54,240 nucleotides of DNA from Candidatus Kaiserbacteria bacterium. Its GTDB lineage: Bacteria; Patescibacteriota; Minisyncoccia; Phycocordibacterales; UBA2100. The notes below the pieces were generated by a model. It saw only the letters and a program-made list of their open reading frames with translations, did no database searches and had not been told where the DNA came from. Position numbers and translations under genes: made by a program. The stretch's first letter is position 1, and each line of letters opens with the position of its first letter. The stretch covers positions 1-54,240 of the forward strand of contig JACRFI010000006.1 in NCBI GenBank assembly GCA_016217965.1, given 5' to 3'. Of the stretch, positions 1 to 54,240 are shown one piece after another.

Positions 1-168
1 GTATCATCACCACAGGTCGGAGAACCTTGCCGACTATGTGAGGGAATTCTGCTTCCGATTTTCCTCACCCGAATTATTCAAAAACCCCAGCTTTTACTTA
101 ACAAAATCATTAACCCTTGTGACAACTGCTTTCTAATACCTTCCGACCCAAAGTGCTATAGTACCTCG

Positions 169-2049
169 GTGCCACCCTACCTTATTGGTCTCAACCCCGG
201 TCAAAAGGAAGCTGTACTCTACCAGAGCGGCCCCTTACTTATCATCGCCGGGGCGGGAGCCGGGAAAACCAAGACCATAACGCACCGGCTCGCCCATCTT
301 GCACATAGCGGTGTCCCCGCGCACCGCCTGCTGGCTGTAACGTTCACGAACAAGGCAGCAGGTGAGATGCGGGAACGGGTGGAAAAACTCATGAAGGGAG
401 GCGACATGCCCTTCGTATCCACCTTCCACTCTCTTTCAGTGCGCCTCCTGCGGGAATTTGCAGAAAGCGCGGGGCTTTCACGACATTTCGCCATTTGGGA
501 CAGGGATGACAGCATCCGTGCAATAAAAACGCTCCTCAAAGAAGGTGGCTACGAGAACAGGTACAACCCTCGTGCCATCCTCAGCGCGATATCAAAAGCA
601 AAGTCAAAAGGTACCGATCGAGAGGGCTATGAGGCAAGTGCTCATACTTCGTTCGACAGTGCCGTCCTACACATCTGGGAGAGATATGAAGGCAAGGAAA
701 AAGATGAGGACGCGCTCGATTTTGACGACCTTCTTATCCGAACCCTGGAACTGCTCCAAAATAACGACGATATCCTACAGAAACTTAGAGCACGCTGGAC
801 ACACATCACCATAGATGAATACCAGGACACCAATAGCGCACAGTATGAGATCGCGCGGCTGCTTGCGGGAGATGAGAAGAACATCTGCGCGGTCGGAGAC
901 ATAGACCAAAACATCTATAGCTGGCGGGGAGCAGATATAACACACCTTCTCACGTTCGAAAAAACATACCCGGGAACCAAAGTGGTCCTCTTGGAGCAGA
1001 ATTATCGGTCCACAAAGACCATCCTCACCGCGGCAAATTCGGTGATAGCACTAAACAAACGTAGATACGCCAAGAACTTGTTTACAGAAAACGAGACAGG
1101 AGAGGCAATAACGCTCTTTAGCGCACTTGATGAAAAGCAAGAGGCACGATTTGTCGCCGAGCGCGCGAGGGAACTCATTGCGAGTGGCACGCCCCCACCA
1201 GAAATAGCAGTGCTCTACCGAGAGAACTTCCAGTCTCGCGCCCTCGAAGAGGCGTGCATCGAGATGGGGCTGCCGTACCGAGTGTTGGGAACACGCTTCT
1301 TCGAGCGAGCCGAGATAAAAGACCTGCTTTCGTACCTCCGCGCAGCACTGAATCCGCGCTCGAAGAACGATCTCGCCCGCATCGTCTCCTCGCCGCCACG
1401 CGGCATAGGCAAACAGACATTGGAAAAGATGTTAGGAGGAGACGAGATATCACTTTCGCCTGCCGCTAAGGGAAAAATATCTGCATTTCGCACGAGCCTT
1501 GCACGCATGAGAGAAAAAATACAGACCACAAAGGCCTCCGACGCCGTGCACTTCGCCCTCACTGAAAGCGGCATGGAAACTTTCTTCCAAAAAGGCGACG
1601 AAGAAGACCTTGAGAGGCTTGCAAACGTGCGCGAGCTCGTGTCACTCGCGACAAAATACGATGCCCTGCCACCGCCAGAAGGCATTGAACGCCTTCTCGA
1701 AGACGCCGCGCTTATGAGCGAACAAGACTCGCTCGAAACATCAGGGAACGCCATCTCTCTCATGACAGCGCACGCATCAAAAGGCCTTGAATTCGATGTG
1801 GTTTTCGTGACAGGGCTCGAGCAGGGCCTCTTTCCTTCGGTGCGTGAATCTAATGATCGCGACGAAGAAGAAGAGCGGCGCCTTTTTTATGTCGCGATGA
1901 CTCGTGCGCGCAAGCAACTCTTTCTCACCTATGCGCTCACGCGCCTCAAGTACGGCAGCCGTGAATACACTGCCCCTTCCGAATTTTTTGATGACATTGA
2001 TGAGCGGCTTGTCACGGCAGGAGCGGAGCACGAATACGTGATACGGTAA
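169..2049 (+). CDS. uvrD: UvrD/PcrA-family superfamily I DNA helicase
   Basis: 626 aa; GAGAGKTKTITHR Walker A, DEYQDTN, QNYRST, TAHASKGLEFDVVFV, VAMTRARK motifs; GTG start. Confidence 0.95.
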   Translation: MPPYLIGLNPGQKEAVLYQSGPLLIIAGAGAGKTKTITHRLAHLAHSGVPAHRLLAVTFTNKAAGEMRERVEKLMKGGDMPFVSTFHSLSVRLLREFAESAGLSRHFAIWDRDDSIRAIKTLLKEGGYENRYNPRAILSAISKAKSKGTDREGYEASAHTSFDSAVLHIWERYEGKEKDEDALDFDDLLIRTLELLQNNDDILQKLRARWTHITIDEYQDTNSAQYEIARLLAGDEKNICAVGDIDQNIYSWRGADITHLLTFEKTYPGTKVVLLEQNYRSTKTILTAANSVIALNKRRYAKNLFTENETGEAITLFSALDEKQEARFVAERARELIASGTPPPEIAVLYRENFQSRALEEACIEMGLPYRVLGTRFFERAEIKDLLSYLRAALNPRSKNDLARIVSSPPRGIGKQTLEKMLGGDEISLSPAAKGKISAFRTSLARMREKIQTTKASDAVHFALTESGMETFFQKGDEEDLERLANVRELVSLATKYDALPPPEGIERLLEDAALMSEQDSLETSGNAISLMTAHASKGLEFDVVFVTGLEQGLFPSVRESNDRDEEEERRLFYVAMTRARKQLFLTYALTRLKYGSREYTAPSEFFDDIDERLVTAGAEHEYVIR

Positions 2050-2053
2050 GCGT

Positions 2054-2836
2054 GTGAGACAGAGGCTTGGACAACATTTCTTAAAAGCATCGTGGGCTGC
2101 TGCAGCACTCGCCGACGCCGCGAAGATAAAAAAGACTGACACGATCCTCGAGATAGGGCCGGGGAGAGGGGCGCTAACGGATGAGCTCTTGAAACGCGCA
2201 GGTCGCGTCATCGCGATTGAAAAAGACGCAGCACTAGTAGGGACGATGCGCGAGAAATACAGGGACTCTATTGCGAACGGGACACTCGATGTGATCGAGG
2301 GCGACATCCGCGACGCGTCGCCCCAAAAACTGGGGCTTGCCGCGGGATCGTACATGCTCGCAGCAAATATCCCGTACTACATCACTGGTGACATACTACG
2401 GCAATTTCTGTCCACACAAGAGCAACCGAGAACAATCGTGCTACTCGTGCAGAAGGAAGTCGCACAAAGGATAGCGAGAGATACAAAAGAGAGCATCTTG
2501 TCGCTTTCCGTAAAAGCATATGGCACACCTCGGTATGTAAAGACCGTTACTGCAGGAAATTTCTCGCCTCCGCCCTCTGTGGATTCAGCGATACTCTCTA
2601 TAGAGCACATTTCACGGGACGCGTTCCAAGCCATACGTGAGGACGCTTTTTTCCGAATCGTAAAAATGGGTTTCTCGTCAAAAAGAAAAGTGTTGCGCTC
2701 AAATTTAGCGCGTATCGCACAGAAAGAAACAATTGCGCGCGCTTTCGAGAAATGCGGAATTCCTCTTGATACTCGCGCAGAAGACGTTCCGCTTGAGAGG
2801 TGGCTCTATCTTACAAAAGAATTATCAATGGCGTAA
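2054..2836 (+). CDS. rsmA: 16S rRNA dimethyladenosine transferase (RsmA/KsgA)
   Basis: GQHFL, ILEIGPGRGALT, NIPYYITG, FxPPPxVDSAIL motifs. Confidence 0.95.
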   Translation: MRQRLGQHFLKASWAAAALADAAKIKKTDTILEIGPGRGALTDELLKRAGRVIAIEKDAALVGTMREKYRDSIANGTLDVIEGDIRDASPQKLGLAAGSYMLAANIPYYITGDILRQFLSTQEQPRTIVLLVQKEVAQRIARDTKESILSLSVKAYGTPRYVKTVTAGNFSPPPSVDSAILSIEHISRDAFQAIREDAFFRIVKMGFSSKRKVLRSNLARIAQKETIARAFEKCGIPLDTRAEDVPLERWLYLTKELSMA

Positions 2837-2878
2837 AGAGAGGTGAGAGAGTGTCTCTCTCACTTGGAGAGAGTGGGT

Positions 2879-2903
2879 GATAAAAGATTTAAAATCTTTT
2901 ATC
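2879..2903. terminator. Palindromic hairpin between convergent rsmA and LTD gene (bidirectional terminator candidate)
   Basis: GATAAAAGATTT-A-AAATCTTTTATC, perfect 12-bp arms; overlaps the stop of the minus-strand gene. Confidence 0.6.
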
Positions 2904-3870
2904 TTCCGGGGGTAGGAACTGAACGGCTGACCCAATCCGAGGCCGAATTAGTATCACGCGTCACTGATGAGCGCGCCATCGAGTATCCTTTTTGTACCGT
3001 TCTCACCGCCGGAGAGAATCCATTCGTGTTCGAACCCCACGACACCGCGTCAATGATGGTACCCTCGCTGTTCCGCATCCGAACCACGTCGCCAGTATTC
3101 GAAAGGCCGCTTCCTATGAGACTCCCGATGGATATTCCTGTCGCGCCTGGCCAGTACGTAAGAATGGCGGAGGATGAGACGATGAGAATATACGCCTTCG
3201 AAGGCAGTGTGACGCCTGACGGAATAGTGTCGCTTGCTCCTGCATTTTGAATGCTCCAGCCAGAGAGGTCTACGCTCGATGCGGTACCATTGTATATCTC
3301 TACCCATTCATGCGCTGGATCCGTGCCGTGGGATTCATCCACGTTGTAAAAAACTTCGCTGATAAGCACACGATTCACTGCTTGCTCACCCTGATTGATA
3401 ATGTACGGATCCTGCATTTTGGCTGTTTCAGCAAGCGCCGCAGAGGGCGCCTTTGATGCAGAGGGCGCTTTCACGGATTTCGAAGCCACTACCTGCATTG
3501 AACTTGATGGTGGTTCTGCAGCAGGAGGAGGAACGTATGTCGGTGCTGCTTCACCACTTGAACCCATCATCATGATTGCGATGGCCGGCTGCACATAAAT
3601 AGGGCTCACTGACCACAAGCAATCGTACGGAATGCTGGTGAGGCCGAGGAGCCACTGCCCTACATTGCGTGGCGGCCCGAATTGGTACGTTTTTGTCGAA
3701 CGCGTCCACACATAATCGCCGGGAACGGGCGCGCTAAGCCGCGCAAAAATGGTTTCGTTATAGCAGACATGGTGGACAGTGATCCTGCCGCCAAACGGAA
3801 ACGCGTGCGCGAAGATCGGCACAAACACAGAGAACAACACAGCCGCGATTATTCCGCGCTTGAAATTCAT
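2899..3870 (-). CDS. Secreted lamin-tail-domain (LTD) protein
   Basis: Signal peptide-like N-terminus MNFKRGIIAAVLFSVFVPIFAHA; 'VLISEVFYNVDESHGTDPAHEWVEIYNGTASSVDLSGWSIQN' LTD signature. Start trimmed from the 3894 ORF start to M at 3870. Confidence 0.8.
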   Translation of the reverse strand: MNFKRGIIAAVLFSVFVPIFAHAFPFGGRITVHHVCYNETIFARLSAPVPGDYVWTRSTKTYQFGPPRNVGQWLLGLTSIPYDCLWSVSPIYVQPAIAIMMMGSSGEAAPTYVPPPAAEPPSSSMQVVASKSVKAPSASKAPSAALAETAKMQDPYIINQGEQAVNRVLISEVFYNVDESHGTDPAHEWVEIYNGTASSVDLSGWSIQNAGASDTIPSGVTLPSKAYILIVSSSAILTYWPGATGISIGSLIGSGLSNTGDVVRMRNSEGTIIDAVSWGSNTNGFSPAVRTVQKGYSMARSSVTRDTNSASDWVSRSVPTPGR

Positions 3871-3988
3871 TTTAACAATCGTACCACAGCCCACCTTAGG
3901 ATATTCGCATTTCTCACTTGATACTTGATACCTATACTTGCCTGCCCCGTTGCAAGCTTGCTTTGCTTCGGGGATACTTATCTCTACA

Positions 3989-4867
3989 ATGCATTGGTTC
4001 GCCGCTCATGCGTACATTACCGGACTTATCGTCGCCGGATTTCTTTTATTGTCAGGCACCGTGCTCGTGTCACAACGAGCGCCACTCTCCGGAGTAGATT
4101 CGAATACAACCTGGAGTGGCGCTGGCATTTCCCTTTTTAGCGGGCTCCAGCGCGGCAGCGCACCTCAAGAGACGCGAATACGGACCGAAGACCTCCTTGG
4201 AGGGCAATTGAAAAACAGCCCGTACACGATATTGCCTGTCGGCGGAGCAGCCTTCGAGCAGACGCCTGGAACAGAATTCAATTGGGAAGCGCTCATGGCG
4301 GAGCTCATTAGGCAGCCAGGATCGGGCACCCAATCGACTGAGGCGACAAACCTTGGGGTGTACGCCTTCATTCCTCAAGGCCTCATTGCAGTGAAAGAGG
4401 CGAGCCAAGAGAGAAATGAGACTCAAGACATCCTCTTCGAGTACGGAAATACAATTGGTTCATTTATCCTCGCGTTCGACGATTCTCATGGAAATATGCT
4501 CCAAGTCCTCAAGGACGCGTACCAGGATCGCGGAAATGCGCAAAAAGTAGCTGCTGCGGCTCAGATCGGGCGGGATTACGCGCAACTAGGAGCAGAATTG
4601 GAGAGTATCAGCGCACCATCAGAGGTCGGTGGGCTCCACCAGAGGCTTGCGGATGCATATAAAAAAGTGGGTCAACTGATGATAGCGAAAGTGCAATCAA
4701 AAAATGATGATGACTTCCTCGCCGCGGTACATGCATACAATGCCGGCGTCGACCAGTTCCAAAAAGACTACCTTGCGCTCGTCAACTTATTCGCTGTCGC
4801 GGAAGTCGAGTTCAGTGACTACGATCCGGGACGCGTCTTCATGTTTCAGTCAACATCCGGCTTCTAA
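3989..4867 (+). CDS. Hypothetical membrane-anchored protein near the T4SS-like cluster
   Basis: ORF with N-terminal TM segment; start moved to M at 3989 (-10-like hexamer upstream). Confidence 0.65.
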   Translation: MHWFAAHAYITGLIVAGFLLLSGTVLVSQRAPLSGVDSNTTWSGAGISLFSGLQRGSAPQETRIRTEDLLGGQLKNSPYTILPVGGAAFEQTPGTEFNWEALMAELIRQPGSGTQSTEATNLGVYAFIPQGLIAVKEASQERNETQDILFEYGNTIGSFILAFDDSHGNMLQVLKDAYQDRGNAQKVAAAAQIGRDYAQLGAELESISAPSEVGGLHQRLADAYKKVGQLMIAKVQSKNDDDFLAAVHAYNAGVDQFQKDYLALVNLFAVAEVEFSDYDPGRVFMFQSTSGF

Positions 4868-4894
4868 TTTCTAAATCACGGTATACTTAACGCC

Positions 4895-5725
4895 GTGAGA
4901 GATAGCGCCTCGCATATCATCGCAACAGCCGGGCTAGCAGCGGCAACACTTCTCGCCGCCCTAGGTTGGCAGCTTGGAGAATACTGGCCTCATGAGCGGG
5001 CAAGTGCCGAGAGGCTCCAATATGTGCGAAATGAACCAAAAGAAACGCGGATTTCAGGAGAAAAAAACACTGCGTGGCGTGATGAACTCATGCGCCTGGG
5101 GCTTATCGCATCATCAACAGCGTTGAGCGCAACATCGAGTGACCCACTTTCGGCATTTGGCAATGCCGTAGCGGAAGAATTCGCGCACAGATACTTTTCA
5201 CTTAAGGAATCTGGCACGTATTCACCAGAAAAAGGCGCTGAACTTGGCGCTGCGCTTGGTGCAAACATCCGCACCCCCTCTGACTATTCACTGCACGGTG
5301 TAGACGAACTCGTTCTGGATACCGACACCTCCATGACGCGCGTGCTCGAGTACCGGAGCGATATGCGTGATGCGCTCGCAATGCTCATTACACAAGATCC
5401 ACCCGAATTCGAAACATATGCCCTCTATGTGGAGACTCAAAATCCCGAACGATTGCGCGAGCTGGAACAGGCGCAACGTCGTTACCAAAGCGCAGAAACT
5501 TCTGCACTAGCGGTAGTGGTTCCGCAGGATGCGGCTGAATTGCATATCAGAGCCGTGAATGCGCTCGGCTCATACGCCCATACTCTGGAGCAACTTATCC
5601 GCTATAGTAGCTCGCCATTCACCTCTCTTGCCATTTTAAGGACATATAATGAAGCAGAGCGCGAAATGCTCTACGCATTTGACGCGCTGTCTGGTTATTA
5701 TGTACGAAAGAGCACGGAGAAATAA
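4895..5725 (+). CDS. Hypothetical membrane-anchored protein
   Basis: ORF with N-terminal hydrophobic segment; GTG start 7 nt after TATACT. Confidence 0.65.
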   Translation: MRDSASHIIATAGLAAATLLAALGWQLGEYWPHERASAERLQYVRNEPKETRISGEKNTAWRDELMRLGLIASSTALSATSSDPLSAFGNAVAEEFAHRYFSLKESGTYSPEKGAELGAALGANIRTPSDYSLHGVDELVLDTDTSMTRVLEYRSDMRDALAMLITQDPPEFETYALYVETQNPERLRELEQAQRRYQSAETSALAVVVPQDAAELHIRAVNALGSYAHTLEQLIRYSSSPFTSLAILRTYNEAEREMLYAFDALSGYYVRKSTEK

Positions 5726-7361
5726 CGCCCTAAATATACTAAGCATTGCAGCGCTCGCTTCTGCGCTGTTGATTCCAATGTTCTCAGAAGCAGCGCCCCA
5801 GTGTAGGGACGGCATTCTGTACGACACAGCGAATGGGCAAGAGATACAAGTCGGTACATGCGCGAACGGCCAAGCAACAGCGTCAGCGAATAATTCACTT
5901 CTACGTGACGGCATCTTTGGATGCAATGCCTCGAAGTACGCGAACATTGGAACATTGACCGCAGTCGGCGGTATCTATGTCCCAGTGAACGATGCGGCGG
6001 TCACCATTAACACAGGGTATCTCGTGTACAAAGAATGCATTCTTGATGGTGTCGTAACCAAAATAAGCGAAGCTGCGCGAACAGAACTGGCAGGAAATAT
6101 TTTGCGGCAACTAACAACGGCACGGCAAGGACGTGCAATGTACGTAGTAAACCAAGAAGAGGAGCTGATGTCTGGCGCCGACCAGATCGTCCTCCTTGGT
6201 GTTGATAACGCAAACATTGGCAGCATGTGTCCCGCATTCAAGAATCAGGTCCGGAGTGCGGTCGTTCGAAACTATCTCATGACGCGCAACGCACCAACTG
6301 CCGATTTGGAGTGCACGGCCCCGCAGTCAGAAGAGACTACGTGGTCGAGTTTTTACGCACTCGCAGACCCCGCCAACACTCCCGTCGGCGCATACTACCT
6401 TCTTGAGAACGCGATTGGTGATTCCATTTCAACATACGCATATAATCAACGAGAGCAGTGGGGATGGGGCAACGGGTTTTATGCAGTAACCGACGATGTG
6501 GAAAATCCGCTCGCGAAAAAAGTCCAGACGCCCAGCTACTTGGTAGCGCAAGGTGCAGGGCAGGCAGTCACGTCTGGATTCCGTTGCCTTGAGGGGGCAG
6601 ATGAGCTCAGCGAGGTGTGCGCGCCAATGTTCAGCGGCTTGTCGACACAAGTAATATCAAGCGCTACTGGGCTCACAGGCCTATCACAGGCACTGAACGG
6701 CATCCCTTCATACATAAGCCAAATGGTTGGAGATGCCAGTACCGCTGTACGGCAGGAAGCAGTGAACGCTGCACTCAATATTCTTGTAACGTCACGGCAG
6801 GTTGAGGCGCTGTATAAACAAGCGAAGGAGGGAATTGTAAATATTCTAACGAACGCAATCAACAAGCTGAGGGGTGCCGAGAAAGCATGCTGGGATCTCA
6901 TTATCGAAAAGGTATGTGTGTCAAAACCCGGGCAGGACAATCGCTGTCCCGCTGTAGGGGGAGGTACGCTGCATGTGCGCACGTCGACAGAATTCTCGCA
7001 AGCAGTTATTGATGCGCAAATTGCGCCAATCGCAACTATTGCAGCAGAGGACTTGAAAAAGGCAGAAGCGGCAGTGAAAAAAATAGAGGAACTCATTACA
7101 GCGGTCACCAACACCTCCTCTGCATCCGGACAACGCGCTGCGCTTGAACTTCTCGATCAACTCGTCGCCAACGGACTTCTTCATACCTCTTCGCAGGCGC
7201 AGAACGCAAACAAACAGTTTGAAGACGTAACAACAAGTGCGAATCAACTGGTCGAAGACACGCTTAAAGCATGGGGCGATTCGACTGACCCGAACGTTGG
7301 TTGGTGCAACGTAAACAACAACTCTGTTCTAAATATGTGGAAGGATAGATGGAAGATATAA
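5700..7361 (+). CDS. Secreted hypothetical protein of the T4SS-like cluster
   Basis: Signal peptide-like MYERARRNNALNILSIAALASALLIPMFSEA; overlaps the upstream ORF by 26 nt. Confidence 0.7.
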   Translation: MYERARRNNALNILSIAALASALLIPMFSEAAPQCRDGILYDTANGQEIQVGTCANGQATASANNSLLRDGIFGCNASKYANIGTLTAVGGIYVPVNDAAVTINTGYLVYKECILDGVVTKISEAARTELAGNILRQLTTARQGRAMYVVNQEEELMSGADQIVLLGVDNANIGSMCPAFKNQVRSAVVRNYLMTRNAPTADLECTAPQSEETTWSSFYALADPANTPVGAYYLLENAIGDSISTYAYNQREQWGWGNGFYAVTDDVENPLAKKVQTPSYLVAQGAGQAVTSGFRCLEGADELSEVCAPMFSGLSTQVISSATGLTGLSQALNGIPSYISQMVGDASTAVRQEAVNAALNILVTSRQVEALYKQAKEGIVNILTNAINKLRGAEKACWDLIIEKVCVSKPGQDNRCPAVGGGTLHVRTSTEFSQAVIDAQIAPIATIAAEDLKKAEAAVKKIEELITAVTNTSSASGQRAALELLDQLVANGLLHTSSQAQNANKQFEDVTTSANQLVEDTLKAWGDSTDPNVGWCNVNNNSVLNMWKDRWKI

Positions 7362-9832
7362 ATATGAACTTGCATATCAATGCTCAGAACAAGAAAAAGA
7401 GGGCGACAAGGCCTCACTTTGCCGCAGTAATACTGCCGATTATTTTCCTGACGATCATAGTAGCGCCTTTGAAATTCTCATTTCATGACGATGCCCAAAA
7501 AATTGTAACTATTACAACAGCCACCGCAATTTGTGGCGACGGGATTGACCAAAACTGTGACGCCGAGGAAGAAGTAGCAAAAACAGAAGAGGGCAATAAA
7601 ACAAGGATCGACAAAGACTCCTGCTGGTACACCACCAAGGACGCCACGTGGGGAGATTATTTCGAATGCATGTGGTACTCATTCATTTCGTTCTTCGGTT
7701 CTATTCCCATAACTCTGGGCGTGTGGTTTGTCACCGCCTTCGGCCAACTTTTCAACTGGACAATTGACATTACAATCACTCGCTTCGCCGAGCAAATCTA
7801 TAAATTCGTTGAGCCAGGCGTCAATACCGCGTGGCAAGTTTTCCGCGACGTTGCAAATATTGTCATCATCGGAATGTTCACATTCATCGCAATTTCGATG
7901 ATATTGGGTATTGAGAGATTCGGCGCAAAAAAGATGGTGGCGCGAGTTCTCATTATCGCGGTTCTGATTAACTTTAGCCTTCTCTTCTCGAAACTCATCA
8001 TTGATACATCCAACTTCACTGCAAAAGTTTTCTATGACGCATCCGACATACGTGCAAGCGTGTCAGATTCGGGATCGTTGCCATCGGTTCCCGGTATCAA
8101 AGCAGGGGCAATTGACGTTGCTCCACTTGGCATTTCTGGCAGATTCTTAAAAGCGATGGGCATAACGAGTTTCAAAAAAACAACTGATATTACATTTGAG
8201 CTTGCAAAAGCACAGAAAAACGCTTGGATTTCCCTCGTATACGGCCTGGTAATTGGTATCATGCTGTTCCTTATCGCCGGAGTATTCCTCTATGCCGTGT
8301 TCTTGCTCGTCGCGCGCGCAGTACTTCTCATCGTTCTCATGATGGTCTCGTCCCTGGCGTTTGCATCGTATTTAATTCCCAAGTATGCCGATGCAGAGTA
8401 TGGATGGAGCGGGTGGTGGCAAGCACTCTTGAAAAATGCGGTATTCGCCCCCATCCTCATGATGTTCCTTTGGGCAACCCTCGCGGTCGCGGAAGCATTC
8501 GCGAGCAACAACTCAGGCGGGACTTTGGGACAACTCATCAGCAACCCAACCAGCGAAAGCCACGTGAAGGCACTCTTCCAGTACCTTCTCGTCCTCGGAC
8601 TGCTTTTTGTGGCAATAAAATTCTCGAGTTCATTTTCAAGCAAAGCGGGCGTAACATTCGCCAAATTCTCGACGGGAACGGCAGCCTCGTTGGCGGCAGG
8701 GGGAGTCGGAATTGCCGGGCGTCAACTCTTTGGGAGGCTTGGGGCTAGCGCCGTGCAATCTATACCGATTCGCCAACGACAGCGCAGAAATGCAGTCGGT
8801 GCGCTAGAGTTTAACGAGGACGGAACCCCCGTTATGGAAAGTAGGCCGGATGGGTGGGTACGTGGCGCATTCCGCGGGATGGCTGGTCGGGCCGCAACAG
8901 CCAGTTTTGATCCGAGAAAAGTGCCGGGCGTCAAATCTGGCGCTCGGCTTGCGGGCCTTGATGTAGGAAAAGAGCAGGGGAAAGGCGGTTTTGTGCAAAC
9001 ACAGGAAGACAAAGAAAAGAAACTGATCGAGCGAGAGACTGCGATGGCAAAATTGATAGGCCGCACAGGTGAGAAAGACAGGCAAGCGCAAGCAGAATAT
9101 GCTCGAAGAAATGAGGAAGATAAGAAGGCCTCGGAAAGCAAAATTGCCGAGATGCGAAAACAGGCGGCAGAGGAAGTCAGTCGCGCAAAAGACATCGCAG
9201 AAGCGCACGACAAGGAGAAAAAGTCGGCATCACAGGGCCAAGCGGGCGCGCGGCAGCCAGACGCCGCCCAAGCGGAACGAGAACGCGCAAAAATCACAAG
9301 AAATGCGGTTGAACAAGGCGTACGAACAGCTGTACAAGAAAGCGGCATTCGAGCAACAGTGGCAACCCCAGAACAGCTAGCCCGCGAACAGGCTAGAGCA
9401 AAGCAAGAAGGAGAATCTACGAGAAGAGAAGAAACAGCAAAGATACAAAAAGTGGCGCAGGCAGTCGGTCGCAGTGATATAGATGACGAATTGGCAAAGA
9501 AGCTGAAAGATACGGCAGAAAGGTTTGATTCATTGAATACTGCAATTGCCGAGGAGGAAACGCGCTTAAAAGGCATCCAAACACGCCCCGCAGCAATGCC
9601 TGGCGGTCCGTCCGCACAAAGAGACGCGTATATTGAAGGGCTTCGCGACAAGCGATACCTCAGTTTCGGCCTTCGTAAAAATACGAAGGTCGCGGGTGAG
9701 GTCGGAGGTGCAGTAAAAATGGGTTCAGAGGAGCGCCGCCTTCTCGAATACCTAAAAGCATCTAAAGCAGCCGCCGATAAGGGATCCTCGGCAAGCCCGC
9801 CTCCTCCGCCACCGGCAACACCTAAAGCATAG
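7349..9832 (+). CDS. VirB6/TrbL-like polytopic membrane protein with long charged C-terminal tail
   Basis: Multiple TM segments (ANIVIIGMFTFIAISMILG, VYGLVIGIMLFLIAGVFLYAVFLLVARAVLLIVLMMVSSLAFA) followed by a K/E/A/R-rich tail; position in cluster with PrgI and VirB4. Confidence 0.7.
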   Translation: MEDINMNLHINAQNKKKRATRPHFAAVILPIIFLTIIVAPLKFSFHDDAQKIVTITTATAICGDGIDQNCDAEEEVAKTEEGNKTRIDKDSCWYTTKDATWGDYFECMWYSFISFFGSIPITLGVWFVTAFGQLFNWTIDITITRFAEQIYKFVEPGVNTAWQVFRDVANIVIIGMFTFIAISMILGIERFGAKKMVARVLIIAVLINFSLLFSKLIIDTSNFTAKVFYDASDIRASVSDSGSLPSVPGIKAGAIDVAPLGISGRFLKAMGITSFKKTTDITFELAKAQKNAWISLVYGLVIGIMLFLIAGVFLYAVFLLVARAVLLIVLMMVSSLAFASYLIPKYADAEYGWSGWWQALLKNAVFAPILMMFLWATLAVAEAFASNNSGGTLGQLISNPTSESHVKALFQYLLVLGLLFVAIKFSSSFSSKAGVTFAKFSTGTAASLAAGGVGIAGRQLFGRLGASAVQSIPIRQRQRRNAVGALEFNEDGTPVMESRPDGWVRGAFRGMAGRAATASFDPRKVPGVKSGARLAGLDVGKEQGKGGFVQTQEDKEKKLIERETAMAKLIGRTGEKDRQAQAEYARRNEEDKKASESKIAEMRKQAAEEVSRAKDIAEAHDKEKKSASQGQAGARQPDAAQAERERAKITRNAVEQGVRTAVQESGIRATVATPEQLAREQARAKQEGESTRREETAKIQKVAQAVGRSDIDDELAKKLKDTAERFDSLNTAIAEEETRLKGIQTRPAAMPGGPSAQRDAYIEGLRDKRYLSFGLRKNTKVAGEVGGAVKMGSEERRLLEYLKASKAAADKGSSASPPPPPPATPKA

Positions 9833-9840
9833 TAAATAAT

Positions 9841-10425
9841 ATGCAAGACGACACAAAAAAAATACTCGAAGAGCAATTCGCCGCACTGCCGAAGGCAGTG
9901 CAAGACGCCATAACGTCCGGCCATATTGAGGAAAAATTCCAAAAGATGGCAGAGAAATATAAATTGCACCTCGATCAGTGGCAGCAGGTCGAGAATCTCA
10001 TCATGCTTACGGTACTCGGCCTATCTGAACCTGAAAACCTTGTCGAAAAAATTGTTTCAGAAACAAACATCGGCAGAGAACGTGCCGACGATATCGTCAA
10101 CGATGTGGCTGTCACTGTATTCAAACCCATCCGCGAAGAGCTCGAGCGCGAGCTTGGCCACCCGCAGGCAAAAGAGGAACAATTTTCAGATGTGGAGAAA
10201 CTCCGAAATAACGTACTCTCGAGCGAAAAAAAAGACATTACTCCTTCCGCAAAAATACCTCAGGATGCCCCGGTGCCCGCGAATCCGGTTCCTGCCACGC
10301 CTCCGGCACTGAAACCCGATGAAAAAGTAACGCGCGCCCCTGCTTCTGGCGCATACAAACCGGGAGAAGCAAGTTCCATACGTGCAGATGTACACGACGA
10401 TCCGTATCGCGAGCCTCCGAAGTGA
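9841..10425 (+). CDS. Hypothetical protein of the T4SS-like cluster
   Basis: ORF collinear with cluster; no recognised domain. Confidence 0.6.
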   Translation: MQDDTKKILEEQFAALPKAVQDAITSGHIEEKFQKMAEKYKLHLDQWQQVENLIMLTVLGLSEPENLVEKIVSETNIGRERADDIVNDVAVTVFKPIREELERELGHPQAKEEQFSDVEKLRNNVLSSEKKDITPSAKIPQDAPVPANPVPATPPALKPDEKVTRAPASGAYKPGEASSIRADVHDDPYREPPK

Positions 10426-10426
10426 G

Positions 10427-10454
10427 TTTCTAGCTTCTAGCGCGTAGCTTCTAG
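10427..10454. repeat. Heptad-periodic repeat (NNNNTAG)x4
   Basis: TTTCTAG CTTCTAG CGCGTAG CTTCTAG; TAG at 10431/10438/10445/10452. Confidence 0.85.
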
Positions 10455-10461
10455 AAAAATC

Positions 10462-10833
10462 ATGGGAAATGGCACAAATTCTCACAAAGACCTTATTGTT
10501 TGGCAGAAGTCCATGGATTTGACACTGTTAATTTATAAGTTAACAGAAAAGTTTCCTCAACGAGAAGTCTACGCGCTCTCATCTCAAATGCGCAGGGCCG
10601 CTATTTCTATTGCATCGAATATTGCAGAAGGTAGAAATCGTGGAACTCGTAGGGACTTCTCACATTTTCTGCGTATGGCATATGGATCCGCTTCGGAACT
10701 TGAGACGCAGCTACTAATCTGCAAGCAACTTTCGTTTTGCACGGAGGAAACTTTCATCCTCGCAAACGATCTTCTTACAGAGATCAGCAAAATGCTGCGT
10801 GCTATGATTAAAAAGCTAGAAGCTAGAAGCTAG
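10462..10833 (+). CDS. Four-helix bundle protein (23S rRNA intervening-sequence protein family)
   Basis: 'HKDLIVWQKSMDLTLLIYKLTEKFPQREVYALSSQMRRAAISIASNIAEGRNRGTRRDFSHFLRMAYGSASELETQLLICKQL' is characteristic. Confidence 0.9.
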   Translation: MGNGTNSHKDLIVWQKSMDLTLLIYKLTEKFPQREVYALSSQMRRAAISIASNIAEGRNRGTRRDFSHFLRMAYGSASELETQLLICKQLSFCTEETFILANDLLTEISKMLRAMIKKLEARS

Positions 10834-10850
10834 CTACTAGAAGCTACTCC
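10816..10850. repeat. Heptad-periodic repeat (CTAGAAG)n
   Basis: CTAGAAG CTAGAAG CTAGCTA CTAGAAG CTACTCC; encodes the last residues and TAG stop of the four-helix bundle ORF. Confidence 0.85.
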
Positions 10851-10851
10851 T

Positions 10852-11355
10852 ATGCAGTTTCAAGTACCACAGTTCATTGAAGTCGAAGATAAGATATTCG
10901 GCCCACTCACGTTTAAACAGTTCGTATACGTGGCTGGTGGTGCGGGTCTCGCATACCTCATGTGGCGAGTATTTCCCATTTATCTCGCAGCGCCGCTTGT
11001 TGGAGGAGCACTCGGGCTGGGAGCGGCGCTTGCTTTTTTCCAGTACAACGGGCGACCATTTATTGTCGCGATAGAACATGCATTCTACTATCTTACGCGC
11101 TCAAAACTGTACCTATGGAAAGACGAGCGCCGGAATAAAAACCTCATAGCGCGAGCCGCGCAGGACGAAAAGAAGCCACTGCCCGTGTTTGTCCCTAAAC
11201 TTTCTGAGAGCAAGTTGCACGAACTTGCTTGGAGCCTCGACATCAAAGAGCGAATCGCCGCTGGGGTCGCGAGTGACGACGAACGCGAAGACTTTACCCC
11301 TCGCTCCCGCATTGTTGCTCCGATCAGAACGGCGCGTGGCGCTCTTGTACAATAA
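10852..11355 (+). CDS. PrgI-family T4SS membrane protein
   Basis: 'MQFQVPQFIEVEDKIFGPLTFKQFVYVAGGAGLAYLMW' N-terminus typical of PrgI family. Confidence 0.85.
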   Translation: MQFQVPQFIEVEDKIFGPLTFKQFVYVAGGAGLAYLMWRVFPIYLAAPLVGGALGLGAALAFFQYNGRPFIVAIEHAFYYLTRSKLYLWKDERRNKNLIARAAQDEKKPLPVFVPKLSESKLHELAWSLDIKERIAAGVASDDEREDFTPRSRIVAPIRTARGALVQ

Positions 11356-11359
11356 TCAC

Positions 11360-12031
11360 ATGTCTGAAATCACAACTAACACGCCCCGTTCTTCAAGCAA
11401 AGCAACACAGGATTTCGTCCCCATCAAAGAGGTGCGCGATGGTGTGGTTGTTTTAAAAGATGGCGGATTGCGCGCGGTATTGCTCGCATCGTCACTGAAC
11501 TTTGCGCTTAAATCAGAGGATGAACAAACAGCATTCATTGTGCAATTCCAAAATTTCCTCAACTCGCTTGATTTCTCAGTCCAAATATTCGTGCAATCGC
11601 GCATGCTCGATATACGCCCCTACATCGCAACACTAGAAGTACAGTACAAAAAACAGCTCGACGACTTGATGCGCATTCAGATACGCGAATACATTGGATT
11701 CATTAAGAGCTTCACGGAGGCAGCTAACATCATGACAAAAAACTTCTTTCTCGTCGTTCCGTATTCACCTGCGATGATTCAGACGGGGAAGGGCGTGCTT
11801 TCTAAACTACCGTTCGGAAAAAAAGGAAGCAATGCAGAAGAGGAAAACCGCACGTTCGAGGAGCAAGTGTCCCAACTGGAGCAACGCATTTCTATCGTGC
11901 AGCAAGGACTTATCCGGACCGGCGTCAGGACAGTGCAACTCGGAACAGAAGAGGCGATAGAATTGATGTATAAAATGTTCAATCCTGGAGAGGAAGGCAA
12001 GCCTATGGCTATTCCTGAGTCACAAAAATAA
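11360..12031 (+). CDS. TraC/VirB4 N-terminal-like companion protein
   Basis: 'DFVPIKEVRDGVVVLKDGGLRAVLLASSLNFALKSEDEQTAFIVQFQNFLNSLDFSVQIFVQSR'; adjacent to VirB4; start trimmed to M at 11360. Confidence 0.75.
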   Translation: MSEITTNTPRSSSKATQDFVPIKEVRDGVVVLKDGGLRAVLLASSLNFALKSEDEQTAFIVQFQNFLNSLDFSVQIFVQSRMLDIRPYIATLEVQYKKQLDDLMRIQIREYIGFIKSFTEAANIMTKNFFLVVPYSPAMIQTGKGVLSKLPFGKKGSNAEEENRTFEEQVSQLEQRISIVQQGLIRTGVRTVQLGTEEAIELMYKMFNPGEEGKPMAIPESQK

Positions 12032-12033
12032 AT

Positions 12034-14043
12034 ATGGCTTTATTGGACTTGTTCAAACGAAAAGGCCCGCCACCCGCGACGGTCTTGCCGGTTCTGCCGG
12101 AAGAAATTTATCATACGGGGGTATTGGATCTTCAAGACGTTATCGCTCCGCACGCCCTCCGCATCAGCCCCCGCGAGCTCGACCTCGGCGAAAAAATCGC
12201 ACGTACTTTTTTTGTCATTTCATACCCCCGTTTCTTAACGACGGGTTGGTTCGCCCCTATTATCAACATGGATAAAGTCATCGACATCTCGATCTTCATC
12301 CATCCGATGGATACGAACGAGATGCTCCGCAAATTTCAAAAAAAGGTGGCGGAGGTCCAGAGTCAAATCTCAACGCGAGAAGAGAAGGGCATGGTGCGCG
12401 ATCCGATGCTCGACACGGCATACGCCGACCTCGAGCATTTGCGCGATTCGTTGCAACAAGCGCAGGAAAAAATATTTGAAGTCGGTCTTTACCTCACGCT
12501 CTATGGCTCATCACGCGAAGAAGTCGACAAGATAGAAAGCGAGGTCCGCTCCATATTGGAATCGCGGCTTGTATACATTCGTCCAGCGCTGTTCCAACAG
12601 GAACAAGGGTTTAGGAGTGTCCTCCCAACAGCCACTGACGAACTGAATGTGCACACGAAACTCAATTCTGCCCCCCTGTCATCAGTCTTTCCTTTCATAT
12701 CATTCGATCTCACCTCGGATAGAGGCATCCTATATGGGATCAATCGCCACAATTCGTCCCTCATTTTGTTCGACCGATTTAGTTTGGAAAACTATAACTC
12801 GGTTACGTTCGCGAAATCTGGTGCAGGAAAAAGTTATACAACAAAACTCGAGATATTGCGGAGCCTTATGTTCGATACGGAAGTCATTGTTATAGACCCC
12901 GAACGCGAATACGAATACCTTGCTGAGACGGTCGGCGGGCGCTATTTCAATATTTCTCTCTCATCGGAGCACCACATCAATCCGTTTGACCTGCCAATTG
13001 CTCGAGAGGATGAAAATCCGGGCGATATTCTGCGCAACAACATAATCACTCTGGTCGGGCTATTCCGCATCATGCTTGGAGGCCTCACGCCGGAAGAGGA
13101 CGCAATTATCGATAAGGCAATCACCGAAACATACGCACTCAAAGACATAACGGCTGAATCAAACTTCGCCGCAGTGGAGCCGCCACTCCTTTCAGACTTC
13201 GAGCTTGTGCTCTCAGGCATGGAAGGAAGCGATTCCTTGGTGCAACGCCTCTCGAAATACACGAAAGGTACTTGGTCTGGCTTCATGAATCGTCCGACAA
13301 ACGTCGACATGAAAAAGAAGATGATCGTCTTCTCTGTCCGCGACATGGAAGACGACTTAAAACCCGTTGCGATGTACATCATCACGCACCACATCTGGAA
13401 CACGGTGCGAAAAGAGCTCCGCAAACGCCTCCTTGTGATCGATGAGGCGTGGTGGATGATGCGTAGCCAGGATACGGCTTCGTTCCTTTTCTCTGTCGCA
13501 AAACGTGGCCGCAAATACTATCTCGGCATCTCTACCATTACGCAAGACGTTTCCGACTTCTTGAACTCGCCCTATGGCATTCCGATGATAACAAACTCAT
13601 CCATCCAACTACTCCTCCGCCAATCACCAACGTCTGTCGACTTAGTGCAGCAGACGTTCAAGCTCTCTGATGAAGAAAAGTATCTTCTCCTTGAGTCTGA
13701 CGTCGGCGAGGGAATCTTCTTCGCAGGACTCAAACATGTCGCCATAAAAGTCATTGCCTCGTACACAGAAGACCAAATTATCACCTCAGATCCGTCCCAG
13801 ATCCTCGCTATCCGCAAAGCAAAACAAGATCTCGCGCAATCACGAGAAGACGAGCTCAACGCTTCAGGCGCACCATCGCAAACTGTTGCGCCACAAACAC
13901 GCGAAGCATCTGCGATACTTCAGGACGCTAAGCTTCCAACTGAGAAGGAGCAGCCTCATGCTGCCCCCGGCGCTGATACCGCTCCCCAAGGCGGTTCTCC
14001 CATCCTCAATGCCGCATCAATACTTGAACGCCCGGGCGATTAG
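12034..14043 (+). CDS. virB4: VirB4-family T4SS ATPase
   Basis: 'NSVTFAKSGAGKSYTTKLEILRSLM' Walker A, 'RLLVIDEAWWMM' Walker B, 'ITQDVSDFL'. Confidence 0.93.
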   Translation: MALLDLFKRKGPPPATVLPVLPEEIYHTGVLDLQDVIAPHALRISPRELDLGEKIARTFFVISYPRFLTTGWFAPIINMDKVIDISIFIHPMDTNEMLRKFQKKVAEVQSQISTREEKGMVRDPMLDTAYADLEHLRDSLQQAQEKIFEVGLYLTLYGSSREEVDKIESEVRSILESRLVYIRPALFQQEQGFRSVLPTATDELNVHTKLNSAPLSSVFPFISFDLTSDRGILYGINRHNSSLILFDRFSLENYNSVTFAKSGAGKSYTTKLEILRSLMFDTEVIVIDPEREYEYLAETVGGRYFNISLSSEHHINPFDLPIAREDENPGDILRNNIITLVGLFRIMLGGLTPEEDAIIDKAITETYALKDITAESNFAAVEPPLLSDFELVLSGMEGSDSLVQRLSKYTKGTWSGFMNRPTNVDMKKKMIVFSVRDMEDDLKPVAMYIITHHIWNTVRKELRKRLLVIDEAWWMMRSQDTASFLFSVAKRGRKYYLGISTITQDVSDFLNSPYGIPMITNSSIQLLLRQSPTSVDLVQQTFKLSDEEKYLLLESDVGEGIFFAGLKHVAIKVIASYTEDQIITSDPSQILAIRKAKQDLAQSREDELNASGAPSQTVAPQTREASAILQDAKLPTEKEQPHAAPGADTAPQGGSPILNAASILERPGD

Positions 14044-14091
14044 TGCACTGGGTATACAACTATCTCTTGTGGGGAAGGTATAATACCGAGA

Positions 14092-15147
14092 ATGGCGCTT
14101 CGCCCCGTATTGTTTCTTGCGGTGTTTATTGTGGCGCTCGTCACAGCGTCGCCCACTGCAGCACAAAATTCCTTTTCGCTCACGGCATCGCCGCTCCTCT
14201 TGCATTTCAACCCTGCAAATCCGGAACCTGGAGACCTCCTGGACGTATCCGTGACGAGCCTCACGTTTGATGTATCAGAAGAGCTTGTCCTTTGGTACGT
14301 AGACAATGAATTGGTGCAAAGCGGTGTCGGCGTGTCACGAATACCGGTGCAGTTGCCAGCATCGGGTGACTCGACACACATTGCGGCCGTCATAGCAAAA
14401 GACCAGCAAGCGATAGCACGGATAGATACAAACGTTCGTCCTGCGACTGTTGACCTGTTGTGGGAATCTGATTCGCTCACGCCACCTTTCTACAAAGGAA
14501 AACATCTCGCTTCGCCAAGTTCTCGGATCACCGTAGAGGCCCGCGCTCGACTCACAGACACCGAGGGAAATGGGGTTGCCCCAACATCAGCCACATATAC
14601 ATGGTATCGGAACGGAGCACTCTTGAAAGGAGTGTCGGGACGCGGAAAATCCAGCGCCACATTTCCGGCGCCATTGCTTTTTGGGAGTGATACGATACGC
14701 GTTATTGTAACCGCACCGAATGGCGGCAACCAAGCAGAAAAAAGCATTGTCATTCCCGCAGTTGACCCCACCCTCGCTTTGTATAAAGACGATCCCTTGT
14801 TCGGTGTCACGTATCACTCCACCATCGAGAACCCATCGACATTCCCCGAAGGGGAAATAACAGTGATCGGATTTCCTCTGTTTGCTCCACGTGTTTTCTC
14901 GCTCAACAATCCCGCACTCGAATACACATGGCTCGTGAACAGCCGCACTGTCCAGATCGATCCTGAGAATCCATGGCGTCTCACTATCAACGCCGAGAAT
15001 TCTTCAGGACTTGCACGCGTTGAGCTTTCGGTATCGCACCTCTTTGATATCACGATGCACGCCGTTGGCACATGGAATTTGCTCCTCAATGCGGGGCTCG
15101 GTTCCGAGGGTAACAACAGCCTCTTCGCGCCAGACACATCACTATGA
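14092..15147 (+). CDS. Secreted/surface hypothetical protein (Ig-like repeats possible)
   Basis: Signal peptide-like N-terminus LFLAVFIVALVTASPTAAQ; C-terminal TM. Confidence 0.65.
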   Translation: MALRPVLFLAVFIVALVTASPTAAQNSFSLTASPLLLHFNPANPEPGDLLDVSVTSLTFDVSEELVLWYVDNELVQSGVGVSRIPVQLPASGDSTHIAAVIAKDQQAIARIDTNVRPATVDLLWESDSLTPPFYKGKHLASPSSRITVEARARLTDTEGNGVAPTSATYTWYRNGALLKGVSGRGKSSATFPAPLLFGSDTIRVIVTAPNGGNQAEKSIVIPAVDPTLALYKDDPLFGVTYHSTIENPSTFPEGEITVIGFPLFAPRVFSLNNPALEYTWLVNSRTVQIDPENPWRLTINAENSSGLARVELSVSHLFDITMHAVGTWNLLLNAGLGSEGNNSLFAPDTSL

Positions 15148-16523
15148 TCGATTGGGCACGCATGTTCAAATACTCTGCAATTGCTCTTGTCGTCTTGTTG
15201 TTTGTTATCCTTGGCGGATGGTACATATACCTGAAGAAAGAAACGTCGACAATAGAGCGCGTTGACGAGGGACGGGGTGCAGGAGTGGAAGAGCCATCTC
15301 CAGCAAGCACTCTTGGGAGCACGTTCTCTAATATTGTTTCGGGATTCCGAAATACCGAGACCCCAGTGAACACTCCCACTGGCATGGAAATTGATCAATC
15401 GGGCGGTTTCAAGTCGTTCATTGCACGCCTCACAGGAAGCCGCACAAACGGCATTTCTTCTTTCTCTGGGACAGTCAAGAATGCCTTCGGCGAACTAGTA
15501 TCGGACATACTTCCAGAGCGCACACCTCCTGAGCGCCCGAAACCACCTCGCTTATGGCATGCGCATGGCACAGCAATCGCCGGGGCTGCCTTTGTCGCTA
15601 GCACAACAAATCTGCGTTTTATGGAACGGGCCACAGGCCACCTCTTCGACGTCGATGTAGAAACTGGTGAGGTAAAAAGAATCAGTAATACACTCGTGCC
15701 GAAGGCGTACGGTGCCTCATTCGCTCCCGATGGTTCCGTCATCGCTTGGACAGACGTAAATGGTTCTCCCGAAGTTTTCTCAGGCACGCTCGCCACATCG
15801 AGCTCCACCTCATCGCCATCCAGTTTGCAAACAACAGATTTGGGACCGGGCATAACAGCAATCGTGCCCAATGTGTCGACAAAACAGTTCCTGTCCATCG
15901 TCGAGGATGGAAACAGTTTTGCGCTTATGAGTTCAGGATGGAAAGGAGAAGATCCGGTGCGAGTAGCGGCAACCGCTCTCAGGGATTGGCATATATTCTG
16001 GGGGGAACGTATCGTCCTCTCTCAGGCGCCGGCAACAGGAATCGACGGATACGCATACGAGGTATCATTAAACGGTATCTTTACGCCCCTGGTTCGTGCA
16101 GTGCCGGGTCTCACCGTTTTGCCCCATCCACGGGAAAGCGCACTCTTAATTTCATCTGACAATGGCTCTCTCAACCTCTCCGTAAGCACGAGTTCTGCCA
16201 TGCGAGTAGGATTGTCTGTCCGCACCATCGCTGATAAGTGTGTGTGGGTGCCCGACAAGAGCCTTATCGCATATTGCGCTGTGCCAGAGTCACTTTCTTC
16301 TTCTCGATTTCTCGACGAGTGGTACGCAGGAGCGCTCCACACAGAGGACGCGTGGTGGAAAGTCGATGCAAAAGCGGGTAGCGCCGAGCTTCTTTTCTCT
16401 CCACACAGCGATATGGGTGTTTCCCTTGACGTGACGGCCCCTGCAATTGACGATGGAGGAGCGTATCTCTCTTTCATAAACGCGCGCGACCAATCATTGT
16501 GGATTCTCAGAATACAGAATTAA
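15144..16523 (+). CDS. Membrane-anchored hypothetical protein, beta-propeller-like
   Basis: N-terminal TM; 'LVPKAYGASFAPDGSVIAWTDVNGSPEV' WD/TolB-like phrasing. Confidence 0.6.
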   Translation: MIDWARMFKYSAIALVVLLFVILGGWYIYLKKETSTIERVDEGRGAGVEEPSPASTLGSTFSNIVSGFRNTETPVNTPTGMEIDQSGGFKSFIARLTGSRTNGISSFSGTVKNAFGELVSDILPERTPPERPKPPRLWHAHGTAIAGAAFVASTTNLRFMERATGHLFDVDVETGEVKRISNTLVPKAYGASFAPDGSVIAWTDVNGSPEVFSGTLATSSSTSSPSSLQTTDLGPGITAIVPNVSTKQFLSIVEDGNSFALMSSGWKGEDPVRVAATALRDWHIFWGERIVLSQAPATGIDGYAYEVSLNGIFTPLVRAVPGLTVLPHPRESALLISSDNGSLNLSVSTSSAMRVGLSVRTIADKCVWVPDKSLIAYCAVPESLSSSRFLDEWYAGALHTEDAWWKVDAKAGSAELLFSPHSDMGVSLDVTAPAIDDGGAYLSFINARDQSLWILRIQN

Positions 16524-16526
16524 GTC

Positions 16527-16895
16527 ATGAAAAAAATACTCCACTACATGCGCAAGTTTCCGTCTCTCTTTCAGGGATTTGTTTCCTTGTCGGGGTTACA
16601 AGGACAGAATTTTGCCCCATTTCTGACTCAGGCGTTCGGCAGCCAAAATTTTCCGCAATTCATCAACGCTGTGTTTAAGGCTTCAATTGCCGTGGGCGCG
16701 ATACTTGCGGTCCTTCAATTCGCGCGAGCTGGATTCATGTATATGGGCGGAGACTCATGGGGCACAAAGGAAAAGGCGAAGCAAATACTGCGTGAAGCGA
16801 CGATGGGATTACTGCTTCTCATCAGCATTTGGCTTATTTTGAAGCAAATCAATCCACAAATTCTGGACCTTAACATCGTGCAAAGTGTAAAGTGA
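16527..16895 (+). CDS. VirB2/TrbC pilin-like small membrane protein
   Basis: 122 aa, two TM segments, 'AVLQFARAGFMYMGGDSWGTKEKAKQILREATMGLLLLISIWLILKQINP' typical of this family in T4SS clusters. Confidence 0.7.
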   Translation: MKKILHYMRKFPSLFQGFVSLSGLQGQNFAPFLTQAFGSQNFPQFINAVFKASIAVGAILAVLQFARAGFMYMGGDSWGTKEKAKQILREATMGLLLLISIWLILKQINPQILDLNIVQSVK

Positions 16896-16928
16896 CGGGC
16901 ATCGGCCACTCTCTCCTAAAAAAGGCTG

Positions 16929-17426
16929 CTATACAGCGTTCGTGTACCGAATCACAACTCTTCGGCTCCGGCCCTCACCATGGGACTCTGTTTTAACGTT
17001 CGGAGAATCTGCGAGCGTTGTGTGAACAATGAGGCGCTCGTATGCACTCATCGGCGATAGCTCGACATCATATTGAAACGAACGCGCCCTCTCTGCCATC
17101 ATGAGGGCCTTGGCCTGCAAATCTCTTATCTGCTTGGACCGATAGTCATTGACGTCCACCAAAAAATGCCAGCTCTGAGGTTCGGATTCTTGCGCAGCAT
17201 TCTCTTCCGGGGCAAGCCGCTTCTCCACAATTTTTTTTACAAGGTAGTCTATGGCGTGCACTGTATCTCCGTGCATACCGATGAGCGGCCGCGCATCATC
17301 TGCTTGTATGGCGAAAATAGATTGCCCCGCTATTTCTTCGTGCTTTATCCCGGTCCAGGTTGCACCCATCGCTTTCAATACTTCTGTAAGAGCAGTTTCA
17401 ATTGTGCCATGGAGATCGGACTTCAT
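16929..17426 (-). CDS. jag: Jag/SpoIIIJ-associated KH-R3H RNA-binding protein
   Basis: KH-like 'ADDARPLIGMHGDTVHAIDYLVKKIV', R3H 'LSPMSAYERLIVHTTLADSPNVKTESHGEGRSRRVVI'; adjacent to yidC. Confidence 0.9.
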   Translation of the reverse strand: MKSDLHGTIETALTEVLKAMGATWTGIKHEEIAGQSIFAIQADDARPLIGMHGDTVHAIDYLVKKIVEKRLAPEENAAQESEPQSWHFLVDVNDYRSKQIRDLQAKALMMAERARSFQYDVELSPMSAYERLIVHTTLADSPNVKTESHGEGRSRRVVIRYTNAV

Positions 17427-17467
17427 CGTCCTTTCTTATCATGAAAAGAGTGCTGAGCCAAATCGAC

Positions 17468-18226
17468 CTATACGCCGGGAACGCCAGGGGATCCTCCCGT
17501 TGTTTTATCGCTGAACCTCCGTCCCATCGCAAGCTCTTGCAATATCATGAACGTGTTGCTTGCTATCCAGTAGAGAGGAACCGCCGCAGAAACCGTATAG
17601 GCAATGCCGCCGATCATTATGGGAAGCACGTAGCGCGCCTGAAGGTCAAAACTACGCGCCATATCTGAAGAAAAAGATCCGTCTGATGCCGTGGCGGGCT
17701 TTCGTGGCCCCATGCTGAGCCTTGCATACACAAGCTGAGTTGCGCCCGCAAAAAATGCAAGGACGATGCTGCGTGCGCCCATATCAACAAGCCCCAAGAA
17801 TTCCATGTTCACCGCCTGAGGCACGGGGACAAACGAGTACAAAAGGCTGGCATCAACAGCTGGAAGCCCACCTTTCCAAAAAACAAAGTAGAGCCCGAAG
17901 AGAATGGGGAGTTGCAGCAACACAAGAAAAAAGGACGCGAACGGTCGAATGCCGCGCTCACGATACAGCGCGAAGATGGCGCGCGCCTGCTCCTCTTGCT
18001 TGTCTTTGAATTTTTTCTTCAGCTCCTCTATCTGGGGAGCAACTTCGCGCATCGCAGCCTGCGTGCGCACCGCCTGCCTTGAGAGGGGGAAGAGGATGAC
18101 GCGCACAAGAATGGTAAGTGCGATAACCGCAAGGCCCACGTCGTGCAAAGGAACGATGTCAACAAAAAAAATGAGCCCGTTGTATAACGGGTCGTATACG
18201 AGAAGATTGAAGGCGGCGGATATCAT
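17468..18226 (-). CDS. yidC: YidC/OxaI membrane protein insertase
   Basis: 'YDPLYNGLIFFVDIVPLHDVGLAVIALTILVRVILFPLSRQAVRTQAAMREVAPQIEELKKKFKDKQEEQARAIFALYRERGIRPF'. Confidence 0.95.
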   Translation of the reverse strand: MISAAFNLLVYDPLYNGLIFFVDIVPLHDVGLAVIALTILVRVILFPLSRQAVRTQAAMREVAPQIEELKKKFKDKQEEQARAIFALYRERGIRPFASFFLVLLQLPILFGLYFVFWKGGLPAVDASLLYSFVPVPQAVNMEFLGLVDMGARSIVLAFFAGATQLVYARLSMGPRKPATASDGSFSSDMARSFDLQARYVLPIMIGGIAYTVSAAVPLYWIASNTFMILQELAMGRRFSDKTTGGSPGVPGV

Positions 18227-18250
18227 CGTGGGATTGTAGCCTGTATTTTC

Positions 18251-18595
18251 CTAACCGAGAAGCCGAAGGAGTGATGTCGAGATGTCTCTCTCCAGCTCTC
18301 TGTATGGAGCCTTGAGTGCTGAGTGCTTGATTCGAAGGACGAGGGCGGCGTGAGTGAGAGGAGCCTGTTCTTTCAGAACCTTGCGGAGTGCTGCTCGGCA
18401 TTGTCGCTTCGCGCGGACCCTGTCCACCGCACGCGGCGCGATTTTTTTCGAAATAACGCACGCAAACGCTGTACGTTCACTTTTGGGGAGGGGCGTGGCA
18501 GAAAAAAGATAATGTGCCCCACCAAGCTTGCGCGCCGGAGCACCCTTCATTGCTACGAAATCCTGACGGCCAAGCCTTATTGAAGCCTTCTTCAC
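18251..18595 (-). CDS. rnpA: Ribonuclease P protein component
   Basis: '[27 protein letters not shown]'; between yidC and rpmH; GTG start. Confidence 0.85.
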
Positions 18596-18726
18596 ACCGC
18601 AAGCTTTGTGCGCCCCTTTCGGCGGCGGCGCGTGAGAATGCGCCTGCCATTCTTCGTCTTTAGCCGCGCACGAAACCCGTGTGTCCGTGCACGCTTCTTC
18701 TTTTTTGGCTGGTATGTTCGTTTCAT
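18592..18726 (-). CDS. rpmH: 50S ribosomal protein L34 (44 aa, missing from the supplied ORF track)
   Basis: Reverse-complement translation: [44 protein letters not shown]; overlaps the rnpA start (GTGTGA). Confidence 0.96.
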
Positions 18727-18729
18727 AAA

Positions 18730-18757
18730 TAGCTTCTAGGGACTAGCTTCTAGCTTA
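18730..18757. repeat. Heptad-periodic repeat (TAGCTTC)n
   Basis: TAGCTTC TAGGGAC TAGCTTC TAGCTTA; TAG at 18730/37/44/51. Confidence 0.85.
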
Positions 18758-18814
18758 AAATACCAATGCGCGCAGTATACATAGCAGACACTAAAAAACA
18801 ATCTCATGAGTTTC

Positions 18815-18849
18815 CTAGAAGCTAAAGACTAGAAACTCGAAGCTATTCA
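18815..18849. repeat. Heptad-periodic repeat (CTAGAAG)n, inverted relative to 18730 tract
   Basis: CTAGAAG CTAAAGA CTAGAAA CTCGAAG CTATTCA. Confidence 0.8.
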
Positions 18850-18952
18850 ATATCCCCACCCTATCCACAGCTTGTGAACACCCCCTCAGGAACCTCCTAA
18901 AACTTCACGCGAGAAGATATGCGCGTATAATGTGCAAACCTCGTCGTGCGCT

Positions 18953-20305
18953 ATGATGTCTAACCGTGAACTCTGGCAGAATGCACTCGTGCAAATCGAG
19001 TTAGGCACATCAGAAGCAAGTTTTCGTACCTGGTTCCGCGGAACCGATGTTATTGGGCGAGAAGGGGGGACCGTGAACATCGCAGTTCCTTCGAAAATCG
19101 TCAAAGAATGGCTCTCGGATAAGCATCACAAATTCATCCTCGGTATCCTACGCACGCTCGACAGCACCATCCGGGCTGTCGAATACACTGTGCACCGAAA
19201 TACAGCGCCAGTAGAGCGAAAGAGCGAAAAAGCACCGACCCCTTCACAAAATGCCTCGCTCGACCTCCAGTCGCTCTATATTGATAAACGAGACAACCTG
19301 AATCCCCGGTACACCTTCGAAACGTTCGTTGTCGGGCCCTTCAACCAACTCGCGCATGCAGCGGCAAAGGCGGTCCTGGAACGCCCCGGGCTCGCGTACA
19401 ACCCATTTTTCGTGTACGGCTCGACTGGACACGGAAAAACGCATCTCATACAGGCAATAGGAAACTATTTCAAAAAAACACATACCAATAAAAAGGTCTT
19501 CTATGTCACATCAGAGAGGTTCACGACAGATTTTTTGACCGCAGTGAGGGCGGGAAAGGCATCGGGCTTTAAAGACCAGTACCAACAATATGACGTCCTC
19601 ATCATGGACGATGTGCAATTCATCGCGAATACGGAAAAGACGCAGGAAGAATTGTTCCACGTATTCAATCGCCTCCACGACGATAATAAACAGATCGTCT
19701 TTTCGTCCGACAAACATCCGAACTTGATGCCTGGCTTCGAAGATAGGCTGAAAGGGCGCTTTAGCGCAGGCATGATAGCGGAGATACCGGAGCCGGATGT
19801 CGAATCCCGCATCGCCATTATTAGAGCCAAGATCGAACAGCTAGGCTTCAATATTCCTGACGACATTGTCGCGTATATTGCAGAAAGCGTACGTGGAAAT
19901 ATCCGCGAGCTTGAAGGTATCCTCAACATGATCGTCTGCAAGTCACAACTGAAGGGCAAGGCCGTATCTCAAGCCGATGTTCGAACACTCATTAAGCATA
20001 ATGTGCGTCCGAATAAGGGCGTGTCTATGGACGAAGTCGTGCGCCGTATTGCGCAGTATTACGAAGTTGCGGAGAAGAGTATTTACGAAAAGACCAGGAA
20101 AAAGGAGGTTGTGAAGCCGCGGCAGGTCATCATGTATATACTTCGTGAGGAATTCAGTGTCTCGTATCCGTCAATCGGCGAGAAACTTGGGGGAAGAGAC
20201 CATACGACAGTTATCCACTCTTGTGAAAAGATAAAAGAGGAGGCGAAACGAAATCCCTCTCTCGAACAAGAACTCGAACATGTGCGCTCATTAGTACACG
20301 CATAA
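18953..20305 (+). CDS. dnaA: Chromosomal replication initiator DnaA
   Basis: 'NPFFVYGSTGHGKTHLIQAIGN', 'VLIMDDVQFIANTEKTQEELFHVFN', 'SIGEKLGGRDHTTVIHSCEKI'; start trimmed to M at 18953. Confidence 0.97.
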   Translation: MMSNRELWQNALVQIELGTSEASFRTWFRGTDVIGREGGTVNIAVPSKIVKEWLSDKHHKFILGILRTLDSTIRAVEYTVHRNTAPVERKSEKAPTPSQNASLDLQSLYIDKRDNLNPRYTFETFVVGPFNQLAHAAAKAVLERPGLAYNPFFVYGSTGHGKTHLIQAIGNYFKKTHTNKKVFYVTSERFTTDFLTAVRAGKASGFKDQYQQYDVLIMDDVQFIANTEKTQEELFHVFNRLHDDNKQIVFSSDKHPNLMPGFEDRLKGRFSAGMIAEIPEPDVESRIAIIRAKIEQLGFNIPDDIVAYIAESVRGNIRELEGILNMIVCKSQLKGKAVSQADVRTLIKHNVRPNKGVSMDEVVRRIAQYYEVAEKSIYEKTRKKEVVKPRQVIMYILREEFSVSYPSIGEKLGGRDHTTVIHSCEKIKEEAKRNPSLEQELEHVRSLVHA

Positions 20306-20515
20306 ATAATAGCGAGTGGATAACTAGTGATTGAAAATGTTGATAAGAAAATAAAAAGTAATACACACATCTCTCAATATCTTTTCCAATCAATAATCCA
20401 CAATTTCCATCATGAAAATATCAAGTAAAGCCTTAAAAAAATCACTTATGCACACTATACACACCACCAACAACAGCAACAGTATTTAATTACTTAATTA
20501 TTATAAGAATTCCTT
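20306..20515. other. Candidate oriC (dnaA-dnaN intergenic, AT-rich, DnaA-box-like sequences)
   Basis: AT-rich; GTGGATAAC near 20317, AATCCACAA near 20395; further box-like TTATCCACT inside the dnaA 3' end and CTATCCACAG upstream of dnaA near 18863. Confidence 0.55.
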
Positions 20516-21613
20516 ATGCACTTCTCTGCACTGAAAGAAAAACTCCTACATGCAATCCTTCTTGCAGAGCGCATTGTTGGGAAAAAAGAATCACTCCCTG
20601 TCTTGTCCTGTGTTTTACTGACCGCGGCAAAGAATTTTTCGATACGATCCACAAACTTGGAGGCAGGTGTTGAGGTTATCGTTCCCGGGGAAGTGAGTGA
20701 AAAAGGAGTTGTCGCGGTTCCTGCCAATGTATTTTCCCAGACGCTACGCTCTATCGCTGCTGAAAAGGTTAGCTTGAAAGTCGAAAGCGGTAATCTTCTT
20801 ATTGAATCGAAGGGAACAAAGACCCTTATTAAGGCAATTCCTCATGGAGAATTTCCTACGTTGATAGGAAATGAAAAAAAGGAACTGGGAACAAAAGTAT
20901 TGCGCACGACACTACTCCAATCACTCCAAGCCGTTTCTTATGCGGCATCCCCATCAATGATCCGCCCGGAATTGGGGAGTGTGTACGTTTCAATGCAAGA
21001 TGAGAAATTAATTACTGTTGCAACAGACTCGTTCAGGCTTGCGGAAAAGACTGCGCAAAAAGCAGTGCAAGGGAAAGGGGATGTTCTTATTCCCCTCAAA
21101 CACGCGATCGAGCTGTCTCACATACTTGAGCGCATCTCGGATGAGTTTGTGGAACTTGGGGTTGATGATGCTCAGCTCATTATGAAGGCGAGTGGAGTCG
21201 TGTACACGTCGCGTGTCGTGGACGCTCCATTTCCAAACTACAAGGAAATTATCCCAAAGAATTTTCTCACCGAAGCGACTGTTCTTAAAGGTGATCTTAC
21301 AGAAACGTTACGGAAGGCGCGCGTATTCGCCGGCTCCGAGCAAAAGGTTGGCTTTCATGTGTATCCAAAGAAGAAAGTATTTGATGCAACTGCGCAGAGC
21401 GCGGCGATAGGTGAGATGTCTGATTCGATGGACGCTGCGCTCTCAGGCGAGGATATAGATATTAATTTCAACATTGCCTACGTTTCAGATTGTCTGCCTC
21501 TCATAAGCTCAGATAGCGTCACACTTGGTTTTTCAGGGGCCGGAAAGCCACTCGTCATCCGAGGTACCGCAGATTCAAGCTTCATGTATCTCGTAATGCC
21601 ACTGAACAGATAA
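20516..21613 (+). CDS. dnaN: DNA polymerase III beta sliding clamp
   Basis: Follows dnaA; sliding-clamp N-terminal pattern 'MHFSALKEKLLHAILLAERIVGKKESLPVLSCVLL', C-terminal 'SSFMYLVMPLNR'. Confidence 0.95.
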   Translation: MHFSALKEKLLHAILLAERIVGKKESLPVLSCVLLTAAKNFSIRSTNLEAGVEVIVPGEVSEKGVVAVPANVFSQTLRSIAAEKVSLKVESGNLLIESKGTKTLIKAIPHGEFPTLIGNEKKELGTKVLRTTLLQSLQAVSYAASPSMIRPELGSVYVSMQDEKLITVATDSFRLAEKTAQKAVQGKGDVLIPLKHAIELSHILERISDEFVELGVDDAQLIMKASGVVYTSRVVDAPFPNYKEIIPKNFLTEATVLKGDLTETLRKARVFAGSEQKVGFHVYPKKKVFDATAQSAAIGEMSDSMDAALSGEDIDINFNIAYVSDCLPLISSDSVTLGFSGAGKPLVIRGTADSSFMYLVMPLNR

Positions 21614-21703
21614 GATTTGGATACAAATCTTATCTTTAAGAACCCACGGTTCTCAACGCTCACCTTCTGCCTACGGCAGGACAAGGTTCGCTGCTCTCCG
21701 CGA

Positions 21704-21725
21704 CGGGAAAACTGCAGTTTTCCCG
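21704..21725. terminator. Perfect 22-bp palindrome between convergent dnaN and PBP gene
   Basis: CGGGAAAACTG/CAGTTTTCCCG; flanked by further hairpins (AAGATTTGGATACAAATCTT, CCACACGAATACGTGTGG). Confidence 0.55.
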
Positions 21726-21763
21726 ACCCCTTTCGTACCCACACGAATACGTGTGGTTGATAG

Positions 21764-24163
21764 TTATTGCACGGTGAACGTAACAGAGTTTTCACGAGCC
21801 CCGAGAACCGATTCAGCGACTGCGCGAAGCGTCATGGTTCCTGATTGGCTCGGCGTAAATTCTATTTCGAACGGCGATACTGTGCTCGAACCAACTGCAA
21901 CACCGTTTGCATAGTAGGTGACCTTTGTAATCCCGAGCGATGAGAGATATTCGACAGCAGCCTTCAACTTCGAACCGTTCGCATATGATTGCCCGCTAGA
22001 GGGGAATACGATGGCAAAATCATCTCCTCCCGAAATCGGTGTTGAACTTCCGGTTGCTTGGTTTGCCCAAAGGGCGACAGGATATTCCCATAGCGGGAAT
22101 TGCGGGTCAGCTTGCGCATTCGAAGGTGCTCCTGCGCGCGGGTTTCCTTTTTGTACCCAGTAGAGTATTTCGTGGACGCCAACTGTTGGATTTGTGTTCC
22201 AGACGCCGCGGAGGACAGGCGGAAGCGAGTCAAGGTTTGATTCGGGGGCCGGTGGGATAAAACTTTCCGCAGGATATTTTGTAAGCGCATATTCCATGAA
22301 CTCACGCCACATTGGTGCCACGATGAACCCGGCAACCCTTTTTTCCATCGGCGAGTTGTCGTTGTTGCCCGCCCACGCACCAGCAGCTATTCCTGTTGTG
22401 TATCCGAGTATCCATGCGTCCCGATAATCATTCGTTGTACCGGTTTTTGCGGCTACATCATATCCAGGGATGTACAGTGCCGAGTCGGAGCCGAATGCGG
22501 GAGATCTTGCGACATTATCCGAGAGTACGTCACTGAGCGTGCGGGCAATTTGGGGCTCGACGGCACGCGTTCCATTATCTTCGTACTTCTCGAGTGTCTC
22601 GTCTCCATCCTCGACTTCAAGAATTCCAGTCGGAGGATTCAAGACGCCATCGTTCGCATATCCAGCGTACGCACCCGTCATCTCAAGGAGCGTTACCTCG
22701 CCGCCGCCAAGGACAAGTGTGAGGCCGTAGCGGCTTTTATCTCCAAGCGTTGTAAGCCCCATGCGCTGCGCCATATTGAGAGAGTCATCGATCCCGACAA
22801 GATAGAGAAGTTTCACTGCAACGACGTTTATGGACTGTGCGAGCGCCTCGCGCAGCGACATTGGTCCGCGGTATGTGTTGTCGTAATTCCCTGGAGAGTA
22901 GCAGTTGTCGTGAGTCTCGAAATCATTTGGTGCGCAGTATCCAGTGAACTGGGTCTTGAGGTCGAAAAGAATGGTTTCCGGCGTGTATCCTTTTTCAAAT
23001 GCTGCCGCGTAGACGAACGGTTTAAATGACGAGCCAGGCTGGCGCTTTGCTACTGCGATGTTGACCTTGCCGTCTATTTCCTCGTCGAAATAGCCGCGCG
23101 AGCCGACCATTGCGAGTATCTGTCCTGTCTTTGGATCTATCGCAACTAATCCCGCGTTTTCTGCATTGAAATTCTTCGCGTTTGCGAGTGCGCGTGCCTC
23201 CACGATCTCTTCAGCTTTTTTCTGCAGGTCGTAGTCGAGTGTTGTTATTATCCTAAGGCCTCCATTTGAGACGACGTCAGCGCCGTATTTTTCTTCGAGG
23301 TATTCTCGGATGTAGAAAACAAAGTGTGCCGCCTTGATGCCGGATTCTGCTTGTTCGCTGAACTCGACTGTTTCCGCAAGGGCCGCCTTGTACTCTTCAT
23401 CATTGATGAATCCGCTGTCTTTCATGCGCGAGAGCACAAGATTCTTTCGGTCCTCCAGCTCATCACGATGGTTTCCATACGGAGAGTAGCGCGTGGGCGC
23501 CTGGGGGAGAGCGGCAAGATATGCCGCTTCTGCGAGCGTCACGTCCTTTGCGGGAACTCCAAAGAAATAGTTCGCCGCCTCCTCGACTCCGTAGATGGTT
23601 CCGCCGTAACTTGTCTCGTTAAGATAGATGTTGAGGATCTCGTCTTTTGTCGCTATGCGCTCAAGTTTGAGCGCCAGCACGATTTCTTTTGCCTTTCGTA
23701 TGAGGGTTTTGTCTTTCGTAAGAAGGGTGTTCTTCACGACTTGTTGCGTGATGGTAGAACCTCCTTGTCCACGGATACCTGGGATCAAACGAAGATTCAC
23801 AAGGACCGCACGAAGGAACGAAAGGGGGCGGAAGCCGTGGTGCTGGTAGAAGGTAGCGTCTTCGATAGCCACCGTTGCATTGCGAACAAAGGGCGATATA
23901 TCTTCGAGCGGCACGTCAGTGCGGCGCATCGAGCCGTGAACATCATACAGGAGCACATTCCCGGTCCGGTCATATATTTTTGTGGACTCAGCGACTTTTC
24001 GGTTCTCGAAACTATCGACCGAGGGAAGCGAGACGAGAAGCGCCCACGCGACGAAAATACCCAGGGCTCCCGCGAGGGAGAAACCGACTATCTTCAGTGA
24101 TCTCCGCACTTCCGGATGCAGTTTTCTTGGTGCGTGTGGCGGTGTGCGAAATATTCGAGGCAA
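21764..24163 (-). CDS. Class A penicillin-binding protein (transglycosylase/transpeptidase) with C-terminal Ig-like domain
   Basis: 'VAIEDATFYQHHGFRPLSFLRAVLVNL...GGSTITQQVVKN', 'KRQPGSSFKPFVYAAAFE', 'AAKTGTTNDYRDAW'; start trimmed to MLPRIFRTPP. Confidence 0.93.
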   Translation of the reverse strand: MPRIFRTPPHAPRKLHPEVRRSLKIVGFSLAGALGIFVAWALLVSLPSVDSFENRKVAESTKIYDRTGNVLLYDVHGSMRRTDVPLEDISPFVRNATVAIEDATFYQHHGFRPLSFLRAVLVNLRLIPGIRGQGGSTITQQVVKNTLLTKDKTLIRKAKEIVLALKLERIATKDEILNIYLNETSYGGTIYGVEEAANYFFGVPAKDVTLAEAAYLAALPQAPTRYSPYGNHRDELEDRKNLVLSRMKDSGFINDEEYKAALAETVEFSEQAESGIKAAHFVFYIREYLEEKYGADVVSNGGLRIITTLDYDLQKKAEEIVEARALANAKNFNAENAGLVAIDPKTGQILAMVGSRGYFDEEIDGKVNIAVAKRQPGSSFKPFVYAAAFEKGYTPETILFDLKTQFTGYCAPNDFETHDNCYSPGNYDNTYRGPMSLREALAQSINVVAVKLLYLVGIDDSLNMAQRMGLTTLGDKSRYGLTLVLGGGEVTLLEMTGAYAGYANDGVLNPPTGILEVEDGDETLEKYEDNGTRAVEPQIARTLSDVLSDNVARSPAFGSDSALYIPGYDVAAKTGTTNDYRDAWILGYTTGIAAGAWAGNNDNSPMEKRVAGFIVAPMWREFMEYALTKYPAESFIPPAPESNLDSLPPVLRGVWNTNPTVGVHEILYWVQKGNPRAGAPSNAQADPQFPLWEYPVALWANQATGSSTPISGGDDFAIVFPSSGQSYANGSKLKAAVEYLSSLGITKVTYYANGVAVGSSTVSPFEIEFTPSQSGTMTLRAVAESVLGARENSVTFTVQ

Positions 24164-24224
24164 CATAGCAACTTCTGTGTACAGACGGTGTTTTAGGCCG
24201 AACGTTACTGGATATAGTAACAAT

Positions 24225-24695
24225 TCAACGCGCGTGAGCCAAATGGGTCAGTCCTATCGCTATTGCATCATATTCATCGTCGTGCAAAATCTTCTTCTCT
24301 ATTCGTACAAGCGCATGCAGCATCTGAGCGACACTTGTCTTGTCGGCGTTGCCCCACCCTGCTACTGCTGATTTCACTTGTCCCGGCGTGTATTCTGAAA
24401 CGGGCAATTTCGCTCCTGCAGCCGTCGCAATGAGAGCGCCGCGCACTTCCGCGACATGCATTGCCGTCTTTTGGTTCTTGGTGAAATACAGTTTTTCTAT
24501 TGCAACCGCATTAGGATGGTGTTTTTCAATAAGCCTCGTGCACGCGGCAACAACAGTTGCCAATCTTTCTGGAAAATCTTGCGTTTTTGGAGTCTCAACG
24601 CATTCAGAATAAAGCAGCGTTTCTTTGCCTTTTTCTTTTTCGACTATGGCAAAGCCGCACCGTCCGTACCCGGGGTCGATAGCGAGGACTTTCAT
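24225..24695 (-). CDS. ruvC: Holliday junction resolvase RuvC
   Basis: 'MKVLAIDPGYGRCGFAIVE', 'VAIEKLYFTKNQKTAMHVAEVRGAL'. Confidence 0.95.
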   Translation of the reverse strand: MKVLAIDPGYGRCGFAIVEKEKGKETLLYSECVETPKTQDFPERLATVVAACTRLIEKHHPNAVAIEKLYFTKNQKTAMHVAEVRGALIATAAGAKLPVSEYTPGQVKSAVAGWGNADKTSVAQMLHALVRIEKKILHDDEYDAIAIGLTHLAHAR

Positions 24696-24704
24696 GGCGA
24701 ACTA

Positions 24705-25292
24705 TCAGAGCGAGATGTAGCGCATTTTTACCTCCTTCTCGTTTTCCCCTTCTCCCACAATTTCGACACCGAGCATGCTGCTATCTGAGGTTTTTCCGAT
24801 TCTGCTGAGCACTTTCTCTCCTATGCTTCCCTCGGTAATCGGTAATGCAAGATATTTTATAGTGTTGGGGTGTTCTTTTCTGTATTCTCGCGCCCAAAGT
24901 CGTATTCTTTGTATCGTTTCAACCGCATACTTCACCTCATTTCCGGGCGCATCAAACCAAAGGTCGATGCGGTATTCGCCGTTATCCTTCTCTCTATTCC
25001 GAAAAATGCCGCATCGTCCGACGATGTTCGATTGGTTCTTTGGAGTAATGGCGAGATCCAGCCAGGTCTTACCTTTGGCAATCATGTCTCGAGAATTGCC
25101 GATACCGCTTTCAACTTCACTCATTGTTTGCTCCTCTACTGCCCATCTCTCAAAAAGTTGCTGGTCGTAGTGTGAAAAAATACGAGGCCCGTCATTTCGG
25201 CGCAAGAATCTCATTGAAAGGCTTTCTGTCTCAAGATTTTCCTTTGCTGAAGGCTGCAGACCCTCTCCTGTTTTTGCGGCTTGTGTGCTCAT
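24705..25292 (-). CDS. Hypothetical protein, possible GNAT-like acyltransferase fold
   Basis: Weak GNAT-like spacing in C-terminal half; no clear acetyl-CoA motif. Confidence 0.4.
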   Translation of the reverse strand: MSTQAAKTGEGLQPSAKENLETESLSMRFLRRNDGPRIFSHYDQQLFERWAVEEQTMSEVESGIGNSRDMIAKGKTWLDLAITPKNQSNIVGRCGIFRNREKDNGEYRIDLWFDAPGNEVKYAVETIQRIRLWAREYRKEHPNTIKYLALPITEGSIGEKVLSRIGKTSDSSMLGVEIVGEGENEKEVKMRYISL

Positions 25293-25822
25293 TGAGCATT
25301 AGTATACACCTCCTGTACGTCATCGTGGGAATCAATTTGTTCAAGAATGTTCATTAACGACGCGTTGTCAGCCTCGGAAAGGGGAACTGTGGTTTTTGGC
25401 GCATATCCGCCCTCCGGCGCCTTCTCGAATGCCCACAAAGCGCTTCCGGGAGCGGCAAGCACGAGCCCATTCTTAGACAATAGATGCTTTATCTCCTGCG
25501 CGGTGCGATTCCTGTTGTCTGTGAGCGCGTCAATAACGATAGCCGAGCCACCGGGCCCATATGTCTCATAGGTGATTGATTCAAGTTCCCCTGCATCTGC
25601 AGATGTGCCTTTGGTGATCGCCCTTTCGATGGCGTCCTTCGGCATGTTTTCCTTTTTTGCCGTTTCTACGACAGCGCGCACGTTCGCTGCATTCGCGTCT
25701 CCGCCGGCTCTCTTGCTTTCAATCGTGATGCGGCGCGAGAGTTTTCCCCATACGTTGCTTTTTGCAGCGTCATTCGCTCCTTTCTGCCGTTTTATCTGTG
25801 ACCACTTATTGTGACCGCCCAT
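25289..25822 (-). CDS. YebC/PmpR-family protein, internally shortened
   Basis: 'MGGHNKWSQIKRQKGANDAAKSNVWGKLSRRITIESKRAGGDANAANVRAVVETAKKENMPKDAIERAITKG'; ends DSHDDVQEVYTNAQ; only 177 aa. Confidence 0.92.
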   Translation of the reverse strand: MGGHNKWSQIKRQKGANDAAKSNVWGKLSRRITIESKRAGGDANAANVRAVVETAKKENMPKDAIERAITKGTSADAGELESITYETYGPGGSAIVIDALTDNRNRTAQEIKHLLSKNGLVLAAPGSALWAFEKAPEGGYAPKTTVPLSEADNASLMNILEQIDSHDDVQEVYTNAQ

Positions 25823-25853
25823 GGTGGACTATACTAGGGGCATCTTCCTTCTC

Positions 25854-26414
25854 ATGCAAATTCGCACATGGATATTTATAGGGGGCATGCTAATCGGTAT
25901 ACAGGCGATAGTGCTCTATGTGATGGGGCAGCCGCTCATCAGCGCGAGCGGGATGGTGAAGCTTTGGCACGGAGTTGTTCTCAGTTCTGAGAATTCTCAG
26001 CAGATATCCGATTGGTACACATTCTCGCACGTGTTACACGGCTTTCTTTTCTTCGCAGCTCTTTCATTCCTTTTTCCGCGAATGTCGGTGTGGTTTCGAT
26101 TGGCGATAGCGGTCGGAGTTGAGGTTTCGTGGGAGCTATTTGAGAACACAGACACGATAATCAACAGGTATCGCGAACAAGCGCTCGCGCAAGGATATGT
26201 CGGCGATAGCGTCATCAATTCCGTCTGTGACACGATCGCGATGGTCATCGGGTTCGTGTTTGCCTGGCGCGTCCCCGTTTGGGTTTCTGTGGTCGCGCTG
26301 GTCGCTATCGAAGCCCTGATGCTCTACTTCATTCGCGACAGTCTCACGCTGAACATTACTCAGCTTCTTCATCCTGTGGACTGGGTTTCAGATTGGCAGG
26401 GGGGTCGTATCTAG
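25854..26414 (+). CDS. Hypothetical membrane protein (DUF2585-like topology)
   Basis: Polytopic TM profile, 'WELFENTDTIINRYREQALAQGYVGDSVINSVCDTIAMVIGF'; start moved to 25854. Confidence 0.65.
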   Translation: MQIRTWIFIGGMLIGIQAIVLYVMGQPLISASGMVKLWHGVVLSSENSQQISDWYTFSHVLHGFLFFAALSFLFPRMSVWFRLAIAVGVEVSWELFENTDTIINRYREQALAQGYVGDSVINSVCDTIAMVIGFVFAWRVPVWVSVVALVAIEALMLYFIRDSLTLNITQLLHPVDWVSDWQGGRI

Positions 26415-26931
26415 TGCGCCGAACGGCTTTTTTCCGATCAAATCTATATAGAGGCAGGTGTTTTTCGACGAACATAAGTTCTCGCACGGCGATCAGTAGT
26501 GAGCGGAATGGATCTTGTCCGATTTTGTTTGTCGCATTTTCTCTCCGTTCTTTATTCGTTTCCCATATCGCCTCTAGGTCGCGAGCCTCTTTTTCTAAGA
26601 CACTATCCATAGCTACAGCGCGGGGATCGGGCAACACATGCTCGATCGTATCCGGCGGCCACCACAATTCACCGATACGAATTGTCCCTCTAGCAATCTT
26701 TTTTGCTCTTACTTCATCGCCGCGCATATATTTTGACATCAATTGATTTACAAGTTTATTCAGTGGGCCGACACCTACACCTTCGCGTACCATTCGATAC
26801 GCTCTTTCTAACTCGATGGTGAGATCTCTAGCGATTCGATTTTCTTTGAGTTCTGATGCGTCTCGCACTGTTAGGTTTCCGCGAAAAGACCGCGAGAGCC
26901 TTCCCTCCCGTTTACTTTCAAAATCACTCAT
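26356..26931 (-). CDS. Hypothetical protein
   Basis: ORF adjacent to ruvB; overlaps the convergent neighbour by 59 nt. Confidence 0.6.
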   Translation of the reverse strand: MSDFESKREGRLSRSFRGNLTVRDASELKENRIARDLTIELERAYRMVREGVGVGPLNKLVNQLMSKYMRGDEVRAKKIARGTIRIGELWWPPDTIEHVLPDPRAVAMDSVLEKEARDLEAIWETNKERRENATNKIGQDPFRSLLIAVRELMFVEKHLPLYRFDRKKAVRRTRYDPPANLKPSPQDEEAE

Positions 26932-27941
26932 ATCCCCAGCGAAGGTTTCTTTGGCGTATCGAAACCCAGATGAGCGTGTCCTTTTTCGGTAACCGTGCGG
27001 CCGCGGGGGGTGCGCTCGAGAAGACCGAGCTGCATCAAGTACGGTTCGTTCACTTCTTCTAGCGTCGCTTCTTCTTCTGATAGCGCGGCAGCAAGCGTTT
27101 TCAAACCGACAGGACCTCCTTTGAATTTGTCGATGAGCACGGTGAGGAGGTCGCGGTCAGTTTGGTTGAGGCCTATTTCATCAATCTCAAGAAGCGCGAG
27201 GGCTTTCTTTACGGTCTTCATATTCAGCGGCTCACCAGATACTTCAGCAAAATCACGCGCGCGTTTCAAAAGGTAGTTTGCAGTTCTTGGCGTTGCGCGT
27301 GACCGGCGAGAAATCTCTTTCAGAGATTCCGCGTCTATCTCGATGCCAAGTATCTTTGCAGATCGCCGCAACACTTCTGCTATCTCGTCCTCCGTGTAGT
27401 ACGCAAGGCGGAAGGTGCCGCCGGAGAATCGCGAGCGGAGCGGCGCAGAGAGCATCGAGATACGCGTCGTCGCAGCGATGAGCGTGAATGGCGGAAGTTC
27501 AAGTTGCACAGTACGCGCCGACGGACCTTTGCCGATGACGATATCGAGGACCCCTGCTTCCATTGCGGGGTAGAGAACCTCTTCGATGGTGCGATTGAGC
27601 CGATGCACTTCGTCTATAAAAAGAACGTCGCCTGGGGAGAGGTTCGTGAGTATGGCAGCAAGGTCTCCGACGCGCTCTATTGCGGGACCAGACGTTGCGC
27701 GAAGCGATGCACCAATCTCTCGCGACATCAAGTGAGCAAGTGTTGTCTTTCCTAAGCCAGGCGGGCCATACAACAGCACGTGTTCCGGTTGTTGTTTTCG
27801 TCCCTTCGCGGCCGTGAGAAGGATGCGGAGGTTCTCTTTTATCGTCGCTTGGCCAACATACTCCTTCCAGTCGCTCGGCCGTAGCGCTTGGTCGAGTGTT
27901 CGAACGCTTCTTTCATTAGGATTCGGGTCTGTTTTATTCAT
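26928..27941 (-). CDS. ruvB: Holliday junction helicase RuvB
   Basis: 'LLYGPPGLGKTTLAHLMSREIG', 'DVLFIDEVHRLNRTIEEVLYPAMEAGVLDIVIGKGPSART'. Confidence 0.97.
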   Translation of the reverse strand: MNKTDPNPNERSVRTLDQALRPSDWKEYVGQATIKENLRILLTAAKGRKQQPEHVLLYGPPGLGKTTLAHLMSREIGASLRATSGPAIERVGDLAAILTNLSPGDVLFIDEVHRLNRTIEEVLYPAMEAGVLDIVIGKGPSARTVQLELPPFTLIAATTRISMLSAPLRSRFSGGTFRLAYYTEDEIAEVLRRSAKILGIEIDAESLKEISRRSRATPRTANYLLKRARDFAEVSGEPLNMKTVKKALALLEIDEIGLNQTDRDLLTVLIDKFKGGPVGLKTLAAALSEEEATLEEVNEPYLMQLGLLERTPRGRTVTEKGHAHLGFDTPKKPSLGI

Positions 27942-27984
27942 ATTTCAAGCCCGCTAGCGAACATATTGTGTTCGGCAGCGGGGG

Positions 27985-28012
27985 TTGACAAAAACCTCTT
28001 TCGTGATAGAGT
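27985..28012 (+). promoter_or_regulatory. Candidate sigma70 promoter (TTGACA-N16-TAGAGT, extended -10 TGA)
   Basis: Consensus -35 and near-consensus extended -10, with no downstream ORF on the same strand. Confidence 0.55.
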
Positions 28013-28040
28013 GCCGCCCGGCTTATTTGTACGCGCCTGA

Positions 28041-28180
28041 AGCGCGAATTTCGCAACGATATAGGACTTTGCCGAGGATGTAGGCGGTTCCAATCCTTTA
28101 CGGATCGGAGTGCTACCTCTCTCCTTAGGTCTCGCTCCACTTTTGATGCATTTCGAAAGCATCGTTGCGAAATTCGCGCT
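28041..28180. repeat. Perfect 20-bp inverted repeat enclosing ~100 nt (candidate structured RNA or MITE-like element)
   Basis: AGCGCGAATTTCGCAACGAT (28041-28060) versus exact reverse complement ATCGTTGCGAAATTCGCGCT (28161-28180). Confidence 0.9.
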
Positions 28181-28240
28181 TTTGCGTCTCACAGAACTGT
28201 ACCACCCGGACCAAGCCGTGCAACTTGCTCTCAACAACCA

Positions 28241-29101
28241 TCACAGTGCGAGTAATACGAGCCCTAGTATGAGCCCGCACAGCGCCGCCGCTTTGACCAA
28301 AATGTGGCGCTCTTTGAAATATACAGCTCCCGCGCCAAGCGCCCACAGGCTTGAGAGGGCGCGTTTTCCGGCCGTTGCTATCGACGGCGGCATATAGAGG
28401 AACGCGAAACTAAAGGCGATGGTTGCAATGCTTCCGGATACAAATTGCAAGAGAAGAGATGGGTGAAGCATGTGCCGAGACAAGCGTTCTTTTTTTGCTA
28501 TTGCCAGAACGAAGAAGTAGAGAGTGAGAACGACAAGCGTGATGCCTGCTTCTGCCTCTACCGAATTAAAGTGCGCGATATTGTATTTGAACAGAGATAT
28601 TGTGAGTACTGCGTTTACAGCGGTGAATAGCACTAAGCCTGCACCGCGTTTCTCTATGCCATGATTTCGAAATAGAAAGACAAGTGCAAGAATAATGAGC
28701 GTGATTCCAACCACCTGAGCATATCCAAGCGCGTATCCAAGCACGAAATCAACCGCAAGGAGGAGCGGTATCGTCAGGATACGTATGAAAGAGAATGTGC
28801 TGCGGCTAGCAAGAACTACCGCAAAGATAGCGACGTGCGCTTGCGCCATTTCTAGAACGATGCGCGGAATGAGCGTCGGCAATGATGCTGATGAGAATGT
28901 GAAGCCGCTGGGAAAATTAGGCGCAAAAAAGTGTGCGGGAAGCAGTGTGCCTATCGTCACGATGCCGATAAGGCCTGCAAGATGTGCGACGAACGCCATC
29001 GAGTAGGGGCGTTCTTTATGGTGTGCGATCGTATATTTGCTAACTGAGCTTCCGATTTCTTCGGCAAGTGTCGCGAAACCGATCAGGAATGCGCCAAACA
29101 T
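28241..29101 (-). CDS. EamA/DMT-like membrane transporter
   Basis: ~10 TM segments, two-half repeat, 'PPSIATAGKRALSSLWALGAGAVYFKERHILVKAAALCGLILGLVLLAL'. Confidence 0.7.
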   Translation of the reverse strand: MFGAFLIGFATLAEEIGSSVSKYTIAHHKERPYSMAFVAHLAGLIGIVTIGTLLPAHFFAPNFPSGFTFSSASLPTLIPRIVLEMAQAHVAIFAVVLASRSTFSFIRILTIPLLLAVDFVLGYALGYAQVVGITLIILALVFLFRNHGIEKRGAGLVLFTAVNAVLTISLFKYNIAHFNSVEAEAGITLVVLTLYFFVLAIAKKERLSRHMLHPSLLLQFVSGSIATIAFSFAFLYMPPSIATAGKRALSSLWALGAGAVYFKERHILVKAAALCGLILGLVLLAL

Positions 29102-29105
29102 TGTA

Positions 29106-30800
29106 TTAGACGACGTTCAAAGCGAGTGTGTCGTCATTGACGTCCACCATGCGTGTCAGCTCATCGAGAGAAGTTACACCCTGCAATACCTTTATCGCAC
29201 CGTCTTGTGCCATGCGGCGTATCTGTTGGTGCGCCGAGGCGACCCACAAGTCGCGCTCGCTTGAAGATTTTCGCACTGCTTGTTCCATATCGCGGTCCAT
29301 CAGTATGACTTCGACGACGGCGATGCGCCCTTTGTAGCCGATGCCGCCGCACTTGAGGCATCCTTTTGGAACCCACATCGTATTCTGTCCCGGAGGGATA
29401 TCCTCTGGGTGTGGAATATTCTTCAGGAGTTTGTCCATTATTTCTTTATCTTTTCCTTCAATGATGCGCGATTCCCGGCAATCTGGGCACAGCCGGCGGA
29501 CGAGACGCTGTGCCATTGATACCGTGACGGACGCGCCGATAATGTCCGCATTCACGCCCATATCAATGAGGCGTGGGAATGTACCTGCAGCATCGTTGGT
29601 GTGCAGCGTTGAGAAGACGAGGTGCCCTGTGAGGGATGCGTGGACCGCAGTCGAAGCGACCTCGGCGTCTCGTATCTCGCCGACCATGATGACATCGGGG
29701 TCCTGGCGGAGTGTCGAGCGTAGGCCAGAGGCGAACGTATAATCACGTGACACTTGCGTCTGCACGATGCCTGGAAGGTGGTATTCGATAGGGTCTTCGA
29801 TGGTGACTATCTTGATGCCGGAGTTATGCACTCTCCGAAGGAATGCGTAGAGCGTTGTCGTTTTACCGCTGCCTGTGGGGCCAGTGTTGAGGATAAGGCC
29901 GTTCGGCTTTGCTATTTCTTTATCGAATATTTCCATCAAGTATTTATCAAAGCCCAATTTTTCCATCGGGAGTGCAATGGTTGATGGGTCGAGAAGACGC
30001 ATGACGATGGTTTCGGCGTATGCGCCGGGAAGAATCGAAGTACGTATTTCTATTTCTTTCTCGTTAACGACGATGGAGAATCTACCGTCTTGCGCGGCAT
30101 TCTTGATGTTGAGCTTGAGGCCCGAGAGAAGTTTGATGCGAGATGAAACGAGGGCGTATGTAGCGGCATCGAATACGGTGACTTCAGTCAAGACGCCGTC
30201 GAGACGGAAGCGCATGCGGACGCCCGTATCTTCCGGCTCCAAGTGCACGTCTGATGCGCCGAGGGAAAGTGCGCCGCCCATGATTATTTCGAGTACGCGC
30301 GAGATGCGGTGGATATCCTTTGAGCCCATGTGTCCCTTTATCTCGACACTCACGTCCTCGAGGGTTTTCAAGGTCTCAAGCATCTGCTGGATGGTTTCGT
30401 TCGAAAGAGTGAGAACGCCCGCTTCTGTTTCTGTAGCGAATGAGAGGTCGTGGTATCTGTCCCACGCATGCTCGAGCGATGCGCGCGAGACAATGAAGCG
30501 GCGAGTCTCATAGCCGAGCCGCTCAAGTGCGAGGGCCGCACGCAGCGAATCTTCGCGCTCCGGCGCACGCATCGCAACGAAGAGTTTCTTGTTCACTTTG
30601 CGAAATGCGGCGACCTCTGCTGCGCGTGCGTCCGCTTCCGGCACGAGAGCAAGCGCATCGGTATCAACTGATTTATTTGTAAGGTCGACGTACTCAACTC
30701 CGTATTTAGGTGCGAGCATTTCCGCCAGTTGCTCCTCTTCTTTTCGGTGCAACTCTTCCAGGCGCTCGTCGCGCTTCTTATCATCGGTGAACTGGACCAT
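29106..30800 (-). CDS. pilB: PilB/GspE-type type IV pilus assembly/secretion ATPase
   Basis: 'GLILNTGPTGSGKTTTLYAFLRRV', 'EDPIEYHLPGIVQTQV', 'LRQDPDVIMVGEIRDAE', C..C zinc motif; start trimmed to MVQFTDDKK. Confidence 0.92.
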   Translation of the reverse strand: MVQFTDDKKRDERLEELHRKEEEQLAEMLAPKYGVEYVDLTNKSVDTDALALVPEADARAAEVAAFRKVNKKLFVAMRAPEREDSLRAALALERLGYETRRFIVSRASLEHAWDRYHDLSFATETEAGVLTLSNETIQQMLETLKTLEDVSVEIKGHMGSKDIHRISRVLEIIMGGALSLGASDVHLEPEDTGVRMRFRLDGVLTEVTVFDAATYALVSSRIKLLSGLKLNIKNAAQDGRFSIVVNEKEIEIRTSILPGAYAETIVMRLLDPSTIALPMEKLGFDKYLMEIFDKEIAKPNGLILNTGPTGSGKTTTLYAFLRRVHNSGIKIVTIEDPIEYHLPGIVQTQVSRDYTFASGLRSTLRQDPDVIMVGEIRDAEVASTAVHASLTGHLVFSTLHTNDAAGTFPRLIDMGVNADIIGASVTVSMAQRLVRRLCPDCRESRIIEGKDKEIMDKLLKNIPHPEDIPPGQNTMWVPKGCLKCGGIGYKGRIAVVEVILMDRDMEQAVRKSSSERDLWVASAHQQIRRMAQDGAIKVLQGVTSLDELTRMVDVNDDTLALNVV

Positions 30801-30849
30801 TCGCTTTATTCTACCGCATATTATGTGGGCACTCTGGTAGTATGGCGCC

Positions 30850-33252
30850 ATGGGCTCGAAAGAAAAAAAGAAACGCATCGTTCTTCTCGACTCGCACGCA
30901 ATACTCCACCGCGCGTACCACGCAATACCGGATTTTTCATCATCAAAAGGCGAGCCGACGGGAGCGCTCTATGGCCTTGTCACGATGCTTCTAAAAATGG
31001 TCGGCGACCTCAAGCCGGACTACGTTGTTGCCGCGCGAGACCTTCCCGGAGGAACATTCCGAGACAAGATGTACGATGCGTACAAAGCAACACGAAAAGA
31101 TACGGAACTCGAACTAATCGATCAGCTCAAAAAGGCCCCCAGTGTCTTTGAAGCGTTCGGTATCCCCGTATATAGCGCGCCAGGATTTGAAGCGGATGAT
31201 GTGATCGGAACCATAGTGAAGCAACTCCAAACAAAGGATGACGTTGATGTCGTCATCGTTACAGGGGATATGGATACGCTTCAACTTGTGAATGGAAAGC
31301 GCGTGCAGGTATACACGCTCCGGCAAGGCATCACCGACACCATCCTTTACGATGAAGACAGGGTGCGTGAGCGGTACGGCTTCGGGCCGAAGAACCTCAT
31401 TGACTACAAAGGTCTCCGAGGTGACCCATCAGACAATATAAAAGGTATCGCTGGTGTCGGCGAGAAAACAGCGACCGATCTCATTACCGCGTTCGGGACC
31501 ATTGAAGATATGTATAATGTCGCGCATAAGGATCCCGACGAATTCAAGAAGCAGGGGATAAAGCCGCGCATATTGCAATTGCTCCTTGGCGGAGAAAAAG
31601 AAGCCAGGCTCTCGAAGGAGCTCGCGACAATTCATAGCGAGGCGCCAATTGCATACCATATCCCGAAGGAGGGATGGCGGCTTTCGGACCACGTTGGATC
31701 CGTGAGTGCGCTTTGTGACAGATTAGAATTTCGTTCGCTCAAGGAGCGTGTGGAGACGGCTGCGAAAAGGAGTGCAGAGAAAGTTGAAACCGGGACACTG
31801 GATTTCGATGGCGAAGAAGAAAAGCGCGAAGAAGACGTTGATTCGGAGAAACTCAAAGAGGCAGCTGTTGCGGTGTGGCTACTCAATTCTGACCTTACGT
31901 CCCCGACGCTCGCAGATGTCCTAACCTATGCAGAGACTCGGGATTTCGAAAAAGCGTGTGAGGTAGTCTTTGAGAAGCTTCGAAAGACCGGAACATTGTG
32001 GGATGTGTACGAGAAGATAGAAAAGCCCCTGATCCCCATTGTGGATCGCATGAACAAAGACGGTATCGCAATTGATTCTACATATCTCGCAAAACTCGAG
32101 AAAGAATACGCGGGGGAGCTCGCAAAAATCGCAACGAGAATATACAAACACGCAGGCCGTGAATTCAACATCTCGTCACCCAAGCAGCTTGGCACAGTTC
32201 TCTTCGACGAGCTGAAGCTTGCGGCAAAGGTGAAAAAAACGGCAACTGGCGCTCGCTCGACGCGAGAAGAAGAGCTCTCGAAATTGAAAGACCTGCACCC
32301 AATAATCGGTGACATCCTTCAGTTCCGCGAGTTGCAGAAACTGCTCTCAACGTATGTCGAGAAAATGCCGAAGATGGTTGGGGAGGACAGGCGGCTCCAC
32401 GCCACGTTTCTTCAGGCTGGCACGACGACTGGCCGTATGGCGAGCACGGACCCGAATATGCAAAATATCCCGATTCGTTCGGAGTATGGGCAGCGAATTC
32501 GGAACGCGTTTGTCGGCAGTGAGGGATGTGTCCTCGTTGCGATTGATTATTCGCAGATAGAATTGCGGGTAGCGGCGGGGCTCTCCGGCGATGCGAAATT
32601 GGTCGATGTCTTTAAGCGAGGCGGTGACATTCATACAGCAGTTGCGTCGCAAGTGTTCGCGGTTCCGCCGGAGCATGTTGATAAAGAGATGCGGCGGCGC
32701 GCCAAAGTCATTAACTTCGGCATTTTGTATGGCATGGGCGTGAATGCGCTGCGTGTCGCGCTAGGTGAAGGCGTCACTCGCGAAGAAGCATCAAAATTTC
32801 TTGCAGAATATTTCGCAAGTTACCCTGACCTTTCTCGTTTTGTGGAGAAAACAAAACAGACTGCCGAGCGAATAGGGTATACCGAGACGCTCTTTGGCAG
32901 ACGGCGCTATTTCCCTGGTTTCAAATCGCGTATGCCGGCTCTGAAGGCGCAGGCGGAGCGCATGGCAGTGAATGCGCCGATACAAGGTACGCAATCTGAC
33001 ATCATTAAGCTTGCGATGGTAGAAGCGGACCACATGATAGAAAAAAAAGGTTGGCGCCAATCTGCGAAGCTCGTGTTACAGGTTCATGACGAGCTTGTGT
33101 ATGAAGTCGAGGAGAAAAAAGCAGAGGAAATTGGGCGTGCGATCAAAGAGATAATGGAGTCATCGAGTGCGGAAGATGGATTAAGCGGCGTTCCAATCGT
33201 TGCTGAAATGTCCATCGGACAAAACTGGGGTGAGATGAGAAGAGTACAATGA
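30850..33252 (+). CDS. polA: DNA polymerase I (5' nuclease + polymerase; 3'-5' exonuclease domain reduced/absent)
   Basis: 5' nuclease 'LLDSHAILHRAYHA...GVGEKTATDLI'; polymerase 'DYSQIELRVAAGLSGD', 'RRRAKVINFGILYGMG', 'QVHDELVYEV'. Confidence 0.95.
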   Translation: MGSKEKKKRIVLLDSHAILHRAYHAIPDFSSSKGEPTGALYGLVTMLLKMVGDLKPDYVVAARDLPGGTFRDKMYDAYKATRKDTELELIDQLKKAPSVFEAFGIPVYSAPGFEADDVIGTIVKQLQTKDDVDVVIVTGDMDTLQLVNGKRVQVYTLRQGITDTILYDEDRVRERYGFGPKNLIDYKGLRGDPSDNIKGIAGVGEKTATDLITAFGTIEDMYNVAHKDPDEFKKQGIKPRILQLLLGGEKEARLSKELATIHSEAPIAYHIPKEGWRLSDHVGSVSALCDRLEFRSLKERVETAAKRSAEKVETGTLDFDGEEEKREEDVDSEKLKEAAVAVWLLNSDLTSPTLADVLTYAETRDFEKACEVVFEKLRKTGTLWDVYEKIEKPLIPIVDRMNKDGIAIDSTYLAKLEKEYAGELAKIATRIYKHAGREFNISSPKQLGTVLFDELKLAAKVKKTATGARSTREEELSKLKDLHPIIGDILQFRELQKLLSTYVEKMPKMVGEDRRLHATFLQAGTTTGRMASTDPNMQNIPIRSEYGQRIRNAFVGSEGCVLVAIDYSQIELRVAAGLSGDAKLVDVFKRGGDIHTAVASQVFAVPPEHVDKEMRRRAKVINFGILYGMGVNALRVALGEGVTREEASKFLAEYFASYPDLSRFVEKTKQTAERIGYTETLFGRRRYFPGFKSRMPALKAQAERMAVNAPIQGTQSDIIKLAMVEADHMIEKKGWRQSAKLVLQVHDELVYEVEEKKAEEIGRAIKEIMESSSAEDGLSGVPIVAEMSIGQNWGEMRRVQ

Positions 33253-33256
33253 CGAC

Positions 33257-33940
33257 ATGCTCTATTTCTACACTGGAGGCGATAGAGAAAAAGCGCGCGC
33301 TGCGATACAAAAGGAGGTAGAACGCGCCGTGAAGAAGGGAAAAGCGTCTGTCGTGCGCATTACAGATGCGAACAGCGTTGAAGACCTTAGAACTGTCCTA
33401 CGAGGGCCTGGGATGTTTACCCCGTTAGAGGCCGGAGGCTCTCTAATGGGGTTCGGGGGAAAACGAGTCCTGGTGTTCGAAGGCGTGTGCGTAAATCCGG
33501 AGCTGATCGATATTTTCATGCAATCTCTCGACGCACTATCAGCATCCGATGAGAATGTTTTTGTCTACGAAGAAAAACCACTTGCGGACCTGCGCAAAAA
33601 GATCGAGAAGTACGCTTCAGGTGTTGAGAAATTTGACTCTCCCAAAAAAGAGCGCGATTCGAGCGTGTTTCAACTGGCGAATGCCTTGAAGAAGGGGGAT
33701 AAGAAAGCATTGTGGGTCGGGTATTTGCGCGAAATCGAGAAGGGGAATGCCCCAGAGATGCTTCATGGCATTCTTTTTTGGGCGGCAAAGGATATGCTGC
33801 TTCGCTCAAGAGCGGACAGTCCCGATCGAAGTCGAGGGATTGTGCTTGTCTCTACGCTTGCCGAGCTTCCGCATGCGTCGCGACGGAACGGTTTCGATCT
33901 TGAATATGCACTAGAAAAATTTGCGTTGTCGCTAACGTGA
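33257..33940 (+). CDS. DNA polymerase III delta subunit-like protein (HolA-like)
   Basis: Small ORF after polA with a delta-like profile: 'MLYFYTGGDREKARAAIQKEVERA... VFQLANALKKGDKKALWVGYLREIEKGNAPEMLHGILFWAAKDMLL'. Confidence 0.65.
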   Translation: MLYFYTGGDREKARAAIQKEVERAVKKGKASVVRITDANSVEDLRTVLRGPGMFTPLEAGGSLMGFGGKRVLVFEGVCVNPELIDIFMQSLDALSASDENVFVYEEKPLADLRKKIEKYASGVEKFDSPKKERDSSVFQLANALKKGDKKALWVGYLREIEKGNAPEMLHGILFWAAKDMLLRSRADSPDRSRGIVLVSTLAELPHASRRNGFDLEYALEKFALSLT

Positions 33941-33956
33941 TAAACTGAGGGCACGT

Positions 33957-35303
33957 ATGGGTGTCGCTTCGCGCGCAGGTCTTGTGTTTGTAGCAATTTT
34001 AATTTTCTGTTCAGTTTTTATTATTTCGACCACCGTAACTCTTGCTTCATTTGCTGAGGGTGATGCGGAATGTGTCCCCGCGTTCGATCCATGCGGGTGC
34101 AATAAAGTTACAGGCCCAGACGGGTGTATAGGCGGTTTGAACAAATTATTTTGTCCATGTAAGGATGTCTCCGGAGGTGGCAAGACCCCGGGGATCTGTG
34201 TCGGCAATTTTAATTGCAAAGCTACAGCGACCAATAAAGGAGAAGCAACAATGGACCCTTCGAAATTGCTTGAGGCTCTGAAAGGCCTGATGGAGAAATT
34301 GAAAGGCAAAGGCGGAGGAGGAGGTGGAAGTCCGGATAACAAGCCGCCTGAGCAAAAAACGCCCGACCAGTATCCAAACTGTGTCTACAATGAGGCGACC
34401 AAAACGTATTCGCCGATTCCTTGCAAGAATCCAGACGGTACCGTGAATTTCGGAACCTTCGCGACCGACGGGCTCTCGCTCACGTCCGGACAAGGTTCGA
34501 GTCTCGCAGCATCTTTGCTCGATGCGTTGGACGGGGGTGATGAAGGGGAGTTCGACTACGGAGAGTATTTTGACTCTTTGAGTGAAGAAGAAAAAGAAAC
34601 AATTGGGGATGCTCTCATCAACACGATTACTGGTGAAGACGCAAGCAATGAAGAAGAAGAGGAAGTGCCTGCAACGACAACGCAACCAGTTGTTCCGCAG
34701 GGGACGATAGAACGATTGAGATCGAGTCTTTTTGGAGATATTTCTGTCGGAGAAGCGGGAGCGACATTTTTCGTCCGCTCGCGTGATGCCGAAAGCAACA
34801 CCGAAGTTGCTGGATTTTATGGTGGCGGAGCGTCTGGAATAGGGGCATCACAAAGCCTCGTGGGGCGCATGTGCGCAACGCGACCGTGGTCCGGCGGGTT
34901 TTTCTCAAAAATAATCCCAGAAGGATTCTTCGACGGACTTTGCACGCGAGCCGGCTACATCGTTGGCGCTGCGCCTGTACAAACAGGTGGTGCTCCGAAG
35001 CGCCCTCCTGCAAAAACCTCTCCGCCTGCGTCTGTGCCGAAAAAAACCGTTACGCCCGCGGCTGCCGAAGTAGATATCTGGGCAGAACCAGCAAGCGTGC
35101 GCCTCGGGACGCGCACATACATTTTCTGGACGTCTGAAAATGTGGCTTCATGCAAGGCAACAGGTCCAAGTTTTGAACAGAACTCCGTCTCGGGCGGAGC
35201 GTCCACCGTTCCGCTTGTTGATACGAGCACCTACAAGATAGTGTGCCTCACCGCAGCCTCAACGACTGTGGAGGATAGTGTGACAGTGCGCCTTGCTTTG
35301 TAA
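33957..35303 (+). CDS. Secreted Cys-containing hypothetical protein with C-terminal Ig-like domain
   Basis: Signal/TM N-terminus; C-terminal 'VRLGTRTYIFWTSENVASCKATGPSFEQNSVSGGASTVPLVDTSTYKIVC'. Confidence 0.7.
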   Translation: MGVASRAGLVFVAILIFCSVFIISTTVTLASFAEGDAECVPAFDPCGCNKVTGPDGCIGGLNKLFCPCKDVSGGGKTPGICVGNFNCKATATNKGEATMDPSKLLEALKGLMEKLKGKGGGGGGSPDNKPPEQKTPDQYPNCVYNEATKTYSPIPCKNPDGTVNFGTFATDGLSLTSGQGSSLAASLLDALDGGDEGEFDYGEYFDSLSEEEKETIGDALINTITGEDASNEEEEEVPATTTQPVVPQGTIERLRSSLFGDISVGEAGATFFVRSRDAESNTEVAGFYGGGASGIGASQSLVGRMCATRPWSGGFFSKIIPEGFFDGLCTRAGYIVGAAPVQTGGAPKRPPAKTSPPASVPKKTVTPAAAEVDIWAEPASVRLGTRTYIFWTSENVASCKATGPSFEQNSVSGGASTVPLVDTSTYKIVCLTAASTTVEDSVTVRLAL

Positions 35304-35318
35304 AATCCCGAACAAAAA

Positions 35319-35389
35319 TCCCCCGGGGAGGAATCGGACCTCCGTCAACTGCTTAAAAGGCAGCTGCTCTACCATTGAGCTACCAGGGG
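35319..35389 (-). tRNA. tRNA-Lys (anticodon TTT)
   Basis: Acceptor CCCCTGG/CCGGGGG, D-arm GCTC/GAGC, anticodon arm GCTGC-CTTTTAA-GCAGT, T-arm GGAGG-TCCGATT-CCTCC; CCA not encoded. Confidence 0.93.
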
Positions 35390-35442
35390 TTCTAGCTACT
35401 TATAGCAAACGTCGCTGGGATTCGCCATCTGCACGCGAGTGT

Positions 35443-35802
35443 TTACAGCGGCAAATCGTACGCGAAAGGTCCGGCGCCCATGACGAGAAGCGAGAGTGCC
35501 ATCACGAGCGCAAGTGCTGCAGTGCTTGTGGGCACGGGGCGCATCGAAGGCATGGCAAGCCAGGCTACTGTGCAGATGATACCAACGATCGCTGCGAGTT
35601 GGGTGAACGCACCAGCAAGAAAAAGGAGCGCGAGCACAGCATCTACGGCGCCGAAGAGCTTTAAAAGGGACCCAGCACTTTTCAGGCGGCTCCATGCGCT
35701 ATATGCGAATACTATTGAAAGTGATACGCGTATCAACAGCGCGGCGAAGGGAGAGAGGAAAAGGAGTTCGGGGAAGAAAGAAAGCATATGCTTTACTTCC
35801 AA
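35443..35802 (-). CDS. DoxX-like small membrane protein
   Basis: Four TM segments, 'LLIRVSLSIVFAYSAWSRLKSAGSLLKLFGAVDAVLALLFLAG'. Confidence 0.6.
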   Translation of the reverse strand: MEVKHMLSFFPELLFLSPFAALLIRVSLSIVFAYSAWSRLKSAGSLLKLFGAVDAVLALLFLAGAFTQLAAIVGIICTVAWLAMPSMRPVPTSTAALALVMALSLLVMGAGPFAYDLPL

Positions 35803-35845
35803 GGTACATGTTCCTGCTTTAAATTCAAGATGCTATGGTGCGCGC

Positions 35846-36325
35846 ATGAAAGGATTCCCTCGTATCGCAGTCATGTTGCACAACGTTCGAAGTTCGCACA
35901 ACGTCGGCTCCATATTCCGCACCGCGGACGCGGCGGGAGTCGAGAAGATATTTCTCTCCGGCTATACGCCGACTCCTCGCGACCGATTTGAGAGGGTTCA
36001 GAAAAACATCGCAAAAACTGCTCTGGGAGCAGAAACACACGTGCTGTGGGAATTTCGGAAGAGTGCCGTTCCGCTTATTCGACAGCTCCGCAAAGATGGT
36101 CGGCTTATTGTCGCGGTCGAGCAAGACAAGCGTGCACATAATTATCGGACGTATTCAATCGAAAGGCCCACTGTTTTCGTATTTGGCAATGAGGTACGTG
36201 GGCTCTCGAAACAAATCCTCGATGTGTGTGACGACATTGTTGAGATACCCATGCATGGGAAAAAAGAGTCTCTCAATGTTTCCGTCGCCGCCGGAATCAT
36301 TTTGTTTGCACATCCTAGAAGCTAG
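35846..36325 (+). CDS. SpoU/TrmH-family RNA 2'-O-methyltransferase
   Basis: 'VMLHNVRSSHNVGSIFRTADAAGVEKIFLSGYTPTP', 'VFVFGNEVRGLSKQILDVCDDIVEIPMHGKKESLNVSVAAGIILF'; start trimmed to 35846. Confidence 0.93.
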   Translation: MKGFPRIAVMLHNVRSSHNVGSIFRTADAAGVEKIFLSGYTPTPRDRFERVQKNIAKTALGAETHVLWEFRKSAVPLIRQLRKDGRLIVAVEQDKRAHNYRTYSIERPTVFVFGNEVRGLSKQILDVCDDIVEIPMHGKKESLNVSVAAGIILFAHPRS

Positions 36326-36328
36326 TAG
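36315..36328. repeat. Short heptad repeat CTAGAAG CTAGTAG
   Basis: Single CTAG at 36322-36325 supplies both stop codons of the two convergent genes. Confidence 0.65.
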
Positions 36329-37314
36329 ACATACGCATCCACAGTCCTGCCTTCTGCATCCAAGAGCCTGATAGCATCGTGAGAATCGCGCCACAGCGGT
36401 CGGTCGCTTCGTAGAAAGAGCCGCCAAGTATTTGTACCGAATGAGAGGGAATTGCCATGCAGCGCCGCGCATCCCGTGTACGAAAGTGTGTTTTGAAGAA
36501 AAGAACGGCACTCTGCAGAGAGTTCTGTTGGCACGTTTGTGGGGAATGTACACGACGGCAGGCGCTCGATGTAGTCAAAGCATGCATCGCCGTAGCGTTT
36601 TAAGTTATCAGCAGTGAGTGGGAGTTCCGAAGCAGGCGTTGGGCACTGAAGAGAAAGCGGGGGATAAAAATCTTGGAAATCAGAAAGGTAGCCTGCGCAA
36701 ATGTTTTCTCGGAACGAGGCTCCGACAGGGGACGGCCCAGTCGCAACGAGCGCTACGCTCCCGGGATCAAGTGTCGCGGCGACGAGCGAGTTCACGTTTC
36801 CCTGGCGCAGCGGGGACGCAGCGCCTGGAATCGATACACGGACGCCGGTAAGTGCGCTTTGCAGCGACCAGCCAGCGAGCGATGTTGGGGCAGTATTGGA
36901 AAGAGATGCTTCGAGAACCAGGAATTCGCTATCCGCAGTATTGCCGGCTGTGTTGGAGTATGCGGGCGCAATGCGCACCGAGCCAAATATGGGTGACGGA
37001 TCACCAAATGTTGTGACATCGTTCACGCCTTGTATTATGTCCTCGTATTGCCGTTCGATATCCGAAAGTTGCTTTGAAACGTCTCTGGTTTCCACCTCCT
37101 CGGTTCCGCCAGCAAAAAGGTCCTCTTCTTCAACAAGTGGGACGAGTGTCGTCGGTTGCCAGGGAAGGGCAAAGCCAGTCGTCGTTCCGGAACCGATGAA
37201 CGAGAAATTTCGTACGCTCGCGAAGATGCGTTGCGGGCCGCGGTTCAAGATCCAGAAAATGATTCCGGCGATAACGACGAATGCAAAAAGCCCTAAGAGG
37301 ATGTTCCGAATCAT
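36322..37314 (-). CDS. Membrane-anchored lamin-tail-like surface protein
   Basis: N-terminal TM; LTD-like 'EFLVLEASLSNTAPTSLAGWSLQSALTGVRVSIPGAASP' and C-terminal 'WRDSHDAIRLLDAEGRTVDAYVY'. Confidence 0.6.
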   Translation of the reverse strand: MIRNILLGLFAFVVIAGIIFWILNRGPQRIFASVRNFSFIGSGTTTGFALPWQPTTLVPLVEEEDLFAGGTEEVETRDVSKQLSDIERQYEDIIQGVNDVTTFGDPSPIFGSVRIAPAYSNTAGNTADSEFLVLEASLSNTAPTSLAGWSLQSALTGVRVSIPGAASPLRQGNVNSLVAATLDPGSVALVATGPSPVGASFRENICAGYLSDFQDFYPPLSLQCPTPASELPLTADNLKRYGDACFDYIERLPSCTFPTNVPTELSAECRSFLQNTLSYTGCAALHGNSLSFGTNTWRLFLRSDRPLWRDSHDAIRLLDAEGRTVDAYVY

Positions 37315-38579
37315 GCGCGTATAGTACCGCGATTTTTCACGAGCGCTTCCAGCTCCTCCCGCGCAACGCCAGAGTCACTCCATGGGAGCTTCGTTCCGCG
37401 TGGCCCGCAAATGCAAGGGTCTGTTCCTTTTCCGGTTATGAGGACGACATCAGACGCACGGGCGAGTGATATCGCCTTTTGTATGGCTTCACGCCTATCC
37501 ATCAGTATTTCGGGGGAATGTTTTGTGATGCCTCGTGCCAACCCCTCCACTATTGAACGCGGGTCTTCATCGTACGGATCTTCGTTCGTGAGGATGATAT
37601 GATCGCACATCTCGTCTGCGATGGAGCCCATGACGGGCCTTTTCCACATATCTCTGCCACCGCCTGTCGAACCGAGTACGCAAATTCTTCTCCTGTTGTA
37701 TGCGCCATAGATGGCACGAAGGGAATCGGGCGTGTGCGCATAGTCAACAATGACAGGAAAATCCTGGCCTGCCTCCACTCGCTCGGCGCGCCCTGGAATA
37801 GAGGTTACGTTCAGGATCCCGCGCGCAATAACGGGCGCTTTTATTTCCATCCACCGCGCGAGTGTCGCGGCAGCAAGCGCATTCAGAAGTGAGAATTTTC
37901 CGGGAAAATTGACATGGATGTCTGTTCCTTCAAATGCGAACGTGCCGCCTCTCTCGTTCGTTTCCCACGTGCCATCCTGCAGGGAGAATCCAATGGTGTG
38001 CTCGACTGGTAGTTGGAGGAACCGTGCGCTTTGAGGGTCTTCTACGTTTGCAAGCATGTAGCGTGGGCGTTTTTTTGAGCGCGCGAGCTGATGGCCCAAC
38101 TCGAATTTCGCGTCGGCGTACGCCTGCAAAGAGCCGTGTGACTCGATATGTTCTGGTGCAAGATTGAGGAAAATAAGCGCGTCCATTTCAAGGCCCCGGT
38201 GGCGATGTTGCCTCGCGCCTTCAGATGTCATTTCGACGAACGCGACAGTGCATCCGTCGCGGACAGCGTGCGAGAGGAATTTTTGCAAGAAAAATCTTCC
38301 CGCCATTGTCATGCGCATCAAATTTCGCTCACCCGCATCTCCAATCTTTATGCGGATGGTGCTGGCAAGCGCGGTCTTGTGCCCCGCCTCCTCGAATATC
38401 GCGTTCAAATATTCAATGGTCGAAGACTTTCCTTTCGTCCCTGTGACCCCGATGACTATCAGCTGCCGAGAGGGGAATCCATATAGAAATGCAGCGATCC
38501 ACGCGAGGACCAAATGATAGAAAGAGAAAATAGGCTTTGGGACGAGATGATGCAGAATGTTTTTTAGGCTCATATTCAC
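37311..38579 (-). CDS. Mur ligase (MurE-like), N-terminal domain replaced by a hydrophobic segment
   Basis: 'VIGVTGTKGKSSTIEYLNAIFEEAGHKTA', 'FSLLNALAAATLA', 'VIVDYAHTPDSLRAIYG', 'LTNEDPYDEDPRSI'. Confidence 0.85.
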   Translation of the reverse strand: MNMSLKNILHHLVPKPIFSFYHLVLAWIAAFLYGFPSRQLIVIGVTGTKGKSSTIEYLNAIFEEAGHKTALASTIRIKIGDAGERNLMRMTMAGRFFLQKFLSHAVRDGCTVAFVEMTSEGARQHRHRGLEMDALIFLNLAPEHIESHGSLQAYADAKFELGHQLARSKKRPRYMLANVEDPQSARFLQLPVEHTIGFSLQDGTWETNERGGTFAFEGTDIHVNFPGKFSLLNALAAATLARWMEIKAPVIARGILNVTSIPGRAERVEAGQDFPVIVDYAHTPDSLRAIYGAYNRRRICVLGSTGGGRDMWKRPVMGSIADEMCDHIILTNEDPYDEDPRSIVEGLARGITKHSPEILMDRREAIQKAISLARASDVVLITGKGTDPCICGPRGTKLPWSDSGVAREELEALVKNRGTIRA

Positions 38580-39154
38580 GCGCCGCCCAAAATTTTCAGC
38601 GCCTCACGCAAGCGCTCATTGCTTTTTTCAAGGCTAGCAGGCACTTTGCGCAGCGCATCGCGCGCCTCCTGCTGCGAATACCCGAGGCTCTTTAGCGCCT
38701 CGAGCGCTTCATGGTCGCCCTTAAGTGCTGCGTCCGCGCCCTCGCTAGATGCTCCCACCTTGTCCCGCAATTCTACGACGATCTTCTCCGCAGTTTTTCT
38801 TCCGATGCCGGATACTTTCGTGAGATATTCGGATTTTCCATGCCCTATAGCCGAGCGAAGCGTTTCGACGCTTGCGATATCGAGAATACCAAGCGCAGAC
38901 TTGGGGCCGATGCCGGATACAGTGAGAAGCATCTCGAAAAATCGCAGTTCTTCTTCAGTTACGAATCCATATAAGTCTTGTGCGTCCTCCTTGACGGCAA
39001 GATGCGTCCAGAATGAAGCGGGCAATTGAGGGGAGAGAGGCGCGAGGGATTGTTTCGTGGCGAAAATCTTATATCCGACTCCGGATACCAAAAGGATGCA
39101 GTACGTTAGGCGCTTCGAGTGGATGATACCCTCTAAAAACCCGATCATACACAT
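38576..39154 (-). CDS. ruvA: Holliday junction DNA helicase subunit RuvA
   Basis: 'MIGFLEG', 'LLTVSGIGPKSALGIL', 'LTKVSGIGRKTAEKIVVELRDK', C-terminal 'ALKSLGYSQQEARDALRKV'. Confidence 0.93.
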   Translation of the reverse strand: MCMIGFLEGIIHSKRLTYCILLVSGVGYKIFATKQSLAPLSPQLPASFWTHLAVKEDAQDLYGFVTEEELRFFEMLLTVSGIGPKSALGILDIASVETLRSAIGHGKSEYLTKVSGIGRKTAEKIVVELRDKVGASSEGADAALKGDHEALEALKSLGYSQQEARDALRKVPASLEKSNERLREALKILGGA

Positions 39155-39188
39155 AGCTTACAGCTTCTAGCTTCTAGCTTCTAGCTTT
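39154..39188. repeat. Heptad-periodic repeat (TAGCTTC)n
   Basis: TAGCTTA CAGCTTC TAGCTTC TAGCTTC TAGCTTT. Confidence 0.88.
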
Positions 39189-39227
39189 GATTGCGCATAG
39201 CCACGAAATCATGTAGTATCGTGCGCG

Positions 39228-39494
39228 ATGGCAATAACAAGTTCAGCAAAGAAGGCTCAGCGCGTTTCCGAAAGGCGGACTGTTTTCAATACGCGAACAA
39301 AACGAGCCATGAAAGGCCTCATCAAAGAAGCGGGGAGCATGGTAACGGGAAAGAAAGCGAAAGAAGCGCTCGCGCTACTTCCCAAGGTCTACCAGGCAGT
39401 CGATAAGGCAATGAAAAGCGGCGTCATTAAACAAGGAGCGGCTGCCCGCATCAAATCGCGGCTCTCCAAGCGCATCCGCGCCATCTCTGCGTAA
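39228..39494 (+). CDS. rpsT: 30S ribosomal protein S20
   Basis: 'MAITSSAKKAQRVSERRTVFNTRTKRAMKGLIKEA...KAMKSGVIKQGAAARIKSRLSKRI'. Confidence 0.95.
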   Translation: MAITSSAKKAQRVSERRTVFNTRTKRAMKGLIKEAGSMVTGKKAKEALALLPKVYQAVDKAMKSGVIKQGAAARIKSRLSKRIRAISA

Positions 39495-39535
39495 TTTGTT
39501 TACTTAGAGCACGAATTCGACTATCCTGGCCCTAC

Positions 39536-39610
39536 GCTCTCGTCGTTCAACGGATAGGACATTTCCTTGCGGAGGAAAAAATCGAGGTTCGATTCCTCGC
39601 GAGGGCACCA
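39536..39610 (+). tRNA. tRNA-Arg (anticodon GCG), CCA encoded
   Basis: GCTCTCG/CGAGGGC acceptor, TTTCC-TTGCGGA-GGAAA anticodon arm, CGAGG-TTCGATT-CCTCG T-arm, 3' ACCA. Confidence 0.93.
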
Positions 39611-39612
39611 TC

Positions 39613-40422
39613 TTACGAAGCATTTGCAGAGACAATTCGATCACAAATCGCTTCGCCAAGGGCGAGGACTTCTTTTAGTAGGGCAACACCGCCATATTTA
39701 ACAATGCAAATGCCTTTGAAATTTTGCCTGAATTTTTTCGTTTTGCTGCGCGGTTTAATCCATAGTTTTCCAAATTGAGTTTCCGGTACATCGAGAAGTT
39801 TTGACCAGTATCGTCGAGTTTCTTTCTTCCTGTGATAATAATGTAGGTGCAAGCGGACACGGATTTTCTTTTCATCAATATCAAAACAGTTTCTGAGCAT
39901 CGTTAAATACAATGTAATGAGGCGGGGATCGGTATTCGCAAATATGAGAGCGCACGTCGCTTTGTGCTTTGTCCCCTCTGCCCAATAAAGCATTGAGAGT
40001 AATGCTTTTTGAAATTCCTCGTTTTCTATAGGCAGTTTTTGTGCGGTTGTAACTCCGCGTGAAGCGTGTACCGCGTCGCGTGCCATCTTGTCGCGTCGCA
40101 ATTTCGCGGCGGACAAACCCCTGATACTCTTTAAGTGCTCAAGCCGTGCGTTTTCGTCAAAAAATGCGGGATACTTTTCACCAAGCCAAATTGATAGCGT
40201 GCTTTTTGGTATTGGATGGATTGCGCGAATTTCCGCGTAGGTCATTCCTTTCTTGCGAAGTTTTTCAACTGCATTTTTCTCTGTCTGGGAATATCTATTT
40301 CCGCTCACAGTGTAATTGTACAGCTTACTAGTATTGGTATATAGACATCCGGGTTCGATAGTGTGGATATCTGCAACTTTCCACATGTATCCATTGCGTT
40401 CGATGGCTTGAGGGAGCATCAT
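39613..40422 (-). CDS. HTH + degenerate LAGLIDADG-like protein, 2 nt from tRNA-Arg 3' end
   Basis: HTH 'LRKKGMTYAEIRAIHPIPKSTLSIWLGE'; 'ALLSMLYWAEGTKHKATCALIFANTDPRLITLYLTMLRNCF'; homologous to the 47632 gene. True start may be downstream of 40422. Confidence 0.65.
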   Translation of the reverse strand: MMLPQAIERNGYMWKVADIHTIEPGCLYTNTSKLYNYTVSGNRYSQTEKNAVEKLRKKGMTYAEIRAIHPIPKSTLSIWLGEKYPAFFDENARLEHLKSIRGLSAAKLRRDKMARDAVHASRGVTTAQKLPIENEEFQKALLSMLYWAEGTKHKATCALIFANTDPRLITLYLTMLRNCFDIDEKKIRVRLHLHYYHRKKETRRYWSKLLDVPETQFGKLWIKPRSKTKKFRQNFKGICIVKYGGVALLKEVLALGEAICDRIVSANAS

Positions 40423-40433
40423 TGGGACACATG

Positions 40434-42509
40434 TCCCGCGGGAACTCTCTTATTGCCGGCGTTGTTTTGATTGGGATGCTCTCGACGCTCGCAATTGCGC
40501 TCCAATCCGCGAATCCGCAGGTTGAATCGGATGCGCAAGTTGCATCTGCGAAATTTGCTGCCGACACTACGAAAAAAAAGACGGAAGAGAGTGGAGGTAC
40601 CGAGATAGACTGTGCGCCGGGATATGACTTCAAAGCATTTACGGATAAAGGCGATGTTAAAGTTGAGTGCACTAGAAAAATACAGTGCGGTACGCCACCA
40701 TCTGAACGAGATCCGAAGTCAGGGAAAACAGTGTCGAGTAAGACATTGCAGAAATGTAAAGATGACCTAGTGCTTCCAGGAGAATCGGCGGATAGTAAGA
40801 TTGTAAAAGATTCATGCAGCGCTTGGAAGTCAGAAGTGGAAATTTGTCTAAAGGCTGATCAAACTGCTGGAAAAAAGGAGAAGTGCTTCCATAAGCAACC
40901 CTGTGACAGTGGGAAGAAAATGAATTACAAAGACTTATTGAAGGAAAATGGTACAGGTTTCAAAAAGGCGATGCAGCAAGAACTTGCGGAGGCTGTAGGC
41001 CAGGGGAAAGAAGAAGATGTGCAAAGAATTCGAGGCGAGATAGGTAAGCTGCCGGAAGGAAAAGATATTCTGGATCGATTCAATAAAGAAGAGGGAGCGG
41101 AATTACAAAAAGGTATAGATGAAAGGCTTGAATCGAGGCAAAAAGCACTTGAAGAGTTGAACAAAAAGATTACTGAAGAAACAGATCAAACAAAGAAAGA
41201 GCAGTTAATAAAGGACCGAGAGTTCACGAAGGAAGAAATAAAAGATCTTGAGGAAACAAAAAAACGCCTTGCGCTCGCGCAAAAGGCGTTAACTCCGGCG
41301 GACAGTAAGACGGGCGGTGACCCAAAGTATGATCCAACGACGGGAAAGTGTGTTGCTAATTGTGACAAGGCGGGCAAGGGAGACCCTGGAGGAAACCCAG
41401 GAGGTAATCCAGGGGGAAACCCAGGGGGCAGTCCTGGTGGAAGTCCAAGTGGTGGCTCACCAAGCGGTGGATCACCGAGTGGCGGACAGCCGACGTTCCC
41501 CAACCTGGGACAAAACCAGCAGGGTCAGTGTTCATTCTTTGGTTCTCTCTTTGGGACCTGTGAAGAACTTTCGTGCACAATCACGCTCACGCCGTCGGGA
41601 CAAGCGCAACAAGGACAGCCGCAACCGGGGAATTTACAGTGGCGCACGAGCGGTGGTAACGCACAGTCCGCACAGATAACAAATCTTGGCACCGTTCCTG
41701 CAACAGGACAGGCGCAAGTGCAGAACGCTCAGATGACATACTTCATGCAGGTGCAGGGACAGAACAACCAGAGAGCCTCGTGCCAAACGCAAGCAGGGCA
41801 GAATCCGCAGCAACAGTGCAGCAATCCTTCGTACTTCTGTCGCGAAGGAACGCTCTACTATGGCGTACAAGGCAACAATTTCTGCCAGCCGCAAACGGTG
41901 CAGAAGTGCCAGTTTGGTTGCCAGACGAGCCAGAGCGGCGCCTCGACCGCATGTGCGTCGAGTGGTGCCACGGGAGACGGGCCGACGGCCGAGATATCAT
42001 GTTCACCCACAACTGCAGATGTCGGCATGACGGTTGGTATCACGTATTCCTGCGGGAATTCGATCAAAGGCACAGGTGTTGGTTTTGATACCGGGGACAA
42101 AACAGCAGGGAGCGCGGAAGTAAAAATTGAAAAGCCGCCTACCGGAACTGATACGGTGAGCTATGGCCTCACGTGCACAGCTGAGAATGGGAAGTCCGTG
42201 AACGCTTCGCCTGTGTGCAAAGTAAAAATAAATAAGCCATCGCTCCTTCTTGTCGCAAACCCGAAAAAGATAGACGACGATGACGAAAAGCCTGATACGA
42301 CAACACTCGGGTGGGTGACGAAGGGAATGAAATCCTGCGTTATCTCAAGCCCGGACGATGCTGAATTCACGGAGGAGAACAAAGATAAAAAGAATACCTC
42401 TGGGAGCCTAAAGACAGATGAGCTCGACGAAGACACGGAATATGTCCTTACGTGCATTACGCTTGCAGACCAGGAGAAGGTAACAAAAGTGGAGGTGGAT
42501 GTAATTTAG
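40434..42509 (+). CDS. Large secreted/pilus-like protein with low-complexity GGNP/SGGSP repeat and Cys-rich region
   Basis: 'MSRGNSLIAGVVLIGMLSTLAIALQS' N-terminus; GGNPGGNPGGNPGGSPGGSPSGGSPSGGSPSGG linker. Confidence 0.7.
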   Translation, partial: SRGNSLIAGVVLIGMLSTLAIALQSANPQVESDAQVASAKFAADTTKKKTEESGGTEIDCAPGYDFKAFTDKGDVKVECTRKIQCGTPPSERDPKSGKTVSSKTLQKCKDDLVLPGESADSKIVKDSCSAWKSEVEICLKADQTAGKKEKCFHKQPCDSGKKMNYKDLLKENGTGFKKAMQQELAEAVGQGKEEDVQRIRGEIGKLPEGKDILDRFNKEEGAELQKGIDERLESRQKALEELNKKITEETDQTKKEQLIKDREFTKEEIKDLEETKKRLALAQKALTPADSKTGGDPKYDPTTGKCVANCDKAGKGDPGGNPGGNPGGNPGGSPGGSPSGGSPSGGSPSGGQPTFPNLGQNQQGQCSFFGSLFGTCEELSCTITLTPSGQAQQGQPQPGNLQWRTSGGNAQSAQITNLGTVPATGQAQVQNAQMTYFMQVQGQNNQRASCQTQAGQNPQQQCSNPSYFCREGTLYYGVQGNNFCQPQTVQKCQFGCQTSQSGASTACASSGATGDGPTAEISCSPTTADVGMTVGITYSCGNSIKGTGVGFDTGDKTAGSAEVKIEKPPTGTDTVSYGLTCTAENGKSVNASPVCKVKINKPSLLLVANPKKIDDDDEKPDTTTLGWVTKGMKSCVISSPDDAEFTEENKDKKNTSGSLKTDELDEDTEYVLTCITLADQEKVTKVEVDVI
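41383..41491 (+). repeat. Low-complexity coding repeat GGNP/GGSP/SGGSP
   Basis: Translated repeat in the 40434-42509 ORF. Confidence 0.8.
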
Positions 42510-43006
42510 AGACCAAAAAACTCGAGGATTTTGTGCGCCATGGGTTCTTTCATCGGGACTTCGTCTACACGCTCGCGCAAATAGGCGCGCACATGCTCCG
42601 GGTCTATTCCCCCCAGCGGTATCACGAGGTTTGGTGCCATGAATTTCGTCGTATCAACGAGGAGAAGCGGGTCGTCTTCTGCTTCTGTCTCGACCCAGAA
42701 AGAGATTATGTCGCTGTAGGTGTGGAGTGCATCGCCCGCTCTGATGCCGCGCTCGGATATTTCGAAATCATGCAGATCCGGTGGAGTCCTGGCGATAAGC
42801 GCGATGACGCTTGCCGCGACGACAATGAGAAGCGCGAACAGAATATTACCGAAAAGAACGCTCGTGAGAGCTGCGCACACGGCAATAATACCGAGCGCCC
42901 AGAACCAATCACTCGTGCGCTCTATGTGCTCGTGTTCATATGCGCTCCACCTTAGAGGAGCCGAAGGCGATTCGGGCATGCCGATATTGTAACTTGTTTT
43001 CAACAC
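42506..43006 (-). CDS. Hypothetical membrane protein
   Basis: Two TM segments 'WFWALGIIAVCAALTSVLFGNILFALLIVVAASVIALI'. Confidence 0.65.
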   Translation of the reverse strand: MLKTSYNIGMPESPSAPLRWSAYEHEHIERTSDWFWALGIIAVCAALTSVLFGNILFALLIVVAASVIALIARTPPDLHDFEISERGIRAGDALHTYSDIISFWVETEAEDDPLLLVDTTKFMAPNLVIPLGGIDPEHVRAYLRERVDEVPMKEPMAHKILEFFGL

Positions 43007-43058
43007 GATTCATTGAATTAAGTCACAGTTTGTGCGAATCATGCGGTAGACTGGATGG

Positions 43059-43580
43059 ATGGGTGAGAAATATATCCGGACTCCAAATGTGAAGTGTGCC
43101 GTCTGCGAGAAGCTCGTCTACAGGAGACCTGTGGAACTTCAGATCAGCAACGGAAAAGCATATTGCGGCCAAATTTGTTATGGGCTTTCGCAGCGGAAAG
43201 AAACACCATGTGCCGTGTGCAAAATTCCTATCCTTGCAAGTAAACACGCAAAAACTTGTAGTCGGGCATGCGCGAATAAATACAGAACCGGTATCAAATA
43301 CAAACTTGGCAGACCCAAAAAAGACAAGGTTCAAAATCAGAGAGCGTTGAAATTGCGTCTGATTCAAGAAAGAGGGACAAAATGTGAGCGTTGCGGATAT
43401 TCGAAGATCGAGATTCTGCAGGTGCATCATTGCGATCGAGACAGAAACAACAACGAGTTGAAGAATCTTGAATTAATATGTCCGAATTGTCACTACGAGG
43501 AACATTATTTAGAAAAAAGCTGGCTTAATGCTAGTCTAGTTTCGGAGGCGTCGGATAGTGGTTCATTCCAGCGCACTTGA
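43059..43580 (+). CDS. Freestanding HNH endonuclease with N-terminal zinc-finger pairs; 3' end overlaps tRNA-Ser
   Basis: CxxC/CxxxC pairs, 'CERCGYSKIEILQVHHCDRDRNNNELKNLELICPNCHYEEH'; stop TGA 43578-43580. Confidence 0.88.
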   Translation: MGEKYIRTPNVKCAVCEKLVYRRPVELQISNGKAYCGQICYGLSQRKETPCAVCKIPILASKHAKTCSRACANKYRTGIKYKLGRPKKDKVQNQRALKLRLIQERGTKCERCGYSKIEILQVHHCDRDRNNNELKNLELICPNCHYEEHYLEKSWLNASLVSEASDSGSFQRT

Positions 43581-43628
43581 AATGCGCCAGGCTGAAAGGC
43601 CTCGTGAGTTCGAATCTCACCGCCTCCG
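43544..43628 (+). tRNA. tRNA-Ser (anticodon TGA)
   Basis: GGAGGCG/CGCCTCC acceptor, GCGCA-CTTGAAA-TGCGC anticodon arm, long variable arm, GTGAG-TTCGAAT-CTCAC T-arm, G73; CCA not encoded. Confidence 0.95.
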
Positions 43629-43637
43629 AAAATTTCT

Positions 43638-44048
43638 ATGGCACGCGTAATGGTATTTGGCACGTTCGACAAAATTCATCCAGGGCATGAGGATATGTTT
43701 CGGCAGGCGCGAGTGCTCGTGACCGATCCATTTCTCATCGTCTCTGTGGCGAGAGACAGTATTGTAGAGCGCATCAAGGGGTTCCTTCCCAAGAATTCTG
43801 AAACAGTCCGCCGCGATAAAGTCGCGGCGCATCCTCTGGTGGACGAAGCGGTCATGGGAGATGCGGAGGGGTATATTGAGCATATCCGTAACGCGAGGCC
43901 GGATATTATTGCGCTCGGGTACGATCAGCGTGGGGAATATGTCGACAATTTGGAAAAAGATCTGAAAGATGCAGGGCTTGATGCACAAATTGTTCGCCTT
44001 CAATCATTTCATCCGGAAAAATACAAAACTTCCAAAATGCCTGAGTGA
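43638..44048 (+). CDS. Cytidylyltransferase/FAD synthase-like nucleotidyltransferase
   Basis: '[24 protein letters not shown]', '[11 protein letters not shown]'. Confidence 0.88.
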
Positions 44049-44090
44049 ATACGCTATACGCAATACTGAATACCATATACTCTATATTCA
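44049..44090. repeat. Heptad-periodic repeat (ATACNNN)x6
   Basis: ATACGCT ATACGCA ATACTGA ATACCAT ATACTCT ATATTCA filling the intergenic gap exactly. Confidence 0.85.
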
Positions 44091-44479
44091 TGCGCATCTT
44101 AGGAATTGATTACGGGACATCGGGCGTCGGGCTCGCGATCTCTGATGAGAACGCGTCATTCGCTTTTCCTCTTGAAACATTGCATAACGATGCGTTCTTG
44201 CTCGAAAATATCGTGCACGTGGCTACAGAGAAGAAAGTCTCAGCGATTGCGATAGGGGACACGCGAGCAGAAGGCGGCGGGGCGAACAGAGTAACTGCAC
44301 AGGCAGATGCATTTATGGAAAAACTTCGCGCGCGCGTCGGTGTTCCAGTGCATGCTGTGCGTGAAGCCTGGAGTTCGCTCGAAGCATCACGCTTTGCTCC
44401 GAAAGGCAAAGAAAGGGATGATGCCGCGTCAGCCGCGATAATTTTGCAGAGATTCCTCGACTCAGGCGCGAAGAGATAA
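44090..44479 (+). CDS. ruvX: Putative Holliday junction resolvase YqgF/RuvX
   Basis: 'MRILGIDYGTSGVGLAISDENASFAFPLETL', 'DDAASAAIILQRFLD'. Confidence 0.9.
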   Translation: MRILGIDYGTSGVGLAISDENASFAFPLETLHNDAFLLENIVHVATEKKVSAIAIGDTRAEGGGANRVTAQADAFMEKLRARVGVPVHAVREAWSSLEASRFAPKGKERDDAASAAIILQRFLDSGAKR

Positions 44480-44490
44480 TAAAATCAGGC

Positions 44491-44820
44491 ATGGAATTCA
44501 TTTCATACGAAGATTTTGCAAAGCTCGACATACGTATCGGCACCATCCTCGCCGTTGAAAGGGTGCCGGAAACAGACAAGCTTTTGAAATGCACTATTGA
44601 TTTTGGTGAATTAGGGCAACGAACTATCGTGTCGGGCATCGCACAGTTTCGCGAACCAGAGACGTTGGTGGGCAAGCAATGCCCATACATCGTGAACCTC
44701 GAGCCAAAAATGCTTCGTGGCGTAGAGAGTCAGGGCATGCTGATAGCAGCATCAACACCTGATGGGCTCGCACTTCTCCATCCCGACGTTGCTGCCCCTC
44801 CGGGGACAAAATTGAAATGA
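44491..44820 (+). CDS. Stand-alone EMAP/MetRS C-terminal-type tRNA-binding domain protein
   Basis: 'YEDFAKLDIRIGTILAVERVPETDKLLKCTIDFGELGQRTIVSGIAQF...GMLIAAS'. Confidence 0.9.
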   Translation: MEFISYEDFAKLDIRIGTILAVERVPETDKLLKCTIDFGELGQRTIVSGIAQFREPETLVGKQCPYIVNLEPKMLRGVESQGMLIAASTPDGLALLHPDVAAPPGTKLK

Positions 44821-44834
44821 CCTCTGTATATCTT

Positions 44835-44855
44835 TAGTTTTTAGTTTGTAGTTTT
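44835..44855. repeat. Heptad-periodic repeat (TAGTTTN)x3
   Basis: TAGTTTT TAGTTTG TAGTTTT then TGATATA. Confidence 0.75.
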
Positions 44856-44870
44856 TGATATACTTTCCCT

Positions 44871-45962
44871 ATGCATCTCTCGCGCATGTTAGCGCGGTGG
44901 TTTCCGACGCCACGGATTCTCGCTCCCCATGCGGCGGGAATAGACATCAGCGATGCATCAATAAAATGGGTGACACTCGCATCGGCGGGAAAGGGTGCGC
45001 GCGTCGCGGCCTTTGGGTACCAATCCTTAGCGCCGGGCATTGTGGTGAATGGCTCGGTCAAGGACGCGCGCGCGTTGGCGAGCGCACTAAGTGGCATCAA
45101 GAAAAAACTTGGCGCGCGGTCTGCGCATGTTGCGCTTCCTGAAGAAAGCGCATTTGTGTTCAACATGCATGCGCCTGCAGGATCAAAGCGGCACGAGATA
45201 CTGAGCATGGTTGAATTTGAGCTTGAGGGACGCGTTCCGATCCCCATAGCGCAGGCAGTATATGATTTTGAAGCGATAGAAACCCACCGCGACGGGAGTG
45301 GTTCGGAAGTCGCGGTGGTTGTATTTCCAAGAGAAGTGGCAGAAGGATACACCACGGCATTCGCACAAAGCGGCATCCATCTTGCCTCGCTCGAAATAGA
45401 AGCGCGTTCGATAGCGCGAGCAGTTTCAGACCCAACACAGGACGCCGTTACTCTACTTGTGGATTCGGGGAACGCGCGCACAGGATTTGCGATATTGAAG
45501 CGCGGAGTCCCCATCTTCACTTCTACTGTAGAAGTGGGGGGTGGGCAGATGTCTGACGTTCTCATGCAAACACTCTCGCTGTCCGCAGAGGATGCCGAGA
45601 AGTTCAAGAATGAACAGGGGCTTATTCCCGCGAACAAAGATAACGCTAAAGGCGCTGAAGCGCTCGAAAAAGTCGCGGCAGCGCTTGCGGCAGAGATAGT
45701 GCGCCATTACCATTTCTGGGATACACGCAGGAATGAACATGGAGAGCGAGTTACGCCCGTCGGGCGCGTCTTTCTCGTTGGGGGCTCGTCGAACCTGAAA
45801 GGAATTACCGATTATGTTGCGGGCAAAGTCCACGCAGAAACGGAGCGTCCAAACGTATGGCGCAATGTATGTGATTTTGACGACTACATTCCACCCATCG
45901 ACAGGCGCTCGTCACTCCAATTCGTTACAGCCGTGGGGCTCGCCCTTCGCTCTCTTTCATGA
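44871..45962 (+). CDS. pilM: PilM-like type IV pilus ATPase
   Basis: 'AAGIDISDASIKWVTLA', 'VTLLVDSGNARTGFAILKRGVPIFTSTVEVGGGQMSDVLMQTL', 'VFLVGGSSNLKGITDYVAGKV'. Confidence 0.9.
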   Translation: MHLSRMLARWFPTPRILAPHAAGIDISDASIKWVTLASAGKGARVAAFGYQSLAPGIVVNGSVKDARALASALSGIKKKLGARSAHVALPEESAFVFNMHAPAGSKRHEILSMVEFELEGRVPIPIAQAVYDFEAIETHRDGSGSEVAVVVFPREVAEGYTTAFAQSGIHLASLEIEARSIARAVSDPTQDAVTLLVDSGNARTGFAILKRGVPIFTSTVEVGGGQMSDVLMQTLSLSAEDAEKFKNEQGLIPANKDNAKGAEALEKVAAALAAEIVRHYHFWDTRRNEHGERVTPVGRVFLVGGSSNLKGITDYVAGKVHAETERPNVWRNVCDFDDYIPPIDRRSSLQFVTAVGLALRSLS

Positions 45963-46486
45963 CAAATCTTTTGCCGCCAGAAGATACGAAGCAGCTTGTG
46001 CGCACCGCGAAAGCGAAGTTCCTATATACAGGTTCATTCGTGATTGCGGCAGCGGCAATAGCAGGCATCGTTGCTCTCAGCCCATCATTCTTTCTCGCGT
46101 ATTTTTCTAAGGCGGATTCAGGCGCAGAAACAGTGCCTTCCGGAGAAGAAGCGCAGCGGCGCCAAGACCAAGAAGCGTCGTCGCGCGTGCGCGCCCTTCT
46201 TGCTGAGATATCTTCGGTAACGGAAGAGAAAATGCCCATCAGCGAGGCAATTGAGAGCGCGTACGTACTGCGCCCGCCTGGCGTCACTATCGGCGCTGTT
46301 GCATATGCAGGTGGAAAACCCGGGACTATCACGCTCGCGGGTTCTGCCAAGAGCCGAGAGAATGTGAGCGCGTTCCGCGACGCGCTCGCGAAAAGTGGGA
46401 GTTTTGAGAATGTCTCAGTACCAGTCGGGGCATTGGTAGGTGCGCTAGAGGGCGGGTTTACAATCACGCTCACGGGTAATTTTTGA
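45959..46486 (+). CDS. PilN-like pilus assembly protein
   Basis: N-terminal TM + coiled region; position after pilM. Confidence 0.6.
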   Translation: MTNLLPPEDTKQLVRTAKAKFLYTGSFVIAAAAIAGIVALSPSFFLAYFSKADSGAETVPSGEEAQRRQDQEASSRVRALLAEISSVTEEKMPISEAIESAYVLRPPGVTIGAVAYAGGKPGTITLAGSAKSRENVSAFRDALAKSGSFENVSVPVGALVGALEGGFTITLTGNF

Positions 46487-46487
46487 T

Positions 46488-47042
46488 ATGAAACGGACGT
46501 TCATGTTGGTTGCAGTCGGAACGTTGCTCCTAGCACTGTCGTTGTGGGCGGCATATGGGTACCTTGTGCTTGAGGCAACTGATGCGCGGACACTCTACAC
46601 CGCAGAAAAGCTGGATGCGTCACAAAAAGAAGAACGTGCGCGCGCCACACAGAGGCTCCACGCGCTCGTCCGCGATTCTGAGTCTGAGCGCGCCGTCCTC
46701 GAGGAGCTTGCCCGTACGGATGCCCTCACAGCAGCCGAAGCAATTGAGGCTGCGGGAAAGGCCGCCGGGACACGGACCGTCGTGCGGGGCGCCACCGCGT
46801 CCGCACTCGGCGGCGTATCCAAATCTCCGATCGCCAAGGACCTTCGCGCTGTTGAGATGCTCGTCGATTCCGAAGGAAGATTGCAATCGATCCTCAATGC
46901 AATAAAGCTTTTCGAGGCGCTTCCTTTTCTCTCATCCATTAGAAGCATAGAGATGGATCAAGCATCCGGAGGAAATCAAAGCGACCTGTGGCGTGCGGTA
47001 ATACGCATACGGATCATTACAACTTCAGCAGTGGGCATATGA
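46488..47042 (+). CDS. PilO-like pilus assembly protein
   Basis: N-terminal TM, position in PilM-N-O order. Confidence 0.55.
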   Translation: MKRTFMLVAVGTLLLALSLWAAYGYLVLEATDARTLYTAEKLDASQKEERARATQRLHALVRDSESERAVLEELARTDALTAAEAIEAAGKAAGTRTVVRGATASALGGVSKSPIAKDLRAVEMLVDSEGRLQSILNAIKLFEALPFLSSIRSIEMDQASGGNQSDLWRAVIRIRIITTSAVGI

Positions 47043-47335
47043 TAAAAGAATACACGGAGAGGCTGCGCCTACGTGATGCATACGCATCAATGCATGAGCC
47101 AGAGAGTTTGCGCCGCCTCGCAGATTTCTACTGGCACGTGGTTGTTATCGTTGGCACGCTCTTGATGCTCGGCTCTGTCGGGTACGGCATGTGGCTTTTC
47201 TTCGTCGAGCCGACGAGGGCAGAATCATCCGTGACCGTAGGCGCGCGAAGTGAAGTATTCGACAGGGCAGAATTGCAGAAAGCAGTACAGGCACTTGAGA
47301 AACGCCAGGAGAATTTTGATGCGCTCCTCAAATAG
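47039..47335 (+). CDS. Small single-TM protein of the pilus operon
   Basis: ATG overlaps the upstream stop (ATATGATAAAAG); TM 'VVVIVGTLLMLGSVGYGMWLFF'. Confidence 0.65.
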   Translation: MIKEYTERLRLRDAYASMHEPESLRRLADFYWHVVVIVGTLLMLGSVGYGMWLFFVEPTRAESSVTVGARSEVFDRAELQKAVQALEKRQENFDALLK

Positions 47336-47378
47336 CGAGGTATCTTCGGCGCGGTTTTTTTGGTAAAACTATCTTGCT

Positions 47379-47450
47379 GCCTTCGTAGCACAATGGATAG
47401 TGCAGGACTCTTCTAAGGTCTTGATGTAGGTTCGATTCCTACCGAAGGCA
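47379..47450 (+). tRNA. tRNA-Arg (anticodon TCT)
   Basis: GCCTTCG/CGAAGGC acceptor, GGACT-CTTCTAA-GGTCT anticodon arm, GTAGG-TTCGATT-CCTAC T-arm; CCA not encoded. Confidence 0.93.
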
Positions 47451-47462
47451 TAAACAAAAAAT

Positions 47463-47535
47463 TGCGCGGTGAGGGATTCGAACCCCCGACCCTTCGAATG
47501 TAAATCGAGCGCTCTACCAACTGAGCTAACCGCGC
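47463..47535 (-). tRNA. tRNA-Val (anticodon TAC)
   Basis: GCGCGGT/ACCGCGC acceptor, GCTC..GAGC D-arm, loop TTTACAT, GGGGG-TTCGAAT-CCCTC T-arm; CCA not encoded. Confidence 0.93.
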
Positions 47536-47631
47536 TTCGCTGCACTCTAGCGCGTTTGTAGAAATGGTACAAACAAAACCTGTGGATAAGGAGACTAGCG
47601 TTCGTCGTACACAGGTACTACAATTCGAGTA

Positions 47632-48336
47632 ATGAGAAGACGAGAAAAAGAGCAAGCTCGATTATTGCGGCAGAGTGGGAAATCCGTAAAAGAGATAGAA
47701 CGATTACTTAACGTGCCCCGATCCAGTGTGAGTGTCTGGGTTCGAGACATTCCGTTGACAGCGATGCAGAAAAAGAGACTTTCGGAGCGTGGACATTCTC
47801 TTGAGGTGCTTGAGAAGCGAAGAAGTACTCGATTGGCGAACGAAAGTAGACGTCGCACAATTTTCCTTGAAAAGGGACACTCAGATATTAAGGAATTTCC
47901 TGATATAGATGTATTTATGCTTGGAATCGGTCTCTATTTGGGCGAAGGATCAAAAACTGATCGAGGAAAAATTGAGTTATCAAACACAGACCCAAGAATT
48001 ATCCAAATTTTCATCAGATTTCTTATGCAATCTTGCGGTTACCCTTTGTCAAGAATACACGCGACCATCGGCATACATTCACATTTGTCGATCGATAAAG
48101 CAGAAAAATACTGGTCTACAATTTCGGGTATTCCGCTTAGACAATTTTCAAAAACGTTTATTCAGATAAGTAGGGCTGGCAAGGGCGAACGCGACAAATT
48201 ACCATTTGGCACGTTCAGCGTTGGCGTGTATGACACCGCGGCCAGAGTGCGGTTGGAGGGGTGGATCCAGGGAATTTATAAAAGACTGTTTCCAACGGAA
48301 TACGTTCTCCACAGTATGACTAAATTGCGTATATGA
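47632..48336 (+). CDS. HTH + degenerate LAGLIDADG-like protein, near tRNA-Val/tRNA-Arg pair
   Basis: HTH 'LLRQSGKSVKEIERLLNVPRSSVSVWVRDIP'; 'VFMLGIGLYLGEGSKTDRGKIELSNTDPRIIQIFIRFLMQSCGY'. Confidence 0.75.
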   Translation: MRRREKEQARLLRQSGKSVKEIERLLNVPRSSVSVWVRDIPLTAMQKKRLSERGHSLEVLEKRRSTRLANESRRRTIFLEKGHSDIKEFPDIDVFMLGIGLYLGEGSKTDRGKIELSNTDPRIIQIFIRFLMQSCGYPLSRIHATIGIHSHLSIDKAEKYWSTISGIPLRQFSKTFIQISRAGKGERDKLPFGTFSVGVYDTAARVRLEGWIQGIYKRLFPTEYVLHSMTKLRI

Positions 48337-48393
48337 TTCGAACAGGACTGTCGGTTTGATATTGCCCACTCTTCGTGTTAAAGTCTTGCCCGT

Positions 48394-48843
48394 ATGAACT
48401 CGAATAAGGTCACAACTTCACCAGTCGACATGGCAGCTCGGAAAGCGCTTGATGTGCGCCCGGGCGACACTGTGCGCGTGTGGCAGAAGATAGAAGAGTC
48501 GAAAGGGAAGTTCCGTCTGCAAGCATTCGAAGGGCTTGTTCTTGCCCGCAAACACGGCACGGAGGCGGGGGCCACCTTTACAGTTCGAAAAGTCTCAAGC
48601 GGAGTGGGCGTCGAGAAAATCTACCCCCTCTATTCTCCAATGATAGATCGTGTAGAAGTTTTGAAGCGCGCTCGTGTGCGCCGCGCAAAGTTGTACTACA
48701 TTCGTGATAAAGTTGCGCGCGAAGCGCGCAGGCAGCTCCGACGCTCTCGTGTCATCCGTAGCGATAGCGGTGTCACAACAGTCGAAGCGGCTCCTGAACC
48801 GGAGGTCGTGGCAGAAGCTGGAACTCCTTCGAAAAGCGAGTAA
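48394..48843 (+). CDS. rplS: 50S ribosomal protein L19
   Basis: 'VRPGDTVRVWQKIEESKGKFRLQAFEGLVLARKHGTEAGATFTVRKVSSGVGVEKIYPLYSPMIDRVEVLKRARVRRAKLYYIRD'. Confidence 0.97.
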   Translation: MNSNKVTTSPVDMAARKALDVRPGDTVRVWQKIEESKGKFRLQAFEGLVLARKHGTEAGATFTVRKVSSGVGVEKIYPLYSPMIDRVEVLKRARVRRAKLYYIRDKVAREARRQLRRSRVIRSDSGVTTVEAAPEPEVVAEAGTPSKSE

Positions 48844-48920
48844 TCAATTTTCTTTGGGAATTTTTTATTTGTCCACAACTAGTAGACGCTACTTACTTGA
48901 GATTATGATATTCTGGGAGG

Positions 48921-49592
48921 ATGGGGAAGCGGGGCCCAAAGCCCAAACGGATCGTTTCTGAGAAATGGTCGTCAAATCTAGCGTATGCAGTCGGTCTTTT
49001 GGCGACTGATGGGTGCATGTCCCCAAGAGTGCATTTAATTGACCTCACTTCGAAGGATCTGGAGCAGCTTGAGAATTTTTGCAAATGCATAGGCGTTCAA
49101 TTGAATATTGGCCGCAAATCATCTGGCTTCGGGGAGAAAAATATTCTACGAGTCCAAATGAAAAACGTATTCTTTTATAATTTTCTATTGTCTATCGGGC
49201 TTACTCCAGCTAAATCAAGAACATTGGGGCCGCTCAAAGTTCCGAAGAAATATTTCTTTGATTTTCTTCGCGGTGTCTTTGATGGAGATGGATGCACCTA
49301 TTCGTATTGGGACCCGCGCTGGCGATCCAGCTTTATGTATTATCTTTGCTTCGCATCAGCCAGTACCCTGTTCGTTACGTGGATTAGAAAGGAGATTCAG
49401 GCGCGATTAGGTGTCACAGGTCACGTGACGTCCGCAACAAAGAAGAATACTTATTACAATTTGAAGTACGCAAAACACGACAGTCTCAAAATATTGCGAA
49501 AAATGTACAGCACAAGTCCTTCACCCATCTATTTATCGCGCAAAAGATTGAAAATAGAGCAAATGTTACGTATAGTTGGGCAGCGTCTTTAG
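48921..49592 (+). CDS. Freestanding LAGLIDADG homing endonuclease, upstream of tRNA-Leu
   Basis: Two LAGLIDADG-type motifs: 'AYAVGLLATDGCM' and 'FLRGVFDGDGCTYSY'; GGGAGG SD-like sequence. Confidence 0.9.
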   Translation: MGKRGPKPKRIVSEKWSSNLAYAVGLLATDGCMSPRVHLIDLTSKDLEQLENFCKCIGVQLNIGRKSSGFGEKNILRVQMKNVFFYNFLLSIGLTPAKSRTLGPLKVPKKYFFDFLRGVFDGDGCTYSYWDPRWRSSFMYYLCFASASTLFVTWIRKEIQARLGVTGHVTSATKKNTYYNLKYAKHDSLKILRKMYSTSPSPIYLSRKRLKIEQMLRIVGQRL

Positions 49593-49626
49593 CCTCCATA
49601 TACAGGCGGCTACTTGACAAAACGTC

Positions 49627-49710
49627 GCCCGGGTGTTGAAACTGGTAGACATTATTCCTTGAGGTGGAATAGCTCGCAAGGGCGTGCAGGTTCGAGTCCT
49701 GTCCCGGGCA
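49627..49710 (+). tRNA. tRNA-Leu (anticodon GAG)
   Basis: GCCCGGG/CCCGGGC acceptor, ATTCC-TTGAGGT-GGAAT anticodon arm, long variable arm, GCAGG-TTCGAGT-CCTGT T-arm; CCA not encoded. Confidence 0.94.
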
Positions 49711-49904
49711 CAGAATTGAACGTTGTATACGGAATCAAGGTAAAAATCTGTCTGTTGATGGATTTTTCGGCGTTTCCAAAATCGCGGATTCGCACAACCA
49801 GAGAAAGCGACAGCATAGTGTTACACAAATCAAGTAAAGAAACGAGCGGCAATGATTTTCTAGTGTTTCAGAGGCGGTTCTAGCCAAATAGTTGATTTTC
49901 AGCA

Positions 49905-50696
49905 TCATCGTTTGCGCAATATCAAAACTTTACTTGTACCGGTTCCTATTGAAATTCGTTCAAAATCTTTATCGATTTCTGGCCAGACAGGAGAGTAATC
50001 ATGTTGTTTGAGGTTGTTTATTTGTTGTACCGTTGATGACTCATGTTGCGTCGCCAGCTCCTCTGGTCTTTTGCGTTTGAAGGGGTTAACGTGCGCAATA
50101 ATTTTTGGAATGAGTTGCTTGGGCACTTTTGAAACAGTCTCGTAGTATCCTTCAATATCATCGATCACTACACAGCCTCCTGGTTTGAGAATGCTATGGA
50201 ATCTCTTTAGATCTTGCAGAAAGCCTCTTGCGGAACCATCACTTGCTGAAAACCAGAGCAATCCTTTTCTATCCCATATCATATCCACTTGTCCGTGAGT
50301 ATTTTTCTCTGTATCGTCAACCTGAAACGGCAATTGTTTAGCATCCCATCTGAAATACCGCAGGTCATTATTTCTGATCTTTATCTTCTTACGATTTTCG
50401 GGAATAGTAAGTCTTGCTTTATCGCCGATAAAGAATAGGCCATGTCCGTGGCGAGTTTTGGCATCCTCGTTGAAAATAATCTCCTCATGAGTTGCTGTAT
50501 TTGCCGTGGGGCTCACAAATATGAAATCCTTTTCAGGAGAAGGCACGGTATTTGAACTGGAGACCAACAACGACCAAATGTTTCGTATTACCTCGGGCGA
50601 TATTATTGCGTCTGCTTTATCTTTCCAGACAGGATCTCTTTCATATGATGCGATGGTAAATTCTTCACGTGACATAGCAAAAGTGTAGCATTGCAT
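49905..50696 (-). CDS. Possible class I methyltransferase-like protein
   Basis: 'DLKRFHSILKPGGCVVIDDIEGYYE' resembles motif IV-V region of SAM methyltransferases; rest unrecognised. Confidence 0.5.
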   Translation of the reverse strand: MQCYTFAMSREEFTIASYERDPVWKDKADAIISPEVIRNIWSLLVSSSNTVPSPEKDFIFVSPTANTATHEEIIFNEDAKTRHGHGLFFIGDKARLTIPENRKKIKIRNNDLRYFRWDAKQLPFQVDDTEKNTHGQVDMIWDRKGLLWFSASDGSARGFLQDLKRFHSILKPGGCVVIDDIEGYYETVSKVPKQLIPKIIAHVNPFKRKRPEELATQHESSTVQQINNLKQHDYSPVWPEIDKDFERISIGTGTSKVLILRKR

Positions 50697-50815
50697 TTGA
50701 AGAAGATTATTTGATGCTAAGATTAATATAGTTCATTGTTTTCAACTCACTCAAGAATCTACAAGCTGTTGAATACGCACTATCAACTACCGACGGCAGA
50801 CTATAAACTGTTGGA

Positions 50816-51913
50816 ATGATCCGCAAATATCTTCCGAGATCCACAGAAGAACTCATCTCTTGGTACGAGCGGTATGTTTCGCCGCTCTCGCTCCTCGTCG
50901 GGTTTACGGTAGATGCGATATTCATACGCCACATTGATCTCGCGTATTCGAGCTTGCTGTTGGTTGGGTATCTCACTATTGCAGCTCTTGGGATCGCTTT
51001 CATTAATCTCATACAAACCGGCACGCTGCGCCACCAGTACTATCTAGCGGTCGCACCGTTCATCCCCGTCGTCGTGCAATTCGGGTTTGGAGGCCTGTTC
51101 AGTGGTTTCGTCATTTTGTATTCCCGCAGCGCAGCGATCTCAGTCAGTTGGATATTTGTCGTTCTCCTCGCGGCACTTCTCGTGGGCAACGAGCGCTTTA
51201 GACAATTTTATACCCGCTTTCCATTTCAGATAGGCGTGCTGTTCTTTGGCGTATTCTCGTTCTCCATTTTTTACATCCCGTTTATCACGAAAGTCATCGG
51301 TCCTTGGATGTTCGTAGTAAGTGGCGCCACCTCAATTGGCGTCATTGCTCTCTATCTCTATATCTACTCGCGGTATCTGCCCGCACTTGTCCGGGAGACG
51401 CGCACGGCAACTGCGCGAGTGGTAGCCGGTATCTTTTTCTCTATCACCATCCTTTATTTTTTAGGCGCGATTCCGCCGCTTCCTCTCGCCCTTCGGGACG
51501 TGGGAGTTTTGCACTCAATAAAAAAAGTCGGAGATACGTACGCCGTCACGTACGAGCCGCTGTCTTGGTATCAACTGTACTTCCGCTATAACCAAGTGTT
51601 CCACCATGCGCCGTCTGAGGCAGTATATGTGTACACGGCAATATTTGCTCCCGCCGGTATCTCGACCGACATAACTCATGAGTGGCAGCGCTATGATGTG
51701 GCGGCGCAAGAGTGGAAGACCAAAAGTGTCGTCACGTTTCCTATCAATGGTGGGCGAGAAGGAGGATACCGTGGGTATTCCCGCAAGGCGGATGTGGAGA
51801 GCGGAGAGTGGCGCGTTAACGTCCTCACAAACTATGGACAACTCATCGGACGTGTGGTGTTCCAGGCCGAATTAGTCGAAAACACTGCGTTTCTCCAGGT
51901 AGGGCAGAAATAG
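50816..51913 (+). CDS. Polytopic membrane hypothetical protein with C-terminal soluble domain
   Basis: ~9 TM segments then extracellular-like C-terminus. Confidence 0.7.
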   Translation: MIRKYLPRSTEELISWYERYVSPLSLLVGFTVDAIFIRHIDLAYSSLLLVGYLTIAALGIAFINLIQTGTLRHQYYLAVAPFIPVVVQFGFGGLFSGFVILYSRSAAISVSWIFVVLLAALLVGNERFRQFYTRFPFQIGVLFFGVFSFSIFYIPFITKVIGPWMFVVSGATSIGVIALYLYIYSRYLPALVRETRTATARVVAGIFFSITILYFLGAIPPLPLALRDVGVLHSIKKVGDTYAVTYEPLSWYQLYFRYNQVFHHAPSEAVYVYTAIFAPAGISTDITHEWQRYDVAAQEWKTKSVVTFPINGGREGGYRGYSRKADVESGEWRVNVLTNYGQLIGRVVFQAELVENTAFLQVGQK

Positions 51914-52036
51914 ACTGGTCTATATACACTCCCGCTTCTTGACGGAGAGGAGGGGGGCTTCACAATTATTGTACAGGTCGAGGTATTGGAAGGGATTAAT
52001 CCCAGCCAATAATTTTAATAGCCAATTTGAAACAAT

Positions 52037-52423
52037 ATGATTCAAACACTTGCATGGGTTTTCGGAGGAGTGTTCACGCTTGTCGGTATCCTCGGCTTTG
52101 TTCCTGGTATCACGACGGACGGGCATCTTCTGGGCATTTTTGGGGTTGATACGCTTCACAATATGATCCACCTCGTTTCTGGTCTTGCTGCGCTCGCAGC
52201 AGCGTGGGGTATGTGGAGTGCTCGCTTGTACTTCCAGGTGTTCGGCGTTGTCTATGGGCTCGTGACTGTCGTTGGGTTCTTGCAGGGAGATACGGTTCTC
52301 GGCCTTATCGGCGTCAACATGGCGGATAATGTGTTGCACCTTGTCATTGCTGCGGTTGCGCTCTACGCGGGCTTCGGCATGAAGGATGAGAAAATGAGCA
52401 TGAGTGCACAGCCGGCGATGTGA
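52037..52423 (+). CDS. DUF4383-like small membrane protein
   Basis: 'MIQTLAWVFGGVFTLVGILGFVPGITTDGHLLGIFGVDTLHNMIHLVSGLAALAAA'. Confidence 0.8.
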   Translation: MIQTLAWVFGGVFTLVGILGFVPGITTDGHLLGIFGVDTLHNMIHLVSGLAALAAAWGMWSARLYFQVFGVVYGLVTVVGFLQGDTVLGLIGVNMADNVLHLVIAAVALYAGFGMKDEKMSMSAQPAM

Positions 52424-52447
52424 TTTTTGTTGATAGTGTTTGCAAAC

Positions 52448-52470
52448 ACACCGCCCCTTGTGGGCGGTGT
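52448..52470 (+). terminator. Hairpin terminator candidate
   Basis: ACACCGCCC-CTTGT-GGGCGGTGT, weak T content after. Confidence 0.55.
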
Positions 52471-52553
52471 TGTCGTGGGGGCAGCGAACAGGTTCTCCAC
52501 ATTTTTTTGCAACCACAACCCGTATTTCAGACGCTTGCTCTATAATTAGAGCC

Positions 52554-53042
52554 ATGGTTTACGTAATGTGCAAGAGTTGTGGTAAGGAATTTTCCGCTAA
52601 ACCCTCGCATATTGCAAACGGTTACGCAAAGTACTGTTCATCAAAGTGTCAACATGATGCGGCGCGAACGGGAGTCTGGCTAAAATGCGAGGGCTGCGGC
52701 AAGAGTGTTTATAGAACTCCGAAATATGTTAATGCTTCAAAAAGCAAAAAGTATTTTTGCAGCAAATCTTGCCAAACAGTTTGGAGAAATAAGGAATTCA
52801 GTGGAATGCGACACGCACATTGGAAGCATGGAATGGGATCTTATAGGAATATTATGAAGCGAGCGGGCAAAGATGTCTCTTGCGAACTTTGCAAATCAAC
52901 AGATGAGCGTGTGATCGTTGTTCACCACAAAGATCAAAATCGAATGAATAACGCCTTGAGCAACTTAGTATGGTTGTGTCGCAATTGTCACTACATTGTC
53001 CATCAGTATCCTGATGGACGTGTTCACGGCTTGATTGTATAG
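52554..53042 (+). CDS. Freestanding HNH endonuclease with N-terminal zinc-finger pairs, 10 nt upstream of tRNA-His
   Basis: 'CKSCGKEF..YCSSKC', 'CEGCGKSV..FCSKSC', 'VIVVHHKDQNRMNNALSNLVWLCRNCHYIVHQ'; start trimmed to 52554 (TATAAT 7 nt upstream). Confidence 0.9.
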   Translation: MVYVMCKSCGKEFSAKPSHIANGYAKYCSSKCQHDAARTGVWLKCEGCGKSVYRTPKYVNASKSKKYFCSKSCQTVWRNKEFSGMRHAHWKHGMGSYRNIMKRAGKDVSCELCKSTDERVIVVHHKDQNRMNNALSNLVWLCRNCHYIVHQYPDGRVHGLIV

Positions 53043-53052
53043 TCAGCGAAAT

Positions 53053-53126
53053 GGTGGTTGTAGCTCAGTTGGTAGAGCTCCGGTTTGTGGTACCGGCGGT
53101 CGTGGGTTCGAGCCCCATCAACCACC
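53053..53126 (+). tRNA. tRNA-His (anticodon GTG) with G-1:C73
   Basis: GTGGTTG/CAACCAC acceptor preceded by G-1, CCGGT-TTGTGGT-ACCGG anticodon arm, GTGGG-TTCGAGC-CCCAT T-arm; CCA not encoded. Confidence 0.94.
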
Positions 53127-53237
53127 CCGAAATAGTGTGAAAGAAAGATGAACGTGGCGCGTCCTTTAAAGAGACGCGCTATAGGTCTGTTACAATAGTC
53201 TTGCAGCGCGATTTATATTTAATAGTTTTCTATATTC

Positions 53238-54056
53238 ATGGAACCAGATAAAAAAGAGATCCGCATAATGCCGCCGGATCTTATCGTGAAAGTGGGCGCA
53301 GCAGCGCTCGGCATGTTGGCGCTCTTTCTTTTAATAATGACTCTCTCAGAACTTAAGGAGTTCCGTTACATCGGGACAGGAGTGGCCGCGACTAACACCA
53401 TCTCTGTAACCGGTGAGGGTGAAGTGTTCGCCGTTCCGGATCGCGCCACGTTTACTGTCACTGTGCGGGAAGATGCAGAGGAAGTAGCGGATGCACAGGA
53501 CGAGGCTACCAAGAAGATGAATGCCATAATTGAGTACGTGAAAGCTGCGGGTGTTGAAGAAAAGAACATAAAGACAGTCAGTTACTACGTTAACCCGAAG
53601 TACGAGTACACGCAGGCCGTATGCACGAATTTCTCGTGCCCCCCTTCGAACCAAGTGCTTGTTGGGTTTGAAGTGTCACAAACACTTGAAATAAAAGTAG
53701 AGGACCCAAAGAAAGCGGGCGAGCTTCTCTCGGGTGTTGGTGGAAAAGGTGCCTCAGAAGTCTCGGGCCTCTCATTCACTATCGAGGATGAGGATGCACT
53801 TCGTGCGGAAGCGCGCACGCAAGCGATAACGGAAGCAAAAGAAAAAGCGGACGCTCTCGCAAAGGAGCTTGGTGTCAAAGTAGTGCGTGTCGTTGGATTC
53901 TACGAGGATGCTGGCGGCTATCCGCCGATGCCGTACTACGGGAAGGGAGGCGTTGCGATGGACATGGCAGCAACCAGGGAGTCTGTTGCGCCGGAACTGC
54001 CAGCTGGCGAGAACAAGATAGTGTCAAGTGTCAGCGTAACATACGAGATACGCTAA
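53238..54056 (+). CDS. SIMPL-domain (DUF541) protein
   Basis: 'ISVTGEGEVFAVPDRATFTVTVREDAEEVADAQDEATKKMNAIIEYVKAAGVEEKNIKTVSYYVNPKYEY'. Confidence 0.92.
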   Translation: MEPDKKEIRIMPPDLIVKVGAAALGMLALFLLIMTLSELKEFRYIGTGVAATNTISVTGEGEVFAVPDRATFTVTVREDAEEVADAQDEATKKMNAIIEYVKAAGVEEKNIKTVSYYVNPKYEYTQAVCTNFSCPPSNQVLVGFEVSQTLEIKVEDPKKAGELLSGVGGKGASEVSGLSFTIEDEDALRAEARTQAITEAKEKADALAKELGVKVVRVVGFYEDAGGYPPMPYYGKGGVAMDMAATRESVAPELPAGENKIVSSVSVTYEIR

Positions 54057-54064
54057 AAAGAAAT

Positions 54065-54097
54065 GGGCCGCCGCGCCGTTGCGGGGCGCGGCGGCCC
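54065..54097. terminator. Very stable GC-rich hairpin after the SIMPL gene
   Basis: GGGCCGCCGCGCC-GTTGCGG-GGCGCGGCGGCCC, 13-bp perfect stem, no T-tract. Confidence 0.55.
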
Positions 54098-54240
54098 TCT
54101 CTGCATAAGTTCAGATACATTTGGCACTCGGGTAACTGCTAGGATGTGCGGCAGATATACATGCGAGACATGGTCCCTGGAGCGCGAAAGTTCCAGCGGG
54201 ACACGGTACGCTGGCTCCATATGGCTACCGAGCGGGCGAA

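Follow-up and report, generated by a model that had tools for sequence, protein, structure and literature searches.

The locus described here raises the question of why the open reading frame (ORF) of an HNH endonuclease-like gene runs into a tRNA-Ser gene and ends at its anticodon, and what kind of gene occupies such a position. The window, i.e., the whole stretch of 54,240 nt analysed from an ultra-small Candidatus Kaiserbacteria bacterium, carries both genes on the same strand (Table 1). The HNH ORF starts with ATG and remains open across the 5' acceptor strand, the D-arm, and the anticodon stem of the tRNA. The sequence, ARAGORN, and Rfam agreed with the sequence-only reading that the first in-frame stop is exactly the anticodon and that twelve codons, the stop counted, lie inside the tRNA gene. 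The Rfam tRNA model scored 52.7 bits, over its gathering score, and its bounds were preferred to those of ARAGORN because they fit GGAGGCG/CGCCTCC plus a discriminator G; the earlier start of the tRNA at 43542 is 2 nt early by this measure. In both predictions the tRNA is uninterrupted and contiguous beside the HNH ORF, and the Rfam gathering hits within the window were tRNAs only, which shows that the HNH gene is free-standing, with no intron or intein around it.

Table 1. Positions of the HNH gene, its tRNA, the associated signals, and the other endonuclease-like genes in the window.
Feature	Position	Strand	Basis or remark
HNH endonuclease-like gene, 173 aa	43059..43580	+	ORF; PF01844 above cut-off; PHROG HNH families; 84 homologous loci
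tRNA-Ser(UGA)	43544..43628	+	ARAGORN 43543-43629; Rfam tRNA 43544-43628; fold
TGA, both HNH stop codon and tRNA anticodon	43578..43580	+	sequence
DUF5673-like upstream neighbour (weak match)	42506..43006	-	marks empty or occupied site in relatives
-10 hexamer TAGACT, ending 6 nt before HNH start codon	43047..43052	+	family alignment
Conserved start block GGATGGATGGGTGAG; in-register likeness to tRNA-Ser positions 1-15	43053..43067	+	
Candidate embedded extended -10 for the tRNA, inside HNH 3' end (TGCTAGTCT)	43529..43537	+	
HTH/LAGLIDADG-like gene	39613..40422	-	no clear Pfam domain; homologous to the gene at 47632
HTH/LAGLIDADG-like gene	47632..48336	+	Pfam gives HTH; family assigned by sequence inspection only
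Copy of tRNA-Leu D-loop-to-anticodon (AACTAGTAGACGCTACTTACTTGAG), upstream of LAGLIDADG gene	48877..48901	+	
LAGLIDADG_3 endonuclease-like gene, 34 nt 5' of tRNA-Leu(gag)	48921..49592	+	PF14528
tRNA-Leu(gag)	49627..49710	+	ARAGORN, Rfam
Second HNH gene (start inferred), 11 nt 5' of tRNA-His	52554..53042	+	homologues beside tRNA-His
tRNA-His(gtg)	53054..53128	+	

The HNH assignment was based on PF01844 and the PHROG HNH families. Residues H123, H124, N136, N143, and H145 and the zinc-ligand cysteines were invariant in 20 sequences; the nuclease domain has thus kept its catalytic residues, and activity is predicted from the sequence. The predicted model contains a beta-beta-alpha HNH part at residues 121-161 and a low-confidence tail (block means of about 48-54 from residue 151, below 50 at 166-172), in which the tRNA-encoded residues lie. 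The top matches of the fold search were only HNH/endonuclease VII-type nucleases, none below an E value of 0.001, and, apart from a designed repeat protein and cytochromes, the PDB sequence search returned only weak matches to HNH proteins.

The 84 distinct homologous loci were drawn from relatives and named genomes, and 82 of them had at least 150 bp of downstream DNA. tRNA-Ser(TGA) was found directly 3' and on the same strand in 80/82 loci, and the gene was not 5' of this tRNA in the other 2. With about 75 loci compared on each side, the neighbouring genes formed 43 clusters upstream and 57 downstream; as the flanking genes vary so widely, the tRNA is the constant of the family, and the flush placement is overwhelmingly beyond chance. 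The hosts are mostly Patescibacteria (Kaiser-, Nomura-, Taylor-, Yanofsky-, Uhr-, Davies-, Azam-, and Moranbacteria, and others), and a family member was present in 35 of the 397 genomes sampled from the order. Homologues in phages had at most about 35% identity. Two records not labelled Patescibacteria, Oscillochloris sp. ZM17-4 (L287) and a MAG labelled Burkholderiales (L278), also carry a family member beside tRNA-Ser(TGA), by transfer or mis-binning.

The position of the stop codon was compared among the homologues. The conserved HNH core ends at about residue 150-156, and the stop codon varies in place, from 64 nt within the tRNA to 108 nt upstream of it. The ORF ended at or inside the tRNA in 22/80 loci, compared with 16.5/80 expected by chance from the core-to-tRNA distance and the stop frequency measured in the ORF tail. 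The stops inside the tRNA were spread over many positions, at a rate close to that of chance, with no conservation of position. When all possible frames entering these tRNAs were considered, 57/240 (~24%) first stopped at the anticodon TGA, and this stop is used in four loci, i.e., the window, L223 (Azambacteria), L280 (Taylorbacteria), and L288. These results show that the stop at the anticodon is a coincidence, a by-product of the arrangement; a designed feature is ruled out by its chance-level occurrence. With the insertion flush against the tRNA, the unconserved ORF tail drifts in and out of it, ending at the first in-frame stop. The earlier view that a missing stop characterizes the insertion is not supported, since 58/80 homologues have their own stop ahead of the tRNA and the others are scattered. 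Nor is the HNH C-terminus (..SDSGSFQRT) unique, a point that the sequence-only reading had proposed to check: L223 and L288 end in ..SDSGLFHRT, near-identical to it because they share the same tRNA D-arm type and frame.

An insertion immediately upstream of the tRNA had also been proposed, and the tRNA-Ser(TGA) locus of relatives without the HNH gene bears this out. The orthologous site, marked by the DUF5673-like neighbour gene, was found in 49/52 same-genus genomes. In about 17 of those without HNH the site is empty, with 25-55 nt from the neighbour-gene start to tRNA-Ser, and in five genomes (G000, G018, G023, G010, and G035) the gap is filled by HNH. In G021 the HNH 3' end alone (ctacttagaaaaaagctggcttaatggtag) remains before the tRNA as a deletion scar. 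The HNH gene is therefore polymorphic for presence and absence at one fixed site. On the neighbour-gene tree of 49 genomes, its presence required 6 changes (shuffled mean 6.7), and close pairs differed. The presence is scattered, with high turnover, and the tree does not separate gain from loss. Within the set L174, L177, L184, L186, L187, L190, L202, L206, and L207, which represents this locus in the genus, several genomes have a pilin-like gene (GFTLIELLVVIAIIG) separating tRNA-Ser from the neighbour gene, and in some the tRNA is inverted.

An extended -10 hexamer ending exactly 6 nt before the HNH start was detected in 72/83 loci (consensus TTGTGGTATACTGGATGA|GTG). The family -10 consensus is TGTGGTATACT, and the window has CG where the extended TG is expected; a simple two-hexamer promoter scan at the window locus gave no promoter. 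As the -10 is fixed 6 nt before the start codon, transcription would begin at about the start codon, which suggests a leaderless HNH mRNA continuing into the tRNA. An embedded extended -10 before the tRNA was present in 19/80 loci, the window among them, with 3.7 expected, and the window's candidate could transcribe tRNA-Ser alone. TGGTACAAC-like motifs, read by eye, occur shortly before the tRNA in most empty sites.

Similar arrangements were observed at other tRNAs. The second HNH gene of the window belongs to a family that lay beside tRNA-His in 13/13 homologous loci fetched, and 29/29 LAGLIDADG_3-family loci with room had the gene 5' of a tRNA-Leu gene. In the window's genome, about 10/36 tRNAs have an endonuclease-like neighbour, with some family assignments made by inspection: seven (Ser(tga), His, Leu(gag), Asp, Gln(ctg), Thr(cgt), and Ser(gct)) have it flush 5' and codirectional, and Val(tac), Arg(gcg), and Thr(tgt) make up the remainder. 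Each of the genome's three HNH matches (one below the cut-off) lies beside a tRNA, as do four of the LAGLIDADG_3 proteins; of the remaining matches, two are in long intein-like proteins and two are weak ones elsewhere. Related cutting-gene families thus each keep to their own tRNA across the group. Tandem HNH doublets directly 5' of tRNA-His were seen in L019, L021, L022, and L024-L026.

Taken together, we consider it rather probable that the HNH gene is a free-standing homing endonuclease-like selfish gene that targets tRNA-Ser(TGA) and is kept upstream of this essential tRNA. The tRNA-specific flush position, the empty sites, the scattered presence, the scar, the conserved -10, and the chance-level overlap were observed here; cleavage, the target site, homing, a joint transcript, and retention by linkage are inferred. 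The target would probably be the tRNA-Ser(TGA) gene itself, at whose 5' end the HNH gene sits flush on the same strand, and the gene would spread into empty alleles by double-strand-break repair. The leaderless mRNA expected from the -10 box would extend into the tRNA, which RNase P would free from the joint transcript, and the promoter embedded in the HNH 3' end could also serve the tRNA in some loci. A seat upstream of an essential tRNA would make precise loss hard at a small cost, allowing HNH to persist. Against homing, the scattered presence could result from repeated loss alone. The canonical D-arm found in the adjoining tRNA at 24/80 loci also sits uneasily with immunity of the gene's own allele, and the 2/82 loci placed elsewhere are exceptions to the pattern.

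Sequences resembling the target were found within the elements. An AATTGGTAGACGCTATTACCTTGAG-like sequence, corresponding to the tRNA-Leu D-loop-to-anticodon region, occurs upstream of the Leu-linked gene in 23/29 loci, and has CAG rather than GAG where the adjoining tRNA is Leu(cag). The HNH start block matched tRNA-Ser positions 1-15 with a mean of 0.57 (shuffled consensus 0.29, sd 0.064), a likeness that coding and promoter constraint may partly explain. Because they are conserved within the element, these sequences look like an element-borne target copy, serving as operator or homology arm, and not fresh scars; the Leu copy, having its own conserved spacing, seems to travel with the gene. 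A fresh tRNA relic upstream in all loci was rejected, as comparison of each such region with the tRNA downstream of it gave a signal for Leu only. L245 has two copies of the 12-mer ATGGTGTGTTAT, one ahead of the HNH gene and one following tRNA-Ser; both replace the tRNA T-loop within tRNA-Ser-like 3' ends.

In synthetic cleave-and-rescue gene drives, an engineered endonuclease is coupled to a version of an essential gene that it cannot cut. A natural counterpart could be imagined here, in which the mobile unit comprises the endonuclease and an altered, uncuttable tRNA copy, breaking the native tRNA gene and supplying the substitute; the likeness to the synthetic drives holds if this is right, and immunity through an altered target is a proposal. 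Possible scars, though rare, point in this direction: native-type tRNA-Ile positions 1-35 lie upstream of the gene in L117, where the downstream tRNA has a different sequence, a native tRNA-Ile 36-64 relic follows the new tRNA in L118, and tRNA relics follow the tRNA in L090 and L267. The tRNA-Ser D-arm beside HNH was non-canonical in 56/80 loci and canonical in 24/80, with a median HNH-tRNA gap of 4 nt for the former and 47 nt for the latter (p=9e-6), and a canonical D-arm was rarer in genomes with the gene (12/35) than in those without it (218/362, p=0.004), both statistics ignoring phylogeny. The sister genomes G010 (with HNH) and G004 (without) also differ in the 5' half of the tRNA. However, genomes without the gene often have non-canonical D-arms too, the D-arm class clusters only weakly on the HNH tree, clear scars are few, and the independent-pairs test within the genus had few pairs. 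For tRNA-Leu the D-arm comparison (1/26 with the gene versus 15/119 without) was not significant. We thus regard this explanation as unlikely, and it is with the same doubt that Patescibacteria may be said to host natural cleave-and-rescue families, each pairing an isoacceptor-cutting endonuclease with an altered tRNA in one, sometimes overlapping, transcription unit.

The constancy of each family at one tRNA across distant genomes would also be expected of a domesticated host gene whose protein regulates, processes, or protects its own tRNA and is kept adjacent for co-expression. This appears quite improbable, as HNH is missing from most genomes, including close relatives with the same tRNA locus, and its domain and fold are those of DNA nucleases. 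There is still less to commend the view that the stop inside the tRNA sets endonuclease synthesis against tRNA maturation. The geometry in the window and the 22 loci ending at or inside the tRNA would suit such a functional overlap, but the chance-level rates, the unconserved position, and the many loci that stop before the tRNA make it very improbable; moreover, tmRNA is present in the window's genome and could rescue a stop-less HNH mRNA.

The homing reading has precedents in phages. SegB of T-even phages is a free-standing GIY-YIG homing endonuclease of tRNA clusters that cleaves inside tRNA genes and drives the inheritance of the tRNA-bearing region (PMC2988022, PMC13096335). SegB and the HNH gene are both free-standing endonuclease genes beside tRNA genes. 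However, SegB resides in phage tRNA arrays with no isotype preference, whereas the families here are HNH or LAGLIDADG and each keep, flush 5', to one chromosomal isoacceptor; membership of the SegB family was rejected, as the protein has an HNH domain only and no GIY-YIG domain. The free-standing seg and mob genes of T4 are intergenic and perform intronless homing, the mob genes being HNH, and promoters embedded in the endonuclease gene have been proposed to favour their retention (PMC2988022). Where their cut sites are known, these are hundreds or thousands of bp away, and their targets are phage genes (PMC2988022); homing was demonstrated for them, whereas we infer it for HNH here. The mechanism of the HNH gene would most likely be like that of T4 seg/mob and SegB. 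In CPR bacteria, the same bacterial group, LAGLIDADG homing endonucleases likewise have an RNA gene as host locus, but they sit inside insertions within rRNA genes, whereas the tRNA here is uninterrupted; the text of that report makes no mention of tRNA (PMC11270868). A group I intron or tRNA-intron endonuclease was rejected, the tRNA being intact and no intron family being among the Rfam hits, as was an integrase-type tRNA-integrating element, the same-genus insertion being a single HNH ORF on the 5' side without an integrase.

In the literature searched, with most subscription papers and preprints outside its coverage, no description of tRNA-flush endonuclease genes in Patescibacteria was found. 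If the homing reading is true, free-standing homing endonucleases would regularly reside at tRNA genes in a small-genome bacterial supergroup, and many of its orphan HNH and LAGLIDADG ORFs would be accounted for. Each of these nucleases would then have a target that can be predicted, one isoacceptor, and the group would provide a natural setting in which to ask if essential tRNA sequences are reshaped by selfish endonucleases.

The HTH/LAGLIDADG-like gene at 47632 lies 96 nt from the 5' end of tRNA-Val(tac) (47463-47535, minus strand) and diverges from it, and that at 39613 abuts tRNA-Arg(gcg) (39536-39610) at 2 nt in convergent orientation. Genes of this kind adjoin the tRNAs for Ile(tat), Trp, Val, Ala, Gly, Lys, Gln, and Arg, and many end inside the tRNA, with a gap of -10 (positions 8-10, T8A9G10), -15 (positions 13-15), or, in tRNA-Val(gac), -35. 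One HTH/LAGLIDADG-like gene of the window's genome (L160, G000 C17:27785) has no adjoining tRNA and lies directly 3' of a methionyl-tRNA-synthetase-like gene. The intein-like LAGLIDADG_3 matches (L155 and L156, G000 C2) are in long ORFs for DNA polymerase III-like and SMC-like proteins. A second endonuclease-tRNA overlap in this genome was found at tRNA-Asp(gtc), where the upstream LAGLIDADG gene (C11:143480-144210, L041/L058) reads into the tRNA and terminates at its positions 8-10 (gap -10). Serine-recombinase-like ORFs, recognized by inspection only, are convergent into the 3' ends of this tRNA-Asp (L041, G000 C11) and of tRNA-Ala(tgc) (L039, G000 C22).
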